From the NCBI GenBank assembly GCA_022425485.1, contig JAKMFL010000051.1:62001-126000 (forward strand): a DNA stretch of 64,000 nucleotides, given 5' to 3'. Below the pieces are notes generated by a model. That model saw only the letters and a program-made list of their open reading frames with translations, did no database searches and was not told where the DNA came from. Of the stretch, positions 1 through 64,000 are shown in pieces. The stretch is from Alphaproteobacteria bacterium (GTDB taxonomy: Bacteria; Pseudomonadota; Alphaproteobacteria; Puniceispirillales; Puniceispirillaceae). The position numbers were made by a program, and so were the translations under genes. The first letter of the stretch is position 1. Every line of letters begins with the position of its first letter.

Positions 1-204
1 TGGTCCTTTCAAGCCCTGCCGCGCTTAGGGCGCTATATCGCTCGTGATGAAGCGGCCTACCGGTATCTTGCCGAATCAATTCGAATGTTCCCGCGCCCAG
101 AAGCCTTGGCTGCCGCTTTTGGAGAAGCAGGGTTTGGACAGGTACGAATACGCAGCCTATCTAGCGGGATTGCCGCCATTCATTCTGGCTGGAAGCTGGA
201 TTAA
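1..204 (+). CDS. ubiE: UbiE, C-terminal part (5' end outside window)
   Basis: The frame is open from base 1 to a TAA at 202-204 and encodes about 67 residues. It ends in SGIAAIHSGWKLD, the hallmark C-terminus of the UbiE/MenG C-methyltransferase family, preceded by a YRYLAESIRMFP segment also typical of UbiE. UbiE adds the ring C-methyl group in ubiquinone (and, where present, menaquinone) synthesis, using SAM. The catalytic methyltransferase core lies upstream of the window. The stop codon shares a base with the ATG of ubiB (TAATG), so the two are translationally coupled. Assignment rests on the C-terminal signature only. Confidence 0.9.
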   Translation, partial: WSFQALPRLGRYIARDEAAYRYLAESIRMFPRPEALAAAFGEAGFGQVRIRSLSSGIAAIHSGWKLD

Positions 205-1700
205 TGGATATTTTTCTGATTCTTTGGCGATTGCCGCGCACAGGCTTTATTTTAGGGCGGGCTGGTGTTTTGGGGCATCTCGCTAAAATTGATATGCTAC
301 CAGACTGGTTTTGCCGTCTTCTGTTAGTGCTGAATTTTCTTATCGCCGGGCGGAAATCGCGTAAGGATGCTGGGCAGGCCTTGTGTGAAGCACTGCAGGC
401 ATTGGGGCCGGGCTTTATTAAATTTGGGCAAGCGCTGGCAACCAGAGCAGATTTAATTGGCCCAGAGCTAGCCGGTGGGTTGGTACAATTACAAGACAGG
501 CTGCCCCCATTTTCAGGCAAAAGAGCTATCAAAATTATCGAAGATTCCTCGCAAAGGCCGCTTTCTGAGCTGTTCACCTCTTTTGATGAAGAGGCAATTG
601 CCGCCGCCTCTATTGCACAAGTACACAAAGCCCGCCTAGCTGATGGGCGCGTTGTGGCGGTAAAAATATTACGCCCCGGCATTGCCAAACTTATGCGCCG
701 CGATGTGCGGTTTTTCCGCGCCATGGCCAGATTAGCCGAAGCTGTTGCCCCGGGCTTGCGCCGCTTAAAGCTGGTTACAGCTGTTCAACAATTTGAGCAA
801 ATTTCCGATATCGAGCTTGATTTACGAATGGAAGCAGCGGCAGGAACGCGTCTGCAAGAAAATATGGCCAATGATAAAGGCATTCGTATTCCTCATATCG
901 ACCTTGAGCGCACGAATAGCCATATGCTGGTGATTGAATGGATTGAGGGAATTCGCATTGATGATGTAAAGGCCTTGCAAGCAGCAGGGCATGATATCGC
1001 CAAAATAACCGAAGCCGCGGCAACCAGCTTTTTCAATCAAGTTTTTCGGGATGGCTACTTTCATGCCGATATGCATCCCGGCAATATTTTTGTCACCGCA
1101 GATGGGCTGCTCGTTCCGATAGATTTTGGCATTATGGGACAGCTAGATTTTGCCGACAGATTGTTTTTGGCACGGTTACTAGATGCTATCCTGAAACGTA
1201 ATTATGATGAGGTGGCACGTCTGCATTATGATGCTGGCATGCTAGATGATAGCGTATCCTTAGCTGCTTTTTCGCAAAGTCTTAGGGCGGTTGCCGATCC
1301 GGTGCTTGGCAAGGCACTTGGCGACATCTCGCTTGGCCTTGTGCTTGGCCAGATATTACAAATCTCTGCACGGTTCGACATTTCGGTTCAGCCGCAATTT
1401 AACCTCCTGCAAAAGACCATGATGATGGCAGAAGGCGTGGCTAGAAGCCTAAACCCTAGCGCCGATATGTGGGCGTTTGCGCGGCCGCTTGCCAGTGACT
1501 GGATTAGCTCAGAAGATAATATTCGTGCACAAATAGACCGAGTGCTATCAGATTTTCGCCAGCTTTACCTGAAACTGCCACAGATTCTAGAAAAGCTGGA
1601 TACAGCACCGCCGCCGCCGCCGCCAGCCTCGAGATGGCCCTATCTTATTGCCGCTATTTCTGTTTTGATTGCCCTTTACAGCACGCTCCCTGTTCACTAG
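204..1700 (+). CDS. ubiB: UbiB, ABC1/ADCK-type atypical kinase of ubiquinone synthesis
   Basis: A 498-residue protein of the UbiB/COQ8 family, needed for ubiquinone biosynthesis at the inner membrane, probably as an ATPase-like accessory of the Ubi complex. The family's KxGQ motif is KFGQ at residues 73-76. The Ala-rich loop AAASIAQVH is at about 133-141 and the ATP lysine is in VAVK at about 151-154. The catalytic HADMHPGN motif is near 287-294, followed by the DFG motif in PIDFGIMG. A hydrophobic C-terminal segment after about residue 475 is the expected membrane anchor; just before it lies a run of prolines encoded by (ccg) repeats. It overlaps ubiE by one base. Confidence 0.95.
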   Translation: MDIFLILWRLPRTGFILGRAGVLGHLAKIDMLPDWFCRLLLVLNFLIAGRKSRKDAGQALCEALQALGPGFIKFGQALATRADLIGPELAGGLVQLQDRLPPFSGKRAIKIIEDSSQRPLSELFTSFDEEAIAAASIAQVHKARLADGRVVAVKILRPGIAKLMRRDVRFFRAMARLAEAVAPGLRRLKLVTAVQQFEQISDIELDLRMEAAAGTRLQENMANDKGIRIPHIDLERTNSHMLVIEWIEGIRIDDVKALQAAGHDIAKITEAAATSFFNQVFRDGYFHADMHPGNIFVTADGLLVPIDFGIMGQLDFADRLFLARLLDAILKRNYDEVARLHYDAGMLDDSVSLAAFSQSLRAVADPVLGKALGDISLGLVLGQILQISARFDISVQPQFNLLQKTMMMAEGVARSLNPSADMWAFARPLASDWISSEDNIRAQIDRVLSDFRQLYLKLPQILEKLDTAPPPPPPASRWPYLIAAISVLIALYSTLPVH

Positions 1701-1727
1701 AATGTGAAAAATTCACAATTTTGTGAA
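1693..1727. promoter_or_regulatory. Two operator-like dyads upstream of coaBC
   Basis: Two copies of the 16-bp dyad TTCAC-N6-GTGAA lie at 1693-1708 (TTCACTAGAATGTGAA) and 1712-1727 (TTCACAATTTTGTGAA), with centres 19 bp apart. The first overlaps the end of ubiB and the second ends 32 bp before the coaBC ATG. Paired dyads so close to a start are typical of repressor operators. The binding protein is unknown; the HTH-like N-terminus of CoaBC itself is a candidate (inference). Confidence 0.5.
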
Positions 1728-1734
1728 ATCTTGA

Positions 1735-1746
1735 CCTCTACAGAGG
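1735..1746 (+). other. Small hairpin CCTCT-AC-AGAGG before coaBC start
   Basis: Perfect 5-bp arms around a 2-base centre, 13 bp before the coaBC ATG. The GAGG in its 3' arm is the best purine-rich stretch in the leader, although it is rather far from the start. The loop is too tight for a stable RNA hairpin unless it opens by a pair. It may be chance. Confidence 0.25.
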
Positions 1747-1759
1747 CGATTGAGAACCG

Positions 1760-3226
1760 ATGAGCGATTTCAAAACTATTTTGGATGCCGCAATCCAGCA
1801 GCTTGGCGGTAATGAAACCGTCCAAAAACTATTAGGCGTGGGCGCAAGTGCACTTTCCAATTATCGCCAGCGTGGCCAGCTACCTGCGGCAAAACAAGCC
1901 ATATTAGAAGCTGAACTTGCCCAGCAAGGCTGGTATTTAGATTTAGAAGGCTTGCAATTTACCCCGTTAAATTCTGGCCAGCAAAGGCGCGTTCTGTTGT
2001 TGATAACAGGCGGCATCGCAGCCTATAAGGCGCTAGAGCTGGCACGCCGATTGATGGATAAGGGCTATCAGATACGCGGCGTAATGACCAAATCAGCAAT
2101 GGAATTTATTACCCCGCTTAGCCTGTCAGCCCTAACCGGAGAGAAAGTTTTTACAGAGCTATTTTCGCTGACCGACGAAGCAGAGATGGGACATATAAGG
2201 CTTGCACGCGATGCGGACATTGTGCTGGTCGCCCCCGCTACTGCTAATTTTCTGGCTAAAATGGCACATGGCCTAGCAGATGACTTGGCGAGCACAATCT
2301 GTCTTGCAACAGATTGCCCCGTGATGATTGCACCGGCAATGAACCCGAATATGTGGGCGCATCCTGCAACACAAGCTAATCTAGCAACCTTAAAACAAAG
2401 AGGGGTCGCGCTGATAGCCCCCGAAGATGGCGATACAGCTTGCGGAGAGATAGGCACCGGCAGGCTAGCCGAACCAGCGGTGATTATCGCGGCTATTGAC
2501 AGGCTACTGGCCCCGCAACAAGCCCCGCCCCTGCTATCTGAGGCGCCAGTCAAAGGCTTAATTGGGCGGCATATCCTGGTCACTTCTGGGCCTACTTATG
2601 AGCCCATTGACCCGGTGCGTTATATCGCTAATCACTCTTCTGGTAAGCAGGGGCATGCGCTAGCAGAAGCGTGTGCAAAAGCAGGAGCAAAAGTCACCCT
2701 TGTAAGCGGGCCTGTACATATACCCGATCCAGAAGGGCCAGACACAGAAGGGGTGAAGACTATCCATGTGACGACCGCGCAAGAGATGTATGATGCCTGT
2801 ATCACTGCCCTGCCAGCAGATTGCGCAATTTGCGCCGCCGCCGTAGCTGACTGGCAGGTGGTTAATCATGGCACGCAGAAAATGAAAAAGACAAAAACAG
2901 GCATACCAAAATTAGAACTAGCCGAAAACCCAGATATCCTAGCCAGCCTGAGCCAGCACGCGGCGCGGCCAGATTTAGTCATTGGCTTTGCGGCAGAAAC
3001 AGAAAATTTACACCTGAATGCCCAAGCGAAACGACAGCGTAAAAAATGCGATTGGATTATAGCTAACGCTGTAGGCGGCAGTGGCGAAGACGCCGTATTT
3101 GGTCAGGATAATAATCGTGTTACCTTGATAGATGCGCACGGCCATGAAGATTGGCAGCAAACAAGTAAAGCAAAAATAGCCGCAAAATTAGTGGCCAGAA
3201 TAGAGAGGTGGTTTAATGAGGATTAA
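1760..3226 (+). CDS. coaBC: CoaBC with an extra N-terminal HTH-like domain
   Basis: Bifunctional phosphopantothenate-cysteine ligase / phosphopantothenoylcysteine decarboxylase of coenzyme A synthesis, 488 residues; the usual length is about 400. The CoaC flavoprotein part starts near residue 77 (VLLLITGGIAAYK). It has the PASANT-like APATAN near 157, PAMNPNMW near 192 and the catalytic-Cys region CGEIGTGRLAEP near 228. The CoaB part starts near 271 (HILVTSGPTYEPID), with AAVADW and the KMKK loop following. The first 70 or so residues are extra. They contain TVQKLLGVGASALSNYRQRG, which reads as a helix-turn-helix of the Cro/YdaS kind. The ATG at 1760 fits the leader, and no other start would give the standard length. 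The 3' end overlaps dut by 11 bases. Confidence 0.95.
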   Translation: MSDFKTILDAAIQQLGGNETVQKLLGVGASALSNYRQRGQLPAAKQAILEAELAQQGWYLDLEGLQFTPLNSGQQRRVLLLITGGIAAYKALELARRLMDKGYQIRGVMTKSAMEFITPLSLSALTGEKVFTELFSLTDEAEMGHIRLARDADIVLVAPATANFLAKMAHGLADDLASTICLATDCPVMIAPAMNPNMWAHPATQANLATLKQRGVALIAPEDGDTACGEIGTGRLAEPAVIIAAIDRLLAPQQAPPLLSEAPVKGLIGRHILVTSGPTYEPIDPVRYIANHSSGKQGHALAEACAKAGAKVTLVSGPVHIPDPEGPDTEGVKTIHVTTAQEMYDACITALPADCAICAAAVADWQVVNHGTQKMKKTKTGIPKLELAENPDILASLSQHAARPDLVIGFAAETENLHLNAQAKRQRKKCDWIIANAVGGSGEDAVFGQDNNRVTLIDAHGHEDWQQTSKAKIAAKLVARIERWFNED

Positions 3227-3671
3227 AGTAAGTTTTCAGAAATTGCCACATGCACAGGGCCTGTCCCTGCCAGCCTATGAAAGCGCTGGCGCCGCAGGTG
3301 CAGATATTCGTGCAGCCCTGCCAGATGGCCCCCTTACGCTTGCCCCAATGGCGCGCACGGCCATCCCTACCGGCCTTTGCATGTCCCTTCCTGATGGCTA
3401 TGAAGCGCAGATCAGGCCCCGTTCTGGACTGGCGCTAAAACAGGGATTAAGCCTTGTGAATACGCCCGGCACAATAGATTCTGACTATCGCGGCGAGATA
3501 AAGGTTATTGCGGTGAATTTAGGCGATACGGAGATAGAGATTACGCATGGCATGCGTGTTGCGCAAATGGTTATTGCGCCGGTCATTCAAGCAGAGTTTT
3601 ATGAGACCGAAATATTGGATGACACCGAAAGAGGAAGCGCAGGGTTTGGCTCAACGGGCACCGAAAGCTAA
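3216..3671 (+). CDS. dut: dUTP diphosphatase
   Basis: Trimeric dUTPase, 151 residues, hydrolysing dUTP to dUMP and pyrophosphate. This keeps uracil out of DNA and supplies dUMP for thymidylate synthesis. All five motifs are present: AGAAGADIRA (24-33), PRSGLA (68-73), NTPGTIDSDYRGE (82-94), RVAQMVIAPV (114-123) and the C-terminal RGSAGFGSTG (139-148) that closes over the active site. The ATG at 3216 follows a GAGAGGTGG ribosome site inside the end of coaBC, so the two genes are coupled. Confidence 0.97.
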   Translation: MRIKVSFQKLPHAQGLSLPAYESAGAAGADIRAALPDGPLTLAPMARTAIPTGLCMSLPDGYEAQIRPRSGLALKQGLSLVNTPGTIDSDYRGEIKVIAVNLGDTEIEITHGMRVAQMVIAPVIQAEFYETEILDDTERGSAGFGSTGTES

Positions 3672-3713
3672 AGAAATATTAGGCAAATATTGGGGATATA
3701 TTAGGCACATATT

Positions 3714-4475
3714 ATGCTGTTAAGTGATGCAGAAATCGAACGCTATGCCCGTCAGCTAGTGATGCCAGAACTGGGCGAGGCAGGGCAGGCCAAATTACGG
3801 GCTGCACGAATATTGGTTTTGGGGGCAGGCGGGCTAGGCGCCCCTGTACTGGCTGGACTTGCTGGTGCTGGGGTTGGCCAGCTTACGATAATAGATGATG
3901 ATGTTGTCGATATCACCAATTTAAACCGGCAATTCATCCACCAAACAAGCGATCTAAGCGCGACAAAAACCAAAAGCGCCGATGATTTTATTCGCCAGTT
4001 AAATCCCAATATTTCTGTAACCTGCCAGCAGGTGCGTTTTGATGCACAGAATGCGCACAAGCTAGCAACTGGCCATGATCTGGTGATAGATTGCACCGAT
4101 AATCCTGAAACACGCTATCTGGCCAACGCTGTTTGCCAGCAATTAGGCACGCCGCTGATTTTTGGGGGGGCGGTGCGCAGTGATGGGCAGATAACCAGTT
4201 TTGTGCCAAACGATGCAAACAGCCCGTGCCTGCGCTGTATCTTCCCGCACACTGACCTTGATTATGACCAAGCCCCGAATTGTGCCAATGCCGGCATATT
4301 AGGCAGCACAACCATGGTTATTGGCGGTCTGCAAACAGCAGAAGCGTTGAAAATTATCGCTGGGTTTGGCACCCCCCTAATCGGCAGGCTCCTATTATAT
4401 GACGGGTTGGCTAACAGCTTCACTGAAATCGAAGTAGCACCGAACCCTGCCTGTCCAGTATGCGGGAATAAATAA
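3714..4475 (+). CDS. moeB: MoeB/ThiF/HesA-type adenylating enzyme
   Basis: A 253-residue E1-like enzyme that adenylates the C-terminal Gly-Gly of a sulfur-carrier protein such as MoaD or ThiS. It has the nucleotide loop GAGGLG (37-42), the acidic and NLNRQ segment at about 61-73, a conserved lysine near 85 and the DCTDN stretch. Two CxxC pairs (CLRC and CPVC near the C-terminus) bind structural zinc. No C-terminal rhodanese domain is present, so the product is the short MoeB/ThiF form. Sequence alone does not decide between molybdopterin and thiamine service, and no partner gene lies nearby; the symbol is the likelier of the two. Confidence 0.85.
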   Translation: MLLSDAEIERYARQLVMPELGEAGQAKLRAARILVLGAGGLGAPVLAGLAGAGVGQLTIIDDDVVDITNLNRQFIHQTSDLSATKTKSADDFIRQLNPNISVTCQQVRFDAQNAHKLATGHDLVIDCTDNPETRYLANAVCQQLGTPLIFGGAVRSDGQITSFVPNDANSPCLRCIFPHTDLDYDQAPNCANAGILGSTTMVIGGLQTAEALKIIAGFGTPLIGRLLLYDGLANSFTEIEVAPNPACPVCGNK

Positions 4476-4501
4476 AAGGCTTTCACGCATAAAAAAGGGC
4501 G

Positions 4502-5479
4502 CTAAAGCATAGCTGCAAGCACCCTGTCTGGCGGCGTATGACCATCTAAAAAGGTCTGAATATTAATAATGACTTTATCGCCCATCGCATGTCGGCCCTC
4601 AATAGTAGCAGACCCAATATGCGGCAGCATCACAACATTATTTAACGCCCGCAAGCTCTCTGGAATAGAAGGCTCATCTGCATAAACATCCAGACCCGCC
4701 CCAGCAATAGCGCCTGCTTCTAGCGCCTGTGCCAATGCGATTTCATCAACAATTTCGCCTCTAGCGGTATTTACTAAATAGGCGTGTTCTGGCATCAGCG
4801 CAAGACGCTCTGCGCTAACCAGGCCTTTTGTTGCATCTGTAAAGGGACAATTGACAGAGACAATATCCATACGCCGCAGCATCTCGTCCAAATCATCCCA
4901 ATAGGTAGCTTCTAATTCTGCCTCAATAGCAGGATGCACCGCATTGCGATTATGATAATGCACAGACATACCAAAACCACGCGCCCGCCGCGCAATCGCC
5001 TGTCCGATTTGCCCCATACCGATAATGCCAAGTCGCTTGCCGTTAATTCGGTGGCCAAGCATGCCGGTAGGTGACCAGCCTGTCCAATTGCCTGAACGCG
5101 CTCGCCCATCGCCTTCAACCAAGCGTCGCGGCACGGACAAGATCAACGCCATAGCAACATCTGCTGTATCTTCGCTTAACACACCCGGCGTATTGGTAAC
5201 GGTAATGCCTTTTTCCTTTGCCGCAGCCAAATCAATATGATCAACCCCCGTGCCAAAAGAAGCAATAAGCTTTAACCGCTCTCCAGCTTGAGAAATGATA
5301 TCTGCGGTCAGCTTGTCGGTAACCGTTGGCACCAGCACATCTGCTTCTTGCATAGCCGCAATAAGCGCATCTGGGCTGAGCGGGGTATCAAGCGCGCTAA
5401 GGTCGGCGTCAAACAGCTCACGCATACGCGTTTCGGTTACGTCGGGCAGTTTCCGGGTTAAAACAACTTTCGGCTTCAT
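4502..5479 (-). CDS. D-isomer-specific 2-hydroxyacid dehydrogenase
   Basis: About 325 residues, of the family that reduces 2-oxoacids such as glyoxylate and hydroxypyruvate with NAD(P)H. The dinucleotide loop GMGQIG is near 155-160. The catalytic triad is the Arg of NTARGEIVDE near 241, the Glu of YADEPSIP near 270 and the His of LPHIGSATIEGR near 288. A glyoxylate/hydroxypyruvate reductase or glycerate dehydrogenase role is likely, but the exact substrate cannot be read. A TTG three bases further upstream (5482) could also start translation; the ATG at 5479 is preferred. It is convergent with moeB and divergent from the SH3 gene. Confidence 0.88.
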   Translation of the reverse strand: MKPKVVLTRKLPDVTETRMRELFDADLSALDTPLSPDALIAAMQEADVLVPTVTDKLTADIISQAGERLKLIASFGTGVDHIDLAAAKEKGITVTNTPGVLSEDTADVAMALILSVPRRLVEGDGRARSGNWTGWSPTGMLGHRINGKRLGIIGMGQIGQAIARRARGFGMSVHYHNRNAVHPAIEAELEATYWDDLDEMLRRMDIVSVNCPFTDATKGLVSAERLALMPEHAYLVNTARGEIVDEIALAQALEAGAIAGAGLDVYADEPSIPESLRALNNVVMLPHIGSATIEGRHAMGDKVIINIQTFLDGHTPPDRVLAAML

Positions 5480-5554
5480 CAACAGCGTTCCCTTGTAAAA
5501 AAGCGCATATCCGTCAATAATATAAACTGATCACTATCATTTGCGAGTTTTCTT

Positions 5555-5568
5555 GTAACCGAAGTTAC
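5555..5568. promoter_or_regulatory. Inverted repeat GTAAC-CGAA-GTTAC in divergent promoter region
   Basis: A perfect 5-bp dyad with a 4-base centre in the 145-bp gap between the divergent dehydrogenase and SH3 genes. It could be a small operator or a hairpin. No regulator is known. Confidence 0.3.
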
Positions 5569-5624
5569 GCTATCAAGTATAGAGGTCTCTCCAGATAGAT
5601 CGAACAAAAAATGAGACGCCTGCC

Positions 5625-6272
5625 ATGCAGGTAAATTTTGAGTATAGCGTAAAAGGGCTTATCCAGATTATGGGATATTCACTAAAGAAGAATCAACCTG
5701 CCACTTTTCCCTCATCTTGCCAAAAAAAAGCACGCTTTAACTTTGGCTTAAGCGCCCTAATACTGGCCAGCGCACTGGCTATTTTTACTTGCCTGCCTGC
5801 GCTAGCGGCAGATAAAGGGGATAAAAATTCGCTTCGTGAGCGCACCGTAATTCGCGGGTCTGGATATCCGGTGCCGCGTTTTGTAACCTTGAAAAAAGAT
5901 TTAGCCTATATGCGGGTAGGGCCGGGGCGGGAATATCCGTTAGATTGGGTGTATGTACGCCAAAATTTACCTTTGAAGGTAATTTCCGAGTTTGATGTCT
6001 GGCGAAAAGTTGTGGATCATGAAGGCACGACCGGATGGCTGCATAGCTCGCTTTTGTCGCTGGAACGTTATGGTCTGGTAACAAAGGCGGAAATCAAATT
6101 ACATGCTAGCGCGGAAGAAAGCTCGGATGTGGTCGCTATCGCTGGGCGCAACGTATTATTAGAGGTTCAATATTGCGATGGCCAATGGTGCCGACTAGCA
6201 GGAAAAGAAGTGCGCGGCTGGACAGAACGCCAGAATTTTTGGGGCGTATTAGACAATGAGAATATAGAGTAA
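5625..6272 (+). CDS. Secreted bacterial SH3-domain protein
   Basis: Up to 215 residues. After a charged N-terminus there is a hydrophobic signal segment at about 41-60, ending in LPALAADKG, a good Sec cleavage site. The mature part resembles bacterial SH3 (SH3_4) repeats. The first has KKDLAYMRVGPGREYPLDWVY and WLHSSLLSLERYGLVT; a second, weaker one ends in the GWTERQNFWG segment. Such domains bind cell-wall peptides or act as adaptors in the periplasm. An in-frame ATG at 5670 would shorten the long N-terminus by 15 residues and may be the real start; neither start has a strong ribosome site. The precise role is unknown. Confidence 0.8.
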   Translation: MQVNFEYSVKGLIQIMGYSLKKNQPATFPSSCQKKARFNFGLSALILASALAIFTCLPALAADKGDKNSLRERTVIRGSGYPVPRFVTLKKDLAYMRVGPGREYPLDWVYVRQNLPLKVISEFDVWRKVVDHEGTTGWLHSSLLSLERYGLVTKAEIKLHASAEESSDVVAIAGRNVLLEVQYCDGQWCRLAGKEVRGWTERQNFWGVLDNENIE

Positions 6273-6339
6273 TAAAATTTTTAGGCTTCCTGTTTGGTAT
6301 TTACAGCGTTCTGAGCTAAAACGGGGAATAAAAGAACTG

Positions 6340-6352
6340 TTATCACTGATAA
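6340..6352 (+). promoter_or_regulatory. Palindrome TTATCA-C-TGATAA before fabA
   Basis: A perfect 6-bp dyad around a single base, 14 bp before the fabA ATG and just upstream of its ribosome site. It could be an operator for the fab operon. No regulator can be named from the sequence. Confidence 0.3.
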
Positions 6353-6365
6353 ATAAGGTAGGGCT

Positions 6366-6887
6366 ATGGCACTCACCCATCAAAATAAATTTTCCTATGA
6401 TGAATTGATTTCCTGTGCAAAAGGGGCGCTTTTTGGCCCCGGCAATCCGCAATTGCCCCTCCCGCCAATGCTGATGACAGACAGAATTACCACTATCACC
6501 GAAGATGGCGGTGCTTATGATAAAGGCTATATCGAGGCTGAGCTGGATATTCATCCAGATTTATGGTTCTTCCCTTGTCATTTTGAAGGCGACCCCGTAA
6601 TGCCGGGCTGTCTTGGCATGGATGGGCTATGGCAATTAGTGGGCTTTCATCTGGGCTGGCTTGGTGGTCTGGGACGCGGGCGTGCCCTTTCTGTTGGTGA
6701 GGTTAAATTTACCGGCCAAATTCTGCCAACGGCTAAGCTGGTAACCTTTCAGCTAGATATCAAGCGTGTTTTGATGCGCCGGCTGGTGATGGGTATTGCA
6801 GATGGCCGCGTGTTATGTGACGGCGAAACAGTATTTGAAGCCGCAGATATTCGTGTTGGGCTTTTTGGTGCTGAGGAGGCAAAATAA
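6366..6887 (+). CDS. fabA: 3-hydroxydecanoyl-ACP dehydratase/isomerase
   Basis: FabA, 173 residues, dehydrates 3-hydroxydecanoyl-ACP and isomerises trans-2- to cis-3-decenoyl-ACP, the branch point of anaerobic-type unsaturated fatty acid synthesis. The catalytic His is at 72 and the catalytic Asp at 86, within [20 protein letters not shown]. Length and motifs match FabA rather than FabZ. The ATG at 6366 follows AAGGTAGGG. The stop overlaps the fabB ATG (TAATG), and a strong GAGGAGG for fabB lies inside the end of fabA. Confidence 0.96.
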
Positions 6888-8125
6888 TGCGGCGTGTTGT
6901 TATTACAGGTATCGGGATTGTCTCTTCTATTGGCAATGATGCAGAGGCCGTTACAAAATCTTTGCGCGAAGCGCGCTCTGGCATCGTTGCTGCGCCTGAC
7001 TATACAGAGCTTGGTTTCCGCTCACAGGTAAAGGGTGCTGTAGATATTGATTTAACCGCGCATATTGATCGCAAGCAAATGCGCTTTATGGGAGAGGGCG
7101 CAGGCTATGCGGTTGTTGCCATGCAACAGGCCGTTGCTGATTCAGGTCTAGAGCCTTCTGATGTATCAAATCCCCGTACAGGCCTTATCGCAGGGTCAGG
7201 CGGGCCTTCAACAGCTAATATGCTAACCGCTTTTGATACCACGCGCGAGAAGGGGCCTAAACGTGTTGGCCCATATATGGTGCCGCGTTGTATGTCCTCA
7301 ACTGTGTCTGCTTGTATCGCAACCTTCTTTGAAATTAAGGGGGTGAATTATTCCATTTCATCTGCTTGTTCTACCTCTGCCCATTGTATTACTGCTGGTG
7401 CAGATGCGATTCGCTATGGCATGCAGGATATTGTTTTTGCAGGTGGCGGAGAAGAACTGCACTGGACATTATCCGTGCTGTTTGATGCGATGGGAGCGAT
7501 GTCGTCCAAATATAACGACACACCTAGCGTTGCTTCGCGTGCCTATGATGCTGATAGGGATGGGTTTGTAATCGCTGGCGGCGGCGGCATGGTCGTGCTG
7601 GAGGATTATGAGCATGCGAAAGCCCGGGGCGCTAAGATTTATGCTGAGATTGTCGGTTATGGCGCGAATTCGGATGGGCATGACATGGTTGCCCCGTCTG
7701 GTGAAGGCGCCCAGCGTTGTATGCAGCTAGCCTTGGATGGGTTTTCTGGAAATGGGCTTGAAATGCCTGTGGATTATATCAATGCGCATGGTACCTCAAC
7801 ACCAGTAGGCGATGTAAAAGAGCTAGAAGCGGTGCAGGCTGTCTTTGGCCCACGCGGCTATCTGCCTGTTGTTACCTCAACCAAGTCTCTAACTGGTCAT
7901 TCACTAGGCGCAACTGGCGTACAAGAAGCGATTTACACCTTATTAATGATGCAACATAACTTTATCGGGGCTTCTGCCAATATTGAAAACCCTGATCCGG
8001 CTATCGGGGATATTCCGGTGCCGCGTCAGCGCATTGACGATGCTCAGATTAATCTTGCCTTGTCGAACAGCTTTGGGTTTGGGGGCACAAATGCCACGCT
8101 CGCGCTCGCACGGCTATCTGAATAG
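6887..8125 (+). CDS. fabB: 3-oxoacyl-ACP synthase I
   Basis: FabB-type condensing enzyme, 412 residues. It elongates the cis-3-decenoyl-ACP made by FabA and so commits carbon to unsaturated fatty acids. The nucleophilic Cys is in [10 protein letters not shown] near 161. The two catalytic histidines are in [11 protein letters not shown] near 297 and [12 protein letters not shown] near 333. The adjacent fabA supports FabB over FabF. It is coupled to fabA by a one-base overlap. Confidence 0.96.
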
Positions 8126-8161
8126 CATTTGGGCTGAATAATATTTAGGGGCACCTTTTTA

Positions 8162-8953
8162 ATGGGTATTTTAGCTGGAAAAAAAGGCCTGATCATGGGG
8201 GTCGCGAATGAGCGATCTGCCGCATGGGGCATTGCTGAAGCTGCCGCCGCAGAAGGGGCAGAACTGGCCTTTACCTATCAGATTGAGGGCTTTAAAAAGC
8301 GCCTTGAGCCACTCGCTGCATCTATTGGCTCAGACATTCTGATAGAATGTGATGTTGCCGCAGAAGACGGTATTAAATCTGCATTTACCCAGCTGCGTGA
8401 ACATTGGGATCAACTAGATTTTGCGGTGCATGCTATTGGCTTTTCCGATAAGTCTGAGCTAAAGGGCGCTTATTACAACACCAGCCGGGATAATTTTGAG
8501 CAAACTATGCTCGTATCTGCCTTTTCTTTTACCGAATTAGCAGCAGAAGCCCGCCATATGATGCCGCAAACAGGCGGCGCCTTGCTGACCCTATCGTATT
8601 TAGGCGGGGTACGCACGACACCAAATTATAACGTGATGGGCGTGGCCAAAGCTGCATTAGAAGCCTCCACGCGCTATTTGGCTGTGGATTTGGGGCGCAG
8701 CAATATCAGGGTGAATACCTTGTCAGCAGGACCAATGCGTACCCTTGCAGGCTCAGCTATTACTGGCGCACGTCATATTTTTCGCCATTCCGAAGAACAA
8801 GCCCCTCTTAAACGTAATCCAGATATTCAGGAAGTTGGCAGGGCAGCTGCCTATCTTCTATCCGATCTGGCCTCTGGCGTAACCGGCGAGACGCATTATG
8901 TGGATGGGGGCTATCACCATATTGGTGTGCCCGCTGAAATTACCGACGGTTAA
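8162..8953 (+). CDS. fabI: Enoyl-ACP reductase
   Basis: NADH-dependent enoyl-ACP reductase of the short-chain dehydrogenase superfamily, 263 residues, which completes each fatty acid elongation cycle. The N-terminus has the FabI-type nucleotide loop GVANERSAAWGIA. The catalytic residues Tyr156 and Lys163 are in YNVMGVAK (Y-x6-K spacing), with a second conserved Tyr at 146. The C-terminus DGGYHHIGVP is typical. It is last in fabA-fabB-fabI, 36 bp after fabB, and is followed by a terminator. FabI is the target of triclosan-like inhibitors in the family. Confidence 0.96.
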   Translation: MGILAGKKGLIMGVANERSAAWGIAEAAAAEGAELAFTYQIEGFKKRLEPLAASIGSDILIECDVAAEDGIKSAFTQLREHWDQLDFAVHAIGFSDKSELKGAYYNTSRDNFEQTMLVSAFSFTELAAEARHMMPQTGGALLTLSYLGGVRTTPNYNVMGVAKAALEASTRYLAVDLGRSNIRVNTLSAGPMRTLAGSAITGARHIFRHSEEQAPLKRNPDIQEVGRAAAYLLSDLASGVTGETHYVDGGYHHIGVPAEITDG

Positions 8954-8973
8954 GATAATCGCAGATAGCTAAA

Positions 8974-9018
8974 TGAAAAAAGCCGCCCAGCATAGTCCCT
9001 GCTGAGCGGCTCTTTTTT
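8974..9018. terminator. Bidirectional terminator between fabI and pnp
   Basis: A 12-bp stem AGCCGCCCAGCA / TGCTGAGCGGCT (one mismatch on +, a G-U pair on -) with a 7-base loop. T-runs follow on both sides: TCTTTTTT on the plus strand and TTTTTTCATTT on the minus strand. It sits between the convergent 3' ends of fabI and pnp and should stop both. Confidence 0.85.
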
Positions 9019-9038
9019 AAAGATATATTATCTAAAGG

Positions 9039-11156
9039 TTAAGCATCCTCGCCCTGATCTGTTTCTAGATCAGCGCCTGTTTCCTGATCTACCCGCTTCA
9101 TAGACAGCTTCACCTTACCGCGGTCATCAAAACCGATAACTTTCACCTTCACCATGTCACCTTCTTTGCAGACATCTGTGGTTTGGGCTACGCGCTCATT
9201 CTTCATCTCTGAGATATGTACAAGACCATCGCGTGCGCCAAGGAAGTTTACAAAGGCGCCAAAATCAACGGTCTTTACAACCTTACCATCATAGATTACG
9301 CCCAATTCTGGCTCAGCAACGATATCTCTGATACGGGCAATAGCGCCATCACTCGCAGCTTGGCTAATCGCGGCAACAGAAACACTGCCATCATCATCAA
9401 TATCAATTTTTGCCCCTGTTTGCTCAACAATCTCACGAATCATCTTGCCACCCGGTCCAATCACATCTCTGATTTTATCAACAGAGATTTTAAAGGTTGT
9501 GATTTTTGGTGCGGACTCCGCCAGACCATCACGTGCACCCGTTAGCGCTTTACCCATCTCGCCCAGAATATGTAACCGGCCATCACGTGCCTGACCAAGA
9601 GCAATATCCATAATTTCAGGTGTGATAGACGTGATCTTAATATCCATTTGCAAGGCGGTAATCCCTGCATCTGTACCAGCAACCTTAAAGTCCATATCCC
9701 CTAGATGATCTTCATCACCTAAAATATCAGACAGAACAGCATAATCGCTGCCCTCTTTAATGAGACCCATTGCGATACCCGCAATTGGACGCGCTAGAGG
9801 CACCCCTGCATCCATCAGCGCAAGAGAAGTTCCGCATACTGTAGCCATAGAGGACGAGCCGTTTGATTCCGTAATCTCGGACACAGCGCGAATAGTATAA
9901 GGGAATTCTTCTTTCGAAGGCAGAAGCGGGTTAATCGCCCGCCATGCAAGCTTGCCATGGCCAATTTCGCGGCGGCCAGGAGACCCAACACGCCCTGCTT
10001 CACCAACAGAAAATGGCGGGAAATTATAATGCAACATAAAGCGAGAGCGATACTCGCCTGTTAGCGCATCGATCATCTGCTCATCCTGACCCGTCCCAAG
10101 GGTAGAAACCACCAGCGCTTGTGTCTCGCCTCTGGTGAAGAGTGACGAGCCATGTGTGCGCGGCAACATGCCAACTTCGGCAACAATGGGGCGAACTGTT
10201 TTAGTGTCGCGTCCATCAATCCGCTGACCAGTTTTCAAAATAGAAGAGCGGACAATGTCTGCTTCCATTTCTTTAACAATGGAGGATACCAAAACGCCGT
10301 CTGCATCTTCGCCTGCCAGCTCGCTAGCTTCAGCGCGCGCTTCAGCTAATGCTTCCTGACGCGCAGATTTATCGGCAATTTCATAAGCAGCAGCTAGCTT
10401 GCCCGCCAGCCCAGCCAATGTGTCCCGCATTGCCGCTGCTTCTGGGGCTTCTACAGGCAGATCGCGTGGCTCTTTTGCCGCTACTTCTGCCAACTCAATA
10501 ATCGCATCAATAACAGGCTGCATATGCTGGTGACCAAAATTTACAGCCCCCAACATTATTTCTTCAGAAAGCTCTTCTGCTTCTGATTCCACCATCAGCA
10601 CGCCATCTTTTGTACCCGCAACCACCAGATCAAGTCCGGTTTCTTCCATCTCTGATAAGGTTGGGTTTAGGATATATTCACCATCTTTATAGCCAACACG
10701 CGCACCAGCGATTGGGCCAAAGAAAGGCACGCCAGAAAGCGTTAACGCGGCAGACGCACCAATAAGCGCAACAATATCAGAAGCGTTTTCCATATCATGT
10801 GACAGCACGGTACAAATTACCTGTGTCTCGCACTTAAATTCCTTTGGGAATAGGGGGCGGATAGGACGGTCAATCAAGCGGCTCGTTAGCGTTTCATGCT
10901 CAGAAGGTCTGCCTTCGCGCTTGAAAAACCCACCTGGAATTTTACCTGCAGCAAAAGTCTTTTCCTGATAATTTACAGTAAGGGGGAAGAAATCCTGACC
11001 GGGCTTTGCTTTACGTGCTGCAACAGCTGTACAAAGTACGGTGGTCTCCCCCATGCTGGCCATAATGCTGCCATCTGCTTGACGCGCTACCTTGCCAGTT
11101 TCAAGGACGAGGGTCTTTCCCCCCCAATCGATTTCTTTTCTGAATATTTCGAACAT
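9039..11156 (-). CDS. pnp: Polynucleotide phosphorylase
   Basis: PNPase, 705 residues, is a 3'-5' phosphorolytic exoribonuclease and RNA tailing enzyme of the degradosome. It has two RNase PH cores joined by a helical linker; the second carries the [12 protein letters not shown] active-site region. A KH domain follows with [12 protein letters not shown] near 570, and a C-terminal S1 domain with [20 protein letters not shown]. The acidic tail is short. The ATG at 11156 is preceded by an AAGAGAT ribosome site. It lies downstream of rpsO, as in most proteobacteria, with a structured 415-bp spacer. Confidence 0.97.
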
Positions 11157-11571
11157 CTAGTTTATCTCTTTTTCCTGTTTCATTCGGTTTATCTATATAA
11201 GTTTAAGGATGAGGTTTAGGCCAGTAAGCGCGGCTTACAACGACCTTCATCTAAAGCTATTGCTGAGAAATTTTGGGGGTGTCACTGGACGTTTATTTGT
11301 CAAAAGACTCTCAGTCTGGTCTTTTACCGCCCGCATTAGGCTTATCTCGCGGTTTTTTCTCAAATACTTTTCATCATCTATCATTTCTGCGAGCAGATAT
11401 GACATGACCGCCAAACAAAAGCAACTAGAATATCAGGCAGTCACACTACGCCAGTTACACGAAACGGGTCTGCAATATGAAGCGCGCTTTAAAAAAACAC
11501 CGCCAGCAGACCCGTTTTGTATATCAATGATTATACTAAATAAGGGGGTTAAAGCTTATGTCAGCACCCTA
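11157..11571 (-). other. rpsO-pnp intergenic leader, 415 bp
   Basis: I see no convincing gene here. A plus-strand open frame covers much of it but has no ribosome site or recognisable family, and it runs into rpsO. On the minus strand this is the pnp leader. It holds a hairpin GTAAGC-CGC-GCTTAC at 11224-11238 and a 12-bp inverted repeat at 11462-11517. In enterobacteria the corresponding leader is cut by RNase III and mediates pnp autoregulation, so these structures are candidates for that role. Confidence 0.6.
11462..11517 (-). promoter_or_regulatory. 12-bp perfect inverted repeat between rpsO and pnp
   Basis: The arms AAACGGGTCTGC (11462-11473) and GCAGACCCGTTT (11506-11517) are exact complements around a 32-base loop. 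The loop itself contains the palindrome AAGCGCGCTT (11480-11489). Transcribed from rpsO towards pnp it would make a long, stable stem, either an RNase III-type processing site or an attenuator. No proper U-run follows on the minus strand, so a simple terminator is less likely. Confidence 0.6.
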
Positions 11572-11841
11572 TTAACGGCGTAGACCCAGCTTTTCGATAA
11601 GCCCTTTATAGGCAGCTTCATCGCCTGAACGGATATAATCCAACAGGTGGCGACGCTGACCAACCATCTTCAAAAGACCACGCCGTGACGCAAAATCTTT
11701 TTTATGGGTTTTCAGATGTTCCGTCAGATAAATAATACGGTCTGTCAGGATAGCGACCTGAACCGCTGCTGACCCTGAATCATTTGCACCCTTGCCAAAA
11801 GCCGAAATGAGCTCAGCTTTGCGTTCCTTGGTAATCGACAT
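11572..11841 (-). CDS. rpsO: 30S ribosomal protein S15
   Basis: S15, 89 residues, full length. It is a primary 16S rRNA binding protein of the small-subunit platform. Family hallmarks are the N-terminal [16 protein letters not shown], the central [19 protein letters not shown] and the [14 protein letters not shown] segment. The ATG follows GGAG with 6-base spacing. It sits between truB and pnp, the usual order. Confidence 0.98.
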
Positions 11842-11885
11842 CGCATACTCCTTAATGCTAGCGCTGCGCTTTAAACACAGCTTGG

Positions 11886-12869
11886 TTATAAATTAAGCAC
11901 GCGTAAGGGCGATAAAACATCATCTTCAATTTCTACCAGCGCCACCGGACGCTTATCAAAAACAGCTATCGCTCTGTATGGGTGCTCCTTGTCATTTAAA
12001 TCTGCAAACGTTTGGCGTAAAAGGGCTTGGCGTTCTGGATCTAGTGACAATCTCTGACCAAATCGAAGCCGGGTGGCTTCTGTGTCTGTTAGGGCTACTG
12101 CCGGGATGTCGTCCAGCACAGTCATAATTGACAAAATCTGATCAGATGCGGGCGAACCTTGCCCTATTTTTTGCAGGAAATCTAGTGAAATCGCATCCTC
12201 AATAGGAAATTTCCCCACCGAACGGCGCTCTAGGGCCGTCACATAAGCAGCCGTTCCCAAAGCCCGGCCAATATCACGTGCTAACGCACGTATATAAGCC
12301 CCTTTGCCGCAATGCACTTCAAAATGTGCCGCATCCGCCTCGGCCGATAATAGGTTTAGCTTATCAATGCGAATTTTACGCGCCGCCAGAAGCGGAACTT
12401 CTGTAGCTGATGACGCAGGCCCCTTACCATCAGCAGCTTTATCGCGTGACCTAGCTAGCGCATAAGCACGCTTGCCTTGTACTTTCACAGCCGAATAATC
12501 AGGGGGAATTTGGTCTATCATGCCTGTAAATTCAGGCAAAATATCAATAATATCTTCTGCGGCCGGAATATGTGTTGAGGTGCGCGTTATTTCACCTTCA
12601 GCGTCATCTGTCTGTGTCTCAGCGCCCCATTTAACCGAAAAGTGATAGGATTTCTCAGCAGTCATTACATAGGAAATTGTCTTGGTGGCTTCGCCTAAGG
12701 CGATCGGCAAAACACCGCTAGCAAGCGGGTCAAGCGTGCCTGCATGACCTGTTTTCACCCCGTCAAAATGGCGTTTCACAAGTGCGACGACTTTAGCAGA
12801 GCTAATGCCAGCAGGTTTATTGATGGAAAGCCAGCCATGGGGGCCGGGGGCTATATGCATATCTGACAA
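11886..12869 (-). CDS. truB: tRNA pseudouridine-55 synthase
   Basis: TruB, 327 residues, converts U55 of the T-loop in tRNAs to pseudouridine. The catalytic Asp is at 47 within [14 protein letters not shown]. The N-terminal [12 protein letters not shown] and the RNA-binding [16 protein letters not shown] segment are typical. The start is a TTG at 12869, spaced 5 bases from AAGG; an ATG three codons in (12860) is a possible alternative. It lies 7 bp after rbfA in the nusA-infB operon. Confidence 0.95.
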
Positions 12870-12876
12870 CTCTGCC

Positions 12877-13260
12877 TTAGTCCTTTGAGCTTATGCCAGA
12901 GAAAAGCCGGGCCATTCTATCTGCAGTATCATAGGAATCATCACGCACAAATTTAAAATTAGGCAGACGGCGTAGATGCACCCGCTTGGCAACCTCGTGG
13001 CGCAGTACTGGCGCATATTGATTTAGCAGGGGCAGAACCATATCCATGTCCTGTCCACCGAGGGTCATCACATAAACGCGTGCGAAACTCAAATCTGGAC
13101 TAACCGATACTTCTGATACCGTTATAGACACTGAATCTAGTGCTGGAATATGTGTTTCCTGCCGCATTAAAATAGAGGCAAGATGGTGACGTAAATCTTC
13201 ACCTACCCGCAATTGACGTTGGCTAGGCTCGGCACCGGATGATTTTGATTTTTGCACCAT
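12877..13260 (-). CDS. rbfA: Ribosome-binding factor A
   Basis: RbfA, 127 residues, a KH-like factor that binds immature 30S subunits during 16S rRNA processing and cold adaptation. Recognised by EDLRHHLASILMRQETHIP at the N-terminus, VTVSEVSVSPDLSFARVYV-like strands (here ITVSEVSVSPDLSFARVYV) and the C-terminal LRHEVAKRVHLRRLPNFKF. It sits between infB and truB, its usual place. Confidence 0.95.
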   Translation of the reverse strand: MVQKSKSSGAEPSQRQLRVGEDLRHHLASILMRQETHIPALDSVSITVSEVSVSPDLSFARVYVMTLGGQDMDMVLPLLNQYAPVLRHEVAKRVHLRRLPNFKFVRDDSYDTADRMARLFSGISSKD

Positions 13261-13334
13261 AATAGCTCTGCCTGCCTCTGGTATCTTTCCTTTGGCATCT
13301 TTATCTTACCGAGTATTCACGCAACAAAAAAACC

Positions 13335-15893
13335 TTAGTCAAGGGTACGCGCAATTTCCTTTACTTCGAAACATTCGATCATATCCCCTTCTTGAATATC
13401 GGAATAATTATCGAATGCCATACCGCATTCCATACCATCGCGGACGTCTTTAACTTCATCTTTAAAGCGCCGCAGCGTTTTCAGGCTGCCTTCATGAATA
13501 ACCACATTATCCCGCAGCAATCTGACCTTACAGCCCCGCTTGATAATGCCTTCGGTAACCATACAACCGGCCACTTTGCCTTGCTTGGAAACCGAAAAGA
13601 CTTGTCTGATCTCAGCATAGCCAATAAAGCTTTCTTGCTGTTCTGGACTCAGCAGGCCGCCCATCGCGCCCTTCACTTCGTCAATCAGCTCATAGATAAT
13701 GGAATGATAGCGTATCTCAATGCCGTCTCGTTTTGCTAGATCGCGCGCCTGTGGGATGGCACGCACATTAAAGCCAACAACCATCGCGCTTGATGCCGCT
13801 GCAAGAGATACATCTGATTCAGAAATTGCCCCTACACCGCCAGTTAGAATACGCACCCGCACCTGCTCAGTTGCGAGCTTATCAAACGCGGCACGAATAG
13901 CTTCAAGAGAGCCATGCACATCTGTTTTAATTACCACTGGCAGTTCTTCTGCCTCACCAGCTGCGATAGCGGTAAGCATCTGTTCAACAGAACCGCGTGC
14001 TGAAATAGCCGCTTCTTTGTCCCGGTTGCGGCGCTTACGATATTCAGCAATTTCACGCGCCCGTGATTCTGTTTCCACAACCACAAACATATCGCCTGAC
14101 ATAGGGGTGCCATTTAGACCCAGAATTTCAACCGGCTGACCAGGTAGCGCTTCTTTTAGCTGTTTACCGCGTTCATTCAAAAGCGCACGTACACGCCCTG
14201 ATTCGGCGCCAGATACAAAAATGTCCCCGATTTGCAGCGTGCCGCGCTGTACCAGCACAGTCGCAACTGACCCGCGGCCACGTTCGACCTTAGCTTCGAT
14301 AACACTGCCCTCTGCAGCCCGGTTTGGATTGGCTTTTAGCTCCAGCAATTCTGCTTGCAGCATAATAGCTTCTTCTAGCTTATCCAGACCTGCCCCTGTA
14401 TGCGCAGATACATCTACACATAATACATCGCCGCCAAAATCTTCGGTGATAATCTCATGCTGCAATAAATCACTTCTAACGCGCTTTGGATCTGCTTCTG
14501 GCTTATCGCACTTATTCACAGCAACAATAACCGGGCACCCCGCCGCTTTAGCATGATTAATCGCTTCGATGGTTTGCGCTTTTACAGAATCGTCCGCCGC
14601 AACAACCAACACCACAATATCTGTCGTGCTTGCACCGCGAAGACGCATTTCGGTAAAGGCTTCGTGACCAGGTGTATCAATAAAGGTGATCAGATTGGCA
14701 GCCTTTGTTTCAATTTGATACGCGCCGATATGCTGGGTAATGCCGCCAGACTCGCCGCCCGCCACATCGGTTGCCCGAATAGCATCTAGCAAGCTCGTCT
14801 TACCGTGATCAACATGGCCCATGACGGTAACAACCGGCGGGCGGGCGCGCAAATCAGCTTCACTATCTTCCTCGCCAGACAGACCTTCTTCAACATCTGA
14901 ATCTGACACGCGTTGAACTTTGTGACCGAATTCCAAGGTTACCAGTTCCGCAGTTTCCGCATCAATTGTCTGCGTAACTGTAGCCATAATACCTTGCTTC
15001 ATCAGCTCTTTGACGACATCTGCGGCACGCTCAGCCATACGGTTTGCCAATTCCTGAACCGTAATCATATCTGGAATAACGACATCGCGAACTTGTTTTA
15101 CCTGCGGCTGGCTTTCCCGCATACGCGCTTTTTCCCGCTGACGTCTGACCGATGCTAGGGAACGCTGGCGTCCATCACCATCTGACAGCGCCTGAGATAT
15201 GGTCATTTTGCCTGAACGTCTGCGGTCGCTATCACGCTTTACAGGTGCTGGCCGCATTGGTGTTTCAGATTCGTTTGTTTTACGACGCCCTCTTGCAGGC
15301 GCGTCCTCACGAATAGGCGGTGGGCCTTTTGCCTGAACATCTGGTTCTTGCTGGCGCGTTTTGGCCTGACGGGCAGCATTTTCAGCCGCCAGTTTTTCGG
15401 TTTCAGTCTGGCGCTGGGCAACAGCCTGTTTTTCTATCTCCTCTAGTTCTGCTAGTTCTGCGCGGCGGCGTGCTTCGCCTGGGTCTAATATTTCGACCTC
15501 TTCAACAGCTATATTGTCTTCCGCCGGCGCGGCCGCATCAGCTGGCACCTCACTATTGGCATCTTTGGTCTTTGTCAGCCCTTCTTGCAGGACTTTCATC
15601 CGGTTAGCACGCTCTTGTGCAGTTAAACGGTCATCACCCTGCTGGGTTTGATTATCTGGCGCTGGGGTTGCTTCTTCAACAGGTGCCGCAGGGGCAGGCG
15701 TATTAGGCTGGGCTGGGCGCACATTAGCACCGCCGACCCGCTTGCGCCGAACTTCCACCTGCACCGTTTTACCACGACCAGAACCAACCATTCCGCCGCG
15801 AAGATTTGCAGGGTCAACTGCGCCGCCACCGAGTGAAAGCTTGCCACTTCCTGACAGGCTTAGTTTCTTCGGCTTGTTCGTTTCTTCACTCAT
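13335..15893 (-). CDS. infB: Translation initiation factor IF-2
   Basis: IF-2, about 852 residues, is the GTPase that brings initiator tRNA to the 30S subunit and promotes subunit joining. The long charged N-terminal part carries the alphaproteobacterial IF2-associated segment [20 protein letters not shown]. The G domain then has GHVDHGKTS (G1), DTPGHEAF (G3) and NKCDKP (G4), followed by domains II-IV. The ATG at 15893 ([15 protein letters not shown]) is chosen over an upstream in-frame start because GGAAAGG lies 8 bases before it and homologues begin this way. Confidence 0.97.
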
Positions 15894-16021
15894 TGATGAC
15901 CTTTCCCGTTCAGCTTTCCCAAGACACCCCAAACGTTGGAGTAAAAGGGTATCTGGATTTCAGCTTCTCGCACCATTATGCATGGTAATACACCTGCTTG
16001 CCCCTAAATGACAAGCTTTCC

Positions 16022-16669
16022 TCACGACCTATTCTCTTGTTTTTGCGTTTGCGTTACTGCCCGCCACCGCGCCAAATCTACCAAAAGCGCATCTATCTGC
16101 TTTTCCTCTGATGAATGGCTTGCCTGTAATACACCAGCATAAGCCAGTGATTCAACGCCTGCGATATGTCCCAAAATGTGGGCAGGTATAGATTTCTCGC
16201 ACCAACTAGGCTGTACTAACTGTTGCAGGGATGCGGCCTCGCGCTGGCTTGCATCATCGGCAATTAAAAGTCCATCTAGGCGTGATGCCGCCATTTCCAG
16301 CTTGCCGCGACCTGTAATCAGTAAACCACTTTTCCGCATTAAACTCATTCGGCTAATCAGAATTTGTGTTAACTGGCCGCCTAGCAGGTCAATAAACCCA
16401 TCTTTTATTTTAACAGGATGGCGCAGAAACCTTGTGAACAGGTTCTTTGATATCGCTGTTTCCAGATGCTGTTTTTCAGCTTTAACCCAAGCGCCACGTC
16501 CCCCAAGCCGGCCATAAATATCGGCAACCAGCTCTCCTTCTGGGCTAGCGACAAAACGAATTAGGTTCTCTTTTTCAAAAGATTGACCTGTGGCCAAACA
16601 GCGCCGCAGACTAGCCGCCTGTGCGGCCGCCTCGCGGTGTTCTAAAGATGGCGCTGCCCGTTTCATCAT
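16022..16669 (-). CDS. YlxR-family (DUF448) RNA-binding protein with L7Ae-like domain
   Basis: A 215-residue protein. The N-terminal 95 or so residues are the YlxR/DUF448 fold, with RRCLATGQSFEKENLIRFV and YGRLGGRGAWV. The rest resembles an L7Ae/S12e-like RNA-binding domain (MRKSGLLITGRGKLE, LDGLLIADDAS). It lies between nusA and infB, as YlxR proteins do almost everywhere, and is thought to bind RNA or nucleoid DNA. The two-domain form is the common alphaproteobacterial version. The start is the first of two tandem ATGs. Confidence 0.88.
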   Translation of the reverse strand: MMKRAAPSLEHREAAAQAASLRRCLATGQSFEKENLIRFVASPEGELVADIYGRLGGRGAWVKAEKQHLETAISKNLFTRFLRHPVKIKDGFIDLLGGQLTQILISRMSLMRKSGLLITGRGKLEMAASRLDGLLIADDASQREAASLQQLVQPSWCEKSIPAHILGHIAGVESLAYAGVLQASHSSEEKQIDALLVDLARWRAVTQTQKQENRS

Positions 16670-16696
16670 AAATGCCTATCAGCTCTTTTCCTAACA

Positions 16697-18316
16697 TTAC
16701 TGAACGTCATCTGCAGATGCAGATGGCTCTTCTTCAGACCCCTCGGGGCTGGCTTCGGTAGCCGCTTCATTGGCAGCTTCATTGCCAGCTTCGGTAGCCG
16801 CTTCATTGGCAGCATCCTCTTCGGCAAACCAATGCGCACGCGCAGCCATAATAATGTCGCCAGCAGCAGCTTCATCTTCGATGCCATGCTCACCCAATAA
16901 TTCCAGAAGCTCTTCGCTATCCAACTCAGCCAAATCATCCAGACATAAAACTTTGTTTTCTGCGAGTGTCAGCACCATCGACAGGCTTAGATATTCAGCC
17001 TCTTTCAAATCATCTTGTACTTTTAGCTTAGTAAGCTCTTCGGTAATCCGCTTCGCCTCAGCTTCTGAGAACTCAACCGCACGATTTAGAAGCTCACCAG
17101 CGATGTCTTCATCAAAACCTTGGATAGTGGCCAGCTCTGACACAGGTGTTGCAACGATATCATCAATAGAAACAAAGCCTTCAGCAACAAGAAGATGCGC
17201 AATGACATCATCAATATTCAGAGCTTCAATAAAGCGGGCTGAACGCGTTTTGAACTCTTCTTGACGGCGCTCAGATTCTTCAGCCTCAGTAAGAATATCA
17301 ATATACCAGCCTGTGAGTTGCGAGGCGAGGCGCACATTCTGTCCGCGTCGGCCAATTGCCAAGCTTAGCTGCTCATCAGGCACAACCACTTCAACACGGC
17401 CCGCCACTTCATCAACCACTACCTTTGCAACTTCTGCAGGTGCAAGCGCGTTCACGATGAACGTGACCGGGTCTTCTGAAAATGGAATGATCTCAATTTT
17501 CTCACCCTGAAGCTCGCCGACCACCGCCTGGACACGGCTACCCCTCAAGCCCACACAGGCGCCCACAGGATCAATAGACTGGTCGCGTGATAGCACAGAA
17601 ATTTTTGCTCTACTTCCCGGTTCTCTTGCGACGGCCTTAATCTCGATAATACCATCATAAATTTCAGGAACTTCCTGCGTAAAGAGCTTAGCCATAAAGT
17701 CATTGGCTGACCTAGAGAGGAAAATTTGCGGGCCCCGCACTTCTTCACGAACATCCACAATATAAGCGCGCACCCGGTCCCCTTGATTCAGGTTTTCGCG
17801 CGGGATCATCTCTTCGCGGCGCATCACCCCTTCGGCGCGGCCTAAATCAATCGTCACAGAATAGCTTTCTGCACGCTTCACGGTACCAAGTACAATCTCG
17901 CCAACCCGGTGTTTATATTCTTCGTACTGACGCGCACGCTCAGCCTCACGCACTTTTTGCGAGATAACTTGCTTAGCCGTTTGCGCGGCAATGCGGCCAA
18001 ATTCAATCGGCGGTAGCGGCTGTTTAAGGAACTCACCCGCCTCTAGCTCATGTTTACGACCTTCTTCTAGGCCCATTTGTGTTGCATCATTTTCGACTTC
18101 TTCGACAACTTCTGTCCATCTCTCTAGCTGGATAGAACCAGATTTACGGTCGATCATTGCCCGGATATCGCGGTCATGGCCATATTTTGAACGGCCAGCC
18201 TTTTGAATGGCTTCTTCCATCGCTGCAATGACTTCTTCACGTTCGATAGATTTCTCGCGCGCAACCACATCGGCGATTTGCAACAATTCCAGACCGGGGA
18301 TTGAAGATGTATCCAT
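16697..18316 (-). CDS. nusA: Transcription factor NusA
   Basis: NusA, 539 residues, binds RNA polymerase and controls pausing, termination and antitermination. The N-terminal RNAP-binding domain is followed by an S1 domain near 135-200 (GEIVLGTVKRAESYSVTIDLG). Two KH domains follow, with GACVGLRGSRVQAVVGEL and IGRRGQNVRLASQL. The C-terminus has acidic helix-hairpin-helix repeats, then a disordered Ala/Glu/Asn tail made by a 36-bp duplication (see repeat). The ATG lies 5 bp after rimP. Confidence 0.97.
   Translation of the reverse strand: MDTSSIPGLELLQIADVVAREKSIEREEVIAAMEEAIQKAGRSKYGHDRDIRAMIDRKSGSIQLERWTEVVEEVENDATQMGLEEGRKHELEAGEFLKQPLPPIEFGRIAAQTAKQVISQKVREAERARQYEEYKHRVGEIVLGTVKRAESYSVTIDLGRAEGVMRREEMIPRENLNQGDRVRAYIVDVREEVRGPQIFLSRSANDFMAKLFTQEVPEIYDGIIEIKAVAREPGSRAKISVLSRDQSIDPVGACVGLRGSRVQAVVGELQGEKIEIIPFSEDPVTFIVNALAPAEVAKVVVDEVAGRVEVVVPDEQLSLAIGRRGQNVRLASQLTGWYIDILTEAEESERRQEEFKTRSARFIEALNIDDVIAHLLVAEGFVSIDDIVATPVSELATIQGFDEDIAGELLNRAVEFSEAEAKRITEELTKLKVQDDLKEAEYLSLSMVLTLAENKVLCLDDLAELDSEELLELLGEHGIEDEAAAGDIIMAARAHWFAEEDAANEAATEAGNEAANEAATEASPEGSEEEPSASADDVQ
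16752..16813 (-). repeat. Direct repeat in nusA tail, 26 bp identical, offset 36 bp
   Basis: Bases 16752-16777 and 16788-16813 are identical. The 36-bp period keeps frame and encodes duplicated AANEAATEA stretches in the disordered C-terminus of NusA. Confidence 0.9.
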
Positions 18317-18321
18317 TTGAC

Positions 18322-18855
18322 CTAAGCCTCTTCTTTATTATTCCGCGCCTGCTTTAATGTTCTTGCAGGCTGTTTTTGGGTTGAAAAAAATTCTGTTGGA
18401 TCGATTTTCGCAGTATCAATTTGATCAAGCGAAGCGCTTACACGGCCCGTCGCTGTTTCAACATGGATGACGCCATCATCATCTATGCCAACAAGGCGAC
18501 CACGATAGCGCTTCTGACCTTCAAGCATTTGTTTTAGCGTTATTTTTACAAGCTCACCTGCAAAACGGGCAAAATCTTTTTGCCGCGTCAATGGCCTATC
18601 CATCCCTGGAGAGCTGATTTCTAGCTGATAGGCATCCGATATCGGATCCTCAACATCCAGAACGGCCGATAGGTGGCGGCTAATAATGGCGCAATCCTCA
18701 ACTGTCATTTCGCGCAAATCCACCGGTTCTGCCATTATCTGAAGCTGGCCACGCGTAGATTTGCCCGCACCACCCGCATAGCGGATGCGCACACACTCAA
18801 AGCCCAAATCAGCAAGGGCAGGTTCAATAAGCTGTTCCAGTTTTTGCGGTATCAT
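18322..18855 (-). CDS. rimP: Ribosome maturation factor RimP
   Basis: RimP, 177 residues, is needed for 30S maturation. The N-terminal domain has LIEPALADLGFECVRIRY and VEDCAIISRHLSAVLDVEDP. The mid-protein YQLEISSPGMDRPLTRQKDF is the family signature, and an SH3-like C-terminal domain follows. It is first in the rimP-nusA-ylxR-infB-rbfA-truB-rpsO-pnp operon. The promoter must lie in the A/T-rich 18856-18960 region, where I see no clear consensus boxes. Confidence 0.95.
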   Translation of the reverse strand: MIPQKLEQLIEPALADLGFECVRIRYAGGAGKSTRGQLQIMAEPVDLREMTVEDCAIISRHLSAVLDVEDPISDAYQLEISSPGMDRPLTRQKDFARFAGELVKITLKQMLEGQKRYRGRLVGIDDDGVIHVETATGRVSASLDQIDTAKIDPTEFFSTQKQPARTLKQARNNKEEA

Positions 18856-18965
18856 CGCTTAAAATCATCGCCTAAATTGTAGGTTTCTTATAAAAATAAC
18901 ATTTGTTTTTGCCTCATAAGCAAACACCCAAATTATGGCTCTATACTAGCGGGTAATAGGCAATA

Positions 18966-18989
18966 AAAAAGGCGGGCTAACTGCCCACC
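18966..18989 (-). terminator. Terminator downstream of trmB
   Basis: On the minus strand GGTGGGC-AGTTA-GCCCGCC forms a 7-bp stem with one G-U pair and runs straight into TTTTTTATT. It lies about 100 bp past the trmB stop and should separate the metK-trmB operon from the rimP operon. Confidence 0.8.
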
Positions 18990-19085
18990 GCTCAGCAAAT
19001 CCGAAGCGTTTTTTTTGCATTATACCGCTTTTCGGCACATAGTTCAAGTTTTTGTGCCACGACTGCAGAAATTTAAGCGGCAGGG

Positions 19086-19790
19086 CTAGCGGCGTTCAAA
19101 CTCAAACCAGCTCGGCAATCTTCCTTCAGAAAGGCCCTTTCGCATATAGCGCGTTTGCGGCCAGCCTTGCGGACGGGCACGCCAATCCTCTGCACATCTC
19201 GCCTGCCATTCAAAGCTTGGATGGCGCACCGCTTCGGCCAGCAACCATGACTTGGCAATAGGATGATCACTTGCCATTCGCAGCAAACCTTTTGGGCGCA
19301 GCAAACCAGCCAAACAATTCAGCATTTCTGGATTTAGGATACGCCGCCCAGCATGACGTGCCTTTGGCCATGGATCTGGAAACATTACATAAACACAAGA
19401 CAAGCTTTGTTCCGGCAATTGATCCAGAATAAGGCGCACATCATCTGGCCAGATACAGATATTTTTCAGCCCCTCATTTTCGATATGCCGTAATAGGCTG
19501 ACTACCCCGTTAACAAAGGGCTCTGCGCCAATAAACAGCTTTGCAGGTTCCGCCGCCGCAATCGCGGCTAAATGCTCGCCGCCACCAAAACCGATTTCCA
19601 GCACCAAATCTGCCAGGGTTTCTGTGCTTTCATGCAAAAACAAACGCTGCTCTAGCCAGTTTCTGTCCAGCTGTTCTGGGATTTCCACCTCTGGCAAGCG
19701 GCTATCAAGCAAGCGTTGCATATTCTGGCTTAGAGGCCGGCCTTTACGGCGGCCATAGAACCGTATTTTTTCTGCAGGGGAAGAGGTCAT
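19086..19790 (-). CDS. trmB: tRNA (guanine46-N7)-methyltransferase
   Basis: TrmB, about 234 residues, makes m7G46 in tRNA with SAM. The SAM loop is LVLEIGFGGGEHLAAIA. The catalytic region is YVMFPDPWPKARHAGRRI, followed by a C-terminal SDHPIAKSW-type segment. The ATG at 19790 has AGG six bases upstream and is preferred to a TTG two codons earlier (19796). It follows metK in the same direction. Confidence 0.95.
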   Translation of the reverse strand: MTSSPAEKIRFYGRRKGRPLSQNMQRLLDSRLPEVEIPEQLDRNWLEQRLFLHESTETLADLVLEIGFGGGEHLAAIAAAEPAKLFIGAEPFVNGVVSLLRHIENEGLKNICIWPDDVRLILDQLPEQSLSCVYVMFPDPWPKARHAGRRILNPEMLNCLAGLLRPKGLLRMASDHPIAKSWLLAEAVRHPSFEWQARCAEDWRARPQGWPQTRYMRKGLSEGRLPSWFEFERR

Positions 19791-19855
19791 TGCCAACCTA
19801 ACTCAATGTCAATATTTAAGAAGGCTGAACCCATTTTATAGACATAAAAGCCATC

Positions 19856-21037
19856 CTATAAAGCGGCGTGAAGCTGCTCAGCCAGATCCAAAGCTTCCCA
19901 GCTAAACGTGCCTGCACCTGCTTCGCCTGCTCGCCTGCCAAAATGACCATAAGCAGCAGTAGGGGTATAAATAGGATTATTTAACCCTAAATGTGTGCGG
20001 ATGCCGCGCGGCGTCAAATCCATCACCTCATTGCTAGTGAGAAGGGCCGATAGCTTGGCTTCATCTACATTTTGGCTGCCATGTGTATCTACATACACAG
20101 ATACCGGCGCCGCAACACCAATAGCGTAGGCTATCTGGATAGTGCATTTATCTGCCAGACCTGCCGCTACGATATTCTTGGCTAGATAGCGTGCGGCATA
20201 GGCAGCTGATCTATCTACCTTTGTTGGGTCTTTTCCAGAAAACGCGCCGCCGCCATGCGGTGCTGCCCCGCCATAAGTATCTACAATGATTTTACGCCCC
20301 GTTAAGCCTGCATCACCGTCAGGCCCGCCAATCTCAAACTTACCGGTTGGATTAATCAGGAAATCTTCCGCACCAACCATCCAGCCTTGCGGCAAGATAT
20401 CTGCGACAAGTGGCGTGACCAGCGCGCGAATATCTTGTTCAGAAACACCCGGTTTATGCTGGGTAGAAAGCACCAACTTATCCACGCCAGCAATTGACCC
20501 ATCCCAATTATAGCGCAAGGTGACTTGGCTCTTAGCATCTGGGCCCAAAAGCGTATTCGCATCGCTTTTACGGTGCGCTGCCAGCTGTTTTAAAATCTGA
20601 TGCGCATAATGAATGGGGGCTGGCATTAGCTGGTCTGTTTCGCGGCAGGCATAGCCAAACATTAGCCCTTGATCGCCTGCACCTTCATCCTTTTGGGCAG
20701 AGCTGTCGACCCCTTGCGCAATATCTGCAGACTGTTCATGCAGATAATTTTGAAATTCAAAATGTGCATGGTGAAACTTTTCTTGCTCATACCCAATTTC
20801 AGCGACTGCCGCACGAACCGCATCTTCAATTTTGGAAAAAACAGTCTTTAACTTTGCTTCTGTGGCACGCACCTCACCTGCCAAAATAATCCGGTTGGTG
20901 GTCGCCATAGTTTCACAAGCCACACGCGCTTCAGCTTCTTCACGCAAAAACAAATCCAAGACCGTGTCTGAAACCTTGTCACAAACCTTATCTGGGTGCC
21001 CTTCTGAAACAGATTCAGATGTAAAAAGATAGCTCAC
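19856..21037 (-). CDS. metK: S-adenosylmethionine synthetase
   Basis: MetK, 393 residues, makes SAM from methionine and ATP. Signatures are [12 protein letters not shown] at the N-terminus, [12 protein letters not shown], and the P-loop-like [16 protein letters not shown]. The start is GTG at 21037, with AGGAG seven bases upstream. It sits next to trmB, whose reaction uses its product. The gap to lnt is only 27 bp, so there is no room for a SAM riboswitch directly upstream. Confidence 0.97.
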
Positions 21038-21064
21038 TGCCGCACTCCTATAAAAACAGGTGTT

Positions 21065-22570
21065 TTATAAATCATCCTGCCATTTATTGCTTTTTTGATT
21101 CGCAAATTCAAGAAAAATTGCACCGCCAACAAGCCATAAGATCATCAGCCAAAACAGGAGGGAGCGGTTTTTAACATAAAAAGGGGCTGGGGCTGGATGG
21201 ATATGGGGCAAATCCAAAACCGCCTCTACCCCTAGCTTTGATTTACCCAACAAACGACCAAAACCGTCAAAACCGCCTGAAACACCTGTATTTGCAAGCC
21301 GATAGACAGGCAGACCTTCTTCAATAGCCCGCAACCGGCTTTGCGTAAAATGCTGATGCGGGCCTATGCTCTGGCCAAACCATGCATCATTGCTTAGCGT
21401 GATTATTATATCTGGGCGACGACTATCCTTGGCGATAAAGCTTGGGAAGATAATTTCGTAACAGATCAGTACCCGAATATAGCCAAAGGGTTCGATAAAA
21501 ATATCTTCAGCAGGGGGGCCAGGGGTAAATTCACCCTGTCCTGCAAGTGCACTAACAAAAGGTATTTTCCGAAACGGAATATACTCGCCAAAAGGGACTA
21601 AATGCTGTTTATGATATTGGCCTAACAAGCCGCCTGAGTGATGCAAGAAAAACGCTGAATTAAAGAAATTTTTTTCAGAATCAGCAGATAAAATTCCTGT
21701 TAGAAGCACACCATTTCTAGGGGTTATTGCCTGCGCTAGCGCCTGAACGCCGTCTCTTTCATCACGCCAAAAGCCAGCTATTGCTGCTTCTGGCAATAGG
21801 GTAAGCGCAGCTGGTGATGCAGGCTGGCTGGCAAGCTTTATCATCCGCGATATATGCTCAGACTTGCGCGCCCTATCCCATTTTTCAATTTGCGCGATAT
21901 TGGGCTGTATAAGCCTGATGATGCTATCTTGCGCGTCGATAGGCGGCAAATTAGAAAACCGAATAAGGCTTAGCCCCAACATCAAAAATACGGGCACCCC
22001 CATCCAAATCGAAGCGCTAAAGGCCCGCAGATAGAGTGCGGCAGCGCTTGTTATAAATAAGCCCGCCAATATGTTTAGCCCATCTTGGCCAGTATAGGCA
22101 GCCATCTGCGCTAAAAGCAGATTTTCAGCAAAAATATGTCCGGTTACATTCCACGGAAACCCCGTTAACACAAATGAACGCAACCATTCAGCCAGCCCCC
22201 AGAAACAGGCCAGAAAAACTAGTCTGGTGGGAATATGGGCGCTTAATCTTAGCGCCAAATAGGCGGCTGCCATCCAGAAGAGGGACAGTAAAAGCGGCAA
22301 GCCAAGAACAGCAAAGGGAAGCAATAATAATTGTACGCCGCCTTTTACAAACAGCGCATTCGCTATCCAGTATAAAGAAGCGGTAAACCAGCCAAAACCA
22401 CCCATCCCAAAGAGAAGCGCACCAAATGCGGGGCGCGAGGCACGCATCGCTAAAATGACCGGAATAGATAGCCCTAAAGCAGCTAATAGCCATCCAGTAG
22501 GCGGCAGAGCAAGGCTAGCACCGGCCCCGCAAATAAAGACCGTAATTACCTTAAATAAGGGACGTTTCAT
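21065..22570 (-). CDS. lnt: Apolipoprotein N-acyltransferase
   Basis: Lnt, about 501 residues, adds the third acyl chain to the N-terminal Cys of lipoproteins in the inner membrane. Several N-terminal membrane helices are followed by a periplasmic nitrilase domain. The catalytic triad is Glu in LLPEAAIAGFW, Lys in QYHKQHLVPFGEYIPF and Cys in VLICYEIIFPSF. A final membrane helix is present near the C-terminus. The ATG at 22570 (MKRPLFKV) is chosen; an upstream in-frame start at 22648 would overlap corC and add a non-homologous stretch. Confidence 0.94.
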   Translation of the reverse strand: MKRPLFKVITVFICGAGASLALPPTGWLLAALGLSIPVILAMRASRPAFGALLFGMGGFGWFTASLYWIANALFVKGGVQLLLLPFAVLGLPLLLSLFWMAAAYLALRLSAHIPTRLVFLACFWGLAEWLRSFVLTGFPWNVTGHIFAENLLLAQMAAYTGQDGLNILAGLFITSAAALYLRAFSASIWMGVPVFLMLGLSLIRFSNLPPIDAQDSIIRLIQPNIAQIEKWDRARKSEHISRMIKLASQPASPAALTLLPEAAIAGFWRDERDGVQALAQAITPRNGVLLTGILSADSEKNFFNSAFFLHHSGGLLGQYHKQHLVPFGEYIPFRKIPFVSALAGQGEFTPGPPAEDIFIEPFGYIRVLICYEIIFPSFIAKDSRRPDIIITLSNDAWFGQSIGPHQHFTQSRLRAIEEGLPVYRLANTGVSGGFDGFGRLLGKSKLGVEAVLDLPHIHPAPAPFYVKNRSLLFWLMILWLVGGAIFLEFANQKSNKWQDDL

Positions 22571-22610
22571 GACCTGATATAAAGGGCTGAACGAATGGAT
22601 GAAGCATCGC

Positions 22611-23489
22611 TCATGCGCCTGTTTTCGCAGCAGGCCGGCGCGCCTCATTCCCGCTTGATTTCAGCCCTCTTATTCTCACTAGACGCAGGCGGCGCGGATC
22701 TGATTCAAGAATTTCAAACTCCAATCCACTGCTATGATGCAGAATCTCGCCGCGCACCGGCACATGACCTGCCAGCGCAAAGACAAAGCCGCCAAGCGTA
22801 TCCACCTCATCGCGCTCATCGCTTTCCAGCGTGATACCGATATGTAGTTCCAGCTCTTCTAATTCTAGCCGGGCATCGGCAACGGCAATATCTTCGTTCA
22901 CCTGCTCAAAACGCGGTGCTTCTGTAACATCATGCTCATCTTCAATTTCCCCAACAATTTCCTCAACCAAATCCTCGATAGTGATAAGGCCATCTACGCC
23001 GCCAAACTCATCAATAACAAGTGCTAAATGCTGACGTTTAAGACGCATTTCTTGCAACAAATCTAACAATCTTATGGCCGGAGATACAAACAATACCGGT
23101 CGGAGGAGTTGGCGCAAACCAGGCTGTTCAGGGCTTAGAGAATGGGCAACCAAATCTTTGATATGGAGCATCCCGCGCACATTATCACGGTTGCCTTCAT
23201 AGGCAGGAACACGGCTATGGGCGGCGGCGCTAATCTGGCGATAAACCGCTTCAAACCCTTCTGAGATATCAACCGCGACGATATCTGCACGCGGTACCAT
23301 CACATCTTCTGCTGTAATATCCCGCAAGCCCAGCATATTGCGCAGCAACAAGCCTTCCTGATTATCAAATTCTGTATCGGTCTGGCTGATAGAGGTTTCA
23401 ATTAATCCCGTCAGCTCTTCACGCACAGATGTCTGTTTGCCAATAAATGGCCATTTGCGGCTAAGGGTAAGAGCATTAAACATGGTCAT
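22611..23489 (-). CDS. corC: CorC/HlyC-type CBS-domain protein
   Basis: A 292-residue cytosolic protein with a tandem CBS pair (from about residue 55, VMVPRADIVAVDI; second near 120-175, IDEFGGVDGLITIEDLVEEI) and a C-terminal CorC_HlyC domain (DTLGGFVFALAGHVP). The family is linked to magnesium/cobalt efflux and to membrane or lipoprotein maintenance. It has no membrane helices and overlaps ybeY by 14 bases. The ybeY-corC-lnt order is widely conserved. Confidence 0.9.
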   Translation of the reverse strand: MTMFNALTLSRKWPFIGKQTSVREELTGLIETSISQTDTEFDNQEGLLLRNMLGLRDITAEDVMVPRADIVAVDISEGFEAVYRQISAAAHSRVPAYEGNRDNVRGMLHIKDLVAHSLSPEQPGLRQLLRPVLFVSPAIRLLDLLQEMRLKRQHLALVIDEFGGVDGLITIEDLVEEIVGEIEDEHDVTEAPRFEQVNEDIAVADARLELEELELHIGITLESDERDEVDTLGGFVFALAGHVPVRGEILHHSSGLEFEILESDPRRLRLVRIRGLKSSGNEARRPAAKTGA

Positions 23490-24240
23490 TACCTTCTTTA
23501 TTAGGATCAGGCTTTAAAAGATAGGGGTTAGGAATATTCATCTCTGCTAAGAGCTGTATTTCAAGAGCTTCCATCTCTTCTGCTTCGGCTTCATTTTGAT
23601 GGTCATATCCGGCTAAATGTAAAAGCCCATGTAAAAACAAATGTGCCAGATGATGTTCTGCTGGCTGGCCATTATCTGCTGCCTCATCTGTAACTGTCTC
23701 AAAGCCGAGTGCCATATCCCCTAGGAAAATAGGTTCTGATGCCTTTGTATCTGGCGTTTTTGTATCTGATATCTGTATATCTGGCAAAAAATCTTGGGCT
23801 GGAAAGGATAGGATATTGGTTGGTTTATCCTGTTGCCGAAACTGCTTATTGATGCCGGCCATTTCGCTATCATTTGTCCATAAGACAGAAATAGTGCAGC
23901 TAGAAATTTCTGTCACTTGCGCAAATTTGTCTAGCAGTTGGATACATAAAGGCTGGCCGGATGGCAAAAGCGCCTTCCATCTCAGATCAGCAAAATTGTT
24001 TTCCACCTTGTTTTGAGCCGGGCTAATCCAGTCAGTGTCTGGTTCAACATCCGGGTCAACAAAGCTATCAGGTGGCCTATCGCCATCCTCAGATAGGCCA
24101 GAAGTTCCGGAAGTCCCGGAAGTTTCAGCAGTCCCGGAAGTTTTAGCAGCGCCAGAAGTTTCAGCAGCGATAGAAGTGTCTACGCTAAGGCCCTGTTGCG
24201 AAGTAGTATCTGGATGCGTCACGTTTTTATCTATGCTCAA
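23476..24240 (-). CDS. ybeY: Endoribonuclease YbeY with long low-complexity N-terminus
   Basis: The C-terminal 160 or so residues are YbeY, the zinc-dependent RNase for 16S rRNA 3' processing and ribosome quality control. The zinc motif is HLFLHGLLHLAGYDH near 215-229. The first 90 or so residues are unusual: Ser/Gly/Thr/Ala-rich repeats and then an acidic stretch. YbeY is normally about 150-180 residues; this one is 254. The start is a TTG at 24240 without a clear ribosome site. A GTG six codons in is another option, but no start lies closer to the catalytic domain. Confidence 0.88.
   Translation of the reverse strand: MSIDKNVTHPDTTSQQGLSVDTSIAAETSGAAKTSGTAETSGTSGTSGLSEDGDRPPDSFVDPDVEPDTDWISPAQNKVENNFADLRWKALLPSGQPLCIQLLDKFAQVTEISSCTISVLWTNDSEMAGINKQFRQQDKPTNILSFPAQDFLPDIQISDTKTPDTKASEPIFLGDMALGFETVTDEAADNGQPAEHHLAHLFLHGLLHLAGYDHQNEAEAEEMEALEIQLLAEMNIPNPYLLKPDPNKEGNDHV
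24101..24181 (-). repeat. 9-bp/18-bp tandem repeats in the ybeY N-terminus
   Basis: About nine 9-bp units are arranged mostly as 18-bp pairs (for example GAAGTTTCAGCAGTCCCG and its variants). They encode TSG-type repeats in the N-terminal extension of YbeY and keep the reading frame. Confidence 0.85.
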
Positions 24241-24267
24241 AGTTTATCGTTAGTGTGAATAAAATAG

Positions 24268-25236
24268 CTATTTTTGTCCAGTCTCGTAAGCTTTCAGTAT
24301 GCGTGCCACAACAGGATGGCGAACCACATCTTCCCCGCTGAGACGGGTAATACCAATACCTTTAACATCTTCAAGGCGGTTTACTGCATCTGAAAGGCCA
24401 GAAAGCTGGCCACTTGGTAGGTCTATTTGAGAGAGATCGCCGGTAATAGCCATACGCGAATCATCGCCCAAACGGGTTAGTACCATTTTCATCTGCACAG
24501 GTGTTGTGTTTTGTGCCTCATCAATAATGACAAAGGCGTTTGATAGGGTACGGCCACGCATAAAGGCAAGTGGGGCGATTTCAATTTCGCCGCTGGCCAA
24601 CATTCTATCTACCTTATCCGAGGGCATCATATCATAAAGCGCGTCATAAAGTGGGCGCAGATACGGGTCGACCTTCTCTTTCATATCGCCAGGCAAAAAA
24701 CCTAAACGCTCTCCAGCTTCTACGGCCGGACGCGATAAAATAATCCGCTCTACTTGGCGGCGTTTCAGAAAATCTACCGCCCACGCCACCGCCATATAGG
24801 TTTTACCTGTCCCAGCAGGGCCCAGCCCAAACACCACCTCGTTATTATGCAATAATTTGAAATAGCCTGCCTGTCCGGCTGTACGCGGAAATATTTTTTT
24901 CTTCCACGTCGTCGCAAACAAGCTTTTATCGATAGGGGTGGTAGCAGGATTTACCCCATTTTCAGTCTGCCGCAAGATGTCATCTACCAAGGTTGCGCTT
25001 AACGCGTCCTTATTATCTTGGGCGCTAAGCTGTTTATACAAGCTGGTGAAGGTTTTGCTGGCTAGCTCCACCTTATCTGAAAGACCAGTAATTTTTATCT
25101 GGTTACCAAAACTGTCCATACTGACATTCAAGGCTTGTTCTATTCGCGCCAGATGTTGATTATGCTGACCACAAATAAGGGTCAAGAGCGTGTTATCTTC
25201 AAATTCTAGACGAACGGTTTTCTGTGCCTCTGACAC
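24268..25236 (-). CDS. phoH: PhoH-family ATPase
   Basis: A 322-residue PhoH/YbeZ ATPase. A KH-like N-terminal part (DNTLLTLICGQHNQHLARIE) is followed by a P-loop domain with GLGPAGTGKTYMAVA near 140 and the Walker B-like FVIIDEAQNTTP near 235. YbeZ partners YbeY in RNA metabolism, and the genes are adjacent. The start is GTG at 25236, overlapping nothing and following miaB by 2 bp. Despite the name, no Pho box is present here. Confidence 0.93.
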   Translation of the reverse strand: MSEAQKTVRLEFEDNTLLTLICGQHNQHLARIEQALNVSMDSFGNQIKITGLSDKVELASKTFTSLYKQLSAQDNKDALSATLVDDILRQTENGVNPATTPIDKSLFATTWKKKIFPRTAGQAGYFKLLHNNEVVFGLGPAGTGKTYMAVAWAVDFLKRRQVERIILSRPAVEAGERLGFLPGDMKEKVDPYLRPLYDALYDMMPSDKVDRMLASGEIEIAPLAFMRGRTLSNAFVIIDEAQNTTPVQMKMVLTRLGDDSRMAITGDLSQIDLPSGQLSGLSDAVNRLEDVKGIGITRLSGEDVVRHPVVARILKAYETGQK

Positions 25237-25238
25237 GC

Positions 25239-26600
25239 TTATGCTGCTCCTTTTGTACTAGCGGCTGCGGGGGTGCAAAGAAGGGAGTTCTGCCGCGCCT
25301 CGGTAATATCCAAATCCATAATGCGGCCAATCCAGCTTGCCTCTCCTGATAAATAGACCGATTGCATAAATGGGCTACGTCCGGTCATCTGCCCATCTCT
25401 GCTTCCTTGCTTTTCAATCAGAACTGGCAAGCGCATGCCTTCACATTTTTTGTTAAAGGCTAATTGCTGGGCATCTAGAAGCTGTTGCAAGGCAGCAAGC
25501 CTATCTGATTTTACCTGTTCATCAATTTGGCCATCTGCCCCGCTAGCAGGGGTGCCAGGCCGCGCACTATATTTAAAGGAATAAGCAGAAGCATACCCAA
25601 CATCAGAGACCAGCTTAATGGTATCGGCAAAATCTTTGTCACTTTCGCCCGGAAAGCCAACAATAAAATCCCCTGACAAGGCAATATCCGGCCGCAGCGT
25701 CCGCAAGCGGTCAATAATGCGGCGATAATCATCTGCCGTGTGACGCCGGTTCATTGCCGATAAAATGGAGTCCGAGCCAGACTGAACAGGCAGATGTAAA
25801 TACGGCATTAGCGCCGGAATATCACGATGCGCAGTCATCAACGCCTCATCCATATCTAGCGGATGTGAGGTGGTATAGCGCAAACGCTCCAGCCCATCAA
25901 TTTCAGCTAGTTCACGCAGCAAGCGCCCCAACCCCCATTCACCGCGATTATCCGCAGGCGTGCCATGCCATGCATTTACATTTTGGCCAAGAAGGGTAAT
26001 CTCTTTCGTGCCGCCAGCGACCAGTCGGCGGGCTTCATCCAAGATTTGAGCGGCAGGGCGAGAAAATTCTGCGCCTCTGGTGTAAGGGACAACACAAAAG
26101 CTGCAAAATTTATCGCATCCTTCCTGCACTGACAGAAACGCTGCTGGCCCTCTGGGCGAAGCCTCTTCAGGCAGGAAATCAAATTTCACTTCTTCTGGAA
26201 ATTCGGTATCCACCACAGATTTACGCGCCGCTGGGTCTGCTTTGGCAACCAGCTCCGGCAGACGGTGATAGGTTTGTGGGCCCACCACCATATCTACATA
26301 AGGGGCACGGCGGGTGATCTCCTCCCCTTCAGCTTGCGCCACGCACCCGGCTACTGCGATCAGCATCTGGCGATTTTGCTGGTCTTGGGCGCGTTGTTTT
26401 AACACCCGCAAACGCCCTAGATCAGAAAAGACCTTTTCCGACGCTTTTTCACGAATATGACAGGTATTTAAGATAACCATATCTGCGTCTTCAGGCGCCT
26501 GTGTTGGCGTATAGCCGGTGGGCGCAAGAACATCTGCCATCCTTTCGGAATCATAGACATTCATCTGACAGCCAAAGGTCTTGATATATAGTTTCTTCAT
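25239..26600 (-). CDS. miaB: tRNA-2-methylthio-N6-isopentenyladenosine synthase
   Basis: MiaB, 453 residues, is a radical-SAM methylthiotransferase that modifies A37 of tRNAs reading UNN codons. The N-terminal cluster-binding domain starts [15 protein letters not shown]. The radical SAM Cys triad is CDKFCSFC near 165. A C-terminal TRAM domain follows ([20 protein letters not shown]). Its ATG follows rimI by 110 bp; the phoH-ybeY genes are directly downstream. Confidence 0.96.
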
Positions 26601-26710
26601 CTATCTTCGATCATCCCCTATCTGGTCTGATTATGCAAAATAAAAGTTACCCTTTTTTTGCGCGGTTGCCACTCTTACCTGTAGGGCCATATTTGCGTCA
26701 AGCATTGGAT

Positions 26711-27196
26711 TTAGTAACCCGCAGGCAACTGTTTTTCCATAACCAGCGCATCTATTTGGCGAGCACCGCGTTGATAATAGCCCTGTCGGCGGCCAATTTC
26801 CCTGAAATCAGCACGCCTATATAGCTGCTGGGCAATAGCATTATCTTCCGCCACTTCCAATATAATCTTTTGCAGCTTTCGTGCTATGGACAGCTCTATG
26901 GCTGCGGTTAGCAGCATTTTTCCAATACCGTTATTCTGCGCCATAGGGGCAACACAAATTTCTAAAATATCTGCGCTCTCGCCAGAACTCAGCAAAATAA
27001 TGAAGCCGACAACTTCTGCATCCAGGCACGCTATCGCCCCATAAACAGCCTTACTTTTCGTCAATCTTGTCAGAATCTTAGCTTCGGCAATCTCTTTTTC
27101 TGGATAAGCGGAGAGATATACGCCTTCAATTGCAGCGCTCTGTTCAGCCAGTTGCAGATATATCTCAGCTTTACCGGACTTATTTGCCATTCCCAT
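26711..27196 (-). CDS. rimI: GNAT acetyltransferase, probably RimI
   Basis: A 161-residue GNAT protein with the acetyl-CoA loop QNNGIGKMLL and the C-terminal AIAQQLYRRADFREIGRRQGYY typical of RimI, which acetylates the N-terminus of ribosomal protein S18. Its position directly after tsaB supports RimI. GNAT substrates are hard to read from sequence, so the specific role is likely, not proven. Confidence 0.82.
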   Translation of the reverse strand: MGMANKSGKAEIYLQLAEQSAAIEGVYLSAYPEKEIAEAKILTRLTKSKAVYGAIACLDAEVVGFIILLSSGESADILEICVAPMAQNNGIGKMLLTAAIELSIARKLQKIILEVAEDNAIAQQLYRRADFREIGRRQGYYQRGARQIDALVMEKQLPAGY

Positions 27197-27220
27197 TATC
27201 TACCATTTTCTGGATAACCA

Positions 27221-28000
27221 TCATTTTGCAGATTTAGAAGCGCGCACGCCGCCAAGTTTTGGCGCAGCAATGTAAAGAGGCTCTAAACCAACTTGCGTAA
27301 ATCGTGCTGGCTCGCGCAAGGTAGCGAGCGCAAAATAGGCGATATCGCGTGCATCTAAATGATGGGGCTGAAACCCCACATTAATATCTGCATTCTTAAT
27401 ATCTGCATTTATTTCTTCTGACAGGGCAGCCAGTCCATCATCTTGTTTAAATTCTTCTTCCTCTAGCCCACATACAACCAGCTTCTTTGTTTTATTTTCT
27501 GTCAAAGCTTTGATAATCATGGCGGTTAAACTGGCCCTATCATAATCCTCAATTTTGCTTAAAACGCCCAAATCAGCGTCAAATAGCTGGGCGAAATAGG
27601 TGCCTCTTCGGCTATCCGCAAGGCAAAGAGTGATTTGACGCCCAGCTTCTTTATTTTGCATCCCGGCTTGATAGGCCAGCGCGGATAGACCGCTTATCCC
27701 CAGCGGCGTTGCACCGGTTGCTAATTGATACCCTTTGGCAGCAGATAAACAGACCCGCAAGCCGGTAAATGAACCCGGCCCACAACCTGCCGCTATATGG
27801 GTGATATTGGCAAGCTGAATACCTGCTATACGCGCTGTTTTATCTACCAGCCCTATCAAGGTTTCAGCATGCCCGTGACGTGCTTTATGTTCCTGAAAAC
27901 CTGTTATTTTTCTATCAACCATGAGGGCAGCAGAGGCCGCATTACCACTGCATTCAAGGGCTAATATTATAGAATTCTCTGTTTTTGCATCTTGCAGCAT
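27221..28000 (-). CDS. tsaB: TsaB, t6A-modification accessory protein
   Basis: TsaB (YeaZ), 259 residues, an ASKHA-fold partner of TsaD in making threonylcarbamoyl-A37 on ANN-decoding tRNAs. The N-terminus has ILALECSGNAASAALM, and the family core HAETLIGLVDK, AAGCGPGSFTGLRVCLSAAKG and LADSRRGTYFAQLF are clear. It is divergent from the deacetylase gene at 28101. Confidence 0.93.
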   Translation of the reverse strand: MLQDAKTENSIILALECSGNAASAALMVDRKITGFQEHKARHGHAETLIGLVDKTARIAGIQLANITHIAAGCGPGSFTGLRVCLSAAKGYQLATGATPLGISGLSALAYQAGMQNKEAGRQITLCLADSRRGTYFAQLFDADLGVLSKIEDYDRASLTAMIIKALTENKTKKLVVCGLEEEEFKQDDGLAALSEEINADIKNADINVGFQPHHLDARDIAYFALATLREPARFTQVGLEPLYIAAPKLGGVRASKSAK

Positions 28001-28100
28001 TTCTCACCGCTCTATCTTTTTGTCTGCTCTTCTACCTATCTGTTGTTGCATAACAGGTCAAAAAAAATTAATCTCCGCTCAATGTTTGAGGAGTGCAAAA

Positions 28101-29189
28101 ATGACCCATAATATAGGCTGGCCCTTGATAACGACGCGCCAAAGGAGCGCAAATCAATTACGCATAGGCGTTTTTGCGGCTAGCGCGTTATTACTGGCTT
28201 CCATGTTCGCACTTTTATTGCCGCAAAAGAGCTTGGCACAAGAACTAGCACGCGATAGCGCTTCGGTGATTATGTATCATCGTTTTGGCGAGGACAGATA
28301 CCCCTCAACCAATATCCGCATCCCCCAGTTTGAAGAGCATTTAGCGCTTTTAACCAATGGCAATTATACTGTCTTGCCGTTGCCTGAGATCATTAAAACC
28401 TTGCAAGCTGGCGGCACGCTACCAGACAGAACCGTCGCGATAACTATAGATGATGCGTATTTGTCTGTTTATGAACAAGCGTGGCCACGTTTAAAAGAGC
28501 TTGGCTTGCCCTTTACCATATTTGTAGCGACCAACCCGGTAGAAAAGAACCGGCGCGGCTATATGAGCTGGGATATGTTAAGAGAGTTGCAAAGCCAAGG
28601 GGTTACTATTGGCTCACAAACCCACACGCATCCGCATTTACATCGCAAGTCAGCTGAACAAGTGCGCCAAGAAATTACCACTTCCAATCAGCTTTTTTTA
28701 GAAGAGCTTGGTATGCGCCCAGAGCTATTTGCCTATCCGTTTGGTGAATATTCAAGCTTTGTTGTGGATATTGTAAAAGAAGCTGGCTTTGTTGCCGCCT
28801 TTGGCCAAAATTCAGGTATTATGCATAGTCAAGATAGAATGTTTGAGCTGCCCCGCTTTGCCTTTAACGAAAATTATGGGACGATTGACAGGCTGGAGCT
28901 TGCCGTAAATGGCCTGCCACTCAAAATCACTGATCTGACACCAGAAGATATGGTCTTAGCCGAAAACCCGCCCCTCTATGGCTTTACCCTGCATGAAGAT
29001 ATGCGCCCACAAGGGCAATTGCGGTGTTTTGCCAGCGGCTATGGCAAAATAGAGGTATCGCTTATTGGTCAGCGTGCAGAAATCAGGCTACCCGGGGCAT
29101 TGAAAAATGGCCGTTCTCGCATCAATTGCACGATGCCTGCTGGCCAGAATAGGTGGCGCTGGTTTGGCCGTCAGTTTTTAACAGACTAG
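28101..29189 (+). CDS. Secreted polysaccharide deacetylase (NodB fold)
   Basis: About 362 residues. A signal peptide or anchor lies at about 20-46 (hydrophobic stretch ending QKSLAQE). The NodB-type domain has the metal-binding TIDD at 115-118. The second motif reads GSQTHTHPHL near 171-180. In the usual alignment the first metal His of HxxxHP is then Gln173, with His177 as the second; the surrounding His175 and His179 could compensate. The C-terminal 80 residues are a separate beta-rich part with two Cys. Likely substrates are N-acetylated glycans of wall or matrix. The ATG at 28101 has GAGGAG upstream; an earlier in-frame start overlaps tsaB and is rejected. Confidence 0.85.
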   Translation: MTHNIGWPLITTRQRSANQLRIGVFAASALLLASMFALLLPQKSLAQELARDSASVIMYHRFGEDRYPSTNIRIPQFEEHLALLTNGNYTVLPLPEIIKTLQAGGTLPDRTVAITIDDAYLSVYEQAWPRLKELGLPFTIFVATNPVEKNRRGYMSWDMLRELQSQGVTIGSQTHTHPHLHRKSAEQVRQEITTSNQLFLEELGMRPELFAYPFGEYSSFVVDIVKEAGFVAAFGQNSGIMHSQDRMFELPRFAFNENYGTIDRLELAVNGLPLKITDLTPEDMVLAENPPLYGFTLHEDMRPQGQLRCFASGYGKIEVSLIGQRAEIRLPGALKNGRSRINCTMPAGQNRWRWFGRQFLTD

Positions 29190-29208
29190 GCTCTGGCTTT
29201 ACCTATCT

Positions 29209-30270
29209 CTAAAATATCGGTGCTTTCAGTTTTATTTCGTTAAATCGATTGAAATCATTTTGTGCAATCACTGTTTGCAGCGTTTCAACATATTCATTGC
29301 CTATCTCTGCATAGACAGAAAGCTCTGCCAGCACATCATCAAAATTCGCGCTACCTTGATTATATAAAGCTCTGTTCTGGCGAAATCCCTCATAAGCGTA
29401 AAAGGAATTTAAATTCAACATATAAGCCCGTACAGAGGCCAGTAAATCTGGAAAGGTACGAACCGATGCGCGGCTATCGCTTGCCTCTCTAGCTTTGATC
29501 CCTGCCTTATCATTCCAGACCCATTGCCCAAATAATGCATTACCCGCAATGGTGAAGCGGGATTGTCCCCAGCCAGATTCAACAGCCGCCTGTGCCAGAG
29601 CCAGCGATACCGGAACGGGCGCTATACGCAAGCGCAAAGCCTGATAAAGAGCTGCGTCTGACGCTTCAATATCTATCTTATACTGGGCAGCATATCGCGC
29701 TAATGTCTTGCTGTCTCCACGCTGATAGGCCAATTCAATGTCTTTTCTCTTGCTGAGAATTTCGTCATTCGCGCGCAAAATCAGGGGGAGTAATATTTTC
29801 ACGAACACGTCTTTGCGCTCCCCTACTTCTAGCGGGGATAAATTTGGCATTCGCGGAATGAATACGCGCGGGATGACACCCGTTCGCGTGGTGGGTAGGC
29901 TATATTTAACCGCATGTGGTATTGGCGGACGCCGGGTTGGCAAACTAAGCAAGGCTTCTTTTGAGCGTATGTTTTGTGTGCGCTGAAGGCCTTGTGATAA
30001 TTGCGCATTGGCGTCCTCTAACTGCTGATCGAGCGCATCTTGTTCAGCAATGCTCAGGCCTTGCTGACTTCTCAAATTCTGCAAGCGAACTAATTCTGCC
30101 TCAAGTTTGGCGATTTCGGCAAATAACCTCTGATTACCATTATTCATAGCCAGAAAATGAGGTGGGCTGATGATTGCGGGCAATAAAAACCCTGCGCAAA
30201 TGCACAGTAAAACAAATCCAGCTAGAGATTTGTTAGATAATTTTAAGGATACTGGTTCATGAAGGGACAC
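29209..30270 (-). CDS. Bax-like glucosaminidase-family protein
   Basis: A 353-residue membrane-anchored protein. A hydrophobic segment at about 14-35 is followed by a Gln/Leu-rich coiled coil (about 45-100). The C-terminal half is a glucosaminidase domain like that of E. coli Bax, with ALAQAAVESGWGQSRF carrying the presumed catalytic Glu and NALFGQWVWND after it. It probably cuts peptidoglycan glycan strands in the periplasm. The start is GTG at 30270, with a weak AGGA upstream. It is convergent with the deacetylase gene, another glycan enzyme. Confidence 0.85.
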   Translation of the reverse strand: MSLHEPVSLKLSNKSLAGFVLLCICAGFLLPAIISPPHFLAMNNGNQRLFAEIAKLEAELVRLQNLRSQQGLSIAEQDALDQQLEDANAQLSQGLQRTQNIRSKEALLSLPTRRPPIPHAVKYSLPTTRTGVIPRVFIPRMPNLSPLEVGERKDVFVKILLPLILRANDEILSKRKDIELAYQRGDSKTLARYAAQYKIDIEASDAALYQALRLRIAPVPVSLALAQAAVESGWGQSRFTIAGNALFGQWVWNDKAGIKAREASDSRASVRTFPDLLASVRAYMLNLNSFYAYEGFRQNRALYNQGSANFDDVLAELSVYAEIGNEYVETLQTVIAQNDFNRFNEIKLKAPIF

Positions 30271-30320
30271 AGCTCAAATAATCCTTTTCTGCATAAAGGG
30301 GGCTGTGGGAAACACATTGC

Positions 30321-30872
30321 CTATTCTTCGGTTGGGCGCACCTCAACCACTTCAGGGATATAATGACGAAGCATGTTTTCAATACCCATTTTCAAGGTCG
30401 CAGTTGAACTTGGACACCCTTGGCAAGCGCCGCGCATCTGCAAAGTTACCACCCCTTCATCAAAGGAATGAAAGGTAATATCGCCGCCATCCATTGCCAC
30501 AGCTGGGCGCACGCGCGTATCCAAAAGATGCTTGATCTGCTGCACTACCTCATCATCATCACTATTATCCGCCTCGCTGTCCTGAGCAGCGTCCATCACC
30601 GGCAGGCCAGAAGCAAAATGTTCCATAATCCCTGCCAAAACAGATGGCTTTAGGGCAAACCATTCCATCTGTTCTGCTTTAGTGATAGAGACAAAATCAC
30701 CGCTTAGAAATACTGATTCCACCCCATTAATGCGCAGTAACCGGCTGGCAAGGGGCGAGGTTTTTGCTTCGTCGGATGAGTTGAATTCCGCAGAGTTGCC
30801 GGGCAATACATCTACACCTGGAATAAATTTCAAAGTCGCCGGATTGGGTGTATCTTCTGTTTGAATAAACAT
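30321..30872 (-). CDS. nfuA: NfuA-type Fe-S scaffold protein
   Basis: About 183 residues. The N-terminal Nfu_N domain begins MFIQTEDTPNPATLKFIPG, and the C-terminal NifU-like domain has the cluster-binding CxxC in MRGACQGCPSSTATLKMGIE. It acts as an iron-sulfur carrier or scaffold. The ATG at 30872 is chosen because GAGGA lies upstream and homologues start there; a TTG five codons earlier is in frame. An acidic linker joins the two domains. Confidence 0.93.
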   Translation of the reverse strand: MFIQTEDTPNPATLKFIPGVDVLPGNSAEFNSSDEAKTSPLASRLLRINGVESVFLSGDFVSITKAEQMEWFALKPSVLAGIMEHFASGLPVMDAAQDSEADNSDDDEVVQQIKHLLDTRVRPAVAMDGGDITFHSFDEGVVTLQMRGACQGCPSSTATLKMGIENMLRHYIPEVVEVRPTEE

Positions 30873-31045
30873 GGGCAGCGTCCTCAATTGCGTGTAAATT
30901 TGACCTATATAAGGCTAGCGGTATTTACCATCTTCTTTGGTGACAAATATAAACTGGTTCTATCGATATGGGAAGGCCGGTGCGAATTATCAAGGTTGCA
31001 ACAGTGCTTGCAGTGATATTCAGCGCTGTCTGTTCGGTACATATT

Positions 31046-32053
31046 TTAGGCGAAACCAACCAGTTTTTTAACTTCTGCTAAAATTGGGCCCGCAATAGCT
31101 TGTGCCTGCTCAGCGCCCTTTTCCAATAGCGCATCAATTTGCGCGTCATCTTCCAATAACTTATTCATCTCGGCACTAATCGGTGCAATTTGCAAAACAG
31201 CGAGTTCAGCTAAAGCTGGTTTAAAAACGCCAAATCCTTGGCCGCCAAATTCAGACAAAACATCCGCCTGCGAGCGCCCAGATAATCCAGCGAAGATGCC
31301 AACGAGATTGGCTGCCTCTGGGCGCCCTGCCAAACCGGCTATTTCAGTTGGCAGAACTTCAGGATCTGTTTTCGCACGTTTAATTTTCTGCGCAATATCG
31401 TCTGCACTATCTGTTAAATTGATGCGGGTAGCGTCAGAGATATCTGACTTGCTCATCTTTGAGTTCCCATCACGTAAGCTCATCACCCGTGCAGCCGTCG
31501 CTTGTATTTGTGGCTCTGGCTGGGGGAAAAATTCAGAATCAAACATGGAATTGAAGGCAGCCGCAATATCACGGGTTAATTCCAGATGCTGTTTTTGATC
31601 CTCACCTACCGGCACATGGGTCGCTTTATAAGCCAAAATATCTGCTGCCATAAGCGTTGGATAAGCATATAGGCCAACCGTTGCATTTTCACGGTTTTTG
31701 CCCGCTTTTTCTTTGAACTGTGTCATCCGGTTAAGCCAGCCAAGACGCGCGACACAATTGAAAACCCATGCGAGCTCTGCATGCTGAGGTACACGCGACT
31801 GGTTAAACAAAATCGATTTTTCGGGATTGATACCAGAAGCAATAAGACAGGCCGCCACCTCACATATTGAGCGGCGCAACACAGACGGATCCTGCGGTAC
31901 GGTTATGGCATGCAAATCGACCACACAATAGATACATTCAAAATCATCTTGTAGGGCTATCCAGTTTTTGATTGCGCCCAGATAATTGCCCAAATGCAAA
32001 TTGCCTGTTGGTTGCACACCAGAAAAAATACGGCCCTTTTTTGCCTCACCCAT
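31046..32053 (-). CDS. trpS: Tryptophanyl-tRNA synthetase
   Basis: TrpS, 335 residues, a class I aminoacyl-tRNA synthetase. The HIGH-equivalent is in [18 protein letters not shown] and the KMSKS loop is GNSKMSKSD near 200. Length and motifs are standard for bacterial TrpS. It follows murJ, with 66 bp between them. Confidence 0.97.
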
Positions 32054-32119
32054 GTCGGTCTTCCCTACCTCTTATCTTGCTCACAGCAAAAAGGCTGATA
32101 AACAGAATCTGACGGCATT

Positions 32120-33679
32120 TTAAGATGTTTTACTGAAAAAAACTAGCCTTAGAAGGCCAGTAAACCAGCCAGTTAAGAAATAAATGGCACCGCCTGACAA
32201 TACCAGAACAACCATCCCCCCCGTTTGGCTAGCTATTACAGCCCCAACCAAAGGCATCAGAAAATATAATGAGGCGGCCATAATAGCCGAACAAAGAGTA
32301 GATAGAAAGATGGCCCGAACAGGCGTTTTTTCCAGACGGCCTGCGCGCCCAAGCCATAGTAGCTGCCAGACAAAGCCCATCCAAGAAACCAGCACCGTTG
32401 CAAGCGCCAGTCCAACATGGCCAAAAATACGCATCAGATAAAGGCTAAGCACAATATTTAAGGCAACCGATATCAAAGATATAATCATTACCAGCCGCGC
32501 TTTTTGCAAAGCATAAAGGGCAGCAGCAGTTAGCTTTAACCCAACAAAAGCCGGCAAGCCTATAGCATAGGCCACCAACGCCGCCGCCGCCGCCCTGCCA
32601 TCTACAAGGCTGAAAGCCCCTGAACGAAATAGCCCTATGATAATAGGTTCTGCGATTATCAATAGTGCCGCTGTGGCAGGTAAAACAAGGCAAGCTGCTG
32701 GCATAATGCCTGCGGATAATTCTTGTGCAAATTTTTGTTTGCGCAGGCTTTTTTCTGTGCCAGCTTCGATAGAAGATAGACGCGGTAACAAGGCTGTCCC
32801 AAGGGCAATCCCCACCAACCCTAGCGGCAATTGTGCAATCCTATCTGCGTAATAAAGCCAAGATATCGCGCCAATTTGCAAAAGTGAGGCAAGAATCAAA
32901 TCTATCAGAAGATTAATTTGCGTTGCCCCTGCACCAAGCGCCGCTGGCACAAAGCCTCTCCACATAGCGCGCGACCTTTCAGACATTTTACCAAATCGCC
33001 ATTTTGGAGTCAGGGATTTGCGCCGCAACCCTGCTTGCAATACTGCCATCTGGCATAACCCTGCCAGCAATAGGGCAATGGTAAGCGGTAGAGCAAGCAT
33101 CACGGGGCCTGTTTGCATCGCATCCGCACTGAAAGGGATGGCTATTGCCCCCGCAATTAAAAAGATATTCAATATGACTGGTGGCAACGCTCCAGCGATA
33201 AATTCATCGGCACTATTTAACAAGGCTGCCCAGAGCGCAACAAGAGATATCATAGGCAAGTAAGGCATGGTTAAGCGCGCTAATTGAACGGCTGATTTAA
33301 ATCTTTCGGGAGTTGTAATAAAACCCGGCGCTAGCACGGCGATAATCGCTGGCATAAATATTTCCATGATAATGACAATAGCCGATAGCGCTAGTAGCAA
33401 CGCTGTTTGAACCTCTGCTGCCAATATAAGCGCAGCAGGTTGCCCCTGTTTTTCTTTGGCAAGAGCATAGACAGGCAAAAAGGCATTGGTTAGCGCGCCT
33501 TCTGCGGTAAGACGGCGAAAGAGGTTAGGTAATTTAAACGCGACCAGAAACGCATCTGCTGCACTGCCCGCGCCTAAAAAATGAGCAAAACAGATGTCAC
33601 GGATAAACCCTAAAACACGCGAGATAAGCGTAAGGCCACTAATCTGCGTAAAAGCACGCTTTAGACTGATGCGGCTCAT
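32120..33679 (-). CDS. murJ: Lipid II flippase MurJ
   Basis: MurJ (MviN), 519 residues with about 14 membrane helices, moves lipid II across the inner membrane for peptidoglycan synthesis. The N-terminus ISGLTLISRVLGFIRDICFAHFLGAGSAADAF and the FRRLTAEGALTNAFLPVY segment are diagnostic. It lies 9 bp after glnD. The glnD-murJ-trpS order is common in alphaproteobacteria. Confidence 0.96.
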   Translation of the reverse strand: MSRISLKRAFTQISGLTLISRVLGFIRDICFAHFLGAGSAADAFLVAFKLPNLFRRLTAEGALTNAFLPVYALAKEKQGQPAALILAAEVQTALLLALSAIVIIMEIFMPAIIAVLAPGFITTPERFKSAVQLARLTMPYLPMISLVALWAALLNSADEFIAGALPPVILNIFLIAGAIAIPFSADAMQTGPVMLALPLTIALLLAGLCQMAVLQAGLRRKSLTPKWRFGKMSERSRAMWRGFVPAALGAGATQINLLIDLILASLLQIGAISWLYYADRIAQLPLGLVGIALGTALLPRLSSIEAGTEKSLRKQKFAQELSAGIMPAACLVLPATAALLIIAEPIIIGLFRSGAFSLVDGRAAAAALVAYAIGLPAFVGLKLTAAALYALQKARLVMIISLISVALNIVLSLYLMRIFGHVGLALATVLVSWMGFVWQLLWLGRAGRLEKTPVRAIFLSTLCSAIMAASLYFLMPLVGAVIASQTGGMVVLVLSGGAIYFLTGWFTGLLRLVFFSKTS

Positions 33680-33688
33680 TCAAACATC

Positions 33689-36562
33689 CTATTCATCATT
33701 GCCGCCATCACCTTCAGGGCCATTTTCTTCAGAGCCATTTTCTTCAGAGCCATTTTCTTCAAAGATAGTCATCAATGTCTGTTTGATTTTCGCCTGTGTT
33801 GCTGGCTTTTCAATTTGCAGCCCATAAACGTCTTTTACATAAAAAACATCGACAGCCTTCTCGCCATAAGTGGAAACAGTGGCTGAATTTACCTGCAAAC
33901 CAAGCTGCAGCAAATGATAGGTAATCCTGTATAAAAGCCCCGGTCTATCTGCACCATTAACCTCTATAACGGTGTGGGTTTTACTGCGGCCATTAGTGAC
34001 CAAAACCCGTGGTGGTACCGTCATAACTTTCAGGCGTGCGGAAAGCTGGGAGGATTTCTGGCGGAGCTTATCAAACAGCGAAATATCCCCGGCCAGCGAT
34101 TGTTCTATGAGGCTGGCAATGCGCTTCTGGGTGCTGATATCGGTCACTGCACCGCGATTTTGATCCTGAATACGGAACTGGTCTAAAATGGTGCCATCAT
34201 GGCGCGTGTTAATTCGTGCATTCATAATACTACAGCCAGACATCGCAACAGAGCCAACTATCCGGCTAAACAATCCCGGATGATCAGCTGCCATCACGAT
34301 AAGGATAGTTGATTTTTTATCTTCATCTACTTTGAAATCGACCAGTAATTGGCGATCTGAGCTATCAAATTTTGTTGCCAGTCTTGCATGGTCGAGATGT
34401 GATGATGTGGTGAAATTAGTCCAGTAACTAGGATAAAATAAGCTAGCATGCGCCTCAAACTGCGCATCCTCCCAATCGGTTAACTGCGCTCTGGCTTCCT
34501 GCATGGCATTTATGGCTGCACCTTTGGAAACCTCTGATGGCGCTGCCCCGCCAAGTACCGCTTCTGAGCGATGATAAAGATCGCGCATCAAACTGGCTTT
34601 CCAACCATTCCAGACATCAGGGCCAACAGCCTGAATATCGGCAACCGTTAGCACCAATAGTAGTTTCAGACGTTCAGGGGATTGTACTTGTTCGGCAAAA
34701 TCAATAATGGTTTGTGGGTCATTCAGGTCATAACGAAAAGCAGTTTTGCTCATTTGCAAATGTTTCAAAATAAGCCAGACGACTGTTTCCGTTTCTTCTT
34801 CGCTACAGCCAAGCATTGGGGCAATTTCACGCGCCACCTCAGCCCCAAGAGCTGAATGATCCCCGCCTCTGCCTTTGGCAATATCATGCAGGAAGATGGC
34901 CACGAACAACGCCCGCCGTGATGAAATTTCATGGATAAGCTGGCTTGCCAGCGGCGCGACATCCGCAAGCTGACCCTGTTCAATTTCGCGCATGATACCC
35001 ACCGCGCGCAGACTATGCTCATCAACCGTATAGCTATGATACATATCAAACTGCATCATCCCAACAATACGGCCAAAATCTGGTAAATAGGTGCCTAGCC
35101 AGCCAGATTCGTTCATTAACCGCAATACCCGTTCAGGATTACCCTTGCCGGCGATGATTTGCAAAAACACCTGATGGGTTTGCACGGTTTGCAATTGCGG
35201 CGTTTTAGCAGCACGCACAGCTCTGGTTAATCTGCGCAAAGTATCGGGATGAATATCCAGCTCATGGATGAGGGCAAGATAAAAAATCCCAACAATACGA
35301 TGCAAATCATCCCGAAAGCGCATCGTCTCTGGAAGATGCAAGCGTCCCTTTTCAAGAACGAACGGGGCTATTTCAAGCTTGGCTTGCGCATCACTTGCCC
35401 AGAATTTTTTCAAAGATAAGCGCGGACGCTTGTCAAAATCAGTCTCCAATGCCGCACAAAAAATCCGGGTTAGATTACCAACATGGCGCGCCGCCAAAAA
35501 ATAACGCTTCATGAAACGCTCAACACCCCGCAAACCACCCCTGTCAGAAAAGCGCATTTGTGGGGCAATTTCCATCTGTGCATCAAAACTAAGCCGGTCA
35601 TCCTCGCGGCCATGATGCAAGTGCAGAAAACAACGCGTTGTCCATAAAAACCTTTGTGCAGAAGCAAAGCTTCGTGCCTCTGATTGGCGGACAATGCCGG
35701 TGTCTAACACATCACTGATGCTGTTTACGCGGTAGGCAAATTTAGCAATCCAGAACAAGGTATGCAGATCACGCAAACCGCCCTTGCCGTCCTTCACATT
35801 TGGCTCTACCGCATAACGGGTACCGCCAGTGCGAATAATTCGCGCATCTCGCTCTTCTAATTTGGCACTAACAAATCTAGCTGCCGGCTGGCGCCCAAGC
35901 CATTTCGAAAAAGCTTGCATCATTTTTTCACATACAGCTTTATCCCCGCCAATGGGCCGCATTTCCAGCAAGCTGGTGCATATCGTTACATCTTCATCTG
36001 CCGCGCTTAGGTTCTGACGAAGAGACCGGCTAGCATGGCCAACGGTAAGGCCCATATCCCAAAGCAGATATAATAGAAACTCAACGAGCGGTTCTTGCTG
36101 TTTGCTGCCACGCTCTGGCATTAGAAATAACAGGTCAATATCACTATGTGGGGCGAGCTCGCCGCGGCCATATCCACCAACCGCCATTACCCCGAATTTA
36201 GGCACGACGTTGAAAATATGTGTGCAGGCGAGATTAAGAGCACCACGGATTAAAATATCCAGCGCATGCGCATGTGCACCAACATAGTCAGCGCCATCGC
36301 GTTCAGCTTGCAATCTTTTGGAAAGGCGGGTGCGGGCATCTGCCAGCTGCGCTTTCATTTCTGCCAGCACAGCTGCACGCAGCTGGTCTCTATTTTCTAT
36401 CTCTTGCGCTAGCTGTTGCAAATTTTCATTAAATTTTTCTTCATCAATTGCCTTAAATATGCCCGCATCTGCTTTGGCAATGGCTGTTTGCAGGGGGGAC
36501 ATCCATGACTGCCAAACCGTCACTGGCATCACTGTTTGTTTCATCGCAACTGAAGAAGTCAA
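33689..36562 (-). CDS. glnD: PII uridylyltransferase / uridylyl-removing enzyme
   Basis: GlnD, up to 957 residues, senses glutamine and uridylylates or de-uridylylates PII, setting nitrogen status. The nucleotidyltransferase motif is GGYGRGELAPHSDIDLLFL near 128. The HD domain has FLHDIAKGRGGDHS near 560. Two C-terminal ACT domains bind glutamine. The very C-terminus is a repeat-encoded acidic tail (EENGS units). The frame begins with TTG at 36562; an ATG at 36544 is equally possible and neither has a clear ribosome site. Confidence 0.96.
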   Translation of the reverse strand: MTSSVAMKQTVMPVTVWQSWMSPLQTAIAKADAGIFKAIDEEKFNENLQQLAQEIENRDQLRAAVLAEMKAQLADARTRLSKRLQAERDGADYVGAHAHALDILIRGALNLACTHIFNVVPKFGVMAVGGYGRGELAPHSDIDLLFLMPERGSKQQEPLVEFLLYLLWDMGLTVGHASRSLRQNLSAADEDVTICTSLLEMRPIGGDKAVCEKMMQAFSKWLGRQPAARFVSAKLEERDARIIRTGGTRYAVEPNVKDGKGGLRDLHTLFWIAKFAYRVNSISDVLDTGIVRQSEARSFASAQRFLWTTRCFLHLHHGREDDRLSFDAQMEIAPQMRFSDRGGLRGVERFMKRYFLAARHVGNLTRIFCAALETDFDKRPRLSLKKFWASDAQAKLEIAPFVLEKGRLHLPETMRFRDDLHRIVGIFYLALIHELDIHPDTLRRLTRAVRAAKTPQLQTVQTHQVFLQIIAGKGNPERVLRLMNESGWLGTYLPDFGRIVGMMQFDMYHSYTVDEHSLRAVGIMREIEQGQLADVAPLASQLIHEISSRRALFVAIFLHDIAKGRGGDHSALGAEVAREIAPMLGCSEEETETVVWLILKHLQMSKTAFRYDLNDPQTIIDFAEQVQSPERLKLLLVLTVADIQAVGPDVWNGWKASLMRDLYHRSEAVLGGAAPSEVSKGAAINAMQEARAQLTDWEDAQFEAHASLFYPSYWTNFTTSSHLDHARLATKFDSSDRQLLVDFKVDEDKKSTILIVMAADHPGLFSRIVGSVAMSGCSIMNARINTRHDGTILDQFRIQDQNRGAVTDISTQKRIASLIEQSLAGDISLFDKLRQKSSQLSARLKVMTVPPRVLVTNGRSKTHTVIEVNGADRPGLLYRITYHLLQLGLQVNSATVSTYGEKAVDVFYVKDVYGLQIEKPATQAKIKQTLMTIFEENGSEENGSEENGPEGDGGNDE
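33719..33763 (-). repeat. 15-bp tandem repeat, three copies, at the glnD 3' end
   Basis: Three adjacent copies of gccattttcttcaga (the last with one change) encode the EENGS repeats of the GlnD tail, in frame. Confidence 0.95.
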
Positions 36563-36600
36563 TTATGCATCTCGCTTTGGTTTTTACCTAAATATCTTAT

Positions 36601-39300
36601 CTAATCGTCCCTATCAGCTAGGGCTGATTTTAAATCATAAAGAACAGATAGCGCTTGTTTTGGGGTTAGGCTATCTGGTTCTAACTCTGCTATCATCTGG
36701 CGGAGGTTTTCCATTTCCTCATCACTTTCCGTCTCGCTATCATACGCATTATTTTGACTATTTTCGGGCAGGTCAAATAAAGGCAGAGAAGATCGCTCCC
36801 CCTGCAAACTCCCTGCTTCTAGCTTGCTGACGAGGTGAGCCGCCCGTTTCGTGACTGATTTTGGCAAGCCAGCAAGGCGGGCTACATGCACCCCATATGA
36901 TTTATCAGCCGCGCCGCTAGCAACCTGATGCAAGAAAATGATTGCCCCTTTCCATTCTTTGACCTGCATCGCATGCGGGCGCAGGCGCGTCAATTGGCCT
37001 TGCAGGGCCGTTAGCTCGTGATAATGGGTTGCAAACAACGCGCGGCAACCAATATTATTGTGCAAATATTCAAGGCAAGCCCACGCAATAGCCAACCCAT
37101 CCCAAGTAGCTGTACCCCGTCCAATCTCATCTAAAATAACCAGCGACTTGCTGGTGGATTGATTAAGGATAGCCGCAGTTTCTACCATTTCCACCATAAA
37201 GGTTGATTGCCCACGTGCGAGATCGTCTGATGCACCAACGCGGCTAAAAATCTTGTCGACAATCCCAATTTCGGCGCGTCTTGCAGGGACAAAAAAACCT
37301 GCCTGTGCCAAAATGGCCATATGCGCATTCTGCCGCAGATAGGTAGACTTACCTGCCATATTAGGGCCCGTTAACAGCCACAGATTAGCCTCCTCAGACA
37401 GCAGACAATCATTAGCGATAAATTGTGCATCATGACCAACTGCCTGTTCCACAACCGGATGCCGCCCAGCTTCGATAGTAAAGCTGGTATCATCGCGCAA
37501 TTGCGGACAACAATAATCATATAAATCTGCTAGCTTTGCTGTAGAGCAGGCTACATCAAGAGCGGCCACCGCATCCGCACAGGCTGCTATGATATCCTTT
37601 GCAGAAATAACTTCCCTGACCAGCTGTTCAAATAAATGCACTTCTAGGGCCAAGGCTTTATCAGAAGCAGAGCCTAAAGCCTGTTCCATCTCGGCGAGCT
37701 CAGTAGTGGTAAACCGCACCGCCTGAGCCGTTGTTTGGCGGTGGATAAACTGCGGTTCAGACATTAACTTATCTGCATGCGCCGCGCGCACCTCAATATG
37801 ATAGCCTAGCACATTATTATGTTTGATTTTCAGTGCCGAGACACCGGTTATTTCGGCGTAATTGGCCTGCAAGCCTGCCATTAGGCGGCGGCTTTCATCG
37901 CGCATCTGCCGCAATTCATCTAGCTGGCTGTCATACCCTTGCCGGATAAAATGCCCGTCTCTGGCCAGCAAAGGCAACTCATCAGCAAGTGCAGGCGTAA
38001 TTTTCTCTGCCAGCGGAGCAGGGTTTTGCGCAATTTCTGCGAGTGCCAAAATTTCAAGCTGGCTTTCTGCGGTACCAGAGCGATTTAACAAAAGTGAGAG
38101 CGAACGCGCTTTAAACAGCCCTTGGGCAAGAGCAGCAAGATCGCGCGGCCCCCCACGCGAGGTTACGAGCCGCGAGAGGGCACGTTCAATATCAGGAAGG
38201 GTGCTTAAGATATCGGATGTTTCCGCACTGATAATCGGGTTCTGGGTAAACCATGTTGCCAGCCCCAGCCGCGCTTCTATCTCGGCACGGCCTGTTAGAG
38301 GGGCAGAAAGCCGTGTATGCAATAACCGGGCCCCACCCGCGGTACTGGTTTTATCAATAGCCGATAATAGGCTGCCTTTGCGCTCTCCTGTTAAGGTACG
38401 CGAAAGCTCTAACGATTTTCTAGTTGCCGTATCAATAACCATAAACGCGTCCGGCCATTGCGCGGATAGGGGCTTTAGATACGGCATGGTCTCTAGCTGT
38501 GTTTGCTGCAAATATGCCAGCAAGCCGCCAGCTGCGGAAAGCATTTGCGCGCTGAACTGCCCCATCCCTTGCAATGTGGATACATCATAATGCGTAAATA
38601 GCGTCTGTTCTGCTTTGCGGTGGTTAAAAGCAGAAGCGCTGAGCGCGGTTCCGCGCTCCGCATTTACCAGCGGCTCTATCTTTTCTGCCAGGTCTTCTGG
38701 ATACACAAATTCAGCAACATTCAGCTGCGTTAAAATCGTATCAATATCTTGGCCTGCGCATTCCTGAACCTGAAAGCTGCCCGTAGACATATCTGCCCAT
38801 GCAAGGGCAAATTTATCGCTGACACGGCCAATAGCCGCCAGAAAATTATTCTGATAGGCGTCTAACAGCCCATCTTCTTGCAACGTGCCGGGCGTAATAA
38901 CGCGTACCACATCACGTGGTAACGGCCCTTTTCCGCCTCTCTTTTTAAAGGCTTCTGGGGTTTCTGATTGTTCGCATACCGCAACCCTATGCCCAAGTTT
39001 TATTAATTTTGCTAAATAATTATCTGCTGCATGCACCGGCACGCCGCACATTTGCACCCGCTTACCCTCAATTTCACCGCGATGGGTCAGGGCAATGCCA
39101 AGCGCTTCGGAAGCAATTTCCGCATCGTGCAAAAACATTTCATAAAAATCACCCATCCGATAGAAAAGCAGTATATCGTGATACTGTTCTTTAACAGCTA
39201 GATATTGCGCCATCATCGGGGTTAGCTTTTGCGAATTGTCAGTTTTATTCTGTTTCAAACGTTTAGAGTTTCGATTAAGTTGATAGCTAAGGTCGTCCAC
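36601..39300 (-). CDS. mutS: DNA mismatch repair protein MutS
   Basis: MutS, 899 residues, recognises mismatches. The mismatch-reading Phe-x-Glu is in RMGDFYEMF near 47-55. The ATPase has the Walker A TGPNMAGKSTYLRQNA near 640 and the DEIGRGTATWDGLAIAWA region. The start is GTG at 39300. A MutL gene is not in the window. It is divergent from maeB across 55 bp. Confidence 0.97.
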   Translation of the reverse strand: MDDLSYQLNRNSKRLKQNKTDNSQKLTPMMAQYLAVKEQYHDILLFYRMGDFYEMFLHDAEIASEALGIALTHRGEIEGKRVQMCGVPVHAADNYLAKLIKLGHRVAVCEQSETPEAFKKRGGKGPLPRDVVRVITPGTLQEDGLLDAYQNNFLAAIGRVSDKFALAWADMSTGSFQVQECAGQDIDTILTQLNVAEFVYPEDLAEKIEPLVNAERGTALSASAFNHRKAEQTLFTHYDVSTLQGMGQFSAQMLSAAGGLLAYLQQTQLETMPYLKPLSAQWPDAFMVIDTATRKSLELSRTLTGERKGSLLSAIDKTSTAGGARLLHTRLSAPLTGRAEIEARLGLATWFTQNPIISAETSDILSTLPDIERALSRLVTSRGGPRDLAALAQGLFKARSLSLLLNRSGTAESQLEILALAEIAQNPAPLAEKITPALADELPLLARDGHFIRQGYDSQLDELRQMRDESRRLMAGLQANYAEITGVSALKIKHNNVLGYHIEVRAAHADKLMSEPQFIHRQTTAQAVRFTTTELAEMEQALGSASDKALALEVHLFEQLVREVISAKDIIAACADAVAALDVACSTAKLADLYDYCCPQLRDDTSFTIEAGRHPVVEQAVGHDAQFIANDCLLSEEANLWLLTGPNMAGKSTYLRQNAHMAILAQAGFFVPARRAEIGIVDKIFSRVGASDDLARGQSTFMVEMVETAAILNQSTSKSLVILDEIGRGTATWDGLAIAWACLEYLHNNIGCRALFATHYHELTALQGQLTRLRPHAMQVKEWKGAIIFLHQVASGAADKSYGVHVARLAGLPKSVTKRAAHLVSKLEAGSLQGERSSLPLFDLPENSQNNAYDSETESDEEMENLRQMIAELEPDSLTPKQALSVLYDLKSALADRDD

Positions 39301-39355
39301 TGGTTTACCTAAAACCTTCTTTATACATAGTTATGAAAAAAAGTAGAAACATCAC

Positions 39356-41608
39356 ATGAAAAAATCATTCAAAAAAGAAGCTTTGCAATTCCATTCTGAT
39401 GGCCGGCCGGGCAAATTGGAGATTACGCCAACTAAGCCACTGACCACTCAGCGTGACTTATCGCTTGCTTACTCTCCAGGTGTTGCTGAGCCCTGCCTTG
39501 CGATCGAAGCTGATCCCAACCTTGCCTATGACTATACCGCCAAGGGCAATATCGTTGCTGTTATATCAAATGGATCTGCTGTTTTGGGTCTTGGCAATAT
39601 TGGCGCGATGGCTTCGAAGCCTGTGATGGAAGGCAAGGCCGTCCTTTTTAAGAAGTTTGCCGATATTGATGGTATGGATTTAGAATTAGATACCCAAGAT
39701 GTAGACAGGTTTGTGGATGCGGTTAGCCTGCTTGGGCCTTCTTTTGGCGGTATTAACCTTGAAGATATCCGGTCTCCTGAATGTTTTATCATTGAACAGC
39801 GCCTGCGCGAGATGATGGATATCCCAGTATTCCATGATGATCAGCATGGCACCGCGATTATTGCGGCAGCCGGCCTGATTAACGCGCTGCATCTAACAGG
39901 GCGCGAGATGAAGGATATCAAAGTTGTATCAAATGGGGCAGGTGCTGCGTCTATCGCTTGTGTTGAGCTTATAAAGGCTATGGGCGTCAAACATGAAAAT
40001 GTGATTCTATGTGACCGTTCGGGTGTTATTTATCAAGGACGCGAAGAGGGCATGAATCAGTGGAAATCCGCGCATGCTGTTAAAACAGAGGCACGCAATC
40101 TGGTTGATGCCTTAAAAGGTGCGGATGTCTTTTTAGGCCTTTCAGCGGCAAAGGCAGTCACCCCTGAAATGCTGAAAAGTATGGCTGATAAACCGATTGT
40201 ATTCGCTATGGCAAACCCAGAACCAGAGATTATGCCCGATATAGCGAAAAAAGCACGTCCTGATGCGATTATCGCAACAGGTCGTTCTGATTTTCCTAAT
40301 CAGGTAAATAATGTGCTTGGCTTTCCTTATATTTTCCGCGGCGCACTAGATGTGCGGGCATCTGCCATTAATGAAGAGATGAAAATTGCCGCGGCAAATG
40401 CGATTGCAATGCTGGCGCGCGAAGATGTTCCTGACGAAGTTAATCATGCCTATTCTGGCGAGCAGCTGCGGTATGGTACTGAATATATTATCCCTGCACC
40501 GTTTGACCCGCGGCTTATATCCGCAGTGTCCTCAGCTGTTGCGGAAGCGGCGATGGACACAGGGGTAGCGCGCAAGCCTATCGAAGATATCGAAGCTTAT
40601 AAGCGCGATTTGTCTGCTCGGTTAGATCCGACCGCGTCTTTCTTGCAGGATGTTTTCGCCCGCATTACGCCGGAACAGAAAAGAGTGGTCTTTACCGAAG
40701 GCGAGGAAGAAGTGTCTATTCGCGGCGCAATCGCCTTTCGCAATGCTGGATATGGGCGTCCGATTTTGCTGGGGCGTGAAGCACGTATCAAACAGCGTAT
40801 CGAAGATATGGGTCTTGATGGCGCCATTGATTTTGAAATTATCAATGCCAAAATTTCTGACCATAATGATGAATATATTCAGTATCTTTACGAAAAATTA
40901 CAACGTAACGGTATCTTGCAACGTGATTGCCAGCGGATGGTTAATCTGGACAGAAATGTATTTGCGGCCTGTATGGTGGCACATGGTCACGCAGATGCGC
41001 TTGTCACTGGCATGACCCGTTCTTTCCAAGCAAGCTTTGAGCATGTAACCCGCGTCATTAACCCCGCCAAAGACAAAGATTTTGCCGCCACCTCGATGCT
41101 GATATCCAAAGGCCGTACGGTGTTTATTGGTGATACCTCTATTCATGAGCGCCCTACAGGTGAGCAAATGGCCGATATTGCCGAAGCCATTGCCGAAAAA
41201 GCCCGCCTAATGGGACACACACCACGTGTTGCGTTTCTGTCATTTTCCAGCTTTGGTCGGCCTGCCAGCCAGATAACCCAAGCGGCCCGTGATGCAGCAG
41301 CTGTGTTGGATAAACGAAAAGTTGATTTCGAATATGAAGGCGAAATGACAGCGGATATTGCATTGGATTTCGATTTAATGCAGAGTAGCTACCCATTCTC
41401 GCGCTTGACAGCAGCAGCCAATATTCTGGTAATGCCGGGGCTTCATTCTGCTAATATTTCTTTTAATCTGATGCAACAGCTGGGCGGCGGAACCGTTATT
41501 GGGCCAATGATTTTGAACGCCGAATTCCCCTTCCAGATTATTCCGATGAACGCGACAGTGAATGACCTGGTAAATGCAGCAGCATTAGCGGCCTATGAAT
41601 CGTTGTAA
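39356..41608 (+). CDS. maeB: NADP-type malic enzyme with phosphotransacetylase-like domain
   Basis: A 750-residue fusion that converts malate to pyruvate and CO2 with NAD(P)+. The malic enzyme half (1 to about 430) has SLAYSPGVAEPC, NGSAVLGLGNIG and the FHDDQHGTAIIAAAGLINAL metal and substrate region. The C-terminal half is a phosphotransacetylase-like domain, usually regulatory (acetyl-CoA binding) in this family, with ADALVTGMTRSF and VMPGLHSANISFNLMQQLGG. Length and layout match the long MaeB form. Confidence 0.95.
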   Translation: MKKSFKKEALQFHSDGRPGKLEITPTKPLTTQRDLSLAYSPGVAEPCLAIEADPNLAYDYTAKGNIVAVISNGSAVLGLGNIGAMASKPVMEGKAVLFKKFADIDGMDLELDTQDVDRFVDAVSLLGPSFGGINLEDIRSPECFIIEQRLREMMDIPVFHDDQHGTAIIAAAGLINALHLTGREMKDIKVVSNGAGAASIACVELIKAMGVKHENVILCDRSGVIYQGREEGMNQWKSAHAVKTEARNLVDALKGADVFLGLSAAKAVTPEMLKSMADKPIVFAMANPEPEIMPDIAKKARPDAIIATGRSDFPNQVNNVLGFPYIFRGALDVRASAINEEMKIAAANAIAMLAREDVPDEVNHAYSGEQLRYGTEYIIPAPFDPRLISAVSSAVAEAAMDTGVARKPIEDIEAYKRDLSARLDPTASFLQDVFARITPEQKRVVFTEGEEEVSIRGAIAFRNAGYGRPILLGREARIKQRIEDMGLDGAIDFEIINAKISDHNDEYIQYLYEKLQRNGILQRDCQRMVNLDRNVFAACMVAHGHADALVTGMTRSFQASFEHVTRVINPAKDKDFAATSMLISKGRTVFIGDTSIHERPTGEQMADIAEAIAEKARLMGHTPRVAFLSFSSFGRPASQITQAARDAAAVLDKRKVDFEYEGEMTADIALDFDLMQSSYPFSRLTAAANILVMPGLHSANISFNLMQQLGGGTVIGPMILNAEFPFQIIPMNATVNDLVNAAALAAYESL

Positions 41609-41652
41609 GTGAAGATGCCAAATATACAGGCAAGGATGGAACAAACTCAGCC

Positions 41653-43059
41653 ATGCAAGCAGAGCCATCTTATCTAACAGGACTTGTCCGACGCCTGTTA
41701 CGACTATTATCAGGGGTGATTGTCGGCATCATTCTGCTGCTTATCTTTGAGCGTATTCGTTTTATTGATGCCCTGTTTATTTTGAGCATAGGGGGCGGTG
41801 TCGGTTTTTATCTCATGCGTAATGAGGGGCATGCGCTGCTGCATCTTAAAACCTATTTCCGGGCTAAAGCCGCAGCAGCCAATCCCGCAGATTTTATTCC
41901 CTCTAAAGAACAGGGTCTGCGATCTTCTGAATTTGATGATACAGAGCTAACCGATCTTATCTGGACAGTATCTAGTGCTGAGCAGCAAGCCTCTACTGCT
42001 GCACGTAATCTGCGATTAGACAGCCAGTACCGACATGAAGTGCTCTATAATCTGCCCTTGCCCCTTATTATTTTAAATGATGATGGGCAAGTCAGCGAAT
42101 TTAACAAACAAGCTAAAGAGTTGTTTGACCATATTGATATTGGCAAACCTATTGCCTTTATCATCCGCAATAATGAAGTGCTGGAAGCCATACAACAGGT
42201 CAATAGGGGGGAAGCTAGTTTCAATGAAATACAGCTTTCCACCGGTTTTACTGTTAAACGCCATTTTGCCGTGCTGACGTCAAATTTCTCTGCTGATGAG
42301 AAGAGCCGCACCGCTATTACCTTCATTGACCGAACCTTGGCGATGGAGGCAGAAAAAATGCGCTCAGACTTTGTGGCTAATGTTAGTCATGAGCTGCGCA
42401 CACCGCTTACCTCTATCCTTGGGTTTGTTGAAACCTTGCAAGGGACAGCAGGAGCAGAGAAAAAAACCCGAGAAAAATTTTTGAATATCCTGCAACAACA
42501 GGCCGAGCGTATGTTCCGGCTCGCCACGGATCAGCTATCGCTAGCACGCATTGAACAAACTGAGCAATATGTGCCAAATGATGCTTGCGATTTGAGCCTT
42601 ATCTGTAACCGAGTGATAACGACGTTGCAAAAACAAGCGGAGATTGCACAAATTATTCTGAATTTTAACCAGCCACAATCGCCTGTTCTTGTTAAAGGTA
42701 GCCCTGACGAGCTGGTACAGATGATTCAGAATCTAGTTGAAAATGGTATCCGCTATGGCCGCACCGGCGGTGAGGTAAAAATCACTTTAGAGACGCAGGC
42801 TAAAAACCCCGTTGCCCCGCAACAGCCTTTTTGTTGTATCCATATTAGCGATAATGGAGAGGGAATAGACAAAGAACATCTGCCACGTCTTACAGAACGT
42901 TTTTACCGGGTTGATAAAGACAGATCGCGCACCAGAGGCGGCACTGGACTGGGGCTGGCCATTGTAAAACATATTGTTAACCATCATCGTGGACATCTGC
43001 ACATCACCTCTGAAGCTGGCAAAGGCTCAACCTTCTCTGTTTATTTACCGCGCCCTTAA
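41653..43059 (+). CDS. phoR: PhoR-like sensor histidine kinase
   Basis: A 468-residue kinase. Two N-terminal membrane helices (about 15-60) are followed by a PAS-like region (YNLPLPLIILNDDGQVSEFN). The HisKA box is FVANVSHELRTPLTSILG, with the phospho-His in SHELRTP. The ATPase motifs are NLVENGIRYG, DNGEGID and GTGLGLAIVKHI. No periplasmic sensor loop of size is present, as in PhoR, which reads the state of the Pst transporter through PhoU. phoB follows after 134 bp. The pstSCAB-phoU genes that often lie between phoR and phoB in this class are absent here. Confidence 0.85.
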   Translation: MQAEPSYLTGLVRRLLRLLSGVIVGIILLLIFERIRFIDALFILSIGGGVGFYLMRNEGHALLHLKTYFRAKAAAANPADFIPSKEQGLRSSEFDDTELTDLIWTVSSAEQQASTAARNLRLDSQYRHEVLYNLPLPLIILNDDGQVSEFNKQAKELFDHIDIGKPIAFIIRNNEVLEAIQQVNRGEASFNEIQLSTGFTVKRHFAVLTSNFSADEKSRTAITFIDRTLAMEAEKMRSDFVANVSHELRTPLTSILGFVETLQGTAGAEKKTREKFLNILQQQAERMFRLATDQLSLARIEQTEQYVPNDACDLSLICNRVITTLQKQAEIAQIILNFNQPQSPVLVKGSPDELVQMIQNLVENGIRYGRTGGEVKITLETQAKNPVAPQQPFCCIHISDNGEGIDKEHLPRLTERFYRVDKDRSRTRGGTGLGLAIVKHIVNHHRGHLHITSEAGKGSTFSVYLPRP

Positions 43060-43082
43060 ACTGGATTCATTCATCAAGAAAA

Positions 43083-43128
43083 TTGTCATAAAATAGTCAC
43101 ATTTTTGTATTAATTAGTAAACTGTCAT
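43083..43128 (+). promoter_or_regulatory. Pho box upstream of phoB
   Basis: TTGTCAT-AAAA-TAGTCAC at 43083-43100 is two 7-bp half-sites 11 bp apart, close to the consensus CTGTCAT-N4-CTGTCAC. A further perfect CTGTCAT is at 43122-43128, not in the same phase. This suggests phosphate-starvation autoregulation of phoB by PhoB, separate from readthrough from phoR. The start of phoB is about 65 bp downstream. Confidence 0.75.
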
Positions 43129-43193
43129 ATTGTGGCTTATTACGAGCATGTCATCCAGACTTACCAATGAACGATTTAAATCAGCACTGATCT

Positions 43194-43886
43194 ATGGAAA
43201 CAGCTAAAAAAATATTGGTTATCGAAGATGAGCAAGATATCCAAACATTGCTTGATTATAATCTAAGCCAAGCTGGTTTTGAGATTATCCTATGCGAAAA
43301 TGGGGAAGATGGTCTTCTGCTTGCTATTGAAAGCCAGCCTGACCTGATTTTGCTCGATTGGATGCTACCGCTTTTGTCTGGCATTGAGGTTTTACGCCAA
43401 CTTCGGAGCCGCATGGATACCAGAGACATTCCCGTTATTATGCTAACAGCCAGAGGCGAAGAAGGGGATCGCTTGCGGGGTTTGGATGGCGGGGCTGATG
43501 ATTATGTGACCAAACCGTTTAGCCCAGCTGAACTGCTGGCACGGGTTAGAGCTATTATCCGGCGGCAAACACGCGGCTATGATGCCAAACTCACTGGCGG
43601 TGATATCGAACTAGACCTAGAGCAAAAACGGGTGAAACGTGATGGCACCTCTATACATTTAGGGCCTACAGAATTTCGGTTGCTGGAACATTTTATGCGC
43701 AATCAGGGGCGCGTTTATTCACGTGACCAATTGCTAGACAGTGTTTGGGGGAATGATGTTTATGTGGGCATGCGTACGGTAGATGTGCATATAAGAAGGC
43801 TGCGCAAGGCCATCAACATTACGGGTGGGCCAGATATGATCCGAACCGTGCGCTCAATGGGATATTCTTTTGAGGTGCGCGATTAA
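43194..43886 (+). CDS. phoB: Phosphate regulon response regulator PhoB
   Basis: A 230-residue OmpR/PhoB-type regulator. The receiver domain has the acidic pair in VIEDEQD (11-13), the phospho-accepting Asp55 in LILLDWMLP and Lys in VTKPFSPAELLARV. The winged-helix C-terminus carries LGPTEFRLLEHFMRNQGRVY and the TVDVHIRRLRKAI recognition region. Overall it is closest to PhoB, and the Pho box in front and the PhoR-like kinase before it agree. Confidence 0.92.
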   Translation: METAKKILVIEDEQDIQTLLDYNLSQAGFEIILCENGEDGLLLAIESQPDLILLDWMLPLLSGIEVLRQLRSRMDTRDIPVIMLTARGEEGDRLRGLDGGADDYVTKPFSPAELLARVRAIIRRQTRGYDAKLTGGDIELDLEQKRVKRDGTSIHLGPTEFRLLEHFMRNQGRVYSRDQLLDSVWGNDVYVGMRTVDVHIRRLRKAINITGGPDMIRTVRSMGYSFEVRD

Positions 43887-43984
43887 TCCTCGCTTATCAT
43901 TTTTTACTTGTTGCAGGCTCTAATCACGATAATATGGGCGCGTTAGGTTCCTTTCCTTGACTGTTAGAAGAGCGTCATTCCACC

Positions 43985-44617
43985 GTGAAATCACTATCCT
44001 TTTTTGCTGCGCCGCGAGCTTTCACCCCTTTTATTTTAGGCCTTTTTGTTCTGGCTTTAAGCGCTTGTCAGCCGGTTACCCTGACCCTGACAAAATCAGG
44101 CTTAAAAACAAGCCTACCAACAGCCTCCATACCCAAACAGGCCGAGACGCTTAGCACCCAAGAACAGCGCGCACCCCAGCCTGAAGCCCTTTCAGAAGAA
44201 CTGCCAGAAGAATTATCAGAAGAATCACCCGAAGAATTACCAGAAGAGACGATCGCAGAGATACGAGAAGGCGAAGCAGCTATTGAAACAGCAAATCTTG
44301 CTTCGCCGCCCGCAATAGAGCTACCTGCAGAGCTGCCAAAAATTACCGCCATCGACCCGCAAGAACTGCTTGGCAAAACCGCAGACTATATTGCCAGCCA
44401 ACTTGGTGAGGCTGATTTTAAGCGAAGGGAAGGACAGATCGGTATCTGGCAATATTGGCAAGCCAATTGTGTGGTAGATTTTTTCTTTCAAAATACCGAT
44501 GATACATCCAATTTATCCCAAAAAACCGCGATAGCGCTTGATGTTCGGAAGCGCATAATTGGCCAGCCTTTGGATGAAGAACGATGCCAAAAAGAGCTGT
44601 ATCAGCGCCAACTTTAA
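43985..44617 (+). CDS. Putative lipoprotein with Glu-rich repeats
   Basis: A 210-residue protein of unknown function with a signal peptide and a lipobox (LALSAC, Cys28). Residues about 60-110 are a low-complexity Glu/Pro/Ser stretch built from 12-bp repeats. The C-terminal 90 or so residues look folded: LLGKTADYIASQLGEADFKRREGQIGIWQYW, then CVVDFFF, two Cys in all. This resembles a small SmpA/OmlA-like recognition pattern, but I cannot assign it. The start is GTG at 43985. It follows phoB by about 100 bp; a link to phosphate control is unproven. Confidence 0.75.
   Translation: MKSLSFFAAPRAFTPFILGLFVLALSACQPVTLTLTKSGLKTSLPTASIPKQAETLSTQEQRAPQPEALSEELPEELSEESPEELPEETIAEIREGEAAIETANLASPPAIELPAELPKITAIDPQELLGKTADYIASQLGEADFKRREGQIGIWQYWQANCVVDFFFQNTDDTSNLSQKTAIALDVRKRIIGQPLDEERCQKELYQRQL
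44192..44250 (+). repeat. 12-bp tandem repeats in the lipoprotein gene
   Basis: Five imperfect 12-bp units of the kind agaagaattatc encode EELPEELSEESPEELPEE in the linker of the lipoprotein, in frame. Confidence 0.85.
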
Positions 44618-44628
44618 AGGCTGGATTT

Positions 44629-45276
44629 CTAGGTAAATTGCTTATCCTTAAATAGACAATATTGTGATATGGCGCAATTTCCACAATCTGGCTTGCGTGC
44701 CTTGCAAACATATCGGCCATGCAAAATAAGCCAATGATGCGCCCCTTTAAGATAGGCCTTTGGTACCCGCCGCAATAATTCTTTTTCCACTGCATCTGGG
44801 GTTTTTCCAGGGGCCATACCGGTGCGATTTCCAACTCTAAAAATATGCGTATCCACGGCGATAGTTGGATGGCCAAAGGCTTCATTTAGCACAACATTTG
44901 CTGTTTTTCTTCCAACACCGGGCAAGGCCTCAAGCGCCTCTCTATCCTCAGGCACTTCACCATTATGATTATCTAGGAGCATCTGTGAGAGCTTGATGAC
45001 ATTTTCTGCCTTTGTATTAAACAGCCCTATGGTTTTAATGTAGGATTTAACTTCCTCAACACCGAGAGCGACCATCTTTTCAGGGGTGTTGGCTGCGGCG
45101 AATAAACGCCCTGTCGCTTTGTTAACACTGACGTCGGTTGCTTGTGCAGACAGCGCTACGGCAACAAGCAAAGTATAGGCGTCTTCAAACACCAATTCTG
45201 TTCGGGGATCTGAATCCAATTTGGACAAACAGGCAAAAACTTCTTCAATATCTGCTAAGCGCATTTTACGCGGCAT
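44629..45276 (-). CDS. nth: Endonuclease III
   Basis: Nth, 215 residues, a base-excision DNA glycosylase/AP lyase for oxidised pyrimidines. The helix-hairpin-helix LPGVGRKTANVVLNEAF carries the catalytic Lys, and the catalytic Asp is in TIAVDTHIFRV. The 4Fe-4S cluster ligands are the C-terminal Cys set CKARKPDCGNCAISQYC. Full length. Confidence 0.97.
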   Translation of the reverse strand: MPRKMRLADIEEVFACLSKLDSDPRTELVFEDAYTLLVAVALSAQATDVSVNKATGRLFAAANTPEKMVALGVEEVKSYIKTIGLFNTKAENVIKLSQMLLDNHNGEVPEDREALEALPGVGRKTANVVLNEAFGHPTIAVDTHIFRVGNRTGMAPGKTPDAVEKELLRRVPKAYLKGAHHWLILHGRYVCKARKPDCGNCAISQYCLFKDKQFT

Positions 45277-45398
45277 ATTTAAACCCCTTTTTCCCAGCTC
45301 AAAAATGAACTTAACTTGATAAGTATAACGTAAAAACCGTAAGTGGCGAGGGTATAGTTATCCCAACTAAGCAGCGTTGTAAAAAAAGAAGGGTTAAG

Positions 45399-45935
45399 AT
45401 GACAGCTGAAAAGAATACTATAGCGGGACGTTTATGGTTTAATACAAAAGCAGATGCAACAACCGAAACCTATGTCATTACCCTTTGGCCTTATCGCTCG
45501 CTTTCCTTGCGAGGATTTCGGATTTTTATGGCTGTATTGGCTAGTTTGATGAGCATCATCGCTACAGGGTTTTTTTTGCTCGGCGCTTGGCCAGTAATTG
45601 GATTTCTGGGTGCTGAAATTTTAATCGTCTGGTTTGCCTTTAAAATGAATTACCGAGCTGGCCAGCTTGTTGAAAAAGTGGAAATAACGCCCAGCTATGT
45701 TCAGATAACACGCACTAATTGGCGCGGCAATGAAACCCAGATCTGTTTAGATAGCCCATGGGTACGTGCCGAATTATTAGAAGAGCAAGAACACAGGCCT
45801 AAATTATTTTTATGTGCGCATGCCCAGCAGATGGAGATCGGCAGCTTTATGCCGCCAGTGGAAAAAAATGCACTCGCCAAAGCCCTAAATGATGCGTTAA
45901 TGCGCGTGCGTTTTGACAAGGGTGCGCCAGCGTGA
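45399..45935 (+). CDS. DUF2244 integral membrane protein
   Basis: A 178-residue protein with the DUF2244 pattern: ITLWPYRSLSLRGFRIFM before two close membrane helices (about 45-90), then a cytosolic part with NWRGNETQICLDSPWVRAEL and a C-terminal GSFMPPVEKNALAKALNDAL. The function is unknown in the family. The ATG follows GAAGGG. It sits between nth and dapB with its own promoter region to the left. Confidence 0.85.
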   Translation: MTAEKNTIAGRLWFNTKADATTETYVITLWPYRSLSLRGFRIFMAVLASLMSIIATGFFLLGAWPVIGFLGAEILIVWFAFKMNYRAGQLVEKVEITPSYVQITRTNWRGNETQICLDSPWVRAELLEEQEHRPKLFLCAHAQQMEIGSFMPPVEKNALAKALNDALMRVRFDKGAPA

Positions 45936-45940
45936 AACCG

Positions 45941-46750
45941 CTAGCTTGAAGCGTGATTTGACGCGCTTAAAACATCGTCCATCGTGTATAATCCAGGCTT
46001 TTGACAGGCAGCAAAGCGTGCTGCTTTCAACGCGCCTCTAGCAAAAATAACACGGCTTGTTGCGCGGTGGGTGATCTCAATGCGCTCCTGCTGGCCAAAA
46101 AAGGTAACCGTATGCTCGCCTGCAACATCCCCGCCCCGCAAAGCCGCAAAGCCAATTGCACCTGATTTTCGTGCGCCTGTTATACCATCACGCCCACTCT
46201 CTTTATCTGCATCCAGATCGATATCACGTCCCTTGGCTGCTGCACGCCCTAGCGCTAATGCCGTGCCAGACGGGGCATCAATTTTTTGGTTGTGATGAGT
46301 TTCAACAATCTCAATATCCCATTCTGCATCCAATTGACGTGCAATCTGCTCAACAATCTGGCCGAGCAAGGTCACCCCTACAGATGTATTGGCGCAATAA
46401 ACGATAGGGATCTGCGTTGCTGCCTTTCTCAAAACCGCTTCTTCATCAGCAGTCAGGCCGGTGGTGCCAACAACCATCGCTGTCCCGCTAGCCAGCGCAA
46501 TATCTAAATGGCGCATCGTGGCATCGGGGCGTGTAAAATCAATAATGACGCCGCTAGAACCAATGCCAAGGATATGCGCATCCGCGTTAATTTTGACCCC
46601 GCCCATAATGCTGCCAATTGCGGGGCTTTCGTTATGTTCACTTGCGGCGCAGATTTCTATATCGCTACTTTCTGCAACAAGTGAGGCTATCATTTGCCCC
46701 ATTTTTCCAGCCGCACCAGGCAACGCAATTTGCAATTTTTTTTCCGACAT
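45941..46750 (-). CDS. dapB: 4-hydroxy-tetrahydrodipicolinate reductase
   Basis: DapB, 269 residues, an NAD(P)H reductase of lysine and diaminopimelate synthesis. The nucleotide loop is PGAAGKMG near 9-16, with GTTGLT near 105. The catalytic segment is ETHHNQKIDAPSGTALALG near 155, containing the His and Lys. It ends 6 bp from the convergent DUF2244 gene and follows dnaJ. Confidence 0.96.
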   Translation of the reverse strand: MSEKKLQIALPGAAGKMGQMIASLVAESSDIEICAASEHNESPAIGSIMGGVKINADAHILGIGSSGVIIDFTRPDATMRHLDIALASGTAMVVGTTGLTADEEAVLRKAATQIPIVYCANTSVGVTLLGQIVEQIARQLDAEWDIEIVETHHNQKIDAPSGTALALGRAAAKGRDIDLDADKESGRDGITGARKSGAIGFAALRGGDVAGEHTVTFFGQQERIEITHRATSRVIFARGALKAARFAACQKPGLYTMDDVLSASNHASS

Positions 46751-46814
46751 TTAGTCTCGCGCTCCTGAAAATACGGGCGATCTTGCTAGCCCCTGGTTAG
46801 CCCTCAATTCACCC

Positions 46815-47927
46815 TTATGACCAGAGCGTTTTTACTCTGTCAATAAAGCTCTTTGTTTGCGGGCTAGCATCACCAGCTTCATCAAATTCTTTTAACAGAT
46901 TAATCTGTTTTTTGTTCAGCTTGGTAGGGGTTTCTACAATAATTTCGACAATCTGATCCCCATGCGAGCCGCCACGCAACGCAGGCATCCCCTTGCCACG
47001 CATTCTGAATTTACGCCCTGATTGCGTAGCTTTTTCAATTTGCAAACGGGCCATCTTGCCGCCCAAAGTCGGCACTTCTATCGAACCACCTAATGCCGCA
47101 GTAACCATTGGCACAGGCACATCAATATATAAATTACTGCCGTCACGCTCAAAAATTGGATGATCAGCAACAGAGACAAAGATATATAAATCGCCAGCTG
47201 GTGCGCCGCGTAATCCAGCCTCACCCTTACCAGATAGGCGGATACGGGTGCCCGTATCCACGCCAGCTGGGATATTCACAGACAGGTTTTCAGATTTTTC
47301 AACTCTGCCTTGACCACGACATGGCTTACACGGATTAGAGATAGTCTCGCCAGCACCCTGACAAGAAGGACAGGTGCGCTCCACAGTGAAAAAACCTTGC
47401 TGGGCACGAACCTTGCCCATGCCCCCGCAACCCGAGCAAGGTACAGGCTGGCTACCTTTGGCAGCACCGCTGCCGCCGCAACTATCACAAGTCGACGAAA
47501 TATTGGCAACTATATCTTTCTGGCAGCCTGTATAAGCTTCGTCTAAATCGATGGTTAAATCATAACGCAAATCTGCGCCATGCCGAGCTTGCTCTGTGCG
47601 TCCGCGCCCACCTGAAAATTCTGAAAACATCTGCTCAAAAATATCAGAAAAGCCGCCACCGCCAAAGCCGGCCCCGCCACCGCCGCCAAAGCCGCCAGTT
47701 TGATCAAAAGCTGCATGACCCATTTGATCATAGGCGGCCCGCTTCTGGCTATCTTTCAGCACTTCATAAGCTTCGCTAGCTTCTTTAAAACGTTCAGAAG
47801 CTGCCTCGTCACCTGCGTTACGATCTGGATGGTTGGCCATCGCCAATTTGCGGTAAGCAGACTTTATCGCCTTTTCATCAGCATCTTTGCTGACACCTAG
47901 TACCTCATAAAAATCGCGTTTCGGCAT
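46815..47927 (-). CDS. dnaJ: Chaperone DnaJ
   Basis: DnaJ, 370 residues, the J-domain co-chaperone of DnaK. The HPD tripeptide is in AMANHPDRNAGD near 33. A Gly/Phe-rich linker follows, then four zinc motifs: CDSCGGSG, CSGCGGMG, CPSCQGAG and CKPCRGQG. The C-terminal substrate domains are complete. It lies 72 bp after dnaK, with a small hairpin between. Confidence 0.98.
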   Translation of the reverse strand: MPKRDFYEVLGVSKDADEKAIKSAYRKLAMANHPDRNAGDEAASERFKEASEAYEVLKDSQKRAAYDQMGHAAFDQTGGFGGGGGAGFGGGGFSDIFEQMFSEFSGGRGRTEQARHGADLRYDLTIDLDEAYTGCQKDIVANISSTCDSCGGSGAAKGSQPVPCSGCGGMGKVRAQQGFFTVERTCPSCQGAGETISNPCKPCRGQGRVEKSENLSVNIPAGVDTGTRIRLSGKGEAGLRGAPAGDLYIFVSVADHPIFERDGSNLYIDVPVPMVTAALGGSIEVPTLGGKMARLQIEKATQSGRKFRMRGKGMPALRGGSHGDQIVEIIVETPTKLNKKQINLLKEFDEAGDASPQTKSFIDRVKTLWS

Positions 47928-47962
47928 ATTTGGCCATTTTTCATTTCAACTTGTAAACACAT

Positions 47963-47990
47963 AAAGCCGCCTTACCATGAAAGAGGCTTT
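47963..47990 (-). other. Hairpin in the dnaK-dnaJ spacer
   Basis: The arms AAAGCC (47963-47968) and GGCTTT (47985-47990), with an inner CTT/AAG pair, form a stem in the 72-bp spacer without a long U-run. It may trim dnaJ expression relative to dnaK or protect mRNA ends. Confidence 0.4.
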
Positions 47991-47999
47991 GTCAGAACC

Positions 48000-49922
48000 T
48001 TACGCTTTTTTTGCGTCCTGATCATCCTCAACTTCTTCAAATTCAGCATCTACGACATCATCGCCATCATTTGTACCATCGCTGGCAGTATTTCCAGCCT
48101 CAGCTTCACCTGCTTCTGGTTCGGCCTGATAAGCGGCTTCGCCCATTTTCATCATCGCTGCTGAAAGGGTTTCTGCTTTTGCTGCAATATCGGCTGCATC
48201 ATCGCCTTCCAGCGCTGTTTTTAACTCAGCAACACCGCTTTCGACCTCTGCTTTAACCGCATCATCCGCCTTGTCACCAAGATCAGACATCGTTTTTTCA
48301 GCTGTATGTACCAGTGCTTCGGCACGGTTGCGCGCTTCTACTTCTTCACGGCGTGCTTTGTCTTCTTCAGCATAGGTTTCAGCATCCTTAATCATATCTT
48401 CGATCTCATTATCATCGAGACCGCCAGATGCTTTGATGCTAATAGCCTGTTCTGTTCCAGTGGCTTTGTCTTTTGCGCTTACTTTTACAATGCCGTTTGC
48501 ATCAATATCGAAAGTGACTTCAATTTGTGGCACGCCTCTAGCAGCCGCTGGAATACCTTCCAGATTAAACTGGCCGAGAAGCTTATTATGCGTCGCCATT
48601 TCACGCTCGCCTTGATAAACCGAAATAGTTACCGCAGACTGATTATCTTCTGCCGTTGAAAAGACCTGACTTTTCTTCGTCGGGATAGTGGTATTGCGGT
48701 CGATCAGCCGGGTAAAGACACCGCCAAGCGTTTCAATACCAAGTGATAATGGCGTGACATCCAAAAGCAAAACATCTTTAACGTCGCCGGTGAGTACACC
48801 TGCCTGAATAGCGGCGCCAGAGGCAACCACTTCATCTGGGTTCACACCACGATGCGGCTCTTTACCAAAGAATTTTTCAACTGTTTCAATAATCTTTGGC
48901 ATTCTGGTCATGCCGCCAACCAAAATTACTTCATCAATCTCGCTAGCAGATACCCCGGCATCCTTTAACGCTTTTTTACATGGCTCAAGCGAACGCTGAA
49001 CAAGATTTTCAACAAGCTGTTCCAGTTTAGCTCTGGTCATTTTAATGTTCAGATGCTTTGGCCCAGACTGATCTGCTGTAATAAAAGGCAGATTAACCTC
49101 TGTCTGAGTCGTAGAAGATAGTTCAATTTTTGCTTTTTCTGCCGCTTCCTTTAGCCGCTGTAGTGCCATTTTATCTGAGCGCAAATCAATGCCTTGCTCT
49201 GTTTTGAACTGATCAGCTAGAAAATCGATAATTTGCTGGTCAAAATCTTCACCGCCAAGGAATGTATCCCCGTTTGTTGATTTCACCTCAAAAACACCAT
49301 CGCCTATTTCTAGAATAGACACATCAAACGTACCGCCGCCTAAATCAAAAACAGCAATGATACCAGATTCTTTTTTATCAAGCCCATAAGCAAGCGCCGC
49401 TGCCGTAGGCTCGTTGATGATACGCAATACTTCCAGACCGGCAATTTTACCGGCATCTTTGGTAGCCTGACGCTGTGCATCATTAAAATATGCAGGTACG
49501 GTAATCACCGCCTGATCAACTGTTTCACCAAGATAGGCTTCTGCATCTTCTTTTAGTTTGCGCAACACAAAGCTAGACATTTGGCTAGGTGAATAATCTT
49601 CACTATCGACCGCTATCCACGCATCACCATTTTTCGCTGGCTTTACTTCAAAGGGGACAAGGTCTGCAAATTCTTTGATGACCGTATCATCTGCGCGTCG
49701 CCCGATCAGACGTTTCATCGCAAAAATGGTCTTTTCAGGATTGGTAACCGCTTGACGCTTGGCAGACTGCCCAACTAGCCGTTCGTCATCATCAGCAAAA
49801 GCAACCATGGAAGGTGTCGTGCGCGTACCTTCTGCATTTTCAATAACTTTAGCTGCTTTACCGTCCATTACGGCAACACAGGAATTTGTGGTTCCTAAAT
49901 CAATTCCAATGACTTTGCCCAT
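48000..49922 (-). CDS. dnaK: Chaperone DnaK (Hsp70)
   Basis: DnaK, 640 residues. The N-terminus [20 protein letters not shown], the phosphate loops ([15 protein letters not shown]) and [14 protein letters not shown] mark the ATPase domain. The substrate domain and a lid follow, with an acidic tail ending in [11 protein letters not shown]. It lies upstream of dnaJ, with an RpoH-type promoter about 65-95 bp before the start. Confidence 0.98.
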
Positions 49923-49985
49923 TTTACTAACCCCTTTTCTTCATCAATTCTTGCGCTAACAGCGGAGAATAATTCTTAACTGAAG

Positions 49986-50016
49986 CATATATAAGTGTTG
50001 TTTTTGTCCATACAAG
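49986..50016 (-). promoter_or_regulatory. RpoH (sigma-32) promoter of dnaK
   Basis: On the minus strand CTTG (50016-50013) is followed by 17 bases and CTTATATATG (49995-49986). This matches every fixed position of the alphaproteobacterial RpoH consensus CTTG-N17-CYTATNTNNG as I know it. The -10 end is 63 bases before the dnaK ATG. It should give heat-shock control of dnaK-dnaJ. Confidence 0.75.
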
Positions 50017-50117
50017 AGGCAGCCTCTAATCCATATTCTTAGCCTGCCTGCAATCTAAACGCTTTTTGGTATGTTTTATGGTGCGCTAATCAGTGCCCCG
50101 TTAAGCGAAAAAATCTA

Positions 50118-50840
50118 CTAACTATCTGTATCTGTTTTTTCTGTATCTGTTTTTTCTGCCGCACTTGGCAAAGCGGCTTTGGATACCCCCACCATTGCCG
50201 GACGCAACAGCCTGTCATGCAGCATGTAACCAGACTGCACTACCTGAACAACCATGCCGGGCTCAACTTCATCTGTTGGCACTTCGAACATGGCCTGATG
50301 GATATTATAGTCAAACTTTTCCTGCTCAGGCGTTACCTTTTTGATGTGATGCCGTTCCAGAACGGATGCAAGTTCGCGGGCAGACATCTCAACCCCAACA
50401 AGGATGTTTTTTAGCGTTTCATCCATATCATCCTTATTTTCAGGCATGTGCGAGATAGCGGTTTCAAGATTATCAATTGAGCCTAGCAGATCACGCGCCA
50501 GACCTAGGGCGCCATATTTTTTTGCAGCGGATATATCGCGCTCGCTACGTTTGCGCAAATTTTCACTATCGGCCATCAAGCGTAAGAGCTGATCTTTTAA
50601 TGCATTTTCATCGCCAGCATTTTCATCGCCAGCATCTTCACCAGTAGCTCCATCGGCAGCGTCATCATCCAATAGGTCAGCTAAATTAAGGTCGGCTAAA
50701 TCATCACCAGCATCAGGCTTTTCTGGAGATTGTGCGGGATCTGAAGAAACGGTTTTCTGGCTATCTTCTGGTGCTACCGCTTTTTCCATATCCGCGTGAT
50801 GCTTATCCCCAAAATCTTTATTATCTGTTTCTGATGTCAT
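50118..50840 (-). CDS. grpE: Nucleotide exchange factor GrpE
   Basis: GrpE, 240 residues, swaps ADP for ATP on DnaK. A long acidic disordered N-terminus (about 1-80) carries repeat-encoded GDENA units. It is followed by the coiled coil DQLLRLMADSENLRKRSERD and the beta domain ending VVQVVQSGYMLHDRLLRPAMVGV. The C-terminal tail has a 15-bp duplication (TEKTD twice). It lies 195 bp upstream of dnaK in the same direction. Confidence 0.95.
   Translation of the reverse strand: MTSETDNKDFGDKHHADMEKAVAPEDSQKTVSSDPAQSPEKPDAGDDLADLNLADLLDDDAADGATGEDAGDENAGDENALKDQLLRLMADSENLRKRSERDISAAKKYGALGLARDLLGSIDNLETAISHMPENKDDMDETLKNILVGVEMSARELASVLERHHIKKVTPEQEKFDYNIHQAMFEVPTDEVEPGMVVQVVQSGYMLHDRLLRPAMVGVSKAALPSAAEKTDTEKTDTDS
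50126..50155 (-). repeat. 15-bp tandem duplication at the grpE 3' end
   Basis: Two identical adjacent copies of ctgtatctgtttttt encode the TEKTD repeat in the tail, in frame. Confidence 0.9.
50602..50644 (-). repeat. 15-bp tandem repeat in the grpE N-terminal part
   Basis: Two identical copies of gcattttcatcgcca plus a partial third encode AGDENAGDEN-type repeats, in frame. Confidence 0.9.
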
Positions 50841-50880
50841 TTTATGCCTATTTTTGAAAAGTGAAATCGACTAACCGAAC

Positions 50881-50912
50881 GGTATGTAAGTATAGTCTGG
50901 TGAATTGCCAAG
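50881..50912 (-). promoter_or_regulatory. Possible RpoH-like promoter of grpE
   Basis: On the minus strand CTTG (50912-50909), an 18-base spacer and CTTACATACC (50890-50881) are a weaker match to the consensus seen before dnaK (spacer one longer, two -10 mismatches). It lies about 40 bp before the grpE start. Confidence 0.4.
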
Positions 50913-51080
50913 ATGTATAGGTAAAGAAACGCTCACTTTTTTGCTAAAAACCCTCTTCTTTGGACAAAGTTACCTGCATTTAGCTGTTTTTAGGCTTTAT
51001 CCAAAATTTAGTTCTGGTTTATAAAGAGGGATATTGACGTGTAAGCACAGGCGCGAACCAGACCCATCTGGAATGCGAAC

Positions 51081-51150
51081 CCTAAGCCTGATAAGAAAAC
51101 CCTAAGCCTGATAAAAGCACTAAGGCTGATAAGAGCACTAAGGCAGATAA
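51081..51150 (+). repeat. Four tandem 18-20-bp repeats in the leader of the lysine-rich gene
   Basis: CCTAAGCCTGATAA at 51081 and 51101, then CTAAGGCTGATAA at 51120 and CTAAGGCAGATAA at 51138, with periods 20, 19-18 and 18. The last copy ends right at the ATG of 51151 and its AAGG is the ribosome site, so copies 3 and 4 both carry a potential Shine-Dalgarno element. The repeats contain stop codons and are not coding. Confidence 0.9.
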
Positions 51151-52029
51151 ATGGCCAAAAAGCCCAAAAATGATAATTTGGTAATGGAATCTATTGAAGA
51201 TTTGTTCAATCAGGCTGATTCTATTTCTGAAACAGAAAAAAACCGCGTCAAACGTGAACAGGCTAAATCTTTGCCCATCATTGGTGCCCAACCTGTAAGC
51301 GTTGAAAATAATGCGCCCGAAACCGCAGAACCGCTTGTCTTAGCTGGGCAAAAACGTCCCTTATCAGAACAGACAGCTGCGTTGTTTCCTTTAGAGCCGC
51401 CATTAATGGACGCAGCCATATCAGGCACCCAAAATCTTGATAACAAGGATAGTGACGCTGGCAGTCTGGAATCAGAAAACCCGTTTTTGGCTATTCGTCA
51501 GGCCGTCATTTCAGCTGGGGAACCAACCCCATCTGATGCAGAATTAAAGACTGATAATGCTGAAATTAATACGCCTAAAATTCCAGAAAAGGGCCAAAAA
51601 TCGGGTGCGCACGCAAAACTAAAAGGGCAGAACTTTACCGATCAAATTGCCCAGTTGATAGATAATGAAATTGAAATGCGCCTGAAAGCACAGCTTTCAA
51701 TTATCGCACTTGCTAACCATCCAGCAAAGGCGCTGACAACCGCAGAAGAAGACAGAAAAAAAGGCGTGCCAGCGCGTAAATCGAAAAAATCTAGCGCTAA
51801 GACAGCACAAAAAAAACCAGCAACAAAGAAACTGGAAACAAAGAAACTGGCTGCCAAAAATCAAAAGAAAGCAGAGCCAAAGAAAACAGCGCTAAAGAAA
51901 ATAGAGGCAAAGCCAGTAGCGAAAACTGCAGCAAAAAAGGCTGTTGTCAAAAAACAGCCTTCAGCCAAAAAACTATCCCGTAAAAGGGGCTCTGCTAAAG
52001 GGGCTGCACGGCCTAAAAAGAAATCATGA
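51151..52029 (+). CDS. Lysine-rich, histone-H1-like protein of unknown function
   Basis: A 292-residue protein. Residues 1-150 are polar and mostly disordered, with an acidic start (MESIEDLFNQADSISETEK). Residues about 160-190 form a likely helix (NFTDQIAQLIDNEIEMRLK). The last 90 residues are Lys/Ala/Pro-rich with many KK and AKK units, like eukaryotic H1 tails and bacterial AlgP/HctB-type proteins. Nucleoid or nucleic-acid binding is an inference from the charge. The ATG is set by AAGG 7 bases upstream. It is co-directional with, and 15 bp from, the zinc-ribbon gene, and together they separate grpE from hrcA. Confidence 0.8.
   Translation: MAKKPKNDNLVMESIEDLFNQADSISETEKNRVKREQAKSLPIIGAQPVSVENNAPETAEPLVLAGQKRPLSEQTAALFPLEPPLMDAAISGTQNLDNKDSDAGSLESENPFLAIRQAVISAGEPTPSDAELKTDNAEINTPKIPEKGQKSGAHAKLKGQNFTDQIAQLIDNEIEMRLKAQLSIIALANHPAKALTTAEEDRKKGVPARKSKKSSAKTAQKKPATKKLETKKLAAKNQKKAEPKKTALKKIEAKPVAKTAAKKAVVKKQPSAKKLSRKRGSAKGAARPKKKS
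51823..51850 (+). repeat. 15-bp duplication in the lysine-rich tail
   Basis: acaaagaaactgg occurs at 51823 and again at 51838, giving the repeated TKKLE/TKKLA units in frame. Confidence 0.85.
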
Positions 52030-52044
52030 TAGGGAAGTAGGATC

Positions 52045-52668
52045 ATGATACACAAAAATTTGACAGCAAGCTCAGAGCAGATGGTGAAAATTGCCTGCCC
52101 ACATTGTCAGGCCTTAGGCGAAATACCCTCTGTGGTCTTGCAAAACAACAATTGGCCTATCGCCTGTCATCATTGTAGCCAACATTATTTTGCCCCCGTG
52201 GTAAGTGGTCCAGAAAAACTTGTCCGGCAAAAGAACATCGCCTGCACAAATTGCAAAACAAAAGCCGTCATAGATAGCGATAAATATGAAGCCGTACTTT
52301 CCTGCATGGCAGAGCTTTATTGCCCAGATTGTCACCACCCCCTACCACCAGCAAAGGGCAGCAAGCGTAAAGAAACGCCTGCAGAAGAGACGGTGGCACC
52401 AGAAACGCCCGCACTAGAAATGCAAGCTTTGTCTCTGCAAAACAGCCAAGCAGAAGCGGCAAGCAAGGCCGCCTCTAGCGGGCACCCGCCTATCTTACCG
52501 GGCTGGCGCAGTGCCGTTTTCTTGGTTTTTGCAGGCTTTGTTTTGACAGCGCTAGTGATGATGGCCGCTCAGGAAGAGCTGATTGATCGCATCTGGCTAG
52601 ATAAATTCTTAGCAGGTCTGCCTGATCCCGCAGAAGTTTCAGCTGCCTTCAACACGTTACTGCACTGA
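52045..52668 (+). CDS. Double zinc-ribbon membrane protein
   Basis: A 207-residue protein. Two Cys4 zinc ribbons are visible: C18/C21 with C41/C44, and C67/C70 with C93/C96. The first resembles the MJ0042-type finger (KIACPHCQALGEIP). A polar linker (about 100-150) leads to one membrane helix at about 156-175 and a short C-terminal part. The likely topology places the ribbons in the cytosol. The function is unknown; a role with the lysine-rich neighbour is a guess from operon structure. The ATG follows AGGATC. It is convergent with hrcA. Confidence 0.8.
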   Translation: MIHKNLTASSEQMVKIACPHCQALGEIPSVVLQNNNWPIACHHCSQHYFAPVVSGPEKLVRQKNIACTNCKTKAVIDSDKYEAVLSCMAELYCPDCHHPLPPAKGSKRKETPAEETVAPETPALEMQALSLQNSQAEAASKAASSGHPPILPGWRSAVFLVFAGFVLTALVMMAAQEELIDRIWLDKFLAGLPDPAEVSAAFNTLLH

Positions 52669-52683
52669 AGAAGCGCACAAAAT

Positions 52684-53739
52684 TTATCCTAAAACCTTGG
52701 CAATCGTTTTACTGGTATAATCAACCATCGGAATTATCCGCGCATAATTCATATGACGCGGGCCTATGACCCCAACGGCGCCAATAATCTTTCTCTCGCT
52801 ATTATGATAAGGAGCAAGCACCATCGAGCAGCCTGTTTCTGAAAAAAGCTGATTCTCTGAACCGATAAAAATTTGCAGCCCATCTGCATGGGAAACAGAA
52901 TCCATCAAATGGCTGGTATGGCCGCGCATCTCCAGCTTATCAAACAAGGTACGCACCCGCGCTAAACCTTCTACCGCGCGTACATCCTCCAACAGATTTG
53001 CCTGACCGTTTAGGATAAGCGCCGCATCTTGGGTGTCGGCATGATCTGACCAGATAGCCACACCACGTTCGATTAAATCACTGGTCAGGCTATCCAGCTC
53101 TGCACGGCACATTTGTTTGTCCTGTTCTACCAGTGTAATAATTTCACTAACCGATTTGCCCTTATATTGGCTGTTCATATAGTTTGATGCTTGGGTCATT
53201 ATATGCGCTGGCAGACCTGCTGGAAAAGCTATTATACGATTTTCCACATGCCCGTTTGAGAACACTAAAATCACTAATATACGGTTGTCCTGTATCGGCA
53301 CAAATTCGATATGATTAACACTTAGATCTTCGGTTGGCGCCATCACGAGGGAGGCGCATTTTGATAAACCAGAAAGCGCCAAACTTGCCTTATCCAACAT
53401 CTGATTTACCGATAGCCCATCTGAGCGTTCCAACGCATCTATCGAGCTATGTTCATCCAAAGCAAGGCTATCACGCACCTCCATCAGCCCATCTACAAAC
53501 AACCTAAGCCCTGCTCTGGTTGGCACCCGCCCTGCTGAGGTATGCGGAGAAAATAATAACCCGCTGCCTTCTAGCTCTGCCATAATTGCGCGAACCGATG
53601 CTGATGAAAGATTAACTTCCTTTGCCGCCGCTATCAGCCCAGAACCCACGGGCGAGCCCGTTTCAAGGTAGTTTTTGACAATCTCATTGAAAATCTGTGT
53701 CGTTCGCCAAGTCATTTCAGAGACAGGTGGTGAGGCCAT
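52684..53739 (-). CDS. hrcA: Heat-inducible transcription repressor HrcA
   Basis: HrcA, 351 residues, the repressor that binds CIRCE operators at chaperone genes, usually groESL in this class. The N-terminal winged helix has YLETGSPVGSGLIAAAKEVN and SSASVRAIMAELEGSGLL, followed by HTSAGRVPTRAGLRLFVDG, the family signature. I find no CIRCE element in this window, so its targets lie elsewhere. The ATG at 53739 follows GAAGG. It is divergent from rph, as in many alphaproteobacteria. Confidence 0.95.
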   Translation of the reverse strand: MASPPVSEMTWRTTQIFNEIVKNYLETGSPVGSGLIAAAKEVNLSSASVRAIMAELEGSGLLFSPHTSAGRVPTRAGLRLFVDGLMEVRDSLALDEHSSIDALERSDGLSVNQMLDKASLALSGLSKCASLVMAPTEDLSVNHIEFVPIQDNRILVILVFSNGHVENRIIAFPAGLPAHIMTQASNYMNSQYKGKSVSEIITLVEQDKQMCRAELDSLTSDLIERGVAIWSDHADTQDAALILNGQANLLEDVRAVEGLARVRTLFDKLEMRGHTSHLMDSVSHADGLQIFIGSENQLFSETGCSMVLAPYHNSERKIIGAVGVIGPRHMNYARIIPMVDYTSKTIAKVLG

Positions 53740-53888
53740 ATAAGGATACCTTCAAGAAAGCTAGTCTGTTATGATGTTCGCATTATCTTAAGTTATAGTA
53801 AAATTTTTTTCAGAAGATTACCTCTTATAAAAATCCACAAATCATGTAAAAAGAGCAGCTATCGCCCTTTTATGGAGTTTATTTAATC

Positions 53889-54623
53889 ATGGCACTTACC
53901 CGCACAGCTGGCCGTACGCCAGAAGATATCCGCAGCTTGACCATAGAGCCACATTTCTCTCCTTATGCAGAAGGCTCTTGCCTGATTTGTGTAGGTAATA
54001 CGCATGTGATTTGTACAGCTTCTGTAGATGAAAAAGTGCCGCCTTTCCTGCGCGGGGCAGGGCGAGGCTGGGTTACAGCAGAATATGGCATGTTGCCACG
54101 CGCTACCCACAGCCGAATGGACAGAGAAGCAGCCCGAGGCAAACAATCTGGGCGCACACAGGAAATACAACGCTTAATTGGGCGCTCTTTGCGGGCCATT
54201 ATTGACCTTGAAAAACTAGGGGAGCGCCAGATTAAAATTGATTGTGATGTCATTCGCGCAGATGGCGGAACGCGCACTGCTTCCATAACTGGCGCATGGG
54301 TCGCTTTGTCTCTGGCAGTTGAAGATTTAATGCAAAAAGGGCTAATAGCCGCTATGCCGCTGCGGGATCAAGTTGCAGCTATTTCTTGTGGTTTGGTCGC
54401 AGGAGAGGCGCTTGCAGATCTCGATTATAATGAAGATAGCAACGCAGAAACCGATGCTAATTTTGTGCTAACAGCTAGTGGCGGGATTGTCGAAATACAA
54501 GGTACCGCAGAGCAGCATCCCTTTTCTGAGTTGCAACTGATGGAAATGATGACCCTGGCCAAAAAAGGATGCCAGCAATTATTCGAGGTGCAGATGCAAG
54601 CTGTCCGGACGGCAAAACCTTAA
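53889..54623 (+). CDS. rph: Ribonuclease PH
   Basis: RNase PH, 244 residues, a phosphorolytic exoribonuclease that trims tRNA 3' ends. The core motifs are [22 protein letters not shown] and [25 protein letters not shown], followed by [16 protein letters not shown]. The ATG at 53889 is clear. It is first of rph-rdgB-hemW. Confidence 0.97.
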
Positions 54624-54644
54624 TCAAGAAAGGTATTACCCGAT

Positions 54645-55253
54645 ATGACGCGAAAATTTAATCGTTCAGAAAAGCTGGTAATTGCCAGCCATAATCAGGG
54701 AAAGGTGCGCGAAATCAGAGCCCTTTTGGCGCCGTTACATATCGAAGTTATTGGGGCAAGCGAGCTTGGTTTGGAAGAGCCCGAGGAAACCGGGCAGACG
54801 TTTATCGAAAATGCTGAATTAAAGGCGAGCCTTGCTGCGAAGACGTCAAACCTGCCAGCCCTGTCAGATGATTCGGGTTTTGCAGTCGCGGCCTTGGGCG
54901 GGGCGCCGGGTATCTATTCTGCACGCTGGGCAGGGGCTGACAAGAATTTCAGTAACGCGATGGAACGGGTAAGCACCGCTTTGCTCGCATCTGGTTCGTC
55001 TAGTCGCACTTGTGAATTTATTTGCGCGCTTACCCTTGCTTGGCCGGATGGGCATTGTGAGAGTTTTGAAGGCAGAATATCGGGCGAGGTAGTTTGGCCG
55101 CCACGCGGCGATAGAGGTTTTGGCTATGATCCTATTTTCACCCCGCTCGGCCATAGCCAGACATTTGGTGAAATGGACCCAGCTGAAAAACATGCCATGA
55201 GCCACCGTGCTATCGCCTTTAACCAGCTACTAGAAGCCTGTTTTACACCGTGA
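54645..55253 (+). CDS. rdgB: dITP/XTP pyrophosphatase
   Basis: RdgB (HAM1 family), 202 residues, removes non-canonical purine nucleotides from the pool. Signatures are [18 protein letters not shown] near the N-terminus, [25 protein letters not shown] in the middle, and [11 protein letters not shown] with MSHRAIAF near the C-terminus. Its TGA overlaps the GTG start of hemW (GTGA). Confidence 0.97.
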
Positions 55254-56428
55254 CCGAAAACGCTCCTGTAATCAGCTTATATGTGCATTGGCCCTTTTGC
55301 CTTGCCAAATGCCCATATTGTGATTTTAACTCCCATGTGGCAGACGATATTGATACCAAAAGCTGGCAGCGCGCGCTCTTGACAGATCTTGAAAGGCAAG
55401 CTGAAAAAGCTTATCAGCAGCTGCAATCTGGGCCTCGTCAGATAAGATTGAAGAGTGTGTTTTTCGGCGGCGGAACGCCGAGCTTGATGCCGCCTGCTAT
55501 TATTGAAACGCTACTAAATAAAGCAGCTGACCTTTTCATCCTAGACCCAAAAATTGAAATTACCGCAGAAGCTAATCCAACCTCTGCTGAGACAGCAAAA
55601 TTAAAGGGGTTTTATGGCGCTGGTATCAACCGGTTATCGCTTGGCATACAAAGCCTGCGTGAGAGTGGATTGCAGTTTTTAGGGCGCGAGCATAGCGCAA
55701 AGGACGCCCTTACCGCCCTAGAGGAAGCCGCAAAATTATTTCCGAGATGGTCAGCTGATCTGATTTATGGTCTGCCAAACCAGAGCGAGGAAGACTGGCA
55801 CGCACAGCTAGAGGAAATCACCTCGCGCGGGCCAGCGCATCTGTCTTGCTATCAATTGACGATTGAGCCGGGCACGCAATTTTATACCCGTCATAAAAAG
55901 GGTGAACGCCTAACAGGAGATGCAGATAATATTGCCGATCTCTATCTTCTGACAGAAAAGGTTTTAAAAGAAAAAGGCCTTTTTGCCTATGAGGTTTCAA
56001 ATTACGCAAAACCGGGTGAGGCATCACAGCATAATTTAAATTACTGGCAAACCGGAAATTGGTTAGGCATTGGCCCTGGCGCACATGGCAGGCTCACGAC
56101 AAAAAAGGGACGCTATAACCGTATTAACCGGCGCAGCCCCTCAGGCTGGCTAGAGAGCGTAAATACTGCCGAAGGGGGCATGGATACAGATGCTATTGAG
56201 GCGCCAAGAGATTATTTCAATGAATATTGGATGATGGGGCTTAGGCTAACAAATGGGGTAGTATGGCCAGAAATAGGCAGATTTGGCGATACGTCCCTGC
56301 AGCTCAACCCTAACTGGTTAGAAGCGTTTATTAAAGAAGGCTGGCTAGACGCGAATGATGCCGGGCTTTCTGCAACACTTGAAGGGCGCCTACGCCTTGA
56401 TACCCTGTTAAGCCATTTGCTGGATTAG
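55250..56428 (+). CDS. hemW: Heme chaperone HemW
   Basis: HemW, 392 residues, is a radical-SAM-fold heme chaperone once annotated as oxygen-independent coproporphyrinogen oxidase. The Fe-S motif is CLAKCPYC (Cx3Cx2C) near 18-25. [10 protein letters not shown] and the HemW-specific HNLNYW follow, and the protein ends in a winged-helix part. The GTG start overlaps rdgB by 4 bases. Its stop overlaps the end of the convergent lipoprotein gene by 4 bases. The HemW call rests on the HNxxYW motif and the rdgB neighbour. Confidence 0.93.
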
Positions 56429-57894
56429 CGGGGTACCAGCTTGTTATTTACCAGCTTATGAATTTCATAAAAACGCTGATTTTGGCCATCTGGTAGTAGA
56501 TTAAAGCGCCCGCTCAAACCCTCAAATCCTTCCTCTCTTATCAAGCTAGCCCGCCAGTCAATTTGCGGGTTAGCTGCATTATTGCTTGCTTGCTGATGCG
56601 TGATCGCCACTAACGCAAACGCATCAAACCCCAATTTAACCAGATGATTGGTCGGCTTGTTAAACAGGCTTTGATAGCGATTTTCAAAATTTGTGCTGTC
56701 AGGTTGCATCACTTGAGTAATAAACGCGCCTTGCAAAGAGGGTTCTGCTAGCAATTCTGGGCGTGCCCATAAGTCTGTTCCTAAAAACATTACCCGCGAT
56801 GGATCCATATCATAATAGGAAAGAAGCGGGGCAACCCGCAAAATAAACTCTGAATTACCCGCCAAAATAAGCGCGTCATAAACAGGTTCTGGCAATTCGG
56901 TGTTATCGGGATCTGGCTTAGTATACCGGGTAAAGCGCTGAATAGCGGCTTTAATGCTTTCCTCATCTGCGAGCAGTGCTTGCGGCAAAGTTGTGACTTC
57001 GGCAGGCTGAAGCCCAAAAGAGCCAAGACGGTTTTGCGTATGCGATAATAAGCGCTGACCAAACATATCTTCAGATGCTAAAATCGCAATTTTCGTGCTG
57101 TTTTCAGAAATAGCATGACCGAGTAAATGATCCAGTTGCTGTTCGGGCAAATAGCCTAAAACCCACTGTCCGGGGGTAGCGGCCTGTACATTATTGGACA
57201 GAGAAATAGCGGGGATAGCAGATCCAGCAAAAATAGTGCGCGTTTGCATGGCAGATTTCGTAAATAACGGGCCGATCACAATATCGACTTGCGCGGCCAC
57301 TGCCTCTCTTGCGGCTTCGGCGGCGCGGCTACCCCCTGCGGTATCAAAATAAACCAAGGTGGCATTAGAAGAAGCAAGCTGAAATAGGGCCAGTTCTGCG
57401 CCGCTGGCAATATCACGGCCCAGAGCCGCATAATCACCTGAAAAAGGCAGCATTAAGCCAATGCGAAATTGACCATCTGCTTTAATCGGCATCTCAAAAG
57501 GCTCGGGAGCGAGGGGGCGTTCAGGCGCCTTATTTTTAAGCAAACTAAGCGCTGCCTCCAAAGCCTGTTGGGCGAGGGCTTCACGTTTCAAGGCAGCTTC
57601 ATCACCTCTCACAGCCCCACCAGCAGCTGCGGTTAACACTTCATCTGCCGGGGTTATCCCGGCTTGCTCTTCACCTGTCTGGCTTTCTATTTGCGATATA
57701 ATGCTGCCAACTATATCAGAGGTTGCTTCTGTATCATTTGTAGCTGAAGGCGGCGCAGGCACAGGCACAGAACTGGCAGCAGAAAGATTAGTCGAGGCCT
57801 GTCTATCTTGTCCGAGGTTTTTTGTGGTCGCAGGCGCACAAGCTGTCAGGAACAATACTACAACTAAGCTTATATGCATTTTTAATCTTAACAT
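56425..57894 (-). CDS. LpoA/YraM-like penicillin-binding protein activator lipoprotein
   Basis: A 489-residue lipoprotein with lipobox FLTAC (Cys19). A disordered Ala/Ser/Pro-rich linker (about 20-70) and a helical part lead to a periplasmic type-I binding-protein fold (Peripla_BP_6: FRIGLMLPFSGDYAALGRDIASG). The position opposite rsmI-yraN mirrors yraM(lpoA)-rsmI-yraN of other proteobacteria. In E. coli LpoA activates PBP1A; the same role here is inferred from family and context. Confidence 0.85.
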   Translation of the reverse strand: MLRLKMHISLVVVLFLTACAPATTKNLGQDRQASTNLSAASSVPVPAPPSATNDTEATSDIVGSIISQIESQTGEEQAGITPADEVLTAAAGGAVRGDEAALKREALAQQALEAALSLLKNKAPERPLAPEPFEMPIKADGQFRIGLMLPFSGDYAALGRDIASGAELALFQLASSNATLVYFDTAGGSRAAEAAREAVAAQVDIVIGPLFTKSAMQTRTIFAGSAIPAISLSNNVQAATPGQWVLGYLPEQQLDHLLGHAISENSTKIAILASEDMFGQRLLSHTQNRLGSFGLQPAEVTTLPQALLADEESIKAAIQRFTRYTKPDPDNTELPEPVYDALILAGNSEFILRVAPLLSYYDMDPSRVMFLGTDLWARPELLAEPSLQGAFITQVMQPDSTNFENRYQSLFNKPTNHLVKLGFDAFALVAITHQQASNNAANPQIDWRASLIREEGFEGLSGRFNLLPDGQNQRFYEIHKLVNNKLVPR

Positions 57895-58087
57895 CCCAGA
57901 ACCGTTCCTTTGCTTCAGGCGCCGTTTTTTTACCGTGCCATTTACAATAAAACCTCGCTATAGTGATGCCATGAAACCGTTTAGAACTCAATCTCTGTCC
58001 TGCCTAATAGCTGCAAAGGCGCCTAGCACATTGCTGTTCAGCTTGCCGAACGCGCTATCAATCTATGCATTAAAATAAGGTGAAATT

Positions 58088-58921
58088 GTGCTAAATATTG
58101 TATCTACACCTATTGGAAATTTAGGCGATTTTAGCCCACGCGCCATGGCAGCTCTGCAAGAGGCAGATATAATCGCTTGTGAAGATACCCGTACCACACG
58201 CAAATTGCTGGCATTATGTTCCCTGGAAGTACGGGCAAAATTAATGGCCTATCATGACCATAATGGCCAAGAAATGCGGCCAAAATTATTAGCTTTATTG
58301 GAAGCAGGCCGCACAATTGCGCTGGTTAGTGATGCTGGCACGCCGCTGATTTCAGACCCCGGATATAAGCTGGTGGCAGCCTGCCATAGCCGGGGGGTGC
58401 GCGTAACAGCCACACCTGGCCCTGCCGCACCGTTAATGGCGCTAACCATTTCCGGCCTGCCGACAGACCGATTTACCTTTCAAGGGTTCGTGCCGCAAAA
58501 ACAAACCGCTGCACGGGCACAAATCACGGAATCGGCAAATCTCCCAATGACGCAAATCTGGTTTGAGACTCCGCGCCGGCTAGCCAAGACCCTTGCGCTG
58601 ATGGCAGAAATTTACGGAGAACGTAATGCTGCTATTACGCGCGAGTTAACCAAGCTTCATGAGACGGTAGAGCTACAAACACTTGGCGTTTTAGCGCAAA
58701 AATTTGCGGATATAGACCCTCCAAAAGGGGAGCTTGTGCTGCTGGTTAGTGGCGCAGATAAATCCGCAAAGAATTATGATGAAGAAGCGGTGATATCGCT
58801 ATTAGAAGATATCCTTAGCCGCGCATCTGTCAAAGATGCTGCCAAAGAAGCAGAAGCGCTGACAGGCTGGCCGCGACGCACCCTTTATCAAATGGCCCTC
58901 AAGATAGCCAGAAGAGATTAA
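58088..58921 (+). CDS. rsmI: 16S rRNA (cytidine1402-2'-O)-methyltransferase
   Basis: RsmI, 277 residues, methylates C1402 in the decoding centre with SAM. Signatures are LNIVSTPIGNLGDFSPRA, IACEDTRTTRKLL and LVSDAGTPLISDPGYKLV, then PGPAAPLMALTISGLP. The start is GTG at 58088. It is divergent from the LpoA-like gene across 193 bp, where I see no other gene. Confidence 0.96.
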   Translation: MLNIVSTPIGNLGDFSPRAMAALQEADIIACEDTRTTRKLLALCSLEVRAKLMAYHDHNGQEMRPKLLALLEAGRTIALVSDAGTPLISDPGYKLVAACHSRGVRVTATPGPAAPLMALTISGLPTDRFTFQGFVPQKQTAARAQITESANLPMTQIWFETPRRLAKTLALMAEIYGERNAAITRELTKLHETVELQTLGVLAQKFADIDPPKGELVLLVSGADKSAKNYDEEAVISLLEDILSRASVKDAAKEAEALTGWPRRTLYQMALKIARRD

Positions 58922-58975
58922 TGCGCCCATACTCGCCCCTTAAGGGTTTTGAAGGTGGAGGCAAATATATCTGCT

Positions 58976-59344
58976 ATGGCGCACAGAAACACCGCAGCAT
59001 ATAGAGCAGCAGAACGCGCTGGCAGGCGGGCTGAAACGCTAACCAAATTTTTATATTTCCTGACAGGTTATATTTGTGTTGCAACACGCCAGAAAACCCC
59101 CTTCGGAGAGTTAGACCTTATTCTGCGACGCCGGCAAACCATCCTCATATTAGAGGTTAAATATCGCCGCCATCTAGAGAGTGCAGAAAGCGGTATTCCG
59201 AGTGCACGGCAACTGGCACGGATGAGGAAGGCTGTTAGTTGGATGATGGCACATCACTATGCGTTCAAGGGAAAGCAGATACATCTGCGTCTGGTTCAAT
59301 GGTCTGGATGGGGGCGGCTGAGACAGACCGAAATACGTTTTTAA
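58976..59344 (+). CDS. YraN/UPF0102 nuclease-like protein
   Basis: About 122 residues, of the YraN (UPF0102) family. The endonuclease-like motif is GELDLILRRRQTILILEVKYRR, with the E, D and ExK pattern of Holliday-junction-resolvase-like folds. The biological role is unclear. The ATG at 58976 is chosen; a TTG at 58949 is in frame, and the GGAGG at 58957 lies between the two, slightly far (14 bp) from the ATG. It is 54 bp after rsmI, as in most proteobacteria. Confidence 0.9.
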   Translation: MAHRNTAAYRAAERAGRRAETLTKFLYFLTGYICVATRQKTPFGELDLILRRRQTILILEVKYRRHLESAESGIPSARQLARMRKAVSWMMAHHYAFKGKQIHLRLVQWSGWGRLRQTEIRF

Positions 59345-59475
59345 ATTTGCGTAAATACCTATTTGCCGCATGGTTGATGAAAAAAGGGGTTTTCTATAGA
59401 ATCGTAAATGCAGTATATCAAAAGAGCATAGATTTTAATAATAAGGTTTAATTACCTTTTTTCAGGAGCGTTTCA

Positions 59476-60075
59476 GTGATGATTATCAGAAACCTGTATG
59501 TCAGCCTTTTTTTACTTATCTCCTGTGCCTTGGGCTTGTCGGGATGTGTTGGCGCTGCAGTTGGTATTGGCACCGCTGCTGTGGCGGCATCTTCTACTGA
59601 AAAAGGTCTGTCAACCTCGGTTTCGGATGGCATTATTGAAGCCAAGCTCATCGATAGATTTATCCAAAATGACGCCTCTTTAGCAACAAGCATCAAGAAA
59701 TCTGTGAATAATGGCAGTGTGTTGTTCACGGGGAGTGTGCGCACCATCGAGCAAAAAGTACTCGCAACCAAATTAGCATGGGAAATAAAGGGGGTTCGTG
59801 AAGTCGTAAATGAATTACAGATTACAGAAGATACCTCTTTACGCGATACAGCAAAAGATTTAGCGGCATCAGCGCAGCTTCGCGCGGCACTAATTGGCGA
59901 TCCAAAAATCTCCTCTTTAAATTTCTCAATCGATGTGGTGAACGGCATTGTTTACCTAGCAGGGGTCGCATCTGATGACATGGAAAAAGAGCGCGTTATC
60001 GCCCATGCTCAAGAATTACGCTTTGCTAAAAAAGTGGTAAACTACATTATTCTGGAAACAGATAAGAGAGACTAG
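59476..60075 (+). CDS. BON-domain lipoprotein (OsmY/YraP-like)
   Basis: A 199-residue protein with lipobox ALGLSGC (Cys24) and a Gly/Ala-rich stretch. Two BON domains follow: about 60-115 (SIKKSVNNGSVLFTGSVRTIEQ) and about 130-195 (FSIDVVNGIVYLAGVASDDMEK). BON proteins bind phospholipids at the envelope, and YraP sits in the yraL-yraN-yraP cluster of E. coli, so this is likely the same gene. GTG at 59476 or ATG at 59479 starts it, after AGGAG. Confidence 0.88.
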   Translation: MMIIRNLYVSLFLLISCALGLSGCVGAAVGIGTAAVAASSTEKGLSTSVSDGIIEAKLIDRFIQNDASLATSIKKSVNNGSVLFTGSVRTIEQKVLATKLAWEIKGVREVVNELQITEDTSLRDTAKDLAASAQLRAALIGDPKISSLNFSIDVVNGIVYLAGVASDDMEKERVIAHAQELRFAKKVVNYIILETDKRD

Positions 60076-60083
60076 CCACGAAC

Positions 60084-61067
60084 ATGCCGCTCACTATCGC
60101 CATCCAGATGGATCCCGTATCCTCAATTGATATTAAAGGGGATACAACCTTCGCGCTTGCGCTAAAAGCTCAGGAGCGGGGTCATTCCCTATGGTATTAC
60201 ACCCCGGACAAGCTAAGCTATAATGAAGGGGCCATAAGTGCGGTTGGACAAACGCTACGCTTATTTGATAATCCAGAACATTTTTTTGAAACCGGATCGC
60301 TAGAAGAGCGACAGCTATCAGAATTTGATGTGGTGCTGATGCGCCAAGACCCCCCCTTTGATATGGCGTATATCACGGCAACCCATCTATTAGAAATGTT
60401 GCCCCCAACAACAAAGGTGATTAACAATCCAGCGGAAGTCCGAAATGCGCCTGAAAAACTGTTAGTGACGCTATTTTCTGAGCTTATGCCACCGACGCTT
60501 ATCTCGCGGGATGCGGACAAAATCAAAGCCTTTCGTGAACATTATCAAGATATCATCATCAAGCCCCTTTTCGGCAATGGTGGGGCTGGTGTGTTTCGCT
60601 TGCAAGAATCTGATCAGAATTTAAATGCCTTGTTAGAGATGTTTTTTTCAACCAGCCGAGAACCGGTAATGGTGCAAAAATATCTAGAAGAAGTGCGTGC
60701 TGGAGATAAGCGCATCATTCTTATTAATGGCGAAGCTAGGGGGGCTATAAACCGCGTGCCCCAAGTAGGTGAGGCGCGATCTAATTTGCATGTAGGCGGG
60801 TCTGCGCAAGCTGTAGACTTAACAAAGCGGGATATTGAAATCTGTAAAATCATTGGGCCAGAACTGAAAAAGCGCGGCCTTGTTTTTGTTGGTATAGATG
60901 TTATCGGCGATTATCTGACTGAAATTAATGTAACATCCCCTACTGGAATTCGGGAAATAGAGGCGTTTACAGGGCAGAGTATGGCAGCCGAGTTCTGGAA
61001 AATTATTGAAGAATGGAACGCCCAAGCGTCAACACATCATTGGACGAATAGCGTTAACGCACGCTAG
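60084..61067 (+). CDS. gshB: Glutathione synthetase
   Basis: GshB, 327 residues, joins gamma-glutamylcysteine to glycine. It has the ATP-grasp layout: N-terminal IAIQMDPVSSIDIKGDTTFAL, the ATP-binding IIIKPLFGNGGAGVFRL, PVMVQKYLEEVRAGDKRIIL, and the metal-binding FVGIDVIGDYLTEINVTSPTG. It lies 8 bp after the BON gene and converges on comM, with 9 bp between stops. Confidence 0.97.
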   Translation: MPLTIAIQMDPVSSIDIKGDTTFALALKAQERGHSLWYYTPDKLSYNEGAISAVGQTLRLFDNPEHFFETGSLEERQLSEFDVVLMRQDPPFDMAYITATHLLEMLPPTTKVINNPAEVRNAPEKLLVTLFSELMPPTLISRDADKIKAFREHYQDIIIKPLFGNGGAGVFRLQESDQNLNALLEMFFSTSREPVMVQKYLEEVRAGDKRIILINGEARGAINRVPQVGEARSNLHVGGSAQAVDLTKRDIEICKIIGPELKKRGLVFVGIDVIGDYLTEINVTSPTGIREIEAFTGQSMAAEFWKIIEEWNAQASTHHWTNSVNAR

Positions 61068-61076
61068 CCCTATTTT

Positions 61077-62597
61077 TCAGCCATTATCTGCGCCAAATAG
61101 AAAAAAACGCCTGTAAGATAACGCTTCTAGAACATGATAACGGGTAATGTGCTGGCTGGCGGCAAGATCCGCAATGGTTCGCGCTACCCTTATTGATTTA
61201 TGAAAGCCGCGTGCAGATAAGGTCTGTTTTTCAAGCGCTTCGCTATAAAGAGTGCGTATTTCTTCATTGTTTTTTAGCTCTTCATTTAGCGATTTAGCCT
61301 CAAGATGCGCATTTAATATCTCTGGTTGGTCAGCTTGTCTGGCAGCGGCAAATTTGCGAGATGAGAGGATGCGCATACGTACATCTGCTGTTGATTCTGA
61401 GAGTTGATCTGATAGTAGCTCACTTGGCCGTAATTCCGCGACATCCAGCAAAATATCAAATCTATCAAGGATTGGCCCAGATATGCGGGACATATAGTCT
61501 TGGGCACAACGCGGCGCACGGCTACAGGCACGGGCTGGATCAGATAGATAACCACAACGGCAAGGGTTCATTGCCGCAACAAGCTGAAAGCGGGCAGGAT
61601 AACGAACATGGTGATTAGCTCTGGCAATGACAATATCCCCTGTTTCAAGGGGCTGACGCAAACTATCCAAAGCAGGGCGGCTAAATTCCGCCAGCTCGTC
61701 CAGAAATAAAACACCTCTATGCGCAAGCGATACTTCCCCCGGCCATGCTTTTTGACCGCCACCAACCAACGATGCCATAGATGCAGAATGATGGGGGTCG
61801 CGGAAAGGACGTCTCTGGATAAGCCCAGATTCAGGTAGCGCGCCAGCTACAGAATGGATCATGGTGGCTTCTAGAGCCTCCTTTGCGGTAAGGGGCGGCA
61901 ATAAAGACGGCAGCCGTGCGGCCAGCATTGATTTACCAGCACCGGGCGGACCCACCATCAATAAATTATGCCCGCCTGCAGCCGCAATTTCCAATGCACG
62001 GCGGGCAGTTTCCTGACCTTTTAAATCGGCTAGGTCTGGGCCATCCTCTAGCGGCGATTCTGCATGCGCTACAGGCGCAGCTAACAATTGATTACCACGC
62101 AAATGATTTATTAACTCGGTTAAGTTTTTAGAAGCTAGGATTGTCATATCACCAGCCCATGCAGCCTCTGCCCCATTTTCGGCTGGACAAATAAAGGCTT
62201 TTGCACTTGCCTTAGCATGCAAAGCCGCTGGCAGAATGCCCGTCACCCTGCTTATAGAACCATCCAAAGCAAGCTCGCCAAGTATAATATGCTCACTTAA
62301 ACTATCTGAGGGTAGCGCCCCCATTGCCAGTAATAACCCCATCGCAATTGGCAAATCGAAATGCGCCCCTTCTTTTAAGAGGTCAGCAGGAGACAGGTTC
62401 ACGGCAATACGTTTGGCAGGCAATGCTAGGCCAAGTGAGGATAAAGCTGCCCGAACGCGTTCTTTAGATTCCGCAACAGCTTTATCTGCCAGACCGACAA
62501 TTGCCATAGCAGGCAGGCCATTGGACATATGTACCTGAACAGAAACATCAAGCGTTTCAATACCACGATAGGCAACCGTTGAGACAAATGACTGCAT
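61077..62597 (-). CDS. comM: ComM-type Mg-chelatase-like AAA+ protein
   Basis: A 506-residue protein of the YifB/ComM family. A Lon-like N-terminal domain (GLADKAVAESKERVRAAL, PADLLKEG) is followed by an AAA+ domain with Walker A GPPGAGKSMLAARL near 215 and the Mg_chelatase DPHHSASMASLVGGG. A C-terminal part ends in YRRFFLFG. ComM is a hexameric branch-migration helicase aiding natural transformation in other bacteria; here only the family is certain. Confidence 0.93.
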   Translation of the reverse strand: MQSFVSTVAYRGIETLDVSVQVHMSNGLPAMAIVGLADKAVAESKERVRAALSSLGLALPAKRIAVNLSPADLLKEGAHFDLPIAMGLLLAMGALPSDSLSEHIILGELALDGSISRVTGILPAALHAKASAKAFICPAENGAEAAWAGDMTILASKNLTELINHLRGNQLLAAPVAHAESPLEDGPDLADLKGQETARRALEIAAAGGHNLLMVGPPGAGKSMLAARLPSLLPPLTAKEALEATMIHSVAGALPESGLIQRRPFRDPHHSASMASLVGGGQKAWPGEVSLAHRGVLFLDELAEFSRPALDSLRQPLETGDIVIARANHHVRYPARFQLVAAMNPCRCGYLSDPARACSRAPRCAQDYMSRISGPILDRFDILLDVAELRPSELLSDQLSESTADVRMRILSSRKFAAARQADQPEILNAHLEAKSLNEELKNNEEIRTLYSEALEKQTLSARGFHKSIRVARTIADLAASQHITRYHVLEALSYRRFFLFGADNG

Positions 62598-62649
62598 TAA
62601 ATACAGCTATCACGGGTAACTATTCTACCCTAACTGTTTTTAAGACTTA

Positions 62650-62678
62650 GCAAAAATAAAGAGGCCTTCCCTTTATTT
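62650..62678 (-). terminator. Possible terminator after hinT
   Basis: On the minus strand AAATAAAG (62678-62671) and CTTTATTT (62661-62654) form an 8-bp A/T-rich stem with a 9-base loop, followed by TTG. It begins in the hinT stop codon. The weak stem makes this tentative. Confidence 0.4.
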
Positions 62679-63051
62679 ACTGGGTACTGGGCATCATCCG
62701 GCCAAGAGGTTGGCCGCCCATAATATGAACATGAAGATGCGGGACATCTTGATGACCATTTGTTCCGGTATTGGCGATCAGGCGATAACCATCTTCTGTA
62801 ACCCCTACCATTTTGGCAACGCGGCCAAGTGCGGCGATATAGGCCGCCTGTGCCTCAGCCGGCGCATTTTCGCTGAAATCTGTCATATTTACATATGCGC
62901 CCTTGGGGATTACCAACACATGCACAGGCGCTTGTGGCTGAATGTCATGAAAACTTAGCGTGTGGTCACACTCATCTACCTTATTGCAGGGGATTTCGCC
63001 ACGCAGAATTTTGGCAAAAATATTCTCATCATCATAAATCGGCTGTGACAT
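62677..63051 (-). CDS. hinT: HIT-family protein, HinT-like
   Basis: About 124 residues; a purine nucleoside phosphoramidase-type HIT protein. The histidine triad is PHLHVHIMGG near the C-terminus, and FAKILRGEIPCNKV is the usual N-terminus. The ATG at 63051 (MSQPIYDDENIF) is chosen over an earlier in-frame start at 63087. It follows hisE in the histidine gene order common in alphaproteobacteria. Confidence 0.92.
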   Translation of the reverse strand: MSQPIYDDENIFAKILRGEIPCNKVDECDHTLSFHDIQPQAPVHVLVIPKGAYVNMTDFSENAPAEAQAAYIAALGRVAKMVGVTEDGYRLIANTGTNGHQDVPHLHVHIMGGQPLGRMMPSTQ

Positions 63052-63112
63052 GGCTTTTATTCTCCTTACCTGTAATTCTGACAACACGCGCTTGACGTGA
63101 GGGACGTTAGAT

Positions 63113-63445
63113 TTATTTTCGTGCCGCCTTTTCTGCTAAACCTGAACGGTGTTGGCGCGCCGCAAGCTCTTGCCAAACCTCGGCAGGCTTTAGCCCAGCT
63201 GCCACCCACACCACCATTAGATGATAGAGTAGATCAGCAGATTCGCGAACAAGCGCTTCTTTATCATTCTTCAACGCTTCAATAACAACTTCGGTGGTTT
63301 CTTCTGCTAGCTTACGTGCAGGTTTTTCCGGTGCTTCAGCAAGCAGTGCAGCGCTATAACTTTCATCTAACGGTGCATCTTTACGTGCTTCTATCACCGC
63401 ATAAAGTTGTTCCAAAACGTCAATAGAAGGGTGCTCAGACGACAT
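63113..63445 (-). CDS. hisE: Phosphoribosyl-ATP pyrophosphatase
   Basis: HisE, 110 residues, an all-alpha NTP-PPase (MazG-like) that performs the second step of histidine synthesis. The metal-binding helices are EETTEVVIEAL and ESADLLYHLMVVW. It lies 21 bp after hisF and is the stand-alone form, not fused to HisI. Confidence 0.95.
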   Translation of the reverse strand: MSSEHPSIDVLEQLYAVIEARKDAPLDESYSAALLAEAPEKPARKLAEETTEVVIEALKNDKEALVRESADLLYHLMVVWVAAGLKPAEVWQELAARQHRSGLAEKAARK

Positions 63446-63466
63446 AATTTAGATGCTTTCTTTTGA

Positions 63467-64000
63467 TTATGTTAAGCGGCGTACAGGCACATTTGCAACC
63501 TGCATAGCTGATTTTGCCTCATCAATTGTAAATTGTCCAAAGTGAAAAACCGATGCTGCCAAGACCGCGCTTGCATGGCCCTCTGTAATGGCTTCAGCAA
63601 AATGTTCCGGCTTGCCAGCCCCGCCAGACGCAATGACAGGAACGCTAACAGCATCACTTACTGCACGTGTCAATGGGATATCAAAACCGGCTTTTGTGCC
63701 ATCGCCGCGCATGGAGGTTAGTAAAATTTCACCAGCACCTTTTTCAGCTGCCGAGACAGCCCAATCTATCGCATTAATGCCGGTTGGGGTACGTCCACCA
63801 TGGGTTGTTACCTCAAACCAGCCTTCATCATGCAGATGGGCATCTATCGCCACAACTACACATTGGCTGCCAAATTTATCCGCTGCACGCGAGATTAAAT
63901 CAGGGTCTTTAACCGCAGAGGAATTTACAGAAACCTTATCAGCGCCACATAAAAGTAACTTTCGGAAATCACCAACATCCCGAACACCGCCCCCTACCGT
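63467..64000 (-). CDS. hisF: Imidazole glycerol phosphate synthase subunit HisF (5' end outside window)
   Basis: The frame stays open to the window edge, so the N-terminal part is missing. It encodes about 177 residues of a TIM barrel with [12 protein letters not shown] at the edge, [25 protein letters not shown], then [30 protein letters not shown] and [13 protein letters not shown]. These are diagnostic of HisF, the cyclase subunit that works with HisH on PRFAR. Only the start is cut off. Confidence 0.97.

Follow-up and report, generated by a model that had tools for sequence, protein, structure and literature searches.

In the window, by which we mean the whole 64-kb stretch of DNA analysed here, two perfect inverted repeats lie just ahead of coaBC, and the product of this gene itself begins with a helix-turn-helix (HTH) domain. 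Does this enzyme of coenzyme A (CoA) synthesis bind its own promoter and, if so, to what effect?

Results

The preliminary description of this DNA had reported paired 16-bp dyads, with centres 19 bp apart, upstream of a coaBC gene whose product has an HTH-like N-terminus. Both features are borne out: each dyad is found exactly, with zero mismatches, and the gene encodes a CoaBC (TIGR00521) with an N-terminal HTH. Dyad 1 (TTCAC-N6-GTGAA, TTCACTAGAATGTGAA) spans positions 1693-1708 and dyad 2 (TTCAC-N6-GTGAA, TTCACAATTTTGTGAA) positions 1712-1727, neither being assigned to a strand, and together they make up an array of four half-sites, TTCAC-N6-GTGAA-N3-TTCAC-N6-GTGAA, whose likewise unstranded three-half-site core (GTGAA-N3-TTCAC-N6-GTGAA, 1704-1727) is an invariant block among relatives. 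A sigma-70 promoter, TTTACA-17-TAGAAT, is predicted on the forward strand at 1675-1703 and is the sole sigma-70-like match within 1500-1800; its hexamers and their spacing recur in one related locus (L006), and likewise, with TAAAAT, in another (L007). The promoter sits in the 3' end of a ubiB-like gene (ABC1 kinase-like, 204-1700, forward strand). Dyad 1 covers both the predicted -10 box and the stop codon of that gene (TAG, 1698-1700), an overlap absent from the preliminary description, and dyad 2 lies just 3' of the predicted transcription start. With the dyads over the predicted -10 box and start, the layout is that of an operator, at the usual place of a repressor site. Downstream on the same strand follow coaBC (1760-3226), which encodes 488 amino acids with the HTH fused to CoaC and CoaB, and the dUTPase gene dut (3216-3671), whose start overlaps the coaBC stop (3216-3226); dut is therefore probably co-transcribed with coaBC under the same putative operator.

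The HTH head comprises residues 1-55 of CoaBC (1760-1924, forward strand), with the recognition helix at residues 29-38 (ASALSNYRQR, 1844-1873, forward strand). Its Pfam matches, to HTH_17, YdaS and P22_Cro, all fall below the gathering score, and a profile built from 52 relatives matches prophage Cro proteins of solved structure (3bd1, E 1.2e-10; 5w8y, XPH1, 1.7e-8). The AF2 model of the head has a pLDDT of 91, and its top fold matches are Xfaso 1 Cro chains, with probabilities of 0.97-0.99 and a best rmsd of 1.3 over 45 columns; the Foldseek E value is only 0.15, and such weak values are common for domains this small. These matches indicate that the CoaBC head, about 55 residues long, is homologous to prophage Cro, and it was probably acquired from a prophage. 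In most pairs of close relatives the dN of the head is no higher than that of the enzyme part, with dS at about 0.3-1.8 in most, which argues that the head is kept by purifying selection; behind the head, the linker changes more quickly in most of these pairs.

A small stand-alone Cro-like frame was also seen in another genome (L200, G604, 2889-3041), beside a divergent CI-like repressor and an integrase-like gene. It resembles the heads of the sister family f4 (LISxLGGTGAVA), and a phage frame of this kind is a plausible source of the captured domain.

Behind the head, the CoaC-CoaB enzyme part (residues 75-481, 1982-3202, forward strand) gives a full-length match to TIGR00521 at 418.8 bits, against a curated cut-off of 219.7. 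Residues H145, N195, C228, N291, K374 and K376, at the positions expected to be catalytic, are invariant across 52 sequences. One chain therefore holds both an intact enzyme and a DNA-binding-type domain, and it is single-copy, with one CoaBC match in the window's genome (G000).

The fusion was then followed through two genome samples. In the order, 86 of 98 genomes have a CoaBC match, and the head is present on every copy that no contig end truncates, save one in G386; this plain CoaBC (G386:C79) is a probable contaminant, the bin being 7% contaminated and also holding a fused copy. In a class-wide sample of 289 alphaproteobacterial genomes, the matches that start from the head belong to members of the order only, and for about 150 other listed alphaproteobacterial CoaBC matches the first matched residue is 28 or higher, in nearly all cases 56-78. 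The match that begins at residue 28 (G294) was considered as a fusion outside the order and discarded, as it has no HTH. Among the best 80 named GTDB loci the head is present in three, all relatives of the window, and absent from 77. We rejected an HTH-CoaBC fusion elsewhere: outside the order, the nearest HTH relatives are phage Cro-like proteins and the N-termini of unrelated large proteins. SAR116 forms the order Puniceispirillales (PMC12262181), which is probably the order that carries HTH-CoaBC.

Large coiled-coil proteins of other Alphaproteobacteria, probably membrane-anchored, also match the Cro-like HTH profile at their N-termini (L199, G218, approximately 1240-1422; L203, G088, approximately 1144-1311). 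They are possibly another case of HTH capture and perhaps Mic60/mitofilin-like; in L203 the HTH shares an open frame with a preceding uroporphyrinogen-III-synthase-like stretch. In G088:C1 the same HTH-bearing gene recurs at 1534, 4143 and 4597479, around the ends of a single 4.6-Mb contig, the two near-start copies being in opposite orientation. This may be an assembly artefact.

To place the dyads against a background, the 110-bp upstream regions of 58 coaBC loci whose head has the SNY recognition helix were compared with 77 non-fused coaBC loci and with dinucleotide-preserving shuffles. The upstream regions of the SNY-head loci contain 153 GTGAA/TTCAC half-sites, whereas the shuffles give 13.6 (maximum 23), and 30 of the 58 loci have an exact dyad (N5 or N6 outward, N3 inward), against 0.02 expected. 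No exact dyad lies upstream of any of the 77 non-fused coaBC loci, nor in the first 110 bp of the 58 SNY-head genes themselves. None of the three common dyad types is found in exact form at the other 28 SNY loci, which nevertheless have half-sites; indeed half-sites occur in every member of all 16 SNY-type genera, 15 of which average at least two. When 11 closer relatives are aligned, nearly all columns without variation belong to half-sites (TGTGAA, TCAC and TTGTGAA), and the rest of the leader is unalignable. The preliminary description had raised the idea that the dyads track the HTH extension, and they do so: sites are kept with the head and are absent from CoaBC genes without it. Its judgement that four half-sites were unlikely by chance also stands. 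The region is A/T-rich, which would favour chance palindromes, but the 30 dyad-bearing loci against the shuffles, together with conservation across 16 genera, already refute that explanation, and we give it a negligible probability.

Outside this promoter the motif is rare. The zero-mismatch form of TTCAC-N6-GTGAA occurs twice in the 64-kb window, both times as the dyads described above, and three times in the 1.99-Mb genome, two of these being at coaBC. The third perfect site (C17:14174) is set between a divergent calcium-binding-repeat gene and an MFS-transporter frame, about 190-200 bp upstream of the latter; no second site was found beside it. In 41 genomes of the family, GTGAA-N3-TTCAC-N6-GTGAA with at most one mismatch is confined to the coaBC promoter apart from one match (G007:C6). 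The N5 form of two other families, TTCACANNNTGTGAA, has 11 sites in nine genomes, 10 of the 11 upstream of coaBC; the eleventh has a surface-protein-like gene on either side. The genome-wide scan suggested earlier thus finds the dyad nearly exclusive to coaBC, and a motif so rare elsewhere and so constant at one promoter suggests a regulator with a single target. A paralogue of the isolated head was sought in six genomes, and there is none in G000, G001 or G013.

The sole perfect TTCACAATTTGTGAA away from coaBC in the nine f2/f3 genomes (L206, G041:C7, 1484-1498) is flanked by a haemolysin-secretion-like outer-membrane gene on one side and a filamentous-haemagglutinin-like gene on the other.

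These scans also bear on whether the sites could serve a separate DNA-binding protein, such as a Crp/Fnr-like or other global regulator, with the HTH of CoaBC doing something else. TTCAC/GTGAA is a simple motif, and its one-mismatch dyad occurs 35 times in the window's genome, against 21 for the reversed control. However, 9 of 12 sampled one-mismatch sites are inside reading frames, as background would be, the strong sites are those found almost exclusively at coaBC, and sites exist only where the head is fused, with a half-site that changes together with the recognition helix (see below). We therefore regard a separate regulator as quite unlikely. A wider regulon was likewise set aside: the third perfect site is solitary, the one-mismatch sites are mostly within frames, and a second target is not established.

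The word TTCAC resembles the half-site of lambda Cro. The spacing between half-sites differs among lineages: N6 and N3 in the window's genus and in several more, N5 in families f2 and f3. In the genera without exact dyads, TTCA/TGAA words follow a 10-bp repeat, with 33 pairs at exactly 10 bp (0.29 expected) and 11 pairs at 20 bp (0.30 expected), one such phased array being TTCAC-N5-TTCA-N6-TGAA-N5-GTGAA. The geometries met among genera (N6+N3, N5, N4 and 10-bp phased direct repeats) are not predicted by a simple rigid Cro dimer. In the sister family f4, the recognition helix has SNW for SNY and LN for RG. GTGAA is not enriched upstream of the 27 f4 (SNW) coaBC loci; ATGAA/TTCAT words number 80 there, against 28.7 expected, and ATGAA-N4-TTCAT is present at 17 of the 27, against 0.03. 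The pairing of an SNW helix with an ATGAA half-site is suggestive of co-evolution between head and operator, this being essentially one clade change, with sites near the ubiB end.

The position of the sites bears on the direction of the effect. In L005-L007 they occupy the -10 box and positions +3 to +14, and several other relatives have them at or downstream of the predicted start; some relatives' promoter calls are weak, and there the position of the operator relative to the start is uncertain. Half-sites at about -24 from the predicted start in a few relatives would suit a head that binds the sites but activates coaBC, or one that acts chiefly on expression of the neighbouring ubiB or dut. 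Sites on the -10 box and just after the start, however, normally block initiation, so a role in activation or chiefly on the neighbours seems unlikely.

Could the palindromes instead work as RNA? The preliminary description had seen possible translational control in a small CCTCT/AGAGG inverted repeat (1735-1739/1742-1746, forward strand). This hairpin folds weakly (-5.8 kcal/mol, z -1.6) and is absent from the closest relatives, including L006 and L007; because it is not kept even there, the idea is unsupported, and we assign the repeat no function. The dyads themselves might form leader hairpins for attenuation or translational control, and the stretch 1693-1762 does fold better than shuffles (-17.1 kcal/mol, z -3.0), as any palindrome would. 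Yet the predicted start falls downstream of dyad 1, the letters of the half-sites stay constant with no compensatory change, and the 10-bp direct repeats of several genera cannot form a hairpin. The invariant letters, the part of the array upstream of the start and the non-conserved hairpin near the Shine-Dalgarno site led us to rule out control by RNA hairpins, which we hold to be highly improbable.

Discussion

We conclude that CoaBC of this order very probably plays two roles, as an essential enzyme of coenzyme A synthesis and as a repressor dedicated to the gene that encodes it. The Cro-type HTH fused to the N-terminus of CoaC would bind the TTCAC/GTGAA half-sites over the coaBC promoter and start; when CoaBC is abundant it would occupy the operator and block RNA polymerase, shutting the promoter from which coaBC and the overlapping dut are probably both transcribed. 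From the sequence evidence above we infer that CoaBC is the protein that binds, and the position of the sites suggests that it represses. A ligand might tune the binding, candidates being CoA thioesters, CTP, phosphopantothenate and FMN. The core of the autoregulation proposed in the preliminary description fits these results, with sites conserved alongside the head and nearly exclusive to coaBC; its hairpin and translational control do not.

The CoaBC of Mycobacterium is a dodecamer with CoaC at its core, and its CoaB activity is inhibited by CoA and acyl-CoAs (PMC7794376). That protein (PDB 6TGV) belongs to the same family, TIGR00521, as the CoaBC of the window but is without the HTH head. 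If the fused protein were assembled in the same manner, one particle would bear up to twelve heads, which would account for the use of phased arrays and varied spacings. By this analogy, several heads of one oligomer may grip phased half-sites together. A more speculative possibility, which we put forward tentatively, is that the CoaBC oligomer acts as a multivalent repressor that reads phased arrays, its grip being set by CoA thioesters or substrates on the enzyme. If true, such a repressor would be a direct sensor of CoA status, and the N6+N3, N5, N4 and 10-bp tandem arrangements would be alternative DNA engagements of the same particle.

Other enzymes carry DNA-binding domains. Archaeal RbkR, an HTH fused to riboflavin kinase, a vitamin/cofactor enzyme, controls a regulon, whereas the CoaBC of the window is a different enzyme, is bacterial, and appears to address a single promoter. 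The E. coli trigger enzymes BirA, NadR and PutA, like HTH-CoaBC, unite a metabolic enzyme with a DNA-binding domain, and these known examples control genes of their own pathways; PutA figures among the single-target regulators (PMC8249747), and the DNA-binding head of BirA is found only in some lineages (PMC5343134). HTH-CoaBC differs from them in its enzyme, in its Cro-type head and in having its own promoter as the only evident target. Prophage Cro proteins (Xfaso 1, 3bd1; XPH1, 5w8y; P22; N15) share a homologous HTH with the CoaBC head and use repressor-type operators of inverted half-sites at a promoter, but the CoaBC head is fused to an enzyme, is likely presented by an oligomer, and meets a half-site geometry that varies between genera. 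In the open-licence literature searched we found no report of CoaBC regulation by an HTH, absence there not being proof. The trigger-enzyme principle of the BirA/PutA type is already known; its use by CoaBC looks to be undescribed.

What is known of how CoA synthesis is controlled concerns mostly the feedback inhibition of enzymes, and regulation of coaBC transcription is seemingly undescribed in the open literature searched. The lineage series of operators and recognition helices offers a natural data set for the recognition code between Cro proteins and DNA. More broadly, the locus would be a case of regulatory domain capture, in which an essential cofactor enzyme has acquired the head of a phage repressor and retained it throughout an entire order of abundant marine bacteria.
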